From: Candidatus Helarchaeota ASGARD archaeon Hel_GB_A
GTDB lineage: Archaea > Asgardarchaeota > Lokiarchaeia > Helarchaeales > HEL-GB-A
Assembly: GCA_005191415.1 (NCBI GenBank)
Contig: SUPS01000005.1
Location: 1-39,556 of the forward strand
Direction: 5' to 3'
DNA: 39,556 nucleotides
The notes beneath the pieces were generated by a model. The model was given only the letters and a program-made list of their open reading frames with translations, was not told where the DNA came from and did not search any database. Positions 1-39,556 of the stretch are shown in pieces (positions within the stretch are counted from its first letter, which is position 1; every line of letters begins with the position of its first letter). The position numbers were made by a program, and so were the translations under genes.

Positions 1-90
1 TGGTTAAATAGATGAAACGATTCCAGTTAAATTAACTTTTCTTGTCGAACTTAAGATCTATTTTTCAATTAAAAGAATATGATGAATTAA

Positions 91-630
91 ATGGAAAAAG
101 AAGAGAAGACAAAAAATGGTTTAATATATCTTTACACAGGTGAAGGAGAAGGAAAGACTACTAATGCGCTGGGTCTGGCGTTAAGGGCAGTCGGGCATGG
201 ATATAAAGTTATAATTATTCAGTTTATGAAAGGTAGAAAGTATATAGGTGAATATAAAATAAAAGAACGATTATCTCCTGAATATGAAATTTATCAGTTC
301 GGAAGGGAGGAATTCATTGACTTCAAAAATCCAAAACCAGAAGATTATAATCTTGCAGCCAAAGCTCTCGAGTTTGCAAAAGAATCACTCAAAAGAAAGC
401 CAAAACTTTTAATTTTAGATGAAATTAACCTTGCAGCCAATTTCAATATTGTTAAAACCGAAGATATTATTCAACTTCTTTCTGAGATCCCAAAAGAAAC
501 TACCGTCGTGCTAACAGGCAGAAGGGCACCTAAAGAACTAATCGAGATGGCTGATTTGGTGACAGAAATGAAGTTTGTGAAGCATCCTTATGAAAAAAAT
601 ATCTTAGCGAGAGAGGGAATTGATTATTAA
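91..630 (+). CDS. cobA: Cob(I)yrinic acid a,c-diamide adenosyltransferase, CobA/BtuR family
   Basis: This enzyme transfers the adenosyl group from ATP to Co(I) corrinoids to make adenosylcobalamin-type cofactors. The sequence shows a P-loop TGEGEGKTT at residues 16-24 followed by NALGLALRAVGHG and QFMKG, which is the N-terminal signature of the CobA/BtuR/CobO family, and LLILDEINLA as the Walker B-like strand. At 179 residues it has normal family length and is complete, ending ...EKNILAREGIDY. The ATG is preceded by a weak GATGAA site. It lies 26 bp upstream of a helicase gene on the same strand; no other corrinoid gene is in the window, so it may serve salvage as well as synthesis. Family assignment is secure, the exact corrinoid substrate is inference. 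Confidence 0.9.
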   Translation: MEKEEKTKNGLIYLYTGEGEGKTTNALGLALRAVGHGYKVIIIQFMKGRKYIGEYKIKERLSPEYEIYQFGREEFIDFKNPKPEDYNLAAKALEFAKESLKRKPKLLILDEINLAANFNIVKTEDIIQLLSEIPKETTVVLTGRRAPKELIEMADLVTEMKFVKHPYEKNILAREGIDY

Positions 631-656
631 TTTACTATTAAACTTTTATTGATGAT

Positions 657-3098
657 ATGGATAGAAAACCAATGAAAAGTATATTTGAGTTAGAAATTGA
701 TGATCTTCCGATTGATAATAAGTATAAAGATCGATTTAAGTCCAAAGGATTTACCTCTTTTTTTCCTCCACAGGCATTAGGAGCTCAAACTCTCTTTAAC
801 ATGCCGATTTGTGATAAAATTGTGGAGTTTGATCATAAAATTTACTCTGAATATCAAAGTCCTTTTTTGAAATTATTTTATGAGAAAGTCAAGCAAATTG
901 ATAAAACGAATCCGCCTATTGGAGATGATTTAACTCAAAATATTGATTTACGTAAGAATTTTTTATTTTGTATCCCAACAGGCGTTGGAAAAACCTTGTT
1001 AGGCATATTAGCAGCAATTAAAGCGCTCCCTTTTAAGACCTTATGGTGTTTTACATTAAAGGCAATTGCCAATGAAAAATATATGGATTTTAAAGAATTA
1101 TTTAAAGATCTAGGTATAAGAATTGGTATTAAAACCGGCGATTATTCGACCGAAAGGGATAATTATCTTAAAAATTATGATTGGATAATTACCACCCCCG
1201 AAGCTGCGGATAGCCTTCTTACCACGAAACCGTCATGGCTAAAGGAAGTAAATTTGGTTGTGCTCGATGAAATCCATATGGTTCGGGATGAATCGAGGGG
1301 CTTTAAATATGAAGATGTGGTAGCTAAAAGTCATTATCATAATTTTAACTTAGTAGGGCTAAGCGCGACTGTTTCTAATGCAGTAGAACTAGGCAGATGG
1401 CTAAATGCAAATGTTATATTCAGTGATTGGCGAATGGTTCCTCTTAAAAAGGGGGTATTGTACGGAAATCAAATTTATTATACAAAGAAAAATATAGAAA
1501 GCCTCCGTAGATATACTTCAGATGATGCAGTTAATGCTGCAATTAATTTTATGGAAAAAGATGAACAAATACTATGTTTTGTAGACAGTAGATTACGAAT
1601 CCAAGAAAAAGCTCGCAAATGCGTTCAATTCTTAAAAGATCGAGGATGGAAACCAGACAAGGATATCACTATTCCAGATACAGAATCTGGCGTAGGTGAA
1701 TTATTAAATGAGTTAGTTCAATACGGGATCGCATTCCATATGGCAGGATTATCCTTAGAAAATCGAAAAGCTATTGAGGATTTATTTCGTGCAGGGATTC
1801 TTAAAGTTATTTGGGCGACTCCCACACTCGCTGCTGGTGTCAATCTTCCTGCTAAACGTGTAATTCAAGATGGCTACAAACGCGCTTCACGGGGACGATG
1901 GACATGGCTTCCTGTAATTGAAATGCACCAACGATGGGGACGGGCGGGAAGACCTCAATATGATAAAGTAGGATATGGTTATGTAATTGCGCGCAGATCT
2001 TCGACAGATGAAACAGGAAAAAGACTTAAAAAAGAAGAAGAAATAGCCCGTCTTCTAGAAAAATATGTTACAGGCACCCCTGAACCAATTGTAAGTAAGT
2101 ATCTAGTTGAAACCAACTTGTATTGTAGCTTACTCCGCTGTATTCGAGCTAATTATGCAAGAACCGTTAATCAAATTTTAAAATACTATGAATATACCTT
2201 AAGTAACATTCAATTTCCAAAAAGCAAGGAAATAATCATCAAAGCTTTAGACTTTTTGGATCAAAATGGATTTATCATTCGTAAACCAAAACAAATTAGA
2301 CCAACTCGTTACGGAAATCTTACCGCTGACCTTTATATTCATCCTATCACAGCTCTAACCTATAGTAAAGGTCTTGAATTAATCAGTGATAAACCAGATC
2401 CTATTACTCTCATTTTTATCGTTTGTATGGCGCCAGATGCGATTACTCTACCAATTCGGGGACGAGAAGAGGCGGGTTATTGGGCTTTCTATGAAGACAA
2501 TAAAATATTATTTCCCTTGCCAGTAGAAGACTCAATTCAACTCAGAGCAGTCAAAACTGCTATGGTTTTAGATGATTATAAAGAAGAGGTTCCTACACGA
2601 ATATTGGAGGAAAAATATAATATTAATATTGGAGATTTAACTCCTATTGTTACTAAACTGGGATTTATTCCTTGGCTCTTTAATGCACTGGCGAAATTCG
2701 CTATTTTCCATAAACGAACTTCCTTGGTTCCTCGAATTTCGGTCTTACAAGAACGTGTAACATATGGCGTAAAAGAAGAACGCTTGCCTTTAATAAATCT
2801 TCAATATGTCTCCAGAGAACGTGCGATTGCGCTCCAAGATGCTGGATTTAAGACTATAGAATCTATTGCTAAAGCGGATTTAGCGGCATTACGTGAAGTG
2901 AAGGTTAAAGGTTACAAACTTGGAAGCTGGGCAGATCGCATTCAAAAAGACGCGCAACACTATTTACAAATGGGGAAAGATCCAGCTCAACAATATTCTC
3001 CAGAAGTTATACCTTCCTTTGAGATTAAAATTAATACATCAAAAATAAAAAAGCCTTTATCGAAGTTCAAACAGAGAACTCTCTTTTATTATGATTGA
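657..3098 (+). CDS. Ski2-family DNA helicase, Hel308-like
   Basis: A superfamily 2 helicase of the Ski2/Hel308 group, which in archaea acts at stalled replication forks. Visible motifs: FFPPQALGAQ (Q-like motif, residues 35-44), Walker A IPTGVGKT (106-113), DEIH (204-207), LSAT (235-238), ATPTLAAGVNLPAKRVI (motif V) and QRWGRAGRP (motif VI). Near the C-terminus there is a helix-hairpin-helix-like stretch (ALQDAGFKTIESIAKADLAAL), as in Hel308. At 813 residues it is longer than typical Hel308 (about 700), partly because some 50 extra residues lie between the Q-like motif and Walker A. The ATG at 657 is used. It ends 2 bp from the convergent MCM gene, so this is a replication and repair neighbourhood. 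Ski2 membership is certain; Hel308 orthology is likely but unproven. Confidence 0.85.
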   Translation: MDRKPMKSIFELEIDDLPIDNKYKDRFKSKGFTSFFPPQALGAQTLFNMPICDKIVEFDHKIYSEYQSPFLKLFYEKVKQIDKTNPPIGDDLTQNIDLRKNFLFCIPTGVGKTLLGILAAIKALPFKTLWCFTLKAIANEKYMDFKELFKDLGIRIGIKTGDYSTERDNYLKNYDWIITTPEAADSLLTTKPSWLKEVNLVVLDEIHMVRDESRGFKYEDVVAKSHYHNFNLVGLSATVSNAVELGRWLNANVIFSDWRMVPLKKGVLYGNQIYYTKKNIESLRRYTSDDAVNAAINFMEKDEQILCFVDSRLRIQEKARKCVQFLKDRGWKPDKDITIPDTESGVGELLNELVQYGIAFHMAGLSLENRKAIEDLFRAGILKVIWATPTLAAGVNLPAKRVIQDGYKRASRGRWTWLPVIEMHQRWGRAGRPQYDKVGYGYVIARRSSTDETGKRLKKEEEIARLLEKYVTGTPEPIVSKYLVETNLYCSLLRCIRANYARTVNQILKYYEYTLSNIQFPKSKEIIIKALDFLDQNGFIIRKPKQIRPTRYGNLTADLYIHPITALTYSKGLELISDKPDPITLIFIVCMAPDAITLPIRGREEAGYWAFYEDNKILFPLPVEDSIQLRAVKTAMVLDDYKEEVPTRILEEKYNINIGDLTPIVTKLGFIPWLFNALAKFAIFHKRTSLVPRISVLQERVTYGVKEERLPLINLQYVSRERAIALQDAGFKTIESIAKADLAALREVKVKGYKLGSWADRIQKDAQHYLQMGKDPAQQYSPEVIPSFEIKINTSKIKKPLSKFKQRTLFYYD

Positions 3099-3100
3099 AA

Positions 3101-6100
3101 TCAATCAACTGGCCTGACCTTTCCAGCCTCTGGTTGATATATAAGCCCTCGCGCAATTAATTGCTCAATTGCCCGCTCCATAAATGACCGCTGGAGGTTA
3201 ATTCGTTCCCCTTCTTCTAAAATGTCTTCTATTGGTACAGCTTCACCCCGCTGACTTACCAAATCTCGAATGAGATCATGTAATGCTTCTAACCGATCTC
3301 GTTGCGTCTTCGATTGTCCGGTATATATTATATCGATATCCGACATGCCTGTTTCGCGATCTGTTCCCACTTGACGTAATGAATACTCCAGTAACCGAAT
3401 AGCAGCTTCTGCATCTTCGATAGTCGCTTCATTTCGTAAAGCCATACGCGCATGTGCTTGAGTTAAGCGAATAAGTGCCCCTAATTGACGAGCTGTAATT
3501 GGAACGGGTGCATCTTGTCTTTCACCAGCACTACGTTTTTCCACGTAAAAACTTTTTAACCGCGCTGCCGCTTCTGGGGAGAGAACAGGAAAACATGTTC
3601 TTCTCGCGTAATGAATATATTTTCGTAGGAGTTCCGCTTCAATAGGTGGCTCAACCTCCTCTGTAATGCTCTGGATAATTACATCTGCCATTTGACTATC
3701 TCTTTCCGCTTCGGGACGATCTCGAAGGATAAAAATTAAATCAAATCGTGAGAGTATTGTAACTGGCAGACGTTTAATATTCTCAGCTACTGTTTTATAT
3801 TCATCATATCTTCCAAAAGTAGGATTTGCTGCTGCAAGAATGGACGTTCTTGCATTTAATGTCGCTACAATTCCAGCTTTGGCGATACTTATCGTATTTT
3901 GTTCCATGGCTTCGTGAATTGCCACACGATCAGAAGGTTCCATTTTGTCGAATTCATCAAGGCAATTATGAACGAATATTCCATTACTAAGGTAGTTATG
4001 ATTCATAGGAACATACAAATCATACACAAATCCATCATATTTTCTATAATTAATCCTTACAATCTGATCCAAGAAGAAATCTCGATTAATTATTAAATCC
4101 ATTTTCTGTAAAATCTTTTTATCTATCAATGGCAATAATTTTTCTCTTATTTTGAGCAGCTGTAACCTTGATGGTTGATATTTTTTATTTTTATATGCAT
4201 AAAGGGTACTCCAAATTCCTTTTTCCAATAAAATGGACTTATTCGTTGATGCAACAATTTGATTACATAATTCAGATACTAAATTCGCAGGTAATTTATC
4301 GCTAAATGACGAAACAAAGTGCTTTCTCTTTGGTATTATTTTCAGCTTTACACTGAAGTCTTTAATAGCCTCCAAAAGTAGTCGTATATCTTCCCTACCA
4401 GTTATTCGGATAGCATTGATATTTCCTAATTTAATTAATTTAGCATAACAGTTGAATCTCCTTAAAGCGAGCATAAAGGTTCTATCATTTGATTCATCAT
4501 TAGAGAGGTGGAAATTAATTTCTATGGTTTCGTATGTCTTATCAGCTTTCCTTCCCTTTTTAATTGAAAGACATCCGTCAGAATCAAAACAGCCTGCAAT
4601 GAATGCACTTAATGATTTATTTGGTAACTTTAGGAGGTTTTTAAGATTTTTCTCTATTAAATAATTATAAATATACGCTAAAAGATTTGAACCTACATAT
4701 AAAATAACACTTTTACTCGTAACTTTCATATTTTTTATAACACTAACAGTCTCTCTTTCGTATTCATTTAATTTTTTGGATGAAAATTGTTCGAATGTAT
4801 TTTTAAGCTGGTCTATTTGAGCTTTGTTTTTCAATGATTGATAGATATGAATAAAGGATCTTCTATCACTTGTTTTGACCATACCATCTCCATAAATAAA
4901 TCCAAGAAAATAAGCCATGTCTGGTGTTATTTTATTTACTTTTAATCGTTCCCCAGAAGCCTTCCTACCAAACTTTAGACACTTTTCCCTCCATTTCTGA
5001 TAAATCCCAAAACTTTTCAGAATTTCCTTGAATTGACCAAGTTTAATTTGACTTCTGCCTGAAAGAAAATCTCTACTAACTTTAAATTTTCTATTAAATT
5101 CAGCAAATGTCTTGAAATGTTTTAATACTTCTTTTCGTAAATCCTGTTTCTCTTCTGCATTAAGAATAACAAGCCAATCATCAGGGATAATATCTAAAAT
5201 GTAAATATCATCATGACGTTCTGGAATTTTTAATGGTGCAACGACATACTCCCCAATTTTAAAATTTTTCGCTGCTTTCCATTCTAATGAATTCCCATCA
5301 ACAATTTTATGCTCAGGAGTAAGTCTTATTTTAAAACCGGATTTAAATTCAATCTCTATTATATCCCCATTATAATATTTTCGCCTTATACGTGAGGAAT
5401 TCGAAGGAATATTCTGAAAATTTGAATTTAACGATACTACCTCGGTGTCTAACTCACATAGTTCGATTTGTTCGCCTCTGGAGTGGGCTATGTATCTTTT
5501 CTGATTATTAAATAAGTTCTCAATTTTCTCCAAACCATTATCTGTAAGCACTCTTGATTCGCCACATAAACACGCAATTCCCCGATCGGCCAAGACTAAT
5601 GCTCCTGCTTCTAGTGTAAAATCCCCTGTTTCTTTATCTCGCAAAACAGCAGCTGTTAACCCAACAGCAGTTGTACCTTTCCCACTTGTATAAAGTCCTC
5701 GTGGCGCGATTTTGGATACATATTGTAATAACATCGATTTCCCAGTCCCTGGATCACCTACCAACAGAACATGCGACTCACCCCGAAACTTTGTACCATC
5801 TTTCTGTTGTCGCGATACTCCTCCAAAGAGCTGAAGTGCAATAGCTTCCTTGATATTTTCATTTCCGTACATTGTAGGGGCAATAGAATGAATGATCTTT
5901 CGATGAACCCATTCATCTTTTGCAAGTTCTTTAATTCTTTTCTCTTCCTCTGGTGTAATTTCAAGACGTTCTGTATCAATTTCAGAAGTATCTAGACTAT
6001 TTACTTCAAGAAATACATGAAATGTTTTTAAACTACCTCGTTGCCCCATATCACGTGCCGAATATAAAATTCCAACTGCTGTAATTCGGTTTCCTGGTCG

Positions 6101-6760
6101 AACGGTATCAACTAAATCCTCTTTGAGATAAGCATCTAAGGATCGTGGAAGCTGCCCTGCAGGGAGTTCTTCAGGTTTTTCTTGAATTCGAATCTTCTGC
6201 CAATCAATAAAAATTGATTTCTGAGGAAGAAACTCAAATGGACCTTTTTGATTACAGTTTGGACACTGATAAGGTTTTGTAAAAGCATCTCCTTGAGGGA
6301 TTTCAATATCAATATCTTCACATCCACGCCGTCGACAGCGAAATACCCCTACGATCAATTGCGGCTTTACCTCACTTGCTCTTGTCAAAATTCCATTGAC
6401 AGAAATGAGTTTTCCAATGTGTTCAGCTCTTATTTTTCGTAGATGAATTCGATGATTTTCGGGTAAATTTACGAAACGCGCATGAAAAGTATGTCGGGCA
6501 TAATCTTCTGCTTCGATTACCATTACATTCCGTATGGCTTCTGCGGCTGCCTCGATACACTCGAGCGGCGATTGTAGCGTGCGTTCAGCAAGTGTAGGGT
6601 CAAAATTAAATAAATCATCGAAATTAATTTCTAAAGAGCGCTCACCTCGCATAGGCATCTGTTCAATTTTCTCTCGGTATTTTATATGCCCATCTTCTGT
6701 CATAAACTCCTTGAAAAAAGTTACGTACCGCGCAATCGGATCAAAATCATCATTTGCCAT
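3101..6760 (-). CDS. mcm: Replicative DNA helicase MCM, intein-containing precursor
   Basis: The hexameric replicative helicase that unwinds DNA ahead of the fork. The 1219-residue precursor has an N-terminal OB/zinc region (Cys142, Cys147, Cys166, Cys169), Walker A GDPGTGKS (335-342), an intein at 397-932, then Walker B CLDEFD (933-938), sensor 1 AAANP (976-980), arginine finger LSRFD (1003-1007) and a C-terminal winged-helix-like region (about 1155-1219). Removing the intein gives a 683-residue MCM of normal archaeal length with an uninterrupted ADRGIACLDEFDKM segment. The ATG at 6760 has AGGGTAG upstream. The gene follows GINS23 on the same strand after 200 bp. TATA-like sequences on the minus strand near 6789 and 6822 suggest its own promoter. 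Function is certain; dependence of activity on splicing follows from the Walker B interruption. Confidence 0.97.
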   Translation of the reverse strand: MANDDFDPIARYVTFFKEFMTEDGHIKYREKIEQMPMRGERSLEINFDDLFNFDPTLAERTLQSPLECIEAAAEAIRNVMVIEAEDYARHTFHARFVNLPENHRIHLRKIRAEHIGKLISVNGILTRASEVKPQLIVGVFRCRRRGCEDIDIEIPQGDAFTKPYQCPNCNQKGPFEFLPQKSIFIDWQKIRIQEKPEELPAGQLPRSLDAYLKEDLVDTVRPGNRITAVGILYSARDMGQRGSLKTFHVFLEVNSLDTSEIDTERLEITPEEEKRIKELAKDEWVHRKIIHSIAPTMYGNENIKEAIALQLFGGVSRQQKDGTKFRGESHVLLVGDPGTGKSMLLQYVSKIAPRGLYTSGKGTTAVGLTAAVLRDKETGDFTLEAGALVLADRGIACLCGESRVLTDNGLEKIENLFNNQKRYIAHSRGEQIELCELDTEVVSLNSNFQNIPSNSSRIRRKYYNGDIIEIEFKSGFKIRLTPEHKIVDGNSLEWKAAKNFKIGEYVVAPLKIPERHDDIYILDIIPDDWLVILNAEEKQDLRKEVLKHFKTFAEFNRKFKVSRDFLSGRSQIKLGQFKEILKSFGIYQKWREKCLKFGRKASGERLKVNKITPDMAYFLGFIYGDGMVKTSDRRSFIHIYQSLKNKAQIDQLKNTFEQFSSKKLNEYERETVSVIKNMKVTSKSVILYVGSNLLAYIYNYLIEKNLKNLLKLPNKSLSAFIAGCFDSDGCLSIKKGRKADKTYETIEINFHLSNDESNDRTFMLALRRFNCYAKLIKLGNINAIRITGREDIRLLLEAIKDFSVKLKIIPKRKHFVSSFSDKLPANLVSELCNQIVASTNKSILLEKGIWSTLYAYKNKKYQPSRLQLLKIREKLLPLIDKKILQKMDLIINRDFFLDQIVRINYRKYDGFVYDLYVPMNHNYLSNGIFVHNCLDEFDKMEPSDRVAIHEAMEQNTISIAKAGIVATLNARTSILAAANPTFGRYDEYKTVAENIKRLPVTILSRFDLIFILRDRPEAERDSQMADVIIQSITEEVEPPIEAELLRKYIHYARRTCFPVLSPEAAARLKSFYVEKRSAGERQDAPVPITARQLGALIRLTQAHARMALRNEATIEDAEAAIRLLEYSLRQVGTDRETGMSDIDIIYTGQSKTQRDRLEALHDLIRDLVSQRGEAVPIEDILEEGERINLQRSFMERAIEQLIARGLIYQPEAGKVRPVD
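3965..5572 (-). other. Intein with LAGLIDADG homing endonuclease, inside MCM Walker B
   Basis: A 536-residue intein spanning MCM precursor residues 397-932. Block A begins at Cys397 (CLCGESRVLT). Block B has TPEHKIV with the usual Thr and His (481-487). Two LAGLIDADG-type endonuclease motifs are visible, LGFIYGDGMV (619-628) and IAGCFDSDGCLSI (721-733), each with an acidic residue in place. The C-terminal splice block reads YDLYVPMNHNYLSNGIFVHN, with penultimate His931 and terminal Asn932, followed by Cys933 as the +1 nucleophile. All splicing residues are therefore present and the endonuclease keeps both acidic motifs, so both activities look intact. MCM/CDC21 genes are known intein hosts; which named insertion allele this is was not checked. 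Confidence 0.95.
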
Positions 6761-6960
6761 TAAAAACTACCCTGACGTGAGCAATTTTATAGTCGCTTTA
6801 GAAGTCTATCAGATAAACTCCTATTTAAAGTCACGTGCGATGCTGATAATATTTTGATGACTTTTCCTTGAGAGGTCTGGAAAGTACTTTCCGTCATTAT
6901 TTGATTCAATTTTTAAGACCAAGAGAATATAGATCATGAAATCGAATCTATTAAGAACAA

Positions 6961-7494
6961 TTAAACTAAGAATTGGGATTCCCATTCCTTCAAAATTTTT
7001 CGTAAACTTTCCACTAATTTCCTCTCTTCCTTCGTACAATTTTGATATACATCAGATTTTTCCTCTGGCGAGGTTGCTGCAATGCGTAACAATTTGTAGA
7101 AACGGCGGGAGATTACATCGCGAAATAATGATTTAATTTTTTCAATTTTCTGGAGTAAGCGAAGGTCTGGATTCTTTTGGTATTTTTTCGATAGTTCCAG
7201 AAGATCTTCATGGACTTTTACGTAAAAATTTGGGTCAATTGGAGTTAATTGTGGTGTTGGAAGTTCGCGGTATAATATCTTATGTAAATCACCAGTTTGA
7301 ATGGGTTTTAAATCTATAAATTTTGCATAGTTCCAATCTACCAGTATCTTTGCTTGCCAGTAAGGTAATTTTACTTCCTCTCCCTCTTTAAATGGACCTA
7401 ATTTTTCATCAGCTGTAATCTCCAGGACATCACACTTCTTTAAGATCCGAATCCGCACAAGCTGATGGCGCCATTCAAAGATGAGATCCTTCAT
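6961..7494 (-). CDS. GINS complex subunit, Gins23 type
   Basis: A subunit of GINS, which joins MCM and Cdc45/GAN in the archaeal CMG-like replicative helicase. The 177-residue protein begins with a small beta domain ending GEEVKLPYWQAKILVDWNYAKF (about 38-59), the typical GINS B-domain signature. An all-helical A domain follows (about 65-177), with a conserved run FRDVISRRFYKLLRIA. The B-then-A order is that of Psf2/Psf3 (Gins23); Sld5/Psf1 (Gins51) has the reverse order. The ATG at 7494 is preceded by AAGGGAG. It lies directly upstream of MCM on the same strand, a common archaeal linkage that supports the call. A TATA-like TATAAAC lies about 40 bp upstream. The main uncertainty is the exact subunit class. 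Confidence 0.85.
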   Translation of the reverse strand: MKDLIFEWRHQLVRIRILKKCDVLEITADEKLGPFKEGEEVKLPYWQAKILVDWNYAKFIDLKPIQTGDLHKILYRELPTPQLTPIDPNFYVKVHEDLLELSKKYQKNPDLRLLQKIEKIKSLFRDVISRRFYKLLRIAATSPEEKSDVYQNCTKEERKLVESLRKILKEWESQFLV

Positions 7495-7613
7495 AGTGGC
7501 ATACTCCCTTATCTTAATAATTTCTTTATGTTTATAGGATTAACTAATGACGATAATAATATGTTCTTTATATTCCCTATTTAAAGCAATGAAACCACTC
7601 GAGGAAAATATAC

Positions 7614-8837
7614 ATGGTTGAAATCAAAAGTTTAAAATGTTTTCAGTGCGGAAAAACATATCCTCCTGATTCTAATTTATTCAGATGTCCCGATTGCAAT
7701 TCTGGTTTAAACGCAATTTACGACTATAAAGCAATTCAAATCGCATATCTTGGTAACACAATAATCCGAGGGGAATGGACTAGGATCGAACCTCACCATT
7801 GGAAATATTACCATTTTTATCCAATTAATGATGTTACTAAAATAATATCAATGGCGGAAGGTGGGACGCCTCTTATTGAATTTCAGAAAATTACACAAGA
7901 AATTGGCTGTGAACATTTATATTTTAAATATGAAGGCGCAAATCCAACCGGCTCTTTTAAAGATCGTGGCTCAACTGTAGAAATTACTAATGCTATTGAA
8001 CAGAATGCAAAATCTGTAATCTGTGCCTCAACAGGAAATATGGGCGCCTCCGTCGCAGCGTATGCTGCAATGGCAGGAATAAATTGTATCATCCTAATCC
8101 CAAATAATATCCCATCCCCCAAATTAGCGCAAATTTTCGCATATGGCGCAAAAATAATCCAAATTAATACAAATTCCTATCAGAAGGTCCAAAAATTATC
8201 TGAACAAGCCGCTGCAAAATTCGGATATTTTTTACTCGGTGATTATATTAACCGTACGGAAGGGGAAAAATCAGTCGGATTTGAAATTATAGACCAACTT
8301 GGCTGGAAAGCCCCCGATTATGTGTTCTGTCCCATCGGAACGGGGACTCTAATCTGGGCAATTTGGAAAGCGTTTATGGAATTTCACCAGATTGAATTGA
8401 TTGAAAAATTACCAAGAATCATTGGAGTTCAAGCAGAAGGATGTGCTCCTGTAATAAATGCTTTAAAAAAGAATTCTCCCACCATCATACCAATCACAAA
8501 TCCCCAAACAATTGCATCAGCCATTTCCTGCCCTGACCCCATTTCAGGAAGTGGAGCTCTCTTAGCAATAAAAAACTCGAATGGAACTGGACTAGCAGTT
8601 ACCGATAACGAAATTGTTCAGGCAAGAAATAAACTAGCTAAAGTAGGTCTATTCGCAGAACCATCTGGCGCGGTTAGTCTAGCAGGACTGATGAAACTTC
8701 ATAAAAAATTAGATCTTCAAAATAAAACCATCGTATGTATTGTTACGGGCCATGGTTTGAAGGACGCTCAAACTGGATATGATATTAAAAAAACAGAAAT
8801 CGAACCAGATATCAATGAATTAAAAATTTTCCTTTAG
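7614..8837 (+). CDS. thrC: Threonine synthase
   Basis: A PLP-dependent fold type II enzyme converting O-phosphohomoserine to threonine. The N-terminus has a rubredoxin-like zinc knuckle (Cys9, Cys12, Cys25, Cys28), seen in many archaeal ThrC proteins. EGGTPLI follows (82-88), then the PLP-lysine motif PTGSFKDRG with Lys116, and STGNMGASVAAYA as the phosphate/substrate loop. The C-terminal half has GTGTLIWAIWKAF and the late GHGLKDAQTGY segment. At 407 residues the length is normal. The ATG at 7614 has GAGGAAAA at good spacing, and TATA-like TTTATATT/TATTTAAAG lie upstream around 7567-7588. It stands alone between divergent GINS23 and a convergent membrane protein gene. Related dehydratases are possible, but ThrC fits best. 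Confidence 0.9.
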   Translation: MVEIKSLKCFQCGKTYPPDSNLFRCPDCNSGLNAIYDYKAIQIAYLGNTIIRGEWTRIEPHHWKYYHFYPINDVTKIISMAEGGTPLIEFQKITQEIGCEHLYFKYEGANPTGSFKDRGSTVEITNAIEQNAKSVICASTGNMGASVAAYAAMAGINCIILIPNNIPSPKLAQIFAYGAKIIQINTNSYQKVQKLSEQAAAKFGYFLLGDYINRTEGEKSVGFEIIDQLGWKAPDYVFCPIGTGTLIWAIWKAFMEFHQIELIEKLPRIIGVQAEGCAPVINALKKNSPTIIPITNPQTIASAISCPDPISGSGALLAIKNSNGTGLAVTDNEIVQARNKLAKVGLFAEPSGAVSLAGLMKLHKKLDLQNKTIVCIVTGHGLKDAQTGYDIKKTEIEPDINELKIFL

Positions 8838-8914
8838 TCTTTACTTGATTTTTATTCTATTTCTGCATGATTTTTCTATAAGATCTGATCTGATATACTT
8901 TGGAGTAGATTTTA

Positions 8915-9370
8915 CTAAATAACTGCAAATGATTGTGCAATTGTGATGGTAATAGCGGCGCCCAATAAACATCCTATCATCTTTCCAAGAGAAGCTTTCA
9001 TGGGTGTGCGTGCCTCTTCAATTCCATGTTCTCGAAGTTTCTCAGAGATTGCCCCTTCAAAAAAGCCCGCAATTGCATCTGTTATGGCATCCCCCACGCC
9101 AGCCCCTACAACAGCCCCGAGTACTCCCCAAATACTTCCTAATACGGCAAATGCTGTCATAAATCCCGTATCAACGATTCCAAAAATTATGTCCGCTAAT
9201 ACTTCCTTGATAATCTTAAATCCCCCTCGTAAAATTAGAAGCCCGAATGGAACAAGGACCAAAAGGAAAATGAATGGACCAATAAATATATCTGTTGTAA
9301 GGGAAATTATGGTAATACTAAGCACTAAAATAATTCCAATAATAGATGTGAGGGCATCGAGTTTACTCAA
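8915..9370 (-). CDS. Hypothetical four-helix membrane protein
   Basis: Not recognised. The 151-residue product has four apparent membrane segments: about 8-30, 32-48, a glycine-rich pair around 60-95 (GSIWGVLGAVVGAGVGDAITDAIAGFFEG), and 130-150. Between the last two is a charged loop SEKLREHGIEEARTP. The glycine/alanine-rich GxxxG-like middle suggests tightly packed helices. The start is TTG at 9370 (TTG AGT AAA), supported by AAGGATGA upstream; the nearby ATG is out of frame and stops quickly. It is the last gene of a minus-strand pair, 65 bp downstream of the roadblock/longin protein gene, so the two may be cotranscribed. The overlapping plus-strand open frame of similar length is a shadow lacking protein-like features. 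Confidence 0.65.
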   Translation of the reverse strand: MSKLDALTSIIGIILVLSITIISLTTDIFIGPFIFLLVLVPFGLLILRGGFKIIKEVLADIIFGIVDTGFMTAFAVLGSIWGVLGAVVGAGVGDAITDAIAGFFEGAISEKLREHGIEEARTPMKASLGKMIGCLLGAAITITIAQSFAVI

Positions 9371-9435
9371 ATAATCTCATCCTTCAATTATTTATAATAA
9401 ATGTAAGAATAATTACTTTTAATCTTATTTTAAAT

Positions 9436-10383
9436 TTATCGGCTGGTTCTTCTTTTATGACTAAAGTCAAGTTCAAGTGATTTTGGATGCTCTACTTGAA
9501 TACGTTTAATTTCTTTTACCATTGCTACTTTTAATTCTTGATCTGAGGGAATTACGTGCTGTGCTTGAGGCGAAGTAAATGCTTCAACCTTCTTATTTAG
9601 CGAATTAGATATATACTCATAAAATTGTTCTATTAATGGGTCTGGTTTAGCTTTTTGCTTAATTTTTTGTGCTACTAATTTCGCGGTCTTTTCAAATATA
9701 TCTAGGCGTTCAAGGAGTGCTTTTCGGTATTCCGCTTTTAGAATTACTGAAATTGCTGCGTCGTAAGCTTTTCCACGTGCTTGAGGATCGGGAATGGAAA
9801 AAACATAAACCAGACCAATTCCATTGGGAAAAGGAAGTACTGATGAAGTATCTAATAAAGTACTGGCATTTTCAAATCCCGCACTTAAAATTAATAAAGA
9901 TTTCGCAGCGATTTCAAAGATTTTCTTCTCAGATAACGATTTTGGCATCCAACTAACTGCCCCTAGTCCTAAATCCCCTGCTTTAGAAAAAACAACAGCA
10001 ATAATTCGTTCATCTTCTGGGATTTTTGGTTTAGAAGGAGTTGGTTGTAGTGCTTCAAGAAGAAGACTCCCATAATCACGCGTTATTTGCCCAAATTTCT
10101 TTAATACAAAATCTTCATGGGTATTTGTGATACAAACGATAAATGCCTCTGTTGAGATTTTGTAGATATAAAGGAAATAATTTGAATTAGGCAAATCTTG
10201 TTTGATATAATGATTGATCGGGATAGATGCATATTGCTTGACTATTTTTGAGATTAGGGCATGCGAATTTTCTGAAAAATTAGACGCAATAAAGCTACCA
10301 TCTGCACGTAATATACCTATATTTGTGGGATGTAGTGTGTTGAGGTCATTTGCTATATTATACACAACCGATTTTAATTCCAT
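9436..10383 (-). CDS. Roadblock-like plus longin-like domain protein
   Basis: Probably a regulator or scaffold for small GTPases. Residues about 1-110 look like a roadblock/LC7 (profilin-like) domain: GILRADGSFIASNF strand-turn-strand, then a helix, then YFLYIYKISTEAFIVCITN. Residues about 125-245 look like a longin-type domain: IIAVVFSKAGDLGLGAVSWMP, a helix KIFEIAAKSLLILSAG, and LPFPNGIGLVYVFSIPDPQARGKAYDAAISV, a pattern recalling longin-like proteins common in Asgard archaea. The C-terminal 70 residues are helical and charged, ending in RRTSR. The ATG at 10383 has AGGAG upstream at 12 nt. It is divergent from the aro cluster. The fold calls rest on pattern and length, not on a search, and the partner GTPase is unknown. 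Confidence 0.55.
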   Translation of the reverse strand: MELKSVVYNIANDLNTLHPTNIGILRADGSFIASNFSENSHALISKIVKQYASIPINHYIKQDLPNSNYFLYIYKISTEAFIVCITNTHEDFVLKKFGQITRDYGSLLLEALQPTPSKPKIPEDERIIAVVFSKAGDLGLGAVSWMPKSLSEKKIFEIAAKSLLILSAGFENASTLLDTSSVLPFPNGIGLVYVFSIPDPQARGKAYDAAISVILKAEYRKALLERLDIFEKTAKLVAQKIKQKAKPDPLIEQFYEYISNSLNKKVEAFTSPQAQHVIPSDQELKVAMVKEIKRIQVEHPKSLELDFSHKRRTSR

Positions 10384-10580
10384 TTTGTTACAAATTCTCC
10401 TATTTCAGAACCTTGCCTAATTTGAGAATATATTTGTAGTCTTTCTAATAATAAGTTTAAAATTGAATTTCTATTGAGAAATATTACTTCTATTAATTAA
10501 TATATTCTTTTAGGAAATTGGAATTTTTCCTTTGTAGATTATCCTTCGAAAATTATCATTTTATCTGGAAATCACCAATT

Positions 10581-10588
10581 TTTATATA
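10581..10588 (+). promoter_or_regulatory. TATA box of the aro cluster
   Basis: TTTATATA at 10581-10588, preceded by the purine-rich BRE-like ATCACCAA. A start site about 25 nt downstream (near 10611) would leave a leader of about 30 nt before the ATG at 10641, which carries GGTGA at 10630-10634. The other 230 bp of this divergent gap are AT-rich with nothing else recognised. Confidence 0.6.
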
Positions 10589-10640
10589 GTGCTTTAATTT
10601 TTATTTCTTAAGAACTTAAAATTTCTTCGGTGAATTACAT

Positions 10641-11432
10641 ATGAGGGGCAAAACTGTGCGTATAAGTCGGATATTGGACAAAAGCAAGGCTCTAATAATT
10701 CCTATGGATCATGGTATAACAATTGGGCCTGTCAAAGGATTAAAATGGAATGAAATGAAATCGACAATTGAAAAGGTGGTTCATGGTGGGGCTACAGCAA
10801 TCCTCTTACATAAAGGTCTTTATAGAATTTTAGATGATATTCCTAATTGTGGAATGATTCTCCATTTATCTGCAAGTACTAAACTTAGTGAAGTACCAAA
10901 TTGGAAAGTCCTAGTAGGCTCTATTGAAGAAGCTGTTCGGCTGGGTGTTGATGCTATTTCCATCCATGTGAATCTAGGGAGTAAAAATGAGGCTCAAATG
11001 CTAGAATCCTTTGGTTATATTTCTGATGCATGTGATAAATGGCAAATACCCCTTATTAGTATGGTTTATCCCCGCGGTATTAATATAAAAGACCCCTATA
11101 ATCCTGAAGTAGTTGCTCATGCTGCGAGAGTTGGCGCTGAATTGGGCGCAGACATCGTTAAAACCAATTATACTGGCTCTTATGAATCTTTTAAAGAAGT
11201 TGTTGAAGGTTGCCCTGTTCCTATTGTTATTGCTGGTGGTCCAAAAACAGAAACAGATCAGGAATTTTTACAGAATGTATATGATGCAATGCAAGCAGGA
11301 GCGATAGGCGTTGCAGCAGGACGCAATGTTTTTCAGCATGAAAACCCTATAGGAATGGTTACCGCTATTTCCAAAATTATTAAGGAAAATGCTCCGGTCC
11401 AAGATGCATTGAAAGCTTTAAATAGAAGTTGA
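10641..11432 (+). CDS. 2-amino-3,7-dideoxy-D-threo-hept-6-ulosonate synthase (class I aldolase family)
   Basis: First enzyme of the archaeal alternative early shikimate route (MJ0400 type): it joins L-aspartate semialdehyde with a ketose-phosphate-derived unit to give ADTH. The sequence opens with LIIPMDHGITIGPVKGL (17-33), the family hallmark. It keeps the Schiff-base lysine in ADIVKTNYTGS (Lys174), Tyr143 in MVYPRG, and the phosphate loops IAGGPK and GVAAGRNVFQ. At 263 residues the barrel is complete. A simple class I fructose-bisphosphate aldolase is the main alternative, but the next gene encodes type II dehydroquinate synthase, the partner enzyme, which settles the role. It is the promoter-proximal gene of the aro cluster; the downstream gap is 42 bp. 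Confidence 0.92.
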   Translation: MRGKTVRISRILDKSKALIIPMDHGITIGPVKGLKWNEMKSTIEKVVHGGATAILLHKGLYRILDDIPNCGMILHLSASTKLSEVPNWKVLVGSIEEAVRLGVDAISIHVNLGSKNEAQMLESFGYISDACDKWQIPLISMVYPRGINIKDPYNPEVVAHAARVGAELGADIVKTNYTGSYESFKEVVEGCPVPIVIAGGPKTETDQEFLQNVYDAMQAGAIGVAAGRNVFQHENPIGMVTAISKIIKENAPVQDALKALNRS

Positions 11433-11474
11433 GGGGATAATCGAGGTTGTTTAGAAAAATTGAGGTTACTTAAA

Positions 11475-12563
11475 ATGAAACAAATAGTTTTACACTTGAA
11501 TAATGACTGGGAAGCCATAAAAGAAATCGCCATCACAGCAATGACTTCAGGAATGACAAATTTTCTAATAGAAACTGACATTGGAGATAAACTTCGCGAA
11601 TTGGGGAATGTAGATATATACGCCTTTTCAGAAAAGCTAAATCCTGATATATATCTAGACAAAACCATTGATAAACAAAAAATTGAAGAATATTCAAAAA
11701 ATTTTAAAAAAATTGGACACTGGATTACGGTAAAGGAGAAAAAAGATGAAGAAATTGCCATAAATGCTGCCAATTTAGGAAGTAATGTTGTTATTATTAG
11801 CGCTACTGACTGGAAAATTATTCCTATGGAGAATTTAATTGCCGATCTTCATAAAAAAGATACCGAATTATTTGCTGAAGTAAATAGTATTGAAGAAGCA
11901 AAGGTAATGTTTGAAACTTTAGAATTAGGTGTGGATGGCGTAGTTTTTAAACCTACTTCTCCGGATGATATCCTCCAATTGAAAACACTACTTAAAGAGG
12001 AAATTTCCCTCGAATTAACTCCCGCTAAAATTATAACCATAAAGGAAGTTGGCTCTGGAGATCGCGTATGCATCGATACCTGCTCATTACTTTCAATCGG
12101 GGAAGGAATGTTAATTGGTTCACAAAGTATGGGTTTGTTTCTAATCCATTCGGAATCGATTCCCTCTGAATTCGCCGATCCAAGACCCTTTCGTGTTAAT
12201 GCTGGTGCAGTCCATGCATATATACTCCTTCCAAATGGTAAAACACAATATCTTTCTGAAATAAAAGCTGGGAGCGAAGTACTTGTGATTAATTCGGAAG
12301 GAAAAGGACGTACTGTAACTGTTGGAAGGTCTAAAATTGAGAAACGCCCCCTCCTCTTAATTGAAGCCCAAGTTAATAATATGATTCTTAAAACCATCGT
12401 CCAGAATGCCGAAACTATTAGATTAGTTAAACGTGATAAAAATGAGAATATTCCTACATCCGTCTCTGACTTACAAATTGGCGATGAAGTTCTAGTTTAT
12501 TACGTGCCCCTTGGAGGACGCCATTTTGGAAAACATGTAGATGAGTACGTTCTTGAAAAATAA
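11475..12563 (+). CDS. 3-dehydroquinate synthase type II (AroB')
   Basis: Converts ADTH to 3-dehydroquinate by NAD-dependent oxidative deamination and cyclisation, replacing bacterial AroB. The N-terminal part has the family pattern of alternating strands and DKTIDKQKIEEY. The conserved C-terminal half includes VGSGDRVCIDTCSLLSIGEGMLIGSQSMGLFLIHSES, DPRPFRVNAGAVHAYI, SEIKAGSEVLVI, GRSKIEKRPLLLIEA and the end motif PLGGRHFGKHVDEYVLEK. The length of 362 residues is normal. I chose ATG 11475 because GAGGT stands 9 nt before it; a TTG 15 nt upstream is in frame but has no Shine-Dalgarno site. It is the second gene of the aro cluster and 18 bp from aroD. Confidence 0.93.
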   Translation: MKQIVLHLNNDWEAIKEIAITAMTSGMTNFLIETDIGDKLRELGNVDIYAFSEKLNPDIYLDKTIDKQKIEEYSKNFKKIGHWITVKEKKDEEIAINAANLGSNVVIISATDWKIIPMENLIADLHKKDTELFAEVNSIEEAKVMFETLELGVDGVVFKPTSPDDILQLKTLLKEEISLELTPAKIITIKEVGSGDRVCIDTCSLLSIGEGMLIGSQSMGLFLIHSESIPSEFADPRPFRVNAGAVHAYILLPNGKTQYLSEIKAGSEVLVINSEGKGRTVTVGRSKIEKRPLLLIEAQVNNMILKTIVQNAETIRLVKRDKNENIPTSVSDLQIGDEVLVYYVPLGGRHFGKHVDEYVLEK

Positions 12564-12581
12564 AGCATTTCTGGGTTTTAT

Positions 12582-13274
12582 ATGATCTGTGTAGCGGTTA
12601 GCGCAAAGAATATGGACTCTGCAATTAAAAAGAGTAGCGAAGCTATTGAAAAAGGAGCTTCTTTAGTTGAAATTCGCATAGATCATTTTGAGAATCCAAA
12701 CGAGGCCGATTTTGAAAAATTAAGAAACGAGATAAAGTCTAAACTTATATTAACTGTTCGGAAGCCCGACGAAGGAGGAAAATGTCCATTTGAAGAAAAT
12801 CAAAGATTAGAATTACTCCAGAAATGTATTTATGCCAATCCCTATGCTGTTGACCTTGAATTCAGTATTAAAACCACACAATTAACGAATCTCATTCAAC
12901 TTGCCAAAAAAAATGAAGTGAAGGTGATTCTTTCATATCATGATTTTAAGAAAACGCCTAGCGTAGAGTACATGAAAGAAAAAATTTTAGATGCCGTAAA
13001 AAAGAAAGGAGATTATGTAAAAACTATTGGAACTGCATCTTCTATCGAAGATAATCTAAAAATGCTCTCCCTCCCTCAATTTGCAAGAAAGAATCAAATC
13101 CAAATAATTGCTTTTGCAATGGGGCGAAAAGGTATTATTTCACGAATCCTCTCTCCAATCTTTGGTGCAGCGTTCACGTTTGCCGCTCTAGATGAACCAA
13201 CTGCACCTGGTCAAATCTCTATAGAAGAAATGAAAAGAAATTTGGAATCTTTTACATCATATTTCTTAAAATAA
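12582..13274 (+). CDS. aroD: 3-dehydroquinate dehydratase, type I
   Basis: Schiff-base enzyme that dehydrates 3-dehydroquinate to 3-dehydroshikimate. Signature residues are visible: LVEIRIDHFE (28-37) with the substrate-binding EIR, TVRKPDEGG (58-66), catalytic His120 in ILSYHDF, and the Schiff-base Lys147 in GDYVKTIGTA. The C-terminal substrate loop reads FAALDEPTAPGQIS. At 230 residues the length is normal for archaeal AroD. The ATG follows DHQ synthase by 18 bp, and the stop is immediately followed by aroE, so translation is probably coupled. There is no strong Shine-Dalgarno site (a GGG run 8 nt upstream). Confidence 0.95.
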   Translation: MICVAVSAKNMDSAIKKSSEAIEKGASLVEIRIDHFENPNEADFEKLRNEIKSKLILTVRKPDEGGKCPFEENQRLELLQKCIYANPYAVDLEFSIKTTQLTNLIQLAKKNEVKVILSYHDFKKTPSVEYMKEKILDAVKKKGDYVKTIGTASSIEDNLKMLSLPQFARKNQIQIIAFAMGRKGIISRILSPIFGAAFTFAALDEPTAPGQISIEEMKRNLESFTSYFLK

Positions 13275-13283
13275 GTGATCGAA

Positions 13284-14141
13284 ATGGAAATTACCGGAAA
13301 AACTAAGTTGTGTGTTTTAATTGGAAATCCCGTTGAGCACAGTATGTCTCCTAAAATGCATAATGCAGCCTTTCAAGAACTAGGATTGGATTATGTTTAT
13401 GTTGCTTTACGGGTTGATAATGATAAAGTGAAAGAAGCGATAGAAGGAATTCGCGCCTTTAACATTAAAGGTGCGAATGTAACTGTTCCTCATAAAATTA
13501 AAGCAATGCAATATTTAGATGAAATAGATCCCGTAGCTGAAAATATTGGTGCAATTAATACTATTTTAAATAGAGATGGTTATTTATACGGAACCAATAC
13601 TGATGGAATTGGAGCAGTACGTTCTTTACAAGAGGAAAACGTGGATCTGAAGAACAAAAAAATTGTAATGATCGGAGCTGGCGGCGTTGCTCGTCCTATT
13701 TCCTATAATTTTGCTCCAGATGCCAAGGACTTCGTTTTATTCGATATTGCTCAAAATGCAGTACAAAATCTTACAGATGAATTAAATAAAAAGCTTGGTG
13801 GAAATATTCGAGGGTATAAATCAGATCCTGCAATAATTGCAAAAGAATTGCAAGATGCAGACATCTTTATCAATGCTACGCCTGTAGGTATGTATCCTAA
13901 TATCAATCATAGTGTAATCCCCAAGGAATTACTTCGAAAAGACCTTGTAGTATTTGATGTAGTATATAATCCTTTAGAAACAAAATTGTTAAAAGATGCG
14001 AAAGCTGTAGGCGCAAAAGCTATCTCTGGTGTTATGATGCTGGTCTATCAAGGGGTCGCCGCTTTTGAATTATGGACTGGAAAAAAAGCACCCGTGGCAC
14101 TTATGAAAAAAATGGTGCTCGAGGGACTAGGTCTGAGCTGA
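13284..14141 (+). CDS. aroE: Shikimate dehydrogenase
   Basis: NADPH-dependent reduction of 3-dehydroshikimate to shikimate. Motifs: IGNPVEHSMSPKMHN (13-27) with shikimate-binding Ser20 and Ser22, catalytic Lys71 in NVTVPHK, Asn92 in GAINTI, Asp107 in GTNTDG, and the nucleotide loop GAGGVARP (131-138). The late NATPVGMYP and SGVMMLVYQG segments are also typical. I chose ATG 13284 because it matches the usual N-terminus and is preceded by GTGATC. A GTG at 13275, directly after the aroD stop, would add three residues. The 3' end overlaps the convergent aroK gene by 15 bp. Confidence 0.95.
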   Translation: MEITGKTKLCVLIGNPVEHSMSPKMHNAAFQELGLDYVYVALRVDNDKVKEAIEGIRAFNIKGANVTVPHKIKAMQYLDEIDPVAENIGAINTILNRDGYLYGTNTDGIGAVRSLQEENVDLKNKKIVMIGAGGVARPISYNFAPDAKDFVLFDIAQNAVQNLTDELNKKLGGNIRGYKSDPAIIAKELQDADIFINATPVGMYPNINHSVIPKELLRKDLVVFDVVYNPLETKLLKDAKAVGAKAISGVMMLVYQGVAAFELWTGKKAPVALMKKMVLEGLGLS

Positions 14142-14654
14142 TTCATAGATTTTACAAATTTTCTCAACTATTTCATCAATAGTTAAATTAGATGTATCAA
14201 CCTGATACTCTGTAGCTGCATTATAGAATGGTGCTCGAAATTCAAGTAATCGATGGATCTCTCCCATTGGATCTGGTTTATTTAAAAGTGGGCGTTTCTC
14301 CTTGCCATCTTTGGAAATTCGTTGGAAGATTACCTCTGGTGTAGCTTTTAAACATACTACCACAGAACTCTGTTTTAAATAATCAAGATTAATTTTATTC
14401 AGCACTACTCCACCACCACAAGCAATTACTACATCTTTCTTTTGACTTACTTCTTTACATACCTGAATTTCATACTCCCGAAATCGAATTTCTCCATCTT
14501 CAGCAAAAATCTCTGGAATGGATTTTCCCGCTCGCTCGACTATCATTTGATCCATTTCGATGAATTCCTTCTTTAAAACTTCCGCAAGTTTCGCCCCAAT
14601 TGCTGTTTTGCCAGTACCCATAAATCCAATTAGTGCAATATTTGATTTTTTCAT
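14127..14654 (-). CDS. aroK: Shikimate kinase, bacterial-type (P-loop NMP-kinase family)
   Basis: Phosphorylates shikimate at the 3-hydroxyl. The 175-residue protein has Walker A GFMGTGKT (10-17), the substrate Asp35 in EMDQMI, Arg57/Arg59 in GEIRFREYE, the glycine triplet CGGGVVL (80-82) and the LID region GKEKRPLL. This is the AroK/AroL fold of bacteria and plants. The GHMP-family shikimate kinase usual in archaea is not related. It is transcribed against the rest of the aro genes, overlaps the aroE 3' end by 15 bp, and faces the longin-GTPase gene across a gap holding a 29-bp palindrome. The ATG at 14654 is clear, without a strong Shine-Dalgarno site. Function is secure; bacterial origin by transfer is inference. 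Confidence 0.93.
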   Translation of the reverse strand: MKKSNIALIGFMGTGKTAIGAKLAEVLKKEFIEMDQMIVERAGKSIPEIFAEDGEIRFREYEIQVCKEVSQKKDVVIACGGGVVLNKINLDYLKQSSVVVCLKATPEVIFQRISKDGKEKRPLLNKPDPMGEIHRLLEFRAPFYNAATEYQVDTSNLTIDEIVEKICKIYESAQT

Positions 14655-14758
14655 AATTATCTAGCTCAACCTTTATTTTTTTCGTAAATCTTCTTCTCTG
14701 AAGTTTAAAATAAGATTCCTAGTGACTTTAAGTTTAGATCGAATCGCTTATTAACAAC

Positions 14759-14787
14759 TAAGATTAAACTTATTAAGTTTAATCTTA
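14759..14787. repeat. 29-bp perfect palindrome, candidate operator
   Basis: Arms TAAGATTAAACTTA and TAAGTTTAATCTTA (14 bp each) pair perfectly around a single central T at 14773. Related half-sites lie nearby: AAGTTTAA at 14701 and TTTAAGTTTAGATC near 14728. The element sits in the 202-bp gap between divergent aroK (start 14654) and the longin-GTPase (start 14857). Its position and symmetry suit a dimeric transcription factor; a hairpin role is possible but there is no T-run. Function is inference. Confidence 0.6.
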
Positions 14788-14856
14788 CTATGATTCATCA
14801 AAAAGCCATGGCGTAAAAAGTTAGACACAAGAGACAAAATATTGGAGAAAATAAAA

Positions 14857-15975
14857 ATGCTGAGAAATGTGATTATATTCAAGGAGAAAGAAGTAATCTA
14901 CGCTAGAGAATATGGAAAATCGCTGCCTGATGAAACTCTTTACCCCTTAATTGAATCTCTGAAAGATTATTTAAGAAATTTTGCCGTTGATATCGTTGAT
15001 TTTATGCATGTTATTAATTTTAAAATTTGCTACGCTACAAATCGCGAACACAATTTATTATTCATTTTAGTCTGCGATCCTACAGATAAAGATGATTCTA
15101 TTCGCGATGAAATCGAGTACATTCGACATAAATTCCTCAATAAATTCACAGAGCCTCTTTCTCAAGGAATTACAGACCCTAATGCGTATAAAGAAATAGA
15201 AAAAGATGTCAAAATTAGTAAAAGTGAGTTACGACCAAAAATTTCACTTGTTGGATTTAGCGGAGTTGGTAAGACAACAATTACTAAATTGATTAAGGAA
15301 GAAGAAATCCCAACACGCCATATACCAACTATTACTGGCTATATATCCGAGATTACAGTTGGTGATTTTGAAATGTACCTTTGGGACTTAGCGGGTCAAG
15401 TTAGATATGCCGAAGTATGGGCACAATTTATGAGAGGTTCCGATGTTATTATACTAATCGTTGATTCAACAGAGCAAAATGTATATGAATCCCGTTTTTT
15501 CATTGAACTATGCCGTAAAGAAGCACCTTATGCGCGCGTTGCTGTTATTGCAAATAAACAAGATCTACCAGGTGCGCTCTCTCCCGAACAAATTAGTGAT
15601 ATTCTAGATTGCGGTATTTATGGTTACAAAGTAACTCCTCTTGTTGCAATCGATGTTAAAAACAGAATCCCAGCCTTGAAAGTAATGGCAGAAACTGCCG
15701 CAACAACTGCTAAAACCTTGGCTGAATTTCAGACACTAGATGATATAAAGGGTATGTTAACTCAAGTTCCAATTGCAATTGAGAAAGGATATTTAAAAGA
15801 GGCTGCAAAAATTTTAGATGAAATCGCCTATCTCGCTAACCTTAGAGGTGATCCTGCGAGAGCAGAAAAATACGCCAGCTATGCAGCTTATATCCGAAGC
15901 CAAAACAAAACAATTGACCAAAAAATGAAACTCGTTTATAAGGCGATTGAAGAGAAACAACAGGAATATTTCTAA
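14857..15975 (+). CDS. Longin-domain Arf/Gtr-like small GTPase
   Basis: A eukaryote-like small GTPase of Asgard type. Residues about 1-110 form a longin-like domain (LRNVIIFKEKEVIYAREYG strand pair, helix TLYPLIESLKDYL, strands FKICYAT and LLFILVCD). The G domain follows: G1 GFSGVGKT (133-140), switch I HIPTITGY, G3 WDLAGQ (176-181) and G4 NKQD (233-236). WDLAGQ/NKQD and the PT switch I point to the Arf/Rag/Gtr side of the Ras superfamily. The C-terminal 80 residues are helical and TPR-like (LKEAAKILDEIAYLANLRGDPARAEKYA). No lipidation motif is seen. I chose ATG 14857 because GGAG lies 9 nt upstream; a TTG 15 nt earlier is in frame. It lies between aroK and aroA; a link to aromatic metabolism is unproven. 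Confidence 0.85.
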   Translation: MLRNVIIFKEKEVIYAREYGKSLPDETLYPLIESLKDYLRNFAVDIVDFMHVINFKICYATNREHNLLFILVCDPTDKDDSIRDEIEYIRHKFLNKFTEPLSQGITDPNAYKEIEKDVKISKSELRPKISLVGFSGVGKTTITKLIKEEEIPTRHIPTITGYISEITVGDFEMYLWDLAGQVRYAEVWAQFMRGSDVIILIVDSTEQNVYESRFFIELCRKEAPYARVAVIANKQDLPGALSPEQISDILDCGIYGYKVTPLVAIDVKNRIPALKVMAETAATTAKTLAEFQTLDDIKGMLTQVPIAIEKGYLKEAAKILDEIAYLANLRGDPARAEKYASYAAYIRSQNKTIDQKMKLVYKAIEEKQQEYF

Positions 15976-16058
15976 TCTTTATTAATTAAATTATTCTAAA
16001 ATTCGCCCTTTTATTTCCTAATTTTAAAATAGAACGATCAAAAACTTACTTAAAATTA

Positions 16059-16067
16059 TTTATAAAT
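16059..16067 (+). promoter_or_regulatory. TATA box of the aroA-aroC-tyrA unit
   Basis: TTTATAAAT at 16059-16067 in the 142-bp gap after the GTPase gene. A start site near 16090 would leave about a 28-nt leader holding GAGG (16106-16109) before the TTG at 16118. It implies that the late aro genes form a separate transcription unit. Confidence 0.55.
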
Positions 16068-16117
16068 TAAAAGAGGGCTTATCTAGAATCTAAGGGCATA
16101 ATGAAGAGGCAAAAAAT

Positions 16118-17413
16118 TTGGATATTGAGATCTATCATAGCCCCGTCTTGAAGGGAAAAATTCGAGCTCCGCCCTCAAAAAGTTATACTCATCGCGCAAT
16201 AATAATGGGGGCTCTCGCGGATGGAATATCAATTATTAAAGAGCCTTTAATAGGTGAGGATACTTCTGCATCAATGAGAGCAATGCAAGCTTTAGGGGCT
16301 AAGATATCAAAAGAAAATGATAAACTTATTATTAAAGGATTAAAGCATTTTCGCATTCCATCTGAAACAATTAATGTCGAGAATTCTGGAACCACTATTA
16401 GATTCATAACCGCTTTAGCCGCACATGTTCCTGGAATCGTAAGATTAACGGGAGATAATTCCATACAGAAACGTCCTATGGGTCCATTACTTGATGCACT
16501 TGCTCAATTGGGAATCGAATGTCAATCGGAATCAAATGATGGAACCCCTCCTCTTATTATTAAAGGTGGTAATTTAAAGGGAGGGCATGTCTCCATACGA
16601 GGTGATATTAGTTCTCAATTCATCTCGGGTTTATTAATTTCCGCTCCGCTAGCTGAATCTGATATTACTATTCAATTAACCACTCCACTAAAATCAAGTC
16701 CTTATCTTGAAATCACGACTGATATGTTGAATAAATTTGGAATTACATGTAGTTACAACCCCGAAAAACGGATTTATAAAATACCAGGACGCCAAACATA
16801 TCACCCTATAGAATTCATAGTTCCAGGTGATTTTTCATCTGCTGCTTTTTTCCTAGTGGCAGGCGCACTTTTAGGAGCTCCTATTACCGTTTCAAATTTA
16901 GATATGGGGAACCCTCAGGGTGATAAAGCTATTGTTCAAATTCTGAAAGAAGTTGGGGCAAAAATTTCTGTTAATTCCAAAGAAAAAGCCATAACGGTGA
17001 GTAAAAACTCCCTAAAACCATTTAATATTGACTGTAAAGATATTCCTGATCTTGTTCCTATTCTAGCAGTTCTAGCATCTTTCATCCCAGGAAAATCAAA
17101 AATTTTTAATGTTGCCCATTTACGAATAAAAGAAAGTGATCGATTACATACGATTACAACTGAATTGCAGAAAATGAATGTAGATATTAAAGAATTACCT
17201 GATGCCCTAATAATCCAAGGAAGTTCTGACCATAAAGGTGCCATATTAAATACATATGATGACCATAGAATTGCCATGGCATTAATTATCGCATCTTTAC
17301 CAGTTAAAGAGAAAACATTGATAAAAAACATCGAGTGTATCAATGTTTCTTACCCTTCCTTTTTAAAACACTTAGAAAAAATCGGTGGAAAATTCCGGGT
17401 GATGCATACTTGA
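16118..17413 (+). CDS. aroA: 3-phosphoshikimate 1-carboxyvinyltransferase (EPSP synthase)
   Basis: Adds enolpyruvate from PEP to shikimate 3-phosphate. Motifs: PPSKSYTHRA (18-27) with the Lys21, Ser22, Arg26 binding set, ENSGTTIRF (88-96), KRPMGPLLDAL, the IPDLVPILA segment with the catalytic Asp, IKESDRL, and the C-terminal DDHRIAMALI. The length is 431 residues. The only sensible start is TTG 16118, with GAGG 8 nt before it; the ATG at 16101 is out of frame and closes after a few codons. The stop overlaps the aroC start in a TTGA quartet, so the two are translationally coupled. The NSGTT form of the second motif is common in archaeal and some Firmicute enzymes. Confidence 0.96.
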   Translation: MDIEIYHSPVLKGKIRAPPSKSYTHRAIIMGALADGISIIKEPLIGEDTSASMRAMQALGAKISKENDKLIIKGLKHFRIPSETINVENSGTTIRFITALAAHVPGIVRLTGDNSIQKRPMGPLLDALAQLGIECQSESNDGTPPLIIKGGNLKGGHVSIRGDISSQFISGLLISAPLAESDITIQLTTPLKSSPYLEITTDMLNKFGITCSYNPEKRIYKIPGRQTYHPIEFIVPGDFSSAAFFLVAGALLGAPITVSNLDMGNPQGDKAIVQILKEVGAKISVNSKEKAITVSKNSLKPFNIDCKDIPDLVPILAVLASFIPGKSKIFNVAHLRIKESDRLHTITTELQKMNVDIKELPDALIIQGSSDHKGAILNTYDDHRIAMALIIASLPVKEKTLIKNIECINVSYPSFLKHLEKIGGKFRVMHT

Positions 17414-18528
17414 GTGGAAATATATTTGGAACAAATTTTGTAATAATTCCATTTGGAGAAAGTCATGGTAAATGCGTAGGTGTCGTTCTCGATGGGTGTC
17501 CCGCGGGTCTAAAACTCGATTTAGAATATATTCAAGCTGAATTGAATAGGCGAAAGCCTGGACAAAGTAATATCACCACATCCCGAAAAGAAGAAGATCG
17601 GTTTGAAATTCTTTCAGGGGTATTTAACGGTTATACAACTGGCGCGCCTATAACAATGATTGTGGAAAATAAGGACGTTGATTCCTCTAAATATGAGAAA
17701 ATTAAATATACTCCACGACCAGGACATGCTGATTTTACAGCATGGTTTAAATATGGTGGCTTTAATGATTATAGAGGAGGAGGACGCTTTTCTGGGCGGA
17801 TTACCATTTCCTTTGTTCTTGCAGGTGCAATTGCAAAACAATTATTGAGAGAAATACTACAAATCGAGATACTAGCGCATACAATTGCCCTTGGTGGTAT
17901 CAAATTAGAACGGGATATCACTATAGATGATATTAAAAGAAATAGAGACCAAACTCCAGTACGATGTGCAGATCTAAACGTTGCCCAGAAAATGATCAAG
18001 CGTATTGAGGAAGTTAAACAACTAGGCGATTCTGTTGGTGGAATTATCGAAGCAATTTGTACAAATATTCCCATAGGCTTAGGTGAACCTATATTTCGAA
18101 ATCTTGAAAGTGAAATTAGTAGAATACTCTTTGCTATCCCTGCCATCAAGGGTATAGAATTTGGCGCTGGATTTAAAGCGGTAAATTTACTCGGTTCTCA
18201 ACATAATGATGCTTTTATTTTAGAAAATAATGAAATAAAAACAGAAACTAATAATGCAGGCGGGATTCTTGGAGGAATTAGTAATGGTATGCCTATAATT
18301 TGCCGTGTAGTTGTTAAACCAACCGCTTCTATCGCCATCCCCCAAAAAACAATAAATCTTAAATCAATGACCCCGACTGAGATTATCGTTGAAGGACGCC
18401 ATGATCCCGCAATTGTTCCAAGAGCCATTCCTGTCGTTGAAGCATGCCTCGCCATCGTATTAACAGACTTTGCCCTCCAGAGAAGACTGATTCCACCTGT
18501 ATTAAAACAAATTAAAAGGAATGGATAA
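17410..18528 (+). CDS. aroC: Chorismate synthase
   Basis: FMN-dependent elimination of phosphate from EPSP to give chorismate. The protein starts MSGNIFGTNFVIIPFGESHG, the canonical N-terminus with His19, followed by GVVLDGCPAG, RRKPGQS, RPGHADFT (103-110) and GGGRFSGRIT (123-132). The late GGISNGMPI and RHDPAIVPRAIPVVEA motifs are also present. I set the start at TTG 17410: it overlaps the aroA stop by 4 nt, has GGGTGAT (17398-17404) 5 nt upstream, and gives 372 residues, the family's usual length. An in-frame open stretch 25 codons further upstream lies inside aroA and has no family match. The end overlaps tyrA by 8 nt. Confidence 0.95.
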   Translation: MSGNIFGTNFVIIPFGESHGKCVGVVLDGCPAGLKLDLEYIQAELNRRKPGQSNITTSRKEEDRFEILSGVFNGYTTGAPITMIVENKDVDSSKYEKIKYTPRPGHADFTAWFKYGGFNDYRGGGRFSGRITISFVLAGAIAKQLLREILQIEILAHTIALGGIKLERDITIDDIKRNRDQTPVRCADLNVAQKMIKRIEEVKQLGDSVGGIIEAICTNIPIGLGEPIFRNLESEISRILFAIPAIKGIEFGAGFKAVNLLGSQHNDAFILENNEIKTETNNAGGILGGISNGMPIICRVVVKPTASIAIPQKTINLKSMTPTEIIVEGRHDPAIVPRAIPVVEACLAIVLTDFALQRRLIPPVLKQIKRNG

Positions 18529-19339
18529 GATTTTTATGAAAAGTCGACGAAAAATAGCTATTGTAGGGGGAACTGGGGGGATGGGACAGGTGCTTGTAAA
18601 AGAATTGAAACCATATGCTGATATCATTATTATTAGTCGGTCTATCGAAAAAGCTAAACAATTTTCTAATAAATTTGGAGTTCAAGGTGGTACATTAAAA
18701 GATTGTAATAATGCAGATATCATTTTTGTATCTGTTCCTATCAATTCAACATATGAAACTTGCCAAAAACTCTTTCAAATCGTAAAACCAGGTTCTTTAA
18801 TCATAGATATCTCCGCTGTGAAAACCCACTTAAAAAAACTTGAAACAGAGCTTCCTGATCATATTTCCTATATTTCTATGCATCCGCTCTTTGGTCCTGA
18901 CGGTTCTTTCAAAGATTATAATGTAATTTTAGTGCCTATTAAGGAAAATAATTGGCTTTCGGAACTCCAAGAGCTTCTTGATAATTTAGGAGCAATTACC
19001 AGCATTACGACCATCGAAAAGCATGATTTTTTTATGAGTAAAATCCAAGTTGCCCATCATTTTATGTATCTGATTTTAGCTTCTTATTTGAGTGATACGC
19101 CTATACCCCCATCCTTTTTTACCCGCTCTTTCAAAAAAACTCTCGCAAATTTTCAAGGAATTGAAAAAAATTTAAACGCAATTCTCGAAATTCAACAAGC
19201 GAACCCCTATGGAAAAAAGACCCGAACTGAAATTAAATCGCTAGTTGAAAAGTTTATTTCCTTAAATGAAGCCGAAATAAATGAATTAATGCAACAAATT
19301 AAAGCTTTTAAAAAAGATTACATCATTAAAAATGAATAG
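18521..19339 (+). CDS. tyrA: Prephenate dehydrogenase (TyrA family)
   Basis: NAD(P)-dependent oxidative decarboxylation of prephenate (or arogenate) on the way to tyrosine. The N-terminus has a Rossmann loop IVGGTGGMGQ (14-23), then VSVPINST, IDISAVKT, the substrate motif SMHPLFGP (119-126), and AHHFMYLILASYL with the second-domain histidines. At 272 residues it is a stand-alone short TyrA without a chorismate mutase or ACT domain; the mutase is on the PheA protein at 25640-26746. ATG 18521 overlaps the aroC stop with AAAGGA just upstream; ATG 18536 is an alternative giving five fewer residues. It is the last gene of the aro unit and ends 22 bp from the convergent ABC genes. Confidence 0.9.
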   Translation: MDKIFMKSRRKIAIVGGTGGMGQVLVKELKPYADIIIISRSIEKAKQFSNKFGVQGGTLKDCNNADIIFVSVPINSTYETCQKLFQIVKPGSLIIDISAVKTHLKKLETELPDHISYISMHPLFGPDGSFKDYNVILVPIKENNWLSELQELLDNLGAITSITTIEKHDFFMSKIQVAHHFMYLILASYLSDTPIPPSFFTRSFKKTLANFQGIEKNLNAILEIQQANPYGKKTRTEIKSLVEKFISLNEAEINELMQQIKAFKKDYIIKNE

Positions 19340-19347
19340 ATAATCTG

Positions 19348-19354
19348 AAAAAAA
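19348..19354 (-). terminator. Oligo-T terminator of the ABC operon
   Basis: Seven consecutive A on the plus strand, read as T7 on the minus strand, 7 nt past the ABC ATPase stop. Archaeal intrinsic termination uses such T-runs. The gap between convergent tyrA and the ATPase gene is only 22 bp. Confidence 0.45.
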
Positions 19355-19361
19355 GAGAGAA

Positions 19362-20069
19362 TTAATCTGAAATCGATTTTCCTTTCGTAATTTCGGTTAT
19401 TCTACCATCTTTGAGATATGCCACGCGATCTGCATATTTTATCAAAGATTGATCATGGGTTACAACAATAATTGTAGTTCCTTGCTCTTTATTTAACTTC
19501 CGAAGTAGTCTGACGATATCCTCACCCGTTTTACTATCTAGATTACCAGTTGGTTCATCAGCGAACACAACTTTAGGATTATTGATTAAAGCCCTTGCAA
19601 TTGCCACTCTCTGCTGTTCTCCTCCACTCAGCTCTTTTGGGCGATGATCTTTCCGTTCTATTAAATCTACATGGCGTAAGAGAGTAAGAGCACGTTCCTC
19701 GATTATTTTACTTGATAGAGAAGTCGGCCAGAGTGGCGCTTCCACGTTTTCAATCGCGGTCAATTCATCAATTAAATTAAAATTCTGAAATACAAATCCT
19801 ACCCTTTCTCGTCGTATTTTTGGAAACATTGATTCATCAATCATGCCTGTATCCAATCCATCTAGGATAATCCGTCCCGTTGTTGGAGTATCCAAACCGC
19901 TTAAAACATTAAGTAAGGTGGATTTTCCGCTTCCTGAAGGTCCAATGATCACGAAAAATTCTCCTTTTTTTATTTTTAAATTAATGTCTCTAACCGCTAT
20001 GATAATCTCTGAACCTCTTCTATATTCTTTAGTTGTTTGCTCCGCGATTACTACATATTCCTCACTCAT
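19362..20069 (-). CDS. ABC transporter ATP-binding protein, MacB/LolD family
   Basis: ATPase subunit of a type VII (MacB/LolCDE/FtsX-like) ABC system, which usually drives mechanotransmission or lipoprotein/peptide export. It has Walker A GPSGSGKST (43-51), Q-loop Gln95 in FQNFNLI, signature LSGGEQQRVAIARAL (147-161), Walker B VVFADEPTGNLD (167-178) and switch His205 in VVTHD. NLIDELTAIENVE is characteristic of the MacB/LolD branch. The length of 235 residues is normal. The ATG at 20069 has GAGGTGG upstream. The partner permease gene lies 13 bp upstream on the same strand, so the two form a compact operon. The cargo is unknown. Confidence 0.93.
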   Translation of the reverse strand: MSEEYVVIAEQTTKEYRRGSEIIIAVRDINLKIKKGEFFVIIGPSGSGKSTLLNVLSGLDTPTTGRIILDGLDTGMIDESMFPKIRRERVGFVFQNFNLIDELTAIENVEAPLWPTSLSSKIIEERALTLLRHVDLIERKDHRPKELSGGEQQRVAIARALINNPKVVFADEPTGNLDSKTGEDIVRLLRKLNKEQGTTIIVVTHDQSLIKYADRVAYLKDGRITEITKGKSISD

Positions 20070-20082
20070 ATTTTTCCACCTC

Positions 20083-20601
20083 TTATGCCTTTCTTAATGC
20101 TTCCATCGGCCGAACATTTAACATTCGCCGCCACGCTACAAAAACACCGAGAAATTGTACACCCACGATTATGCCTAAAGAAATTAAAAATGCTGAAGAG
20201 CTGTATATTTGGGGCACTGTATGTGATGGCGAATAATAGCCAACAATTCCTAAATAATGAACTATGATCTCGAGATCTATAAAGGCGGCAACAAAACAAA
20301 CAAGCATTAATTCGCCGATAAACAGCCATTTTATATCCGAAGATGTCCACCCTAAACATCTTAACGTAGCTACTTGCGTTTTACGGTAATTAGATATCAA
20401 CAATCCATACACCAACGCTACTACCGATACCGATCCTATGAATAATAACAAAGGCCAGAATTCTCCGCCTGTCATCAAAGTATCTAACCGATCCGCAGTC
20501 AACCATAGGAGAATTGCGTAGATTATAACAAACAGTAAAAACCTTTTTCCAGTTCTAACCGCCAAACGCAAGGACTTTACAAAAACTCGGAATGTCATCA
20601 T
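20083..20601 (-). CDS. Minimal FtsX-type ABC permease
   Basis: Membrane subunit partner of the MacB-type ATPase encoded next. The 172-residue protein has four membrane segments: about 20-36, 49-72, 89-116 and 137-158. The hallmark cytoplasmic coupling segment RCLGWTSSDIKWLFIGELMLV matches the FtsX pattern lGat..dI..lf..E. The C-terminus VRPMEALRKA matches the family end P.eALR. The external loop between helices 1 and 2 is only some 13 residues, where MacB/LolC permeases carry a 200-residue domain. The reading frame is complete, so this looks like a genuinely reduced permease, not a fragment. The start is ATG 20601 or the adjacent ATG 20598, with GTGAT upstream. Confidence 0.75.
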   Translation of the reverse strand: MMTFRVFVKSLRLAVRTGKRFLLFVIIYAILLWLTADRLDTLMTGGEFWPLLLFIGSVSVVALVYGLLISNYRKTQVATLRCLGWTSSDIKWLFIGELMLVCFVAAFIDLEIIVHYLGIVGYYSPSHTVPQIYSSSAFLISLGIIVGVQFLGVFVAWRRMLNVRPMEALRKA

Positions 20602-21056
20602 ATATCACTCGTTATTCTCGATTTTCTTTTTTCTAAAATATCAGTTATAAGATAGTTCTTAAGATTATTGCTTCTTATTTATATTTATATATATCAGAAA
20701 AAATCGATTATTTTAAAGAAATCTTTACTCATATTTTAAAGATTTAAAAACATGCATTCCCAGAACAAAAAACATGCATAATAAGTGGCTTAATTGAATT
20801 TTTAATTGCAGATAATATCTCTACTGAATTAAAAGATGATATATTAAGAATTTTCAAGGCTATTCACGGAGATGATTCTAAGTATAATTCTCGAAAAGGC
20901 ATTGAATAAATTTAGTATGATTCTAAGTATAATTCTCGAAAAGGCCAACTCACTCTCAGGAATTGAGAAATCACAATTACAAAATGCTTTTGGCGAGAGG
21001 CTTTTATAATGCCTTGGACAATGCATGGTATAGGTAATAAATATAGGTAATAAAAA
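20602..21056. other. 455-bp intergenic region with tandem duplication and possible coding fossil
   Basis: AT-rich gap between the divergent permease and Nudix genes. It holds a perfect 29-bp direct repeat (separate entry). A frame open from 20748 to a stop at 20907 lacks an ATG but reads protein-like (CIISGLIEFLIADN, then LKDDILRIFKAIHG), so a decayed gene is possible. A second short duplication, TATAGGTAATAAA, occurs twice at 21029-21055 just before the Nudix start. No tRNA or mobile element was recognised. Confidence 0.4.
20872..20945. repeat. Perfect 29-bp direct repeat, two copies, 45-bp period
   Basis: Copies at 20872-20900 and 20917-20945 are identical, beginning ATGATTCTAAGTATAATTCT and ending CGAAAAGGC, with a 16-bp spacer. 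The 45-bp period is 15 codons, so the duplication keeps frame. One frame reads ATG to TAA (20872-21009) as a 45-residue peptide containing MILSIILEKA twice; it has no Shine-Dalgarno site and is not called as a gene. Confidence 0.75.
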
Positions 21057-21488
21057 TTGTCATCTCGCAGACCTAGAACTACTGTCGATGCTGTTATTAT
21101 AGAACCACAAAAACGAGTGGTACTCATAAAACGAAAAAATCCTCCCTTCCAAGGTTATTGGGCTATCCCAGGAGGCTTTGTGGAACTAGGGGAAAAAGTT
21201 GAAGATGCAGTTAAGCGAGAAGCAAACGAAGAAACTGGCTTGAATATAGAAATAATAAAACTTCTGGGGGTCTATTCTGATCCAAATAGAGATCCCCGAG
21301 GGCATACAATCTCCATTGTCTATCTTTGTAAGAAAAAAAATCCTAATGAGCCACCCAAAGGAGGGAGTGATGCAGCTGAGGCTAAAATATTTTCAAGAGA
21401 AGAAGCTGTGAATCTCCAATTAGCCTTTGACCACAATATTATCTTACGTGATGCTTTTCGATTGGCGGATGAAGAACAATTATGGTGA
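21057..21488 (+). CDS. Nudix hydrolase (ADP-ribose pyrophosphatase-like)
   Basis: Hydrolyses a nucleoside diphosphate linked to another group. The Nudix box G-x5-E-x7-REUxEExGU fits exactly at residues 40-62 (GG then FVELGEKVEDAVKREANEETGL). The strand before it, VVLIKRKNPPFQGYWAIPGG, and the later GVYSDPNRDPRGHTISIVYLC are typical of ADP-ribose/NADH-type members. The length of 143 residues is normal. The start must be TTG 21057, since a stop lies 6 nt upstream and the family core begins almost at once; AGGTAAT precedes it. The next gene begins 4 nt after the stop, suggesting co-translation. The substrate is inferred. Confidence 0.9.
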   Translation: MSSRRPRTTVDAVIIEPQKRVVLIKRKNPPFQGYWAIPGGFVELGEKVEDAVKREANEETGLNIEIIKLLGVYSDPNRDPRGHTISIVYLCKKKNPNEPPKGGSDAAEAKIFSREEAVNLQLAFDHNIILRDAFRLADEEQLW

Positions 21489-21492
21489 TAAA

Positions 21493-22161
21493 ATGAGTGA
21501 ATTTGAATTATCAGGACCTAATGCCGCTTTAGAGGAACGGATTACGAAAAAATATTTTATGTGTGTCGAAAAATGTGATCAATATTCTGCTAGAACGAAA
21601 ATAGAAGAAAAGAAGGTAATGGGAAAAGAAGAGGGCGAACTTTCCTTCAAGACTACCTATACTCCATATTATATTGCTAAAGCGAACTATCGAATTGTTT
21701 ATTTACGACGAAACCGTTATGGAATGGCTGTTCCTCCAGATGTTGATTCCGTAAAAATTCTCGATAAAGTCTTTCTCAATAATGAGATTATCAATAACGA
21801 AATCAAAGTAGAAGCTATTGAGAAAATTATTGTCGAACGTGCAGAGAGCATGGAATTATCTCACAAAGGTACTAAGATCAAAATTAAAGATATTCCTCCC
21901 CATAACGAAGTTCCTGCCTCGTTTTACGAGGAACATAAGGCAGAAATTGAACGTCCCAAATTTGATGTAGGTGATATCATTCAACAATTACGGGATCGGC
22001 TCGTATCGCGTCCGCATGATGTAAGTCGATCCATCGAGGAAACTTTTAACGTAGAAATACATATTATCCTTCGCACATATTATTGGGGTATTTTTAAGGC
22101 TGATGGAAAAGAAAAACAGATGCGTGTCGATAGCGTGACTGGTAAAACAGAGTGGTTTTAA
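21493..22161 (+). CDS. Hypothetical protein co-translated with the Nudix gene
   Basis: Not recognised. The 222-residue soluble protein has two visible parts. The N-terminal part (about 1-95) contains TTYTPYYIAKANYRIVYLRRNRYGMAVPPDV, a strand-rich segment. The C-terminal part (about 95-222) starts with a charged region (EAIEKIIVERAESMELSH) and ends in beta-hairpin-like TYYWGIFKADGKEKQMRVDSVTGKTEWF, a substrate-sensing-looking hairpin of unknown role. ATG 21493 has GGTGAT at 21484-21489, which overlaps the Nudix stop codon. A longer in-frame reading from within the Nudix gene is not supported. No signal peptide or membrane segment is seen. A T8 run follows the stop. Confidence 0.75.
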   Translation: MSEFELSGPNAALEERITKKYFMCVEKCDQYSARTKIEEKKVMGKEEGELSFKTTYTPYYIAKANYRIVYLRRNRYGMAVPPDVDSVKILDKVFLNNEIINNEIKVEAIEKIIVERAESMELSHKGTKIKIKDIPPHNEVPASFYEEHKAEIERPKFDVGDIIQQLRDRLVSRPHDVSRSIEETFNVEIHIILRTYYWGIFKADGKEKQMRVDSVTGKTEWF

Positions 22162-22170
22162 TTTAAATCC

Positions 22171-22178
22171 TTTTTTTT
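22171..22178 (+). terminator. Oligo-T terminator after the Nudix operon
   Basis: Eight T in a row begin 10 nt past the stop of the 21493-22161 gene, just at the end of the convergent zinc-ribbon gene. It fits archaeal T-run termination. Confidence 0.5.
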
Positions 22179-22617
22179 AATCAGTCTGGACTATAACCAT
22201 TAATGTATTACATTCTGAACATTTTCCAACGACAATCCCTTCATCAAAAAACCCTTTAAGCCCATTTTCCCCTTCATATCGTTCGCATTCTAAAACATAA
22301 AATGCATCATTTCCACACTTTCCACATTTTGGATATTCAACGCGAACTGTTTTAGAATATTCATTAGTAATCGAAAAAAATTTAATTTTTTTATCACATT
22401 TTGTACAAGTTCCCCAAAAAATGCCTACAAAATCATTCGAAATAGAGCTCCCCAATCTATATCCCGCATGGTGCTCAAGTTTAATGCGCAGTGGCGTAAT
22501 GCCGCAGATATCACATCGAAAAATTTTAATCCAATGGTAATCATTTGGATATTTCTCAGCCGCAATTTTTTTCAAAGCGAATTCCTTTAAATCTAATAAT
22601 AAATTTTCGTTAGCCAA
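22177..22617 (-). CDS. Zinc-ribbon protein with four CxxC pairs, function unknown
   Basis: Not recognised beyond metal-binding motifs. The 146-residue protein has four CxxC pairs: Cys35/38 (FRCDICG), Cys71/74 (GTCTKCD), Cys98/101 (PKCGKCG) and Cys133/136 (GKCSECN). These suggest two zinc ribbons, each made from two knuckles. There is no membrane segment. The start is TTG 22617, with a strong GAGGAGG 10 nt upstream and no in-frame ATG. It is the last gene of an apparent four-gene operon MobA-CofE-LysE-zinc ribbon, 15 bp after the exporter gene. A role as an RNA- or DNA-binding or metal-responsive protein is possible but not shown. Confidence 0.75.
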   Translation of the reverse strand: MANENLLLDLKEFALKKIAAEKYPNDYHWIKIFRCDICGITPLRIKLEHHAGYRLGSSISNDFVGIFWGTCTKCDKKIKFFSITNEYSKTVRVEYPKCGKCGNDAFYVLECERYEGENGLKGFFDEGIVVGKCSECNTLMVIVQTD

Positions 22618-22632
22618 CGTTCAATTTCCTCC

Positions 22633-23316
22633 TCAAAATAGAAATATTCCATTGATGATAAAGGTAATTCCAAGATAAATTAAAAAAGCTGCACAACCAA
22701 CTAGAATAATTTGATAAACTCTATCATTAATCCACTTTTTTCCTGTATGAATCATCCCAGAAACAAAAGAATACCAAGTTAAATCACTAATTATATGACC
22801 TATATAAAAAATGGCTAGTCCAATTAATCCAAATTCAATAGGAATAACTGTTAATGGAGGTAATTCTGTATAAATTAATCCTAACCCAATTGTAGCCCAC
22901 CACACAATCCAAAATGGATTTGAAATACTTAACACAATCCCATTGAGAATAGGGACATATGTTTTTTTCATTGGATCTGAACTATTGCGCTCTAATTCTT
23001 CTGTAATCGATATTTTCTTTACAAAAACATCAATAAGCATAAGACCTGCTAAAATACATAGAATTATGCCTCCGATAAGGCTAATAATTAGCTGTGAAAG
23101 AGGTGCTTGTAGAATAACATCTAGACCAAAAATTAGTCCAATTAAAAGGCTTAACTCAGCAAGTGCGTGTCCTATCACAATTAATGGGCCTGCCGTCCAT
23201 CCACGCTGAGGCGTCTCTTTAATCACTGCCGTAAGAACAGGTCCAGGTGTAATGGCTCCTGTGAACCCTATTAGAAATGAAAAAAACATTATTTGCATTA
23301 ACGCGATAAAATCCAT
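22633..23316 (-). CDS. LysE/RhtB-family amino acid exporter
   Basis: An inner-membrane exporter of the LysE superfamily, generally moving amino acids or their derivatives out of the cell. The N-terminus FFSFLIGFTGAITPGPVLTAVIKE contains the family's G-x-x-T/S-PGP motif (residues about 17-30). About six membrane segments are visible over 227 residues, with a charged cytoplasmic loop at about 100-118 and the SNPFWIVWWATIGLG motif in the second half. The ATG at 23316 has GGAG upstream. It lies 18 bp downstream of cofE, within the same operon. The substrate cannot be told from sequence. Confidence 0.88.
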   Translation of the reverse strand: MDFIALMQIMFFSFLIGFTGAITPGPVLTAVIKETPQRGWTAGPLIVIGHALAELSLLIGLIFGLDVILQAPLSQLIISLIGGIILCILAGLMLIDVFVKKISITEELERNSSDPMKKTYVPILNGIVLSISNPFWIVWWATIGLGLIYTELPPLTVIPIEFGLIGLAIFYIGHIISDLTWYSFVSGMIHTGKKWINDRVYQIILVGCAAFLIYLGITFIINGIFLF

Positions 23317-23334
23317 GATATTAAAATCTCCATT

Positions 23335-24099
23335 TTATCGAAAAAGATCCTGATGTGCAGGTCGAATTAATCGTTGCGCCTTTCCATCTTTATCTTCATA
23401 TTGATACCCTCGAATTAAAATAATTGGCATCCCTTCATCAGCTTCTCCCATAACTAATTCGGCAGCCGAAGCTAACTCATCTGCGATCGCAATTTGTGTC
23501 TTTTGGAGCTTATAATTAAAGAGATCAGTTCGCCCTCGATAATCACAGATTTCTTTAATTCCTGCAACTCCTATTGCAACATTTATTGCACCATGCCTAA
23601 AAGGACGCCCATGAGTATCCGAAATGATCACAGCTACATCCTTACCTGTTTTTTGAAAGATTTGCGTGCGAATTTCGGCCGCTGATTTATCAGGGTTCAG
23701 TGGAAGTAGCGTTACTAAATCATTAGGGGTATTAGATTTGTCAATACCTGCATCCGCACAAATATATCCAAGCTTTGTCTCAACAATAATCTTCCCAATA
23801 CCATTAATCACAGCTGTTCTCAAAATTGATTTAGATTCTTCTAAAATAAGTGTAATTAGACGAGGATCTTTGGAATTATTAAGAGATTTCGCAATCTGTA
23901 AAGCCTCTTGAGTTGGGGTAATTTGGTTAAGATCTTGAATTCGTCCTTCAATTCTTGAAATAATGGTATGTGCAATTACAAATATATCATGATGCTCCAC
24001 TTCAAGTTGCATTTGTTTTAACGAATTCAACATTATTTCAACGAGATCGTCGTGTTCCTTAATGATTGGAATCCTTTGTAATCCAATTATTTGTATCAT
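23335..24099 (-). CDS. cofE: Coenzyme F420-0:L-glutamate ligase
   Basis: Adds L-glutamate residues by GTP-dependent ligation to F420-0, making F420-1 or -2. Motifs: the N-terminal IGLQRIPIIKEHDDLVEIM, VIAHTIISRIEGR, ETKLGYICADAGIDKSNTP with the conserved DAGID, and SDTHGRPFRHGAINVAIGVAG, the metal/GTP-binding signature. The C-terminal ADELASAAELVMGEADEGMP is also typical. The length of 254 residues matches archaeal CofE; there is no fused C-terminal oxidoreductase domain as in FbiB. ATG 24099 has GAGGAG upstream and overlaps the mobA stop by 4 nt. It shows that the organism makes F420. Confidence 0.95.
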   Translation of the reverse strand: MIQIIGLQRIPIIKEHDDLVEIMLNSLKQMQLEVEHHDIFVIAHTIISRIEGRIQDLNQITPTQEALQIAKSLNNSKDPRLITLILEESKSILRTAVINGIGKIIVETKLGYICADAGIDKSNTPNDLVTLLPLNPDKSAAEIRTQIFQKTGKDVAVIISDTHGRPFRHGAINVAIGVAGIKEICDYRGRTDLFNYKLQKTQIAIADELASAAELVMGEADEGMPIILIRGYQYEDKDGKAQRLIRPAHQDLFR

Positions 24100-24737
24100 A
24101 CTGGCTCCTCTTTCTCTAAAATATTCATTAACTTGATTAAATCCTCTCTGGTATTAACATTGAAAAAGGTTTGCAATTTTGGATCGACTGATTTTATCTC
24201 CCCTACTGGGAAATAATGATTGGCGGTGATATACTTGATAAAAGTTTTCATTCGATAGCTTTTTTCAGCGATAGCTCTCTCCAGAGCTTTAATCGTCGCC
24301 TGTTTATTATAAATTGCACATAAAGGCTCGATATACCCATTTGGAAAACGTGGCACGACTGCTAAACAAAGCGCTTTTACTCCTGTAATGTACTTATATA
24401 ATTTTTCAATAACTTCATGCTTAATTAAAGGCATATCGCACCCAATCAGCAACACCAATTCATTCTTCGCTTTTTTTATACCTGTCAATGCCCCGATAAG
24501 TGGGCTTTCAATAGATGGGTCCTCATCTATCAGAAATCTTACAGGTGCTTTAATTACTTGTCTTAATTTTTTTTCTCGTTTTTCTGATTTTGTAACTATA
24601 AGAATGTCCTCTGATAATGGTTGAATTTTACCGAAAGTATGTCCTATTAAGGGCTTATCTTTAATTACAATTAATGCTTTATCTACTCCTAATCGTTTTG
24701 CTCTTCCACCCGCGAGAATGACAACAGAAAGATCCAT
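24096..24737 (-). CDS. mobA: Molybdenum cofactor guanylyltransferase-like protein
   Basis: Transfers GMP from GTP to the molybdopterin cofactor. The N-terminal signature is SVVILAGGRAKRLGVDKAL (4-22), followed by IDEDPSIESPLIGALTGI and LIGCDMPLI with the metal-binding Asp. Length is 213 residues. I start it at ATG 24737; GTG 24749 would add four residues. The ATG lies about 24 nt from the centre of a TATA element at 24756-24765, which suggests a leaderless transcript. Because it overlaps cofE, a role in F420 synthesis was considered, but the LAGGxxxRxGxxKAL motif is that of MobA and not of CofC. FdhD is divergently encoded next to it. Confidence 0.88.
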   Translation of the reverse strand: MDLSVVILAGGRAKRLGVDKALIVIKDKPLIGHTFGKIQPLSEDILIVTKSEKREKKLRQVIKAPVRFLIDEDPSIESPLIGALTGIKKAKNELVLLIGCDMPLIKHEVIEKLYKYITGVKALCLAVVPRFPNGYIEPLCAIYNKQATIKALERAIAEKSYRMKTFIKYITANHYFPVGEIKSVDPKLQTFFNVNTREDLIKLMNILEKEEPV

Positions 24738-24755
24738 AAATATCAGCACTAACGA

Positions 24756-24765
24756 TTTTTATATT
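24756..24765. promoter_or_regulatory. Shared TATA element between mobA and fdhD
   Basis: TTTTTATATT on the plus strand reads AATATAAAAA on the minus strand. It lies in the 57-bp divergent gap, about 24 nt from the mobA ATG (leaderless) and about 34 nt from the fdhD ATG at 24795. No second TATA-like sequence is evident there. Confidence 0.5.
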
Positions 24766-24794
24766 GAACATTAATTTTATTGCTGGGACATGTT

Positions 24795-25592
24795 ATGAAA
24801 GAATCGATAATGAAAACTATTACTAAATTCTTTGAAGGTAAATTTCACGAAGTTGAAGATGAAATCGCTACTGAAACTATAATTACTATCTGGGTAAATG
24901 ATATTTTTATAAGTTCTATTTTGTGTTCTCCTGTTTTAGAACAAGAATTAGTTATTGGATATTTATATACAGTAGGTATTATTACATCAAATGAAGAAAT
25001 CAAAAGTATTAAAACAGAAGGGTATAATGTAAAAGTACTGCTAAATTCTAATATTGATCTTGATTCCCGCTTAAAAAATTTACAATTTATTAATCGTGTG
25101 ATCAGTTCAGGATGCAACCCTCCCGAATATTGGTTGCAGGTGAAAAAAGGAAAAGGTCTTCCCTATATTGATTCAAAAATACAAATACAAATTCAGAATA
25201 TCTTTAAAGCCATAAAAGATTTAAATAAAAATTCAAAAATTTTCCGCCGAACCGGTGCAACACATGCCGCTGGAATCTACGATGTCAACGCTACCCAGAT
25301 CATCATTGCAGAAGATATTGGACGTCATAATGCAGTAGATAAAGTTATTGGATATGCACTAATTCATAAAATACCTTTATCAGATAAATTATTAGTCTCT
25401 ACGGGGCGCCTTACTGCCGACATACTTTTTAAATCTTCAAAATGTCACATACCTCTTGTAGCATCTATGGCAGCTGCAACGGATTCCGGTATCTCCACGG
25501 CAAAAGCAACGAATACCACTTTGATTGGATTCGTTAGAGGGTCTAAACGTCTAAATATCTATACAAATCCATTTAGAATCTCGAAGAATTAG
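24795..25592 (+). CDS. fdhD: Formate dehydrogenase accessory sulfurtransferase FdhD
   Basis: Carries sulfur from a cysteine desulfurase to the molybdenum or tungsten bis-MGD cofactor of formate dehydrogenase. Recognisable parts: TETIITIWVND, LVIGYLYTVGII, the cysteine loop SSGCNPPEYW (Cys107), FRRTGATHAAGIYD, AEDIGRHNAVDKVIGYAL, STGRLTADIL and VASMAAATDSGISTAKATN. The Escherichia coli enzyme has CGVCG here; only the first Cys of the pair is kept. I chose ATG 24795 because GGGA lies 6 nt upstream; TTG 24780 and ATG 24810 are alternatives. It is divergent from mobA, fitting a molybdenum enzyme maturation pair. Confidence 0.92.
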   Translation: MKESIMKTITKFFEGKFHEVEDEIATETIITIWVNDIFISSILCSPVLEQELVIGYLYTVGIITSNEEIKSIKTEGYNVKVLLNSNIDLDSRLKNLQFINRVISSGCNPPEYWLQVKKGKGLPYIDSKIQIQIQNIFKAIKDLNKNSKIFRRTGATHAAGIYDVNATQIIIAEDIGRHNAVDKVIGYALIHKIPLSDKLLVSTGRLTADILFKSSKCHIPLVASMAAATDSGISTAKATNTTLIGFVRGSKRLNIYTNPFRISKN

Positions 25593-25639
25593 GCATGAAT
25601 TTAAATTTAATAATTGTTTAATTTCATAAAGGAAATATT

Positions 25640-26746
25640 ATGAATGGGGACGTTTATGTGCGTGATGCCGAAAAAAAATTGGACGAGTTACGAGAGGAAA
25701 TTTCACAATTAGATCGCCAAATTGTGCGTTTATTAGATTCAAGAGCAAAACTTGCTAAAGAGATTGGGAATGTTAAAAGAGAATTAGGACGTCCTATTGT
25801 GGATCCTGCTCGTGAGAAAGAAGTATATGACAAAATATCGGAAGAAAAACTTAACTTTCTTACAAAATCTCAAATACATACCATCTATAAGCATGTTATT
25901 GCAAGTTGTAAAGCTGTACAGTTGGATAAAAAGCGAGTTGCTCTCTTAGGTCCTGCAGGCACTTTTTCAGAACAAGCCGCAAAGCAATATTTCTCCGAGA
26001 CAGAAGCCGATTTCATCATCACCAAAAATATCCCTGATATCTTTCGTAAAGTCAAAGCAGAAGAAGTTGATTATGGGGTCGTTCCCGTTGAAAATTCTAC
26101 CTATGGTTCAATTCCTATTACCTTAGATCTCCTCCTCGAAACAGATCTTAAAGTTGTCGGTGAAATTATTCTCCGGATTAAGCTCAACCTTATAGCTACG
26201 AGAGAAATGGACCTTTCAGAAATCAAAACACTTCTATCACATGAGAACCCGTTAGGACAATGCCGCAAATTTATTGAAGAAAATTTACCACACGTTAAAA
26301 TCATTGAAACAAAAAGTACTTCGAAAGCTGTCGAGCTTTTATCTGAATATGAAGACGCTGCGGCAATTGGGACCGAAATAGCCGCAGAACTCTATAATCG
26401 CGTAATTATTTCCAAAGGGATTGAAGATAATCCCAATAATTTTACACGATTTTTTGTAATTGGCTATGAAGAAACTGTTGCAACAGGAAAAGATAAGACA
26501 TCTATTGTATTTTCTGTAAGACATGTTCCAGGAGCTCTACTCTCTGCTTTAAAAGCGTTTTCAAATCGTAATATTAATTTGACGAAATTAGAATCGCGCC
26601 CCTCCCGCTTAACACCTTGGGAATACTATTTCTACACCGATTTTGAAGGACATATTACGGATCCAAAGGTCCAAGAGGCGCTAACAGACTTGAAACAAAA
26701 TACCTTATTCATTAAAATATTAGGTTCATATCCAAGCAATTATTGA
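25640..26746 (+). CDS. pheA: Bifunctional chorismate mutase / prephenate dehydratase
   Basis: Makes phenylpyruvate from chorismate. Three domains: AroQ-type chorismate mutase (about 8-92) with LREEISQLDRQIVRLLDSRAKLAKEIGNVK, prephenate dehydratase (about 99-275) from VALLGPAGTFSEQAA to NFTRFFVIG (267-275), and an ACT domain (about 285-365) with SVRHVPGALLSALKAF and the LESRP phenylalanine-binding motif (317-321). At 368 residues the fusion is complete. The ATG has AAGGAAA upstream. It lies 47 bp after fdhD and well apart from the aro cluster at 10641-19339. The mutase here may also supply prephenate to TyrA, whose gene lacks one. Confidence 0.95.
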   Translation: MNGDVYVRDAEKKLDELREEISQLDRQIVRLLDSRAKLAKEIGNVKRELGRPIVDPAREKEVYDKISEEKLNFLTKSQIHTIYKHVIASCKAVQLDKKRVALLGPAGTFSEQAAKQYFSETEADFIITKNIPDIFRKVKAEEVDYGVVPVENSTYGSIPITLDLLLETDLKVVGEIILRIKLNLIATREMDLSEIKTLLSHENPLGQCRKFIEENLPHVKIIETKSTSKAVELLSEYEDAAAIGTEIAAELYNRVIISKGIEDNPNNFTRFFVIGYEETVATGKDKTSIVFSVRHVPGALLSALKAFSNRNINLTKLESRPSRLTPWEYYFYTDFEGHITDPKVQEALTDLKQNTLFIKILGSYPSNY

Positions 26747-26792
26747 TTGAACTCGTCTGGATAAGGTAATTTTTCTTTTTAACTTATTCAAA

Positions 26793-27209
26793 TTATGTAA
26801 TTTTTTGTAAACTAGAATCTTGCTTGATTTTTTCCTCTAAACTGGGGCATACCAATGAAATAAGGCCTCCTGAAGCACCCCACAAAACTGTAATGTAGAA
26901 TCCGCCTCCAACTATGATACTCGCTGCACTTACTACTAACATAATCAACCCCCCTCGAATATATTGCCGCATTATCACAAGAGCTCCACTATACATACAT
27001 ATTGCGGCACATACAAAGCTGATAATTCCTGAAACAAAAGGATTCGCTTGAAAATAGGGTATAAACAACAATTCCTCACTCCAATTTTCTTCTCCACTAC
27101 TGAAAACCATTATTAATATTCCCTCAAGGATACACCAAAAACCTGAAACGATGCCTAATACTCCTGCTGCTCCAGCCGTAGCAGGTTTGGGAATCTCTTC
27201 ACTCGACAT
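26793..27209 (-). CDS. Hypothetical membrane protein
   Basis: Not recognised. The 138-residue protein starts MSSEEIPKPATAGAAGVLGIVSG and has about four hydrophobic segments: roughly 13-37, 56-78, 84-103 and 105-123. A short charged tail (PSLEEKIKQDSS) ends it. I chose ATG 27209 because GAGGTT lies 7 nt upstream; an ATG 27 nt earlier is in frame but has no ribosome site. The PATAG(A)xGVLGIxxG opening resembles small archaeal/bacterial integral membrane proteins of unknown role. It lies downstream of the SEC59/DGK1-like kinase gene on the same strand (69-bp gap) and could be cotranscribed with it. Confidence 0.6.
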   Translation of the reverse strand: MSSEEIPKPATAGAAGVLGIVSGFWCILEGILIMVFSSGEENWSEELLFIPYFQANPFVSGIISFVCAAICMYSGALVIMRQYIRGGLIMLVVSAASIIVGGGFYITVLWGASGGLISLVCPSLEEKIKQDSSLQKIT

Positions 27210-27278
27210 TTTACAACCTCGAATGGTATTGCTCATAATCCTTTTTAAAATCTTCTTATTTTACATCCTTAAAATTTT

Positions 27279-28373
27279 TTATAAGATGAATGGAAAAAAT
27301 AGATACGCGATCCCAGTCATTGCAACCCCAATTACGAGGGGGTTCAAGATATTATCTGTTAGAGGCACCCGCGGAGTATAATAATCGATTATGAAGAAAA
27401 TAAATGCTCCTATCCCGCAAAGAACTACCCCAGCTGTTATGGTTGCAAGATTTATCGAATCAACAAGAACTATCATGCAAAGAAATCCAGTTCCAAAGGA
27501 AACAGCGACACCTGCAATGCAACCCTCCCAGGTTTTCTTACTTTTAGAATGGATTTTATGTTTTCCAACCGTCACCCCAACAATTGTGGCTGCGGCATCT
27601 CCTAAGGCTGCCATTGCTATTACAGCCATTGCGATAGGAGGGGAAAAAAAGAGAACTGCACACGTAATTCCTACTGTGATTAAAACATGAGGACCCAGTG
27701 TATTTTTCTCCTTTTCTCGATAAACTCGGCTAATTGTTTTAATGGGATAGTAATGTGGGGCATAAATCCGAACAAAATCAGTAAGGATAAGCAACATAAA
27801 AATTGCCAATATCATAAATAGACTAAACCCCTTCCCAGCTAACCCATCTGGAATGATTATCTCAAAATTGATGTGCCAAATGTCCCACCCAGTTGAAAGA
27901 TATCCAAAAAATGTTTTGGCTGCCAGCCTTCCCAGAAAAAGATAACAAACTAAAATTCCAATGATTGTAATATGAAATGCTTTGCGTGAAACTTCGAGAT
28001 CAATCGAATGAATTGGCAGATCTTCATCAGATGAATTAATGGGAGAACCAATCTTTTCTCTTTTTTGTTCTTTAAGCGTATACAATCCTATAAAAGCAAT
28101 AATTACGGGAATGAATGCCAATGCATAGAAGCCGAGCGGATAGGGAATAGGTAGAATAGGTGCTATTGTAGATAAAGCATCTTGATTTACTAAGCCAAAT
28201 ATACCCCATCCCATAAAATACCCCCCCATTACTAGACAAGTACAGGCTGCTAAGAACGTCGACCAACTTCCCTCCCGATTTTTCTCCCGAAAGTTTTTAC
28301 GTGCGATTTGGAACATCATTAAACTGAAAATGACAATTATTAAACCAAGACTAAAGTTGAATAAACCAAGCAC
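27279..28373 (-). CDS. SEC59/DGK1/VTE5-type CTP-dependent lipid kinase, integral membrane
   Basis: Predicted polytopic kinase of the dolichol/phytol/diacylglycerol kinase group related to CdsA. The N-terminal 100 residues hold three to four membrane segments not typical of the core. The core starts with LEVSRKAFHITIIG (RKxxH at 130-134) and continues with REKEKNTLGPHVLITVG. The diagnostic AALGDAAATIVGVTVGKHKI (256-274) is followed by KKTWEGCIAG (279-288). These match the GDAAAxxxGxxxGKHKI...KTxEG signature of the family. The length is 364 residues, with a GTG start at 28373 (GTGGAT upstream). In an archaeon it probably phosphorylates a polyprenol or geranylgeraniol-type alcohol; the substrate is inferred. 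Confidence 0.75.
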   Translation of the reverse strand: MLGLFNFSLGLIIVIFSLMMFQIARKNFREKNREGSWSTFLAACTCLVMGGYFMGWGIFGLVNQDALSTIAPILPIPYPLGFYALAFIPVIIAFIGLYTLKEQKREKIGSPINSSDEDLPIHSIDLEVSRKAFHITIIGILVCYLFLGRLAAKTFFGYLSTGWDIWHINFEIIIPDGLAGKGFSLFMILAIFMLLILTDFVRIYAPHYYPIKTISRVYREKEKNTLGPHVLITVGITCAVLFFSPPIAMAVIAMAALGDAAATIVGVTVGKHKIHSKSKKTWEGCIAGVAVSFGTGFLCMIVLVDSINLATITAGVVLCGIGAFIFFIIDYYTPRVPLTDNILNPLVIGVAMTGIAYLFFPFIL

Positions 28374-28490
28374 AAATCCACTTCCAGGTCTTTTTTAAAA
28401 AACTTTCCACTTTCTTCTTAAACTCTAAATCTAAGATTTAAAAACATTCTGGAATTTCGCTTTTCTGGGAGTGAATTAGTTTTCTACTCT

Positions 28491-28548
28491 TTTCCAAACA
28501 TAAAATATTTTCCGAAAAATCTTTTTCAAACATAAAATATTTTCTGAA
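28491..28548. repeat. Two near-identical 26-bp direct repeats with a palindromic core
   Basis: Copies at 28491-28516 and 28523-28548 differ at 2 of 26 positions (both C/T); each contains CAAACATAAAATATTTTC, whose AAAATATTTT is a perfect palindrome. The period is 32 bp, about three helical turns. They lie 57-114 bp before the small membrane gene at 28605 and could be operators. The rest of the 231-bp gap shows only a TATA-like CATAAATTTATAC at 28581-28593. Confidence 0.65.
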
Positions 28549-28604
28549 TTTATGATACTACAGAGGAAAACTCTTAAATCCATAAATTTATACTAGTTAC
28601 TATA

Positions 28605-28802
28605 ATGAGCCTAATCGGGGATATTTTATCAATTGGATTCATCATAGATTTAATCCTCCTATCCTCTACTTTTGGGATTTCCTTAATAAGTACTACTTAT
28701 AGACGGACATTCAGTATAATTTCTGCCATCATTTTAGCCATATCTATTGGCTTTATGGTTATATTCATTATTGGATTTATTTTCTTTCCAGAGCCAGTCT
28801 AA
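28605..28802 (+). CDS. Small two-helix membrane protein, hypothetical
   Basis: A 65-residue open frame from ATG 28605 encoding two hydrophobic segments (about 6-28 and 35-60) joined by a short polar turn TTYRRTFS; it ends FFPEPV. There is no Shine-Dalgarno site, so a leaderless or weakly translated message would be needed. Support comes from its coherent two-helix layout, placement in an otherwise gene-free stretch on the same strand as the next gene, and the repeat pair upstream. It is not recognised and could be spurious. Confidence 0.45.
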   Translation: MSLIGDILSIGFIIDLILLSSTFGISLISTTYRRTFSIISAIILAISIGFMVIFIIGFIFFPEPV

Positions 28803-28844
28803 AGATTTTTATCTGCAGTTTCCTATTAAGTCTCGGTGATTTTT

Positions 28845-29654
28845 GTGGGTGCAAATTTTCCAACTATCATATGTATCTGTTCTGCTCATCGAAAACAAGG
28901 AAAAACTCAATTAGTTATGCGTATTGTAGAGGGGCTAACTAATAAAGGGTTTAAAGTTGGAACTATAAAGCATATTGGGGGAAATTCCTCATTTGATAGC
29001 CCGCAAGCTAAAGATACTACTCGCCATGCTGAAGCAGGAGCTCAATTAATAGTGGCTGTAACAAATTCAGAAATTATTACTATTAATAGAAATGAAGATC
29101 CCACGCTTGAGAATGCTCTTCGGAATTTCTCTGAAGATTTTGATTTTATCATCGTTGAAGGGTTTAAGGAATCTTCTTATCCAAGATTCATACTGATAGA
29201 TAGAGCTGAAGAAATTAAAGTCCGAAATTTAAATAAAGCGGGTCCAGTTCTTGGTGTAACTGGTCAAATCATTCAAAATCCTGAAGAACTCGCGAAACTT
29301 AATAAAAATTATATATTTCTTGAAGAAACTCAGACAGACAAATTCATCTCAATTTTAATGGAACGAAGATTAAAAGAAATACAATCATATTTGCCAGGGA
29401 TGGATTGCGGCAATTGTGGTTTCCAAGATTGTAATGAAATGGCACAAAATTTGCTATTGAAAAAAGTTTCCTTCAAAAAATGCCCCCATATCGCCGCTAA
29501 ATTAATTTTAGAAGTGGATGGAACGCAAATTTATGTTAAAGACTTTGTGCAGAATATTCTCCGCGGGAGCATTGAAGGTATGCTTCAAACATTAAAAAAT
29601 GTTCCGCGAAAGCCAAAACGAATTGATATACATATTGAATCTAATGAAAATTAG
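28845..29654 (+). CDS. MobB-like GTPase fused to a 4Fe-4S domain
   Basis: The N-terminal part (about 1-160) is MobB-like: IICICSAHRKQGKTQLVMRIVEGL with a P-loop, KVGTIKHIGG, DTTRHAEAGAQLIVAVT, DFDFIIVEGFKESSYPRF and LGVTGQ. MobB binds GTP and assists MobA in attaching GMP to the molybdenum cofactor. The C-terminal part has LPGMDCGNCGFQDCNEMA with Cys188, Cys191, Cys196 and a fourth Cys213 in KKCPH. That is the Fe-S domain pattern (CxxCx4C...C) seen in RnfB-type proteins. GTG 28845 is favoured by GGTGAT at 28835-28840; GTG 28836 would add three residues. It ends 13 bp from convergent truA. The domain calls are good; the redox role of the cluster is unknown. Confidence 0.83.
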   Translation: MGANFPTIICICSAHRKQGKTQLVMRIVEGLTNKGFKVGTIKHIGGNSSFDSPQAKDTTRHAEAGAQLIVAVTNSEIITINRNEDPTLENALRNFSEDFDFIIVEGFKESSYPRFILIDRAEEIKVRNLNKAGPVLGVTGQIIQNPEELAKLNKNYIFLEETQTDKFISILMERRLKEIQSYLPGMDCGNCGFQDCNEMAQNLLLKKVSFKKCPHIAAKLILEVDGTQIYVKDFVQNILRGSIEGMLQTLKNVPRKPKRIDIHIESNEN

Positions 29655-29667
29655 CTTCCATTAATAT

Positions 29668-30510
29668 TTACTTTGGAATTCGCTCAAATAATTCTAGAGA
29701 ATCTCTGGAATAACAAGTTTTTAGGGAAAATTCAATTAAACATTTCTGTAAAAGTTCCTTAACAAGGGTTAATCCCTTCTCATCATATTGAAATGCGAAT
29801 GGATACTCTATATTCCACAAAATCAGTGCTCCAGGACCATCAACGGGTCGTGGTGTAGTAAAAATATTCGCTTTTGGAGCACCCTTTAGAAGATCTTCTA
29901 TATCTTCAGAATACCATTCCCCTTGACCAACCTTTAAAAGTGCATCTATAATCCTTCGGACCATCTGCCATAAAAAAGAATTCGCTATCACATGAAAAAT
30001 CAACAAAGAATCTTTTTTTTCAATCCTAATTTGATAAATCTCTCGTATTGTATTTGTACCTGGACGTTTTTTAGAAAATAACCTGAAATCATGGATCCCT
30101 TCTAGCAGCATAGCGCTTTTATTCATTTTTTCGAGATTTTCGCCTCTATACACTGTATAATATCGATAATATCTTGAAAGGGCGTCATATCGTGGATGAA
30201 ACTCTTTATTTACAGGAGCAAGTGCCCAAACTACAATCTTTTTAGGTAAATATGCATTTATAGCTGGAATGATAGGTTTTTTTTGAGTTGATATTGCAAT
30301 CACTTGCCCAATTGCATGAACTCCTTTGTCTGTCCTTCCTGCCGATGCATAATCCGCCGATTGTAGATCTTGAATTAATCCGGCTCTTCTTAGAGCGAAA
30401 TCTAAATGCCCTTCTATCGTTTCTTTCCCTGGCTGCCTCTGAAACCCCTCATAATTATCTAAATAAAAAAGCTTTAAGGCGAACCTTAGCAATTTTTCCT
30501 TTTTTAACAA
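29668..30510 (-). CDS. truA: tRNA pseudouridine synthase A
   Basis: Isomerises uridine at positions 38-40 of the tRNA anticodon arm. The catalytic motif is YASAGRTDKGVHAIGQV with Asp61. The usual FYLDNYEGFQRQPGKETIEGHL opening is present, and so are FHPRYDALSRYYRYY, GIHDFRLFSKK, VIANSFLWQMVRRI and the late PVDGPGALILWNIEYP. The length of 280 residues is in range. The start is TTG 30510 or, with a closer AAGGA site, TTG 30492 (six residues shorter); there is no in-frame ATG before the conserved core. It is convergent with the MobB/Fe-S gene and divergent from the TIR receptor gene. Confidence 0.92.
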   Translation of the reverse strand: MLKKEKLLRFALKLFYLDNYEGFQRQPGKETIEGHLDFALRRAGLIQDLQSADYASAGRTDKGVHAIGQVIAISTQKKPIIPAINAYLPKKIVVWALAPVNKEFHPRYDALSRYYRYYTVYRGENLEKMNKSAMLLEGIHDFRLFSKKRPGTNTIREIYQIRIEKKDSLLIFHVIANSFLWQMVRRIIDALLKVGQGEWYSEDIEDLLKGAPKANIFTTPRPVDGPGALILWNIEYPFAFQYDEKGLTLVKELLQKCLIEFSLKTCYSRDSLELFERIPK

Positions 30511-30521
30511 GATTAATCATC

Positions 30522-30586
30522 TTAAAAATTGGTCTTGGGAACATAATGGTGTCATGCTAAAGATTGGTTTTGGGAATATAATAGTA
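30522..30586. repeat. Imperfect 30-bp direct repeat upstream of the TIR receptor gene
   Basis: Copies at 30522-30551 and 30557-30586 match at 24 of 30 positions (for example ATTGGTCTTGGGAACATAAT against ATTGGTTTTGGGAATATAAT), period 35 bp. All six differences are transitions. The second copy runs into a TATA-like AGTATTTAAATAC. The pair lies between truA and the TIR gene and may be regulatory, or a remnant of duplicated coding sequence. Confidence 0.55.
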
Positions 30587-30679
30587 TTTAAATACGATTT
30601 AGATTACTACTAAATTCTAAACAAAAACCATTTCTATAGTTTGTTAGGTTCATACAGAAAAAATTGGGTGTTCATTTTT

Positions 30680-33124
30680 ATGAAACACAAGAATTTAACT
30701 GGGATCTGGTTACTTATAATAGTTTTGACAGTAATTTTTGTTAGCACTCATAAAATTGAGGCAGAAAGTGGAACCGATTCACCAAATTATCAATTTATAG
30801 GTAATTATAATGGTAATGCCTCAGTACTCTTCTTTCTAGATAGTGGAAGTTCAGGATCTATTAATTTTGATAGCTATTTCACGAATACCTATGAACCTAC
30901 TTTAAATAATTCCCAGGATCTAATCTTTACTGCAAATAGTATTGAAATTACTGCTAATCAAATGACAAATGGGAGTGGAACTTACATTATTGGTTCCAAT
31001 GAAACCGCAAAGGAGAATATTTCCAGTGCATATAAAGTTGCTCAACAATTTTCAATTCCCCATTTATCTACTATTTCTACCATATCGCTTTATCTTGAAT
31101 ATAATTTCACTGATTATTATCATTTCAAAGTAAAAATCACAGAAGAAGATCTGAATACGACCATAGAGGAGCTTTATACTGAAGAATATGGAGGATCTTA
31201 TTCAGGATGGACTCCCTATACGTTCCAGAATAATTTCTTAGAGCCAGGGAAAACCTATTATATAGTTTTTGAAGTGGTAAATATGAGTTTTTTCAATACC
31301 GAAACTAATCTTGTAGAAAATAATTTTTGGAAAGCAGAACTACACAACAGTTCAATATACGATAAAGGTAGTACCTTCATATTCGATGGGGCTAATTGGA
31401 ATCCGATTCAGAATGATTCTTGGAGAGATATGTTGTGTTATTTTGATTATACCATTTTGGTAGATCCCACCCAAGCCAATCTTCGATTGTATTTAAACAA
31501 CACGTTATGTGAGTATACAAAAAGAAAATCACTTTTGGATACTGATAATGGATATGAAGTGTATTATACAGCTTATTTTCAAACAAAACCAACAGGTCCC
31601 ATAAATGTAACTATCCTTTTAAATACCACCATTGAATTTATGAGTATAACTGTAGATTTTCGATATATTTACATAGTACCAGCTATAACAGGGTGGTTTA
31701 CCGCTTCACCTGACAAGATTAACTGGACACTAATTTATTCTTATCCATACGTGGCTGATATTCTCTCTTTTTCCGATGCAATGTTCGCATATGAACTTGA
31801 TTGGGATTATTATGAATTTAGCGATGACAATACTGTGGTTAATAATTTATATGTTGGTCCTATCAAGTTTTATGGGTTTTCAGGTTACGCTGCATTTCCA
31901 CATTCCATTTCCACGTTTCAGCGGGGGAACGTCACTGGAAAATTCACGTCGCCTAATTACTGCAATATCATCATCCCTAAAGTAAAGATTAATTCAGAAT
32001 TTCAAACAACCAGCAAATTTGAGCTGGAACAAACCGTAAGATTAGAGGCATCTATAAAAGACAGAGAGGGCAACCTTATTTCAGGAGGGAAGGGTTTAAT
32101 TAATTTTACATCCCCTTCAGGTCAGACATTATCTTTTTCAAATCTCACATCGATCAATGGAACTATTATTACGGATGAATTCTACCTAGGTAATAATTTT
32201 GAAACAGGCCTTTATACAGTTTCGGTCTTTTGGACAAACGGAAGGGAGGTGGGGTGCTATATATTTCAAATGGAAGTTTCTGAAGTCCCTGCAGCCCCTT
32301 CCAATTTCCTCCTCTACTTACTAATAGGAATTACCATTTTACTCGCGACAATTTCGAGCTTGTTAATCCTTAAGACGAAGGGTATTTTATGGGGAAAAGG
32401 TCCCATAAACATTTTTATTAGCCATAAGGCAGAAGATTATGAACCCTACAAGGTAAAAGAGATCTCCGAACATCTACAAAAGAAAAAAGAAGTGGGAACC
32501 GCCTTTTATTTTGAAGAACATCTTGTGGGTAATATCGATGATTGGATGAAAGAAACAATTCCCATTAGTCAAATTCTACTATTTATTGCGACGAAGCAAT
32601 CCATAAATTCAAGAGACTGCCAATACGAGATTAAATGGGCAAAAGAGGCAGGAATAGACATTATTCCAATTAAGGGAACTGATCTCACATGGGATGATTT
32701 AAATCCACTTGGTCTAGACCGCCAAAAAGGTATTCCATTCCCTGAAAATAGGGAAGAATTCATTACATTTTTAAATGATCTTCATTACTATGTCAAGAAG
32801 TTCAAACAAGAAATGGATGTAGTCTATGTAGTATTAAGTAAATCGCCGGTCTCTGATTTAAATCTAATTCAATTAGAAACTAACCTAAGCCCAGAAAAAA
32901 TATGGAGATTTTCAAAAACACTAATTCAATTGAAAAAACTCAAGGGTGTCTGGACAAAAGATAAAAAAGAGTTCCTACGAGAAGATGAAGTGATAAACCG
33001 AATAAATCTTCTTAAAAAACTCGGAAAAATAAAAGATTTTAATCAAATAAGAGATGCACTACGAATCCATGAAGAATATCTCGAAATCTTTAATGAAATT
33101 TTAAAATCTCAAATGGAAGATTAA
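30680..33124 (+). CDS. Single-pass surface receptor with cytoplasmic TIR domain
   Basis: Predicted type I membrane protein of 814 residues. A signal peptide (1-29: basic MKHK, then LTGIWLLIIVLTVIFVS) leads into an ectodomain of about 510 residues. The ectodomain has 18 N-x-S/T sequons and ends in an Ig-like or macroglobulin-like module (about 433-535). One membrane helix follows (543-565), then a TIR domain (about 575-709): INIFISHKAEDYEPYKVKEISEHL, the helix GNIDDWMKETIPISQILLFIAT, and SRDCQYEIKWAKEAG with Glu650 at the NADase catalytic position. The last 100 residues look like a winged helix plus helices. ATG 30680 gives the signal peptide; a TTG 39 nt upstream is in frame. The domain layout is directly visible; sensing and NAD cleavage are inference. 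Confidence 0.82.
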   Translation: MKHKNLTGIWLLIIVLTVIFVSTHKIEAESGTDSPNYQFIGNYNGNASVLFFLDSGSSGSINFDSYFTNTYEPTLNNSQDLIFTANSIEITANQMTNGSGTYIIGSNETAKENISSAYKVAQQFSIPHLSTISTISLYLEYNFTDYYHFKVKITEEDLNTTIEELYTEEYGGSYSGWTPYTFQNNFLEPGKTYYIVFEVVNMSFFNTETNLVENNFWKAELHNSSIYDKGSTFIFDGANWNPIQNDSWRDMLCYFDYTILVDPTQANLRLYLNNTLCEYTKRKSLLDTDNGYEVYYTAYFQTKPTGPINVTILLNTTIEFMSITVDFRYIYIVPAITGWFTASPDKINWTLIYSYPYVADILSFSDAMFAYELDWDYYEFSDDNTVVNNLYVGPIKFYGFSGYAAFPHSISTFQRGNVTGKFTSPNYCNIIIPKVKINSEFQTTSKFELEQTVRLEASIKDREGNLISGGKGLINFTSPSGQTLSFSNLTSINGTIITDEFYLGNNFETGLYTVSVFWTNGREVGCYIFQMEVSEVPAAPSNFLLYLLIGITILLATISSLLILKTKGILWGKGPINIFISHKAEDYEPYKVKEISEHLQKKKEVGTAFYFEEHLVGNIDDWMKETIPISQILLFIATKQSINSRDCQYEIKWAKEAGIDIIPIKGTDLTWDDLNPLGLDRQKGIPFPENREEFITFLNDLHYYVKKFKQEMDVVYVVLSKSPVSDLNLIQLETNLSPEKIWRFSKTLIQLKKLKGVWTKDKKEFLREDEVINRINLLKKLGKIKDFNQIRDALRIHEEYLEIFNEILKSQMED

Positions 33125-33181
33125 TCTTATTGAAATATTCAAATATAATTTCAAGCAGGCTCAATCTGGCGCCTTCCATTA

Positions 33182-33190
33182 TTATATAAG
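33182..33190 (+). promoter_or_regulatory. TATA box of the methylthiotransferase gene
   Basis: TTATATAAG at 33182-33190. The start site expected near 33211 lies downstream of the in-frame TTG codons at 33195 and 33201, which argues for translation from ATG 33225. Confidence 0.55.
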
Positions 33191-33224
33191 ATATTTGTTA
33201 TTGAAGAGAACTTATGAGAAAAGC

Positions 33225-34529
33225 ATGCATTCAAAAATCTTTATCGAAACATTCGGATGTAGTTTTAACCAGGCCTCTTCCGAAATAATTCAAGGTATTT
33301 TGGAACAGAACAATTATCAGCTGATTCCCTCTATTGAAGCAAGCGATATTATCATACTGAATACATGCATTGTAAAAACGAATACAGAAGCACGAATTTT
33401 GAATAAGATTGAAACATATTCAAAAAAATTTCCGAATAAAGGATTATTGATTACTGGATGTATGCCTGAGGTCTTAGCTGAAAAAATTTTCCAGATAAAT
33501 CCAAAAATCAGTATCTTAGGTCCCCATTATGTAACAGATGTTCTGACTGCAGTCCAATCGCTTCAGCGGGGCAAACAATTTATCCGAATAGGGCATCGTA
33601 AAGAACCTAAATTATGTCTTCCTCGTAGAATTGAGAATCCTGTAATTGCAAAGATCCAAATTGCTCAAGGCTGTTTAAATAATTGCACTTACTGCATTAC
33701 GAAACATGCAATGGGAAAGCTCCATTCTTACTCAATAGAAGAAATCATTAAAGAAATCGAGATTGATTTAAAAAGGGGATGTAAGGAGATATGGCTAACA
33801 GCCCAAGATACTGGGTGTTATGGATTCGATATAAATACATCTTTACCAGATTTACTCAATCAAATCATTCAAATCCCCTATGACTTTCGAGTACGCATTG
33901 GAATGATGAATCCAAAGAGTTTAAGAGCAATTTACGAGCAGTTAATCCCATTTTTCAATCAGCCCAAAATTTATAAATTCATTCACGTCCCTATTCAATC
34001 TGGGAACGAAGAAATCCTTAAAAAAATGAATCGTCAATATTCTATTTCCGAAATTTTAAAAATTTTAATGAAATTTAGAAAAGAAATACCCCATCTAACG
34101 ATTTCATTAGATATTATCGTGGGATTTCCTTCTGAAACAGATGAACAATTTATGGATACTATTTCTGTTGTGAAGCAAATTCAACCAGATATTGTCAATA
34201 TATCAAAATTTGGTGCCCGACCTAAAACTCCAGCGGCGCGTATGAAAGCCGTGCCGACAAAAATTGTAAAGGCACGTTCGTCTGTCTTGACAAAAGTTTG
34301 CAATGAACTTTCTTTAGCGCGAAATAAAGCATATGTTGCGCAAAATAGCAAACAACAAGTATTAACCATATTATATGGTAAAAAAGGGGGTGTAATCGCT
34401 CGGACAAATAACTATAAACCTGTTATTTTGAATGAAAGTTGCAATTTAAGAACTTTTTACCTCGTAAAACTCACTGAAGCATCACAAAGTTACTTGAAGG
34501 GCAAAATTCTTAACAGCCCCCTCCAATAG
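33225..34529 (+). CDS. tRNA (t6A37) methylthiotransferase, MtaB/CDKAL1 type
   Basis: Radical SAM enzyme that methylthiolates t6A37 in tRNAs reading ANN codons. The N-terminal UPF0004 domain has Cys12 (ETFGCSFNQAS), Cys48 (NTCIVKTNTE) and Cys79 (TGCMPE). The radical SAM cluster is QGCLNNCTYC (Cys150, Cys154, Cys157). Later motifs are LTAQDTGCYG, HVPIQSGNEEILKKMNRQYS and DIIVGFPSETDEQF. The C-terminal 70 residues fit a TRAM domain. FGC...NTCIVKT together with AQDTGCYG is the archaeal/eukaryal e-MtaB type and not MiaB. The length is 434 residues from ATG 33225, the start supported by the TATA position. The 3' end overlaps convergent moaD by 20 bp. Confidence 0.92.
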   Translation: MHSKIFIETFGCSFNQASSEIIQGILEQNNYQLIPSIEASDIIILNTCIVKTNTEARILNKIETYSKKFPNKGLLITGCMPEVLAEKIFQINPKISILGPHYVTDVLTAVQSLQRGKQFIRIGHRKEPKLCLPRRIENPVIAKIQIAQGCLNNCTYCITKHAMGKLHSYSIEEIIKEIEIDLKRGCKEIWLTAQDTGCYGFDINTSLPDLLNQIIQIPYDFRVRIGMMNPKSLRAIYEQLIPFFNQPKIYKFIHVPIQSGNEEILKKMNRQYSISEILKILMKFRKEIPHLTISLDIIVGFPSETDEQFMDTISVVKQIQPDIVNISKFGARPKTPAARMKAVPTKIVKARSSVLTKVCNELSLARNKAYVAQNSKQQVLTILYGKKGGVIARTNNYKPVILNESCNLRTFYLVKLTEASQSYLKGKILNSPLQ

Positions 34530-34800
34530 GTGGAAGAAATGCAATAATATCTTTGTTATTTAGCTTAATATTAAAAATATTCTGATCATATATGTTTTTT
34601 TCATTTAATAATATTTTATAGATCTCTTTGATATTGCCATCTGATTGTAACATTATTTGTGCAAATCGTTCTCCATACCTCTGCTGTAATTTCTCCAATA
34701 AGTCTTGAAAATTACTTCCTTCTTCCATTAAAATTGTAGTTTCTCGCTCACCTATTTTTTCTGCCAATGATGCAAAAAATTTCACGGAAATTTCAAGCAT
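34510..34800 (-). CDS. MoaD/ThiS-family sulfur carrier protein
   Basis: Ubiquitin-fold protein that carries sulfur as a C-terminal thiocarboxylate, most probably for molybdopterin synthase. The 96-residue chain opens ISVKFFASLAEKIGERETTILMEEGSNFQDLLEKL, has LNNKDIIAFLPPIGGGC at the end, and lacks other domains. MoaD normally stops at Gly-Gly; here the last four residues are Gly-Gly-Gly-Cys, so activation would need removal of the tail or use of an unusual end. The ATG at 34800 has AAGGA close upstream. It is the last gene of the Taw1-translin-HypB-MoaD operon, 22 bp after hypB. A SAMP-like protein-modifier role is an alternative. Confidence 0.85.
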   Translation of the reverse strand: MLEISVKFFASLAEKIGERETTILMEEGSNFQDLLEKLQQRYGERFAQIMLQSDGNIKEIYKILLNEKNIYDQNIFNIKLNNKDIIAFLPPIGGGC

Positions 34801-34822
34801 TTCCTTTTAAACCAACATAAAT

Positions 34823-35470
34823 TTAAAGATTAAGCACTTTTATTAATTCTTCTATTCCTTTTCCTGTTTTTGCACTTGTCAAGACTACGGCTGCCTTTGG
34901 GTTAATAGATTTACAATCTTCGACTAATTTTTTTGGGTCATTATCGAGAAATTCTTGTAAATCTAGTTTGTTAATCACAGCTACAGTCGCAATCCGAAAA
35001 GTTACTGGATGCTTTCTGATGATGAACGGTCCATCTGTAAGCCCCACTACCACTACGCGATGCTCACAACCAAGCGGAAACTCGAAGGGACAGATTAAAT
35101 TCCCTACATTTTCTATGAAACAAAGGTTAGTTTCAGAAGGAAGTTTCTCTACAAATGGACGAATATATTTTGCGTCTAAATGGCACTCTCCCCCTGTATT
35201 GATTTGAATTGTAGAGACTCCTAACCTCTCAATGTCAGTAGGATCACCCGCTATGTCTCCGTTTATTACTGCAATATTATACTTATCCTTAACCTTTTCA
35301 ATAATTTTTGCAATTAAGCTCGTTTTTCCCGATCCTATGTTTCCAAGAAATTCTATTGCTCTAATACCTCTATTTTTAAAATAATTCTTATTTTCATCAG
35401 CCAATTCTTCATTTGCTTGAATTAAATCTTTCTCTACCGAAACGATCTTTTCCCATGAGTCCATTTTCAT
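34823..35470 (-). CDS. hypB: Hydrogenase nickel incorporation protein HypB
   Basis: GTPase that helps insert nickel into [NiFe] hydrogenase. It has G1 GNIGSGKT (43-50), VINGDIAGDPTDIERL, NTGGECHLDA with metal ligands Cys96 and His97, IENVGNLICP with Cys127, and NKLDL as G4. The Cys-His...Cys set matches that of the Methanocaldococcus jannaschii protein. There is no N-terminal His-rich nickel store. The length is 215 residues from ATG 35470, which has GGAGG just upstream inside the translin stop region; TTG 35476 and ATG 35464 are alternatives. No hypA or hydrogenase gene is in the window. It implies that the organism matures a nickel hydrogenase. Confidence 0.95.
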   Translation of the reverse strand: MKMDSWEKIVSVEKDLIQANEELADENKNYFKNRGIRAIEFLGNIGSGKTSLIAKIIEKVKDKYNIAVINGDIAGDPTDIERLGVSTIQINTGGECHLDAKYIRPFVEKLPSETNLCFIENVGNLICPFEFPLGCEHRVVVVGLTDGPFIIRKHPVTFRIATVAVINKLDLQEFLDNDPKKLVEDCKSINPKAAVVLTSAKTGKGIEELIKVLNL

Positions 35471-35472
35471 CC

Positions 35473-36123
35473 TCAACCTCCAGTTGAATCTATATTTTTC
35501 AATTTTTCTAATAGACGATTAATACTTGTTACAAGTTTATTCCCATGTAATAAATAATGGAAATCGCTTTTAGTTTTTTCAATGAGGCTCCGTGCAATAT
35601 CTGTCTTTCTCCGAATGCCTGGGACCAATCCTTCTGGATAATCTAAAGTAATTAATAAATCATATATTTGTTCCATGACTCCTAAGCTCCATTCTGCCTC
35701 CTGGAAATCCTCATTTCTCATGGCATCAATCGAATAGCGTCGTAATTCACCGATAAGATCTCCTAATCCTTCAAGGTAGGCATATTCCGAAACATTAAGT
35801 GCCTCTGGACCTTGCATCTCGGTATTTTTCTGAACTAATGCCAAAAACAGAGATGCCTCAACAAATTCTTGGTGCATTACAGTCACATAACCTTTATAAA
35901 ACAGATGAGGACTCAATTCTTTAATATTTTTTTCCACTTCATCTATTAATTTCCTTACTTCTTTTAAATTTTCCTTTGCTTTTTTAAATTCTCTTCTATG
36001 AGTCGCTCTTACAGCATCTTGTGATAATCTAACTGCTTTTCTAGTAACTTTCAACGTGTTTTCTCGGACTTCATCATCAATTTCTAATTTCTTTATTATT
36101 TTCTCGAAAATCTTTTGAAACAT
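35473..36123 (-). CDS. Translin/TRAX family protein
   Basis: All-helical nucleic acid-binding protein of the translin/TRAX family; eukaryotic TRAX is the RNase of the C3PO complex and cuts small RNA or pre-tRNA fragments. Diagnostic runs in this 216-residue protein: KAVRLSQDAVRATHRREFKKA, VTVMHQEFVEASLFLAL (81-97), and VSEYAYLEGLGDLIGELRR (111-129). NEDFQEAEWSLGVMEQIYDLLITLDYP and GIRRKTDIARSLIEKTKSDF follow. Acidic residues Glu86, Glu89, Glu126 and Asp175 lie where TRAX keeps its metal ligands, so nuclease activity is possible. The ATG at 36123 has AGGTGAT 8 nt upstream. It sits 34 bp after taw1 and directly before hypB. Confidence 0.88.
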   Translation of the reverse strand: MFQKIFEKIIKKLEIDDEVRENTLKVTRKAVRLSQDAVRATHRREFKKAKENLKEVRKLIDEVEKNIKELSPHLFYKGYVTVMHQEFVEASLFLALVQKNTEMQGPEALNVSEYAYLEGLGDLIGELRRYSIDAMRNEDFQEAEWSLGVMEQIYDLLITLDYPEGLVPGIRRKTDIARSLIEKTKSDFHYLLHGNKLVTSINRLLEKLKNIDSTGG

Positions 36124-36157
36124 TATGGTAAATCACCTATTTTTTCACATTCATTCT

Positions 36158-37138
36158 TTAGTTTTGTAGATTTATCTTTTTATTTAATCGGGATAAGAGC
36201 ACTACTCGACTAGCTTTTGATTCATCAAGAATTTGATATCCTGAATGGATTGCTAATTGTTCAGCAAATTCTTGAATTTGAACGAATTGTGGCATATGCT
36301 CGAATTGTAATCGAAGACGACTTGGACCAACGAAAACATAGGCTTTTGCTTCGACAAAAGTGGGGTTTGCTTTCTCTATTAACTTCGCATACTTTTCTGG
36401 ATGTGATAGATTCAATCCATTAATTAAAGTCAAACGCAATACTGTATTAGAATTGAAACTATTCATCAATTCTAAACTTTCATTTAGCTTTTCCCAATTT
36501 TTCGGCTCGATCGGGCGTGTAACTCGTAAATAGGTTGCTTTATCGGGGCCATAAACTGATATATAGAACATCGTTGGTTTAACTATATTTTCAATGACTC
36601 TTGGTCGTGTCCCATTCGTTACAAGAAAAGTAGTCATGTGCCGTGCCTTATACATTTCAATAAGCTCATTAATATACGGATAAAGAGTTGGTTCTCCAGA
36701 AAGACTAATCGCAACCTGTGTCGGCTCCATCGCTTCTTCCCATTTTTTCCATGTAACTTTTTTATGGCTGGTTGGTTTGTAGCCACTTAAAATCCGTTTT
36801 TGTGCTTCAATACTCTCCTCTACTATTAGTTCTGGCGGATCAGGATCCTCAAGCTTCTCTATTAATAATTCATCCCAATGAATCTGAATATCTTGGGGTT
36901 GAATTCGCCAACAATGAAGGCAATGATTAGTACAAAATCCAATTGTGGGGGTCATTTGGAGACAACGATGCGACTTGATTCCATAAAATTTCTGTTTATA
37001 ACAAACACCTTCGCCTAATAATGATTTCCGTAACCAACGGCATGCTTTTACCCCAGAATGTCTTCCGACTATTTGGTACTTTTGTTTTTTTAATTTCTGT
37101 AGAAATTTTTCGGGTAAAAGTGCTTTAATTGCCTTCAT
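36158..37138 (-). CDS. taw1: tRNA 4-demethylwyosine synthase
   Basis: Radical SAM enzyme that condenses N1-methylguanosine-37 of tRNA-Phe with pyruvate to form the tricyclic imidazopurine of wyosine derivatives. It has two cluster motifs: the SAM cluster GFCTNHCLHCWRI (Cys69, Cys73, Cys76), and Cys33, Cys46 and Cys59 upstream, with the spacing known for the second [4Fe-4S] cluster of archaeal TYW1. ISLSGEPTLYPYINELIE, FLVTNGTRP and VSVYGPDKATYLRVTRP-like segments follow. The length of 326 residues is normal. TATA-like CATAATATAAAG lies about 20 nt before the ATG, suggesting a leaderless message. It is the first gene of a four-gene operon and divergent from a radical SAM gene. Confidence 0.95.
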   Translation of the reverse strand: MKAIKALLPEKFLQKLKKQKYQIVGRHSGVKACRWLRKSLLGEGVCYKQKFYGIKSHRCLQMTPTIGFCTNHCLHCWRIQPQDIQIHWDELLIEKLEDPDPPELIVEESIEAQKRILSGYKPTSHKKVTWKKWEEAMEPTQVAISLSGEPTLYPYINELIEMYKARHMTTFLVTNGTRPRVIENIVKPTMFYISVYGPDKATYLRVTRPIEPKNWEKLNESLELMNSFNSNTVLRLTLINGLNLSHPEKYAKLIEKANPTFVEAKAYVFVGPSRLRLQFEHMPQFVQIQEFAEQLAIHSGYQILDESKASRVVLLSRLNKKINLQN

Positions 37139-37233
37139 TTTATTTTCAATCTTTATATTATGGGAAAACTAATTAAATTTTTCAGAAACTTTGTTTTTAA
37201 ATAGCACTGAATCATTTTAAATTGTGAGCTATT

Positions 37234-38523
37234 TTGAAAGAAATTGCCCTAATCCCACGTTTCTCATCGAAAAATTGGTATAGCTTCGCCCCTTTACTCG
37301 CCAGTTTAGAGAATACAAGCATTATACAAAATCTCGATATATGTATCCCCCAAAAATGGAATGATTCAATTCTTAAAAACATAATAACAAAATATAATCT
37401 GATAATCTTTGCATATTCCTTCTATACTCATGAAACGCCAAAAATTTTTGCGGAACTTCAACATATTAAGGAAAAATTTTCCCTTTCCAAACTAATTTTT
37501 ATTGCAGGTGGACCACACCCCTCTGGAAATCCACAACAAACCCTTCGCTTAGGCTTTGATATTGTAGTAAAAGGTGAAGGCGAGCGAATCTTTCCAGAAT
37601 TATTAGACTATCTCCTAAAACATCGTAATTTAGAAGATATGAACGGAATTTTTTATCGGGAAAATGATCGCTTATGTATCTCAGAATCAGCTCCATTACT
37701 CAATTTAGATGAGTATCCCACCTTTTCTCAAAGATTTAATTTATATCCTCCAATAGAAATTACTCGCGGATGTCCCTTTGGATGTAAATATTGCGAAGTT
37801 TCATATCTTTTTGGAAGACAAATTCGTCATAGAGGGATTGAAACAATCCTAAAAATTGTGAAGGCTTACCAAAAAATATTTGCGGGAAAGCGAAGTACTG
37901 ATATTCGATTTATATCTCCTAACGCGCTGGCTTATGGCTCTCGCGATGGAAGATCTCCAAATTACTCTAAAATAGTTAAATTATTACAAAATATTGCAAA
38001 ATTAGACAATATCAGAATCTTTTTTGCTACTTTTCCTTCTGAAACTCGCCCTGAATTTATTAAAGAATCGATCTTACGAGAAATCGTTCCTTATCTTTCT
38101 AATAAGTATATTGCTTTTGGAGCACAATCTGGGTCTGATGCCATTCTCCAACAAATTGGACGCCAACACAATGTCGAAGATATTAGGAATGCAGTAACCA
38201 CTATTTTAGATGTGGGTTTAATACCTCTCGTTGATTTCATTTTAGGCTTACCTGGGGAGAAAATCGAAGATCAATACCAAACTCTCGACCTTATTAGAGA
38301 ATTGATTCAAAATAAAGCTGAAATTCGAATTCATTATTTTATGCCTCTTGCAGGAACTCCTTTTGAAACCGCCTCTCCAGTTCCTATCGACCCTACTATC
38401 TTATCAGAGCTTGGAAGATTTGCAAAGAAAGGATATTTACAGGGTAATCTTGATGTACAGATAAAGAATTCGAACCAAATCGTTAAATTTCAACAATTTC
38501 TCGAAAAAGAAGGATTCATTTAA
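37234..38523 (+). CDS. B12-binding-domain radical SAM protein
   Basis: An N-terminal cobalamin-binding-like domain (about 1-135) has LIIFAYSFYTHETPKIFAEL, FIAGGPHPSGNPQQTL and DIVVKGEGERIFPELL. The radical SAM core follows with ITRGCPFGCKYCEVSYLFG (Cys180, Cys184, Cys187). Later are ISPNALAYGSRDGR, FGAQSGSDAILQQIGRQHNVEDI, DFILGLPGEKIEDQ and HYFMPLAGTPF. The DxHxxG motif for base-off cobalamin is not seen. The layout resembles the uncharacterised archaeal MJ1487-type group (recalled, not searched). The start is TTG 37234; no in-frame ATG precedes the first strand. It overlaps the convergent proteasome gene by 8 bp. The substrate is unknown. Confidence 0.85.
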   Translation: MKEIALIPRFSSKNWYSFAPLLASLENTSIIQNLDICIPQKWNDSILKNIITKYNLIIFAYSFYTHETPKIFAELQHIKEKFSLSKLIFIAGGPHPSGNPQQTLRLGFDIVVKGEGERIFPELLDYLLKHRNLEDMNGIFYRENDRLCISESAPLLNLDEYPTFSQRFNLYPPIEITRGCPFGCKYCEVSYLFGRQIRHRGIETILKIVKAYQKIFAGKRSTDIRFISPNALAYGSRDGRSPNYSKIVKLLQNIAKLDNIRIFFATFPSETRPEFIKESILREIVPYLSNKYIAFGAQSGSDAILQQIGRQHNVEDIRNAVTTILDVGLIPLVDFILGLPGEKIEDQYQTLDLIRELIQNKAEIRIHYFMPLAGTPFETASPVPIDPTILSELGRFAKKGYLQGNLDVQIKNSNQIVKFQQFLEKEGFI

Positions 38524-39118
38524 TAGTTGCGGTAAACTCTTCTATTTTTGATTTTTGAATCGCAAGTATGTCGATTCCTTCCCCTGAAGAAGGGTCGCGC
38601 TCAGCTGCAGACCGGATTGCCCGAATCGCCAGATTCTTCCCATCTTCTGCCGTTAAAGAAGGAACATATTCATTTTCAAGCACGCCAATCGCAATTTCTG
38701 AACCACTTCCAATTGCAGCATAATCATCTTCGATAAGACTGCCAATTAAATCCAGGGCGAAAACCTTTGCCCCATCTTCATCAACGCCTGCAATAATTGA
38801 ATTGGTAAAATATGGAAAAATTCGCCTATTATATAAAATCGCTGAGGTTTGCTTTGCCGCCGCATCAACTGAAATTCTCTTCTTCTGTTCTAGTTCATAT
38901 AGCCTAAATAATGCACCTAATGTATCCTTCACGACTTGAAAATCTGATACTAACCCCGCGAATGCAATCCCAATATTTTCCGTAAGTTTAAAGACCTTCT
39001 TCACCGACTTACTCTGAACACCCCGTCCAAAAGTCAGTAACTTTTCAGATGCAAGAACTACTCCGTCTGCACAACGTATTCCAACAGTGGTCGCACCAGG
39101 TAAATAAAAATTTTCCAT
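38516..39118 (-). CDS. Proteasome beta-type subunit with Thr1 replaced by Ala
   Basis: A 200-residue 20S proteasome beta-family subunit. It lacks the N-terminal helix of alpha subunits and ends in the beta-like SAAERDPSSGEGIDILAIQK. Aligned without gaps to the Thermoplasma beta subunit, the mature N-terminus reads Gly8-Ala9-Thr10-Thr11-Val12-Gly13, so the nucleophile position (Thr1) is Ala9, codon GCG. The rest of the active site is kept: Glu25 (=Glu17), Lys41 (=Lys33), the GSGS loop (Ser129), and Asp and Ser in ERDPSS (=Asp166, Ser169). The eight-residue leader MENFYLPG is short. It is probably a non-catalytic structural subunit beside an active beta encoded elsewhere. ATG 39118 is preceded by GAGATAG. 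The fold is secure; inactivity is inference. Confidence 0.85.
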   Translation of the reverse strand: MENFYLPGATTVGIRCADGVVLASEKLLTFGRGVQSKSVKKVFKLTENIGIAFAGLVSDFQVVKDTLGALFRLYELEQKKRISVDAAAKQTSAILYNRRIFPYFTNSIIAGVDEDGAKVFALDLIGSLIEDDYAAIGSGSEIAIGVLENEYVPSLTAEDGKNLAIRAIRSAAERDPSSGEGIDILAIQKSKIEEFTATIK

Positions 39119-39208
39119 TTCTATCTCAACTCTTTCTCTATGTCAGTTACTAAAAATTTCATTTAGGTCGTTTGTATAACTTAAATATTAACCACGATAC
39201 ATAAAACC

Positions 39209-39217
39209 TTTTTATAT
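39209..39217 (+). promoter_or_regulatory. TATA box of the partial longin-like gene
   Basis: TTTTTATAT at 39209-39217 in the 166-bp divergent gap. The expected start near 39240 leaves a leader of about 45 nt with AAGGATGA at 39263-39270. On the minus strand, a TATTTAAG at 39181-39188 could serve the proteasome gene. Confidence 0.45.
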
Positions 39218-39284
39218 TTAATATTTATGAGAGAATTATTTGTGAGAGAATAAATTCAAAAAAAGGATGAAATGAGCTGATTTA

Positions 39285-39556
39285 TTGATATATGCCCTTT
39301 ATCTAATTAATGAAGCAGGAATTTGTATCTTTGAAAGACATTATGTTGAAAAAAGATTAGATGCCGATTTAGTTACCGGATTTATGAACGCTGTCGGTTC
39401 CTTTGCAAATGAAGTATTCCTAAGTGGATTACAAAGCATGGAACTTGAAGATGGAAAACGATTAATTTATGGTCTAGATAAAGAAACTAAGATTATGTCC
39501 GCCGCATTGACAGATCAAGCTGACCATCCTCTCTTATTAAAACGAATCTTAGAAAA
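39285..39556 (+). CDS. Longin-like domain protein, 3' end cut by window
   Basis: Partial gene, 90 codons visible. The product begins MIYALYLINEAGICIFERHYVEKRLDADLVTGFMNAVGSFANEVF, then SMELEDGKRLIYGLDKETKIMSAALTD. This strand-turn-strand, helix, strand-strand order matches the longin/roadblock-like N-terminal domains common in Asgard proteins that work with small GTPases. The start is TTG 39285, since an in-frame TGA lies at 39273; the only Shine-Dalgarno-like site, AAGGATGA, is 14 nt away and directly precedes a two-codon ATG-AGC-TGA frame. What follows the domain is outside the window, so the full protein could be a GTPase or a longer sensor. Confidence 0.6.
   Translation, partial: MIYALYLINEAGICIFERHYVEKRLDADLVTGFMNAVGSFANEVFLSGLQSMELEDGKRLIYGLDKETKIMSAALTDQADHPLLLKRILE

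Follow-up and report, generated by a model that had tools for sequence, protein, structure and literature searches.

A predicted membrane receptor with a cytoplasmic TIR domain in a Lokiarchaeal genome, probably formed by exchange of a longin-like tail

Results

The DNA analysed here (the window, 39,556 nucleotides) is one whole contig, SUPS01000005.1, of the Helarchaeales genome Hel_GB_A (G000), a MAG that is 83% complete and consists of 333 contigs. The gene of interest (Table 1) might alternatively start at a TTG codon located 39 bases upstream of the ATG. Its neighbours are metabolic and RNA-modification genes (MobB/FeS, tRNA pseudouridine synthase, MiaB-like radical SAM, HypB-like, TYW1 and a Translin-family gene, PF01997, at 35476-36123 on the minus strand), in agreement with the initial annotation, which had seen no flanking defence genes. 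Elsewhere, the window encodes an MCM helicase that is split by an intein carrying a LAGLIDADG-like domain (3104-6760, minus strand), an eukaryote-like protein of the Folliculin (longin/DENN) type matching PF11704 above cut-off (9439-10383, minus strand) and, amid aromatic-amino-acid genes, an Arf/Ras-type small GTPase domain with an N-terminal extension of about 130 residues (14842-15975, plus strand).

Table 1. Position of the gene and of the predicted parts of its product in the window.
Feature	Position	Strand	Basis and remarks
Whole gene	30680..33124	+	814 aa + stop, ATG start, open frame; 100% match to G000:C308
Predicted signal peptide, residues 1-28 (KHK, hydrophobic core 6-24, IEA-E)	30680..30763	+	hydropathy 2.17; AlphaFold helix 3-23
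Membrane-distal all-beta module, residues 37-260	30788..31459	+	AlphaFold strands, pLDDT mostly 60-93; homologous in 14 relatives
Second all-beta module, residues 261-430	31460..31969	+	family motifs, e.g. NW/EW, ELDWD, SPNYC; AlphaFold and family alignment
Membrane-proximal macroglobulin (MG2)-like module, residues 433-535	31976..32284	+	Foldseek, weak Pfam MG2, pLDDT about 87-94
Predicted single transmembrane helix, residues 541-566, with the positively charged flank on the inner side	32300..32377	+	hydropathy, AlphaFold
TIR domain, residues 575-709	32402..32806	+	Pfam TIR_2 above cut-off; family alignment
Glu650 codon, NADase-position glutamate	32627..32629	+	motif reading, family alignment
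Winged-helix-like tail, residues 715-814	32822..33121	+	common to three TM-TIR receptors of G041

The layout proposed initially, with a signal peptide, an ectodomain, one membrane helix and an inner TIR domain, was borne out by hydropathy, AlphaFold modeling and the Pfam TIR_2 profile, while a search of NCBIfam yielded nothing useful and the sole match of the whole protein in the PDB (phmmer), a flavin reductase, was judged to be due to chance. The ectodomain of about 510 residues is all-beta in the AlphaFold model (pLDDT mostly 60-94). A structure search of residues 433-535 by Foldseek matched the macroglobulin-like fold of the alpha-2-macroglobulin domain 2p9r (TMt 0.77, E 1.5e-4), and Pfam MG2 was found below its cut-off (E 0.0019). 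The ectodomain showed no LRR match and consists instead of all-beta modules and the MG2-like domain. When its profile was compared with the PDB, a weak local match to the prion protein (E 0.003) was obtained and dismissed as biologically implausible. Counting N-x-S/T without Pro at +3 as a sequon, residues 29-535 contain 18 sequons, where shuffling of the sequence gives 8.6 +/- 2.5 (P about 0.0004), and a further one is located at N5 within the signal peptide. The 18 ectodomain sequons had already been counted in the initial annotation; its single cytoplasmic sequon, NLSP at position 735, fails this rule, and the scarcity of sequons on the inner side, which it had taken to support the topology, is uninformative, as residues 576-814 hold none where 0.9 are expected. 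Membrane hydropathy is reached in just two segments, residues 6-24 (signal) and 546-564 (2.43), and the next best segment reaches 1.21; a second membrane helix that would place the TIR domain outside, a possibility raised initially, is not predicted. No basic residue is found among the 15 residues preceding the helix and two are found after it, for which reason the C-terminal part is predicted to be cytoplasmic, and even an uncleaved signal helix would leave the TIR domain inside. The product is hence predicted to be a single-pass membrane protein with a cytoplasmic TIR domain.

Within this C-terminal part, Pfam TIR_2 (PF13676) matches residues 578-668 with an E-value of 4.3e-7 and 30.9 bits, the cut-off being 28 bits; the cytoplasmic part alone scores 34.2 bits, and 16 of 17 related TIR domains match the profile, too. 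The AlphaFold model, based on an alignment without TIR relatives, has a pLDDT mostly below 55 over residues 575-709. Glu650 resides in the motif SRDCQYEI and is kept in at least 90% of the aligned TIR relatives, its S-x-D-C context likewise in nearly all of them, supporting its earlier assignment to the position used by NAD-cleaving TIRs, whose catalytic glutamate lies in helix C. In contrast, neither of the Toll motifs Box 2 (RDxxPG) and Box 3 (FW), as defined in PMC7075850, occurs in residues 571-715. The TIR profile matches the solved TIR-TPR protein 9m0n, and PADLOC returned a weak ThsB match for the window protein (E 0.0008); searching viral contigs with the TIR alignment gave no matches. 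Profile searches matched the tail (residues 715-814) to wHTH-like units that recur within other Asgard proteins, which supports its initial description as winged-helix-like. Units related to this tail are repeated in Asgard proteins of about 800 residues (L184-L196), one of which has a WD40-like propeller at its N-terminus, while others have a zinc-finger-like N-terminus.

The ectodomain belongs to a family with a different inner part. A search of 60 relatives revealed about 30-34% identity over approximately residues 37-583, after which the match stops, although the frames of the relatives continue to 760-820 residues; the family match reaches 1e-87 over residues 41-583, covering the ectodomain and the membrane helix. 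A scan of the genome collection with the window protein as single query gave no matches, while one with the ectodomain alignment gave 12 Lokiarchaeal loci, and the ectodomain is present in 21 of the 228 genomes of the phylum. In all relatives with a readable C-terminus (e.g., JAHQWJ010000046, L104, and CP070831, L101), the membrane helix is followed by RNWEKSLxNLFVLTKDGLSLYEYSFG... and a tail of about 200 residues, never by a TIR domain. This tail is 55-97% identical among relatives, far above the conservation of the ectodomain, and the combination of a conserved tail with a diverging ectodomain is, at the level of sequence, a receptor-like pattern. A low-confidence model (pLDDT 58) predicts two strands, a helix, three strands and further helices for the tail, with the longin-superfamily proteins AP sigma, BLOC-3, VAMP7, Sec22b, TRAPP and COPI as top Foldseek matches, each weak and individually not significant; together with the predicted topology, they point to a longin-like domain. 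Common binding partners of the longin fold are small GTPases or vesicle proteins. A profile of this tail found 81 matches in G003 (L031, L032 and many more) and another 27 in G000; the frames concerned range from about 180 to 2450 residues and represent a very large, unnamed longin-like expansion.

The profiles of the TIR domain and of the longin-like tail are unrelated. Of the members of the ectodomain family that were found, the window protein alone has a TIR domain in the position of the tail, and no exact copy of its architecture occurs in the 228 genomes. As read from the alignments, it appears to have arisen by a domain swap, the break lying immediately on the inner side of the membrane. 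The longin-like tail is retained by paralogues in G003 and by L058, a relative in another class; by parsimony, the TIR form would therefore be the derived state. The ectodomain tree leaves the placement of the window protein without resolution, on a long end branch (1.52), and the longin-tailed relatives share no synteny with the window.

Matches to the TIR domain at E <= 1e-8 were found in 34 of the 228 genomes, all of the same class as the window's. Most of the 82 distinct TIR frames that were read are soluble, LRR-like motifs occurring in most close relatives of the window TIR, and besides the window gene, G000 itself carries at least five TIR genes, among them three such close relatives with LRR-like motifs. 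Several other forms are anchored in the membrane. G041 encodes three proteins of 1093-1311 residues, in which a signal peptide, an LVIVD propeller, TSP3 repeats and a membrane helix are followed by a TIR domain and a tail of the window type; G010 and G007 share nearly identical TM-TIR proteins of 543 residues with a WD40 propeller outside; and a frame of G149, the start position of which is uncertain, encodes a TM-anchored TIR with repeats that appear Ig-like by eye. The picture of a lone oddity is not borne out, as the ectodomain family is normally longin-tailed and the class possesses these other membrane TIR receptors. In a tree of 77 TIR domains, the window TIR falls inside the Lokiarchaeal radiation, its exact place being without resolution, and the polytopic, WD40 and Ig-like forms cluster together (100/98). 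Membrane anchoring of Lokiarchaeal TIRs therefore probably arose more than once. Two related receptors have degenerate motifs (Gln at the Glu position in L025, a worse one in L026), and therefore enzymatic activity is not expected of every membrane TIR. Descent of the window TIR from eukaryotic TLRs was considered and rejected, as the domain nests among Lokiarchaeal TIRs (in a tree without eukaryotic TIRs) and has neither Box 2 nor Box 3.

Two further groups were observed among these TIR proteins. Six polytopic proteins of about 400 residues that end in a TIR domain (L039, L154, L083, L152, L034 and L036) form one clade (98/86) in Lokiarchaeia. In six Lokiarchaeal genomes, LRR-TIR genes occur as tandem, nearly touching pairs (L158:3593-8373, L160:1927-6707, L161:1921-6701, L165:137-4911, L166:3568-8348 and L157:3724-8506), of which one partner keeps the D-C-x-x-E motif and the other has it in degenerate form; the partners fall into separate, well-supported clades, and the pairing recalls plant paired receptors.

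Discussion

We propose, with a probability of roughly 0.6, that the window gene encodes a type I membrane receptor and arose by a domain swap, in which a TIR and winged-helix cassette replaced a longin-like part. The ectodomain and membrane helix would derive from the Lokiarchaeal receptor-like family with a longin-like inner part, which would have been exchanged just inside the membrane for a cassette from the class's own TIR pool. Alternatively, the assembly might have falsely joined two genes, one for an ectodomain with a longin-like tail and one for a TIR protein, as could be suspected of a single known case in a MAG of 333 contigs. However, the frame is intact across the junction, which falls at a domain border, and there is no step in composition (GC 0.341/0.331, GC3 0.287/0.296). 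Moreover, G000 contains neither a second copy of the ectodomain nor an orphan longin tail of this family, the best tail match reaching only 7e-33, and G041 independently joins the same TIR-tail cassette to a membrane helix and other ectodomains. An assembly chimera is, thus, highly improbable.

NAD-cleaving TIRs such as SARM1 and those of plants and bacteria act when clustered. By analogy, the window protein is most likely a ligand-gated, membrane-tethered TIR receptor yielding an NAD-derived signal; we infer the ligand, the activity and any immune role. The TIR domains would be drawn together when the glycosylated ectodomain with its MG domain binds a ligand or clusters, the assembled TIRs might cleave NAD at Glu650, resulting in an ADP-ribose-type messenger or in loss of NAD, and the winged-helix tail may recruit a partner or regulate assembly. 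Ligand-triggered NAD signaling or cell death had been suggested in the initial annotation, and such a response might serve defence. The single fusion, the lack of a flanking partner gene and the lack of a ThsA-like STALD domain in G000 speak against such a receptor. Animal Toll receptors work by scaffolding, and a non-enzymatic receptor might similarly recruit other TIR proteins, e.g., soluble LRR-TIRs, upon ligand-induced clustering, with the glutamate being structural. The other TIR genes of G000 would be candidate partners, some membrane-bound relatives are devoid of the glutamate, and this residue is frequent even in TIRs of no known activity (PMC7075850). Conservation of Glu650 and its context, here and in nearly all relatives, and the absence of the Toll boxes render scaffolding without catalysis unlikely. 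A role in surface adhesion or envelope sensing, in which the TIR domain reports the state of the envelope or cell contact, would agree with the housekeeping neighbours, the MG-like module and the usual longin-like tail of the ectodomain family, which points away from defence and towards trafficking or the dynamics of membranes. As the output of TIR domains mostly serves defence or cell death, and as the ectodomain diverges fast, as seen from its long end branch, we consider this non-immune function rather doubtful as well.

Textbook animal innate immunity relies on type I membrane receptors whose output is a TIR domain, while the TIRs of prokaryotes are mostly known to act as effectors inside the cell. 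Like the window protein, the NAD-cleaving effectors ThsB of Thoeris, TIR-APAZ, TIR-STING and TIR-TPR possess a TIR domain with a conserved glutamate; however, they are soluble or sense inside, whereas here a sensor on the secreted side is joined to the TIR domain via a membrane helix. The window gene is not part of a Thoeris system, as no ThsA adjoins it and no STALD domain was found in G000. Another close counterpart, at about 30-34% identity over the whole ectodomain and membrane helix, is the ectodomain-TM-longin family, which differs by the longin-like inner domain in place of TIR and winged helix. Rst 2TM-1TM-TIR also couples membrane proteins with TIR, but, judging from its name, by separate membrane and TIR genes and not in one chain with a large ectodomain. 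This system is listed among those scored in Asgard genomes in a survey of Asgard defence (PMC11291487), which treats TIR in passing and only as part of named systems. Among the open papers searched, we found no description of an Asgard or Lokiarchaeal TIR receptor. A review mentions short transmembrane additions to some TIR proteins of prokaryotes (PMC9153377), and membrane TIRs as such are therefore not new; what appears to be new is the receptor layout and the exchange of the tail.

Tentatively, Lokiarchaeia might possess modular surface receptors, whose ectodomains are recombined with either longin-like (small-GTPase type) or TIR (NAD type) outputs, alongside cytoplasmic LRR-TIRs; this would represent a prokaryotic counterpart of Toll receptors in an archaeal lineage related to eukaryotes, a view that we hold to be possible but somewhat short of probable. 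The lineage-specific domain swap in Asgard archaea, the many LRR-TIRs and the other membrane TIRs indicate that the layout of Toll receptors can also come together outside eukaryotes, and they provide concrete genes for asking whether Asgard cells sense the outside via NAD signaling and whether receptors with a longin-like tail recognise the same ligands as those with a TIR tail. With animal Toll/Toll-like and IL-1 receptors, the window protein shares, by prediction, the signal peptide, a glycosylatable ectodomain, one membrane helix and a cytoplasmic TIR domain. Unlike Toll receptors, it has no LRR ectodomain, its TIR nests among those of Lokiarchaeia, and since Box 2 and Box 3 are absent and the NADase glutamate is kept, the likeness appears to be convergent. 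As judged from these features, the protein is Toll-like in its layout and stands outside the Toll family.

Follow-up and report, generated by a model that had tools for sequence, protein, structure and literature searches.

The proteasome beta gene and its surroundings

The window, i.e. the whole 39,556-nucleotide stretch of DNA analysed here, carries a proteasome beta subunit gene close to one of its ends, with the end of the contig 438 bases past the gene on its upstream side (Table 1). At its 3′ end the beta gene overlaps by 8 bases with the convergent gene for a radical SAM protein. The first residues of its open reading frame product are MENFYLPGATTVGIRCADGVVLASEK, and the N-terminus can be read as MENFYLPG followed by ATTVGIRCADGVVLASEKLLTF, where the first residue after MENFYLPG takes the place of the catalytic threonine. 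From here on, positions are given in the numbering of the mature subunit unless a residue of the window protein is meant, a slash in a sequence stands directly before position 1, and beta subunits are referred to as Thr1 or Ala1 types according to the residue found there. Other genes of the window are listed at the foot of the table.

Table 1. Coordinates of the Ala1 beta gene, its notable residues and other genes in the window
Feature	Position	Strand	Basis
Proteasome beta subunit, Ala1 type (very probably non-catalytic, structural), 200 aa	38516..39118	-	ORF and PF00227
Residue 9, codon GCG, Ala; position 1 of mature numbering, place of the catalytic Thr	39092..39094	-	Sequence, alignment
Short N-terminal tail MENFYLPG	39095..39118	-	Sequence
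Glu25, position 17	39044..39046	-	Orthologue alignment
Lys41, equivalent of Lys33	38996..38998	-	Sequence and orthologue alignment
Asp175, equivalent of Asp166	38594..38596	-	Sequence and orthologue alignment
B12-binding radical SAM protein, neighbour, not part of the beta gene	37234..38523	+	ORF, Pfam
MCM helicase gene interrupted by an intein, which has splicing and LAGLIDADG domains	3101-6760	-	
Weak Folliculin-like protein, typical of Asgard genomes	9436-10383	-	
Arf/Roc/Ras-type GTPase, typical of Asgard genomes	14842-15975	+	
827-aa protein, TIR domain at about residues 591-681 and no other Pfam match; may act in signalling or defence	30641-33124	+	

The window protein scores 178 bits against the PF00227 model of Pfam (cut-off 22.4) and 224.0 bits against arc_protsome_B of NCBIfam (TIGR03634), exactly the cut-off of 224 for that family. 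Its AlphaFold2 model (mean pLDDT 90.9) has the proteasome beta fold. The best PDB match by sequence is 6z46_H (185 bits, with the next match at 141), and a Foldseek search with the model also returns 6z46 as best match (TM 0.95, 52% identity). Assignment as an alpha subunit was ruled out by the better score with the beta profile and by the missing alpha-type N-terminal helix segment (H0, ‘SPDGRxxQVEYA’), which is present in all three alpha-type genes of the same genome.

A gapless alignment with active beta subunits sets the alanine at residue 9 against their Thr1, with Glu25 and Lys41 exactly in register with E17 and K33, and the equivalents of Glu17, Lys33, Gly47, Ser129, Asp166 and Ser169 are all kept. 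The substitution of Thr1 by alanine and the retention of the other active-site residues, both noted in the initial annotation, are therefore borne out. Catalytic threonine peptidases of the MEROPS T1 type have a Thr1 that is freed by autolysis; the window gene has GCG at this codon, and its position 1 is unable to be the nucleophile. Without Thr1 a beta subunit is capable neither of autolysis nor of peptidase activity, and since autolysis needs Thr1, the tail MENFYLPG is predicted from this chemistry to remain uncleaved.

Conservation of the Ala1 type in Asgard archaea

Searches of the class (83 genomes) and of the phylum (227 genomes) found an orthologue in most genomes. Position 1 was read in 98 Asgard orthologues and is Ala in 95, Ser in two (L038 and L217), Gly in one (L125) and Thr in none. 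The comparison with related genomes that the initial annotation had proposed also shows all four alanine codons in use at this position. An error of sequencing or assembly would require only that a single codon be changed, from ACG to GCG, in an assembly of metagenome type, but alanine in 95 genomes, encoded in four ways, leaves this explanation with a practically negligible probability.

Other active-site residues are conserved as well. K33, G47 and D166 are each found in 98 of 98 Asgard orthologues, position 17 is Asp or Glu in every one of them, and Ala1 is preceded by a family motif ‘PG’. Given how widely Ala1 is shared, in Thermoproteota too, the retention of K33, D166 and G47 reflects structural constraint and not recency. 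In all 14 of the closest pairs computed dN is lower than dS, usually four-fold or more (dN/dS value pairs of 0.004/0.074, 0.012/0.236, 0.034/0.820 and 0.040/0.600, the weakest being 0.013/0.026), and the reading frame is open in nearly all orthologues. The Ala1 beta is under purifying selection.

All 27 genomes in which sequences of both types were read have a Thr1 beta alongside the Ala1 or Gly1 beta, including one (G178) in which the Thr1 copy is partial, cut by the contig end. The Ala1 beta was not found in the 58 genomes (families f11-f17) of the Asgard class to which genome G133 belongs, at a guess the Heimdallarchaeia, where there is one beta-like match per genome, with Thr1 where read. 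Being missing from one whole Asgard class, the Ala1 beta is therefore dispensable in some lineages. The single beta gene of G133's class is usually in tandem with an alpha gene.

Thermoproteota and the Saci0662 type

A Sulfolobus protein used as query in a contig scan gave 6 loci and was the entry point to Thermoproteota; with a profile of the Asgard proteins, a strong orthologue was found in nearly all of 151 genomes from the phylum of a Sulfolobales genome. Position 1 of the 45 Thermoproteota orthologues read is Ala in 39, Gly in four (two of which are one residue shorter), Ser in two and Thr in none, and the motif PG/ATT is common to many of them. Serine could in principle act as a nucleophile in the Ser1 orthologues of the two phyla (L038, L217, L154 and L201).

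The solved structure closest to the window protein, 6z46, is that of Saci0662 in the 20S particle of Sulfolobus acidocaldarius. One Sulfolobus gene (L194) is near-identical to Saci0662, with two differences over the solved stretch, and reads LEELP/ATAIG, i.e. with Ala at position 1. Anjum et al. found that the alpha subunit Saci0613 forms a stable but inactive 28-mer with Saci0662, and that the second beta subunit, Saci0909, must be incorporated for activity, the S. acidocaldarius particle then being mixed and active (PMC4569737). That work used an N-terminally truncated form of Saci0662, whose inactivity is taken from one assay set; BLAST showed similarity of Saci0909 to yeast beta5 and of Saci0662 to yeast beta7 (PMC4569737).

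The residue next to Ala1 deserves attention here, since a threonine of Saci0662 was assigned as its T1 equivalent (PMC4569737), and the initial annotation had considered Thr10 of the window protein, at position 2, as an N-terminal nucleophile after processing. Threonine is present at position 2 here and in 47 of the 98 Asgard orthologues, with Gly at -1 in 90 of them. However, position 2 is Cys (26), Ala (14) or Val (10) in 50 of the 98, and Ser in one; moving the nucleophile by one residue puts K33 out of register, and the Saci0613/Saci0662 particles are inactive (PMC4569737). Thr10 as nucleophile is excluded as a rule for the family by this variability, and activity of the window protein by such a route is very improbable. 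Judged by the register to K33, the threonine named ‘T1’ in Saci0662 seems to lie at position 2 as well, and if so, the silence of this subunit follows from its sequence.

A single loss of Thr1 in archaea

A 68-row tree of archaeal beta subunits was built without residues 1-3. Thr1 and Ala1 types are parted in it by a single branch (100/99), and the Ala1 types of Asgard archaea and Thermoproteota are intermixed. Rooting with alpha subunits places the root within the Thr1 sequences and unites the Ala1 sequences in one clade (97/99), so the loss is the derived condition. Together, the single split and the alpha-rooted clade indicate that catalysis was lost once and then stayed lost. The alanine at position 1 was inherited within the Ala1 lineage, whose members occur in Thermoproteota and in the majority of Asgard classes. 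Barring transfer of the gene, the branching order would date the loss no later than the point where the sampled Asgard archaea and Thermoproteota diverged.

The initial annotation had taken the retention of the other active-site residues as a sign that catalysis was lost recently, which would also suit a gene in decay. This does not hold, as Ala1 is common to two phyla in one clade, dN is below dS in all the close pairs, and frames have stayed open; we consider a recent loss extremely improbable. The structural role that the same annotation had offered as its other reading, by analogy with the inactive beta subunits of eukaryotes, is supported: the type is ancient, under purifying selection and found beside a Thr1 beta where this was looked at, and Saci0662, the closest homologue that has been characterised, serves as structural beta in a proteasome with two betas.

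Other proteasome genes of the same genome

The search for a second beta gene with Thr1 that the initial annotation had suggested was carried out with PF00227 in the assembly that contains the window (3.84 Mb, with a completeness of 82.8%), and three were found. The assembly holds seven PF00227 genes, namely three alpha-type genes (contigs C132, C277 and C182), the Ala1 beta of the window and three Thr1 betas, which read HTG/TTTIGI (C280), KTG/TTTMGV (C17) and M/TTTIGL (C182, without propeptide). With three Thr1 genes the organism therefore has working beta subunits.

At C182:1482-2713 (loci L005 and L007) lies a second, divergent alpha-beta pair, in which the alpha gene, SPDGRIIQVEYAKEAVRRG, adjoins the Thr1 beta without propeptide. 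In the 82-row tree described below, this beta groups with the single beta of G133's class (95/91), and it also groups with a beta from G002, a genome of the same taxonomic order as the window's. The genome may thus hold a second type of proteasome.

The role of the Ala1 subunit

In the window gene position 1 is not Thr, the protein falls in the same clade as Saci0662, apart from the Thr1 betas, and the genome also encodes a Thr1 beta. In all probability the gene is orthologous to an ancient non-catalytic archaeal beta, the Saci0662 type, and a known kind of subunit, the Saci0662-type structural beta, thereby gains an Asgard member.

By analogy with Saci0662, the Ala1 beta would occupy places in the heptameric beta ring beside Thr1 subunits, and would supply contacts within the ring and to the alpha ring. 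With a short tail left uncleaved and no peptidase site of its own, it would set the number and the neighbourhood of active sites, giving a mixed ring with fewer sites. Because of the precedent of S. acidocaldarius, the one archaeon for which such assembly is known, where alpha and Saci0662 are silent and Saci0909 brings activity, we consider it highly probable that the Ala1 beta co-assembles with Thr1 subunits in this manner. The main rival to mixed rings is that the Ala1 beta forms separate 20S particles of its own, silent throughout, that serve in storage, as a chaperone-like device or as a decoy, in keeping with the stable 28-mer that Saci0613 and Saci0662 form alone in vitro (PMC4569737; 6z46). 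Yet a mixed particle with activity results when both S. acidocaldarius betas are present (PMC4569737), and we found no earlier case in which silent 20S cores serve a function in the cell, which makes separate particles unlikely.

Relationship to the inactive beta subunits of eukaryotes

For the human beta1-7 sequences, PDB entries served as confirmation. Of the seven yeast sequences, three were compared with the PDB by bit score: beta3 and beta5 agree with it exactly (243.5 and 293.8), and beta6 comes close (205.1 vs 203.8). In the 82-row tree, beta1, 2 and 5 fall with the Thr1 types and beta3, 4, 6 and 7 with the Ala1 types (100/98), and the same split is recovered after removal of beta4 and beta7 (100/99). 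Monophyly of the eukaryotic sequences is not rejected: holding them all together costs 11.9 log units with the full set (p-AU 0.27) and 7.3 log units without beta4 and beta7 (p-AU 0.335).

As constrained fast likelihood searches suffered from search noise (beta1 was put on the Ala1 side), placement branch by branch was used instead. Placed singly on the archaeal tree, beta1, 2 and 5 favour the Thr1 side by 9.5-18 log units, and for beta3, 4, 6 and 7 the two sides are within about 5 log units in the unmasked alignment. With active-site columns masked, beta3 leans to the Ala1 side by 3.4 and beta4 to the Thr1 side by 7.3, beta6 sits at the dividing branch, and beta7 favours neither side. A mere lack of activity does not draw sequences to the Ala1 clade, since alpha subunits, likewise inactive and on long branches, join the tree on its Thr1 side.

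It is conceivable, though on balance doubtful, that the eukaryotic division into catalytic (beta1, 2 and 5) and inactive subunits (beta3 and beta6, perhaps 4 and 7) goes back to a pair of archaeal genes, one Thr1 and one Ala1. The inactive eukaryotic betas would then, just as tentatively, not stem from a loss of activity inside eukaryotes. Inheritance from archaea must also account for the absence of the Ala1 gene from one Asgard class. The suggestion of the initial annotation that this subunit bears on the origin of mixed rings is thus a fair one, but a link by descent to the eukaryotic inactive betas is not confirmed by the topology tests.

The gene is not a broken gene in one Asgard archaeon but very probably part of an old, conserved two-beta proteasome in Asgard archaea and Thermoproteota, and mixed rings of active and inactive betas may predate eukaryotes. 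Like human cells, archaea appear to combine active with inactive proteasome subunits. A search of the accessible literature yielded no description of an inactive Asgard beta subunit and no proposal of an archaeal origin for the eukaryotic inactive betas, both of them weak negatives; nor did it yield an earlier description of the breadth of the Ala1 beta across the two phyla.

Comparison with known systems

The archaeal catalytic beta (arc_protsome_B, e.g. PsmB of T. acidophilum and A. fulgidus) resembles the window beta in fold, length and all active-site residues except Thr1, which the window beta lacks, and the two belong to separate clades (100/99).

Among eukaryotic proteins, beta3 (PSMB3) and beta6 (PSMB1) are the top matches of the predicted fold. 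Like the window beta they are without Thr1 (Gly at position 1 after ‘NG’), keep K33 and an acidic residue at position 17 (D17 in their case), have a short N-terminal tail and are placed by the tree with the Ala1 types, a side that the likelihood tests of placement on the archaeal tree do not confirm. They differ from it in sequence, with only about 28-31% identity, and in having seven fixed ring places with dedicated chaperones.

Saci0662 differs in being a Sulfolobales protein with another tail in place of the ‘FYLPG’ of the Asgard window beta, and in its genomic setting, as S. acidocaldarius has three 20S genes (one alpha and two beta) whereas the window genome has three Thr1 beta and three alpha-type genes beside the Ala1 beta. 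It is nevertheless the best match of the window beta both in sequence and in fold, belongs to the same clade and, as in the window genome, is paired with a separate Thr1 beta.
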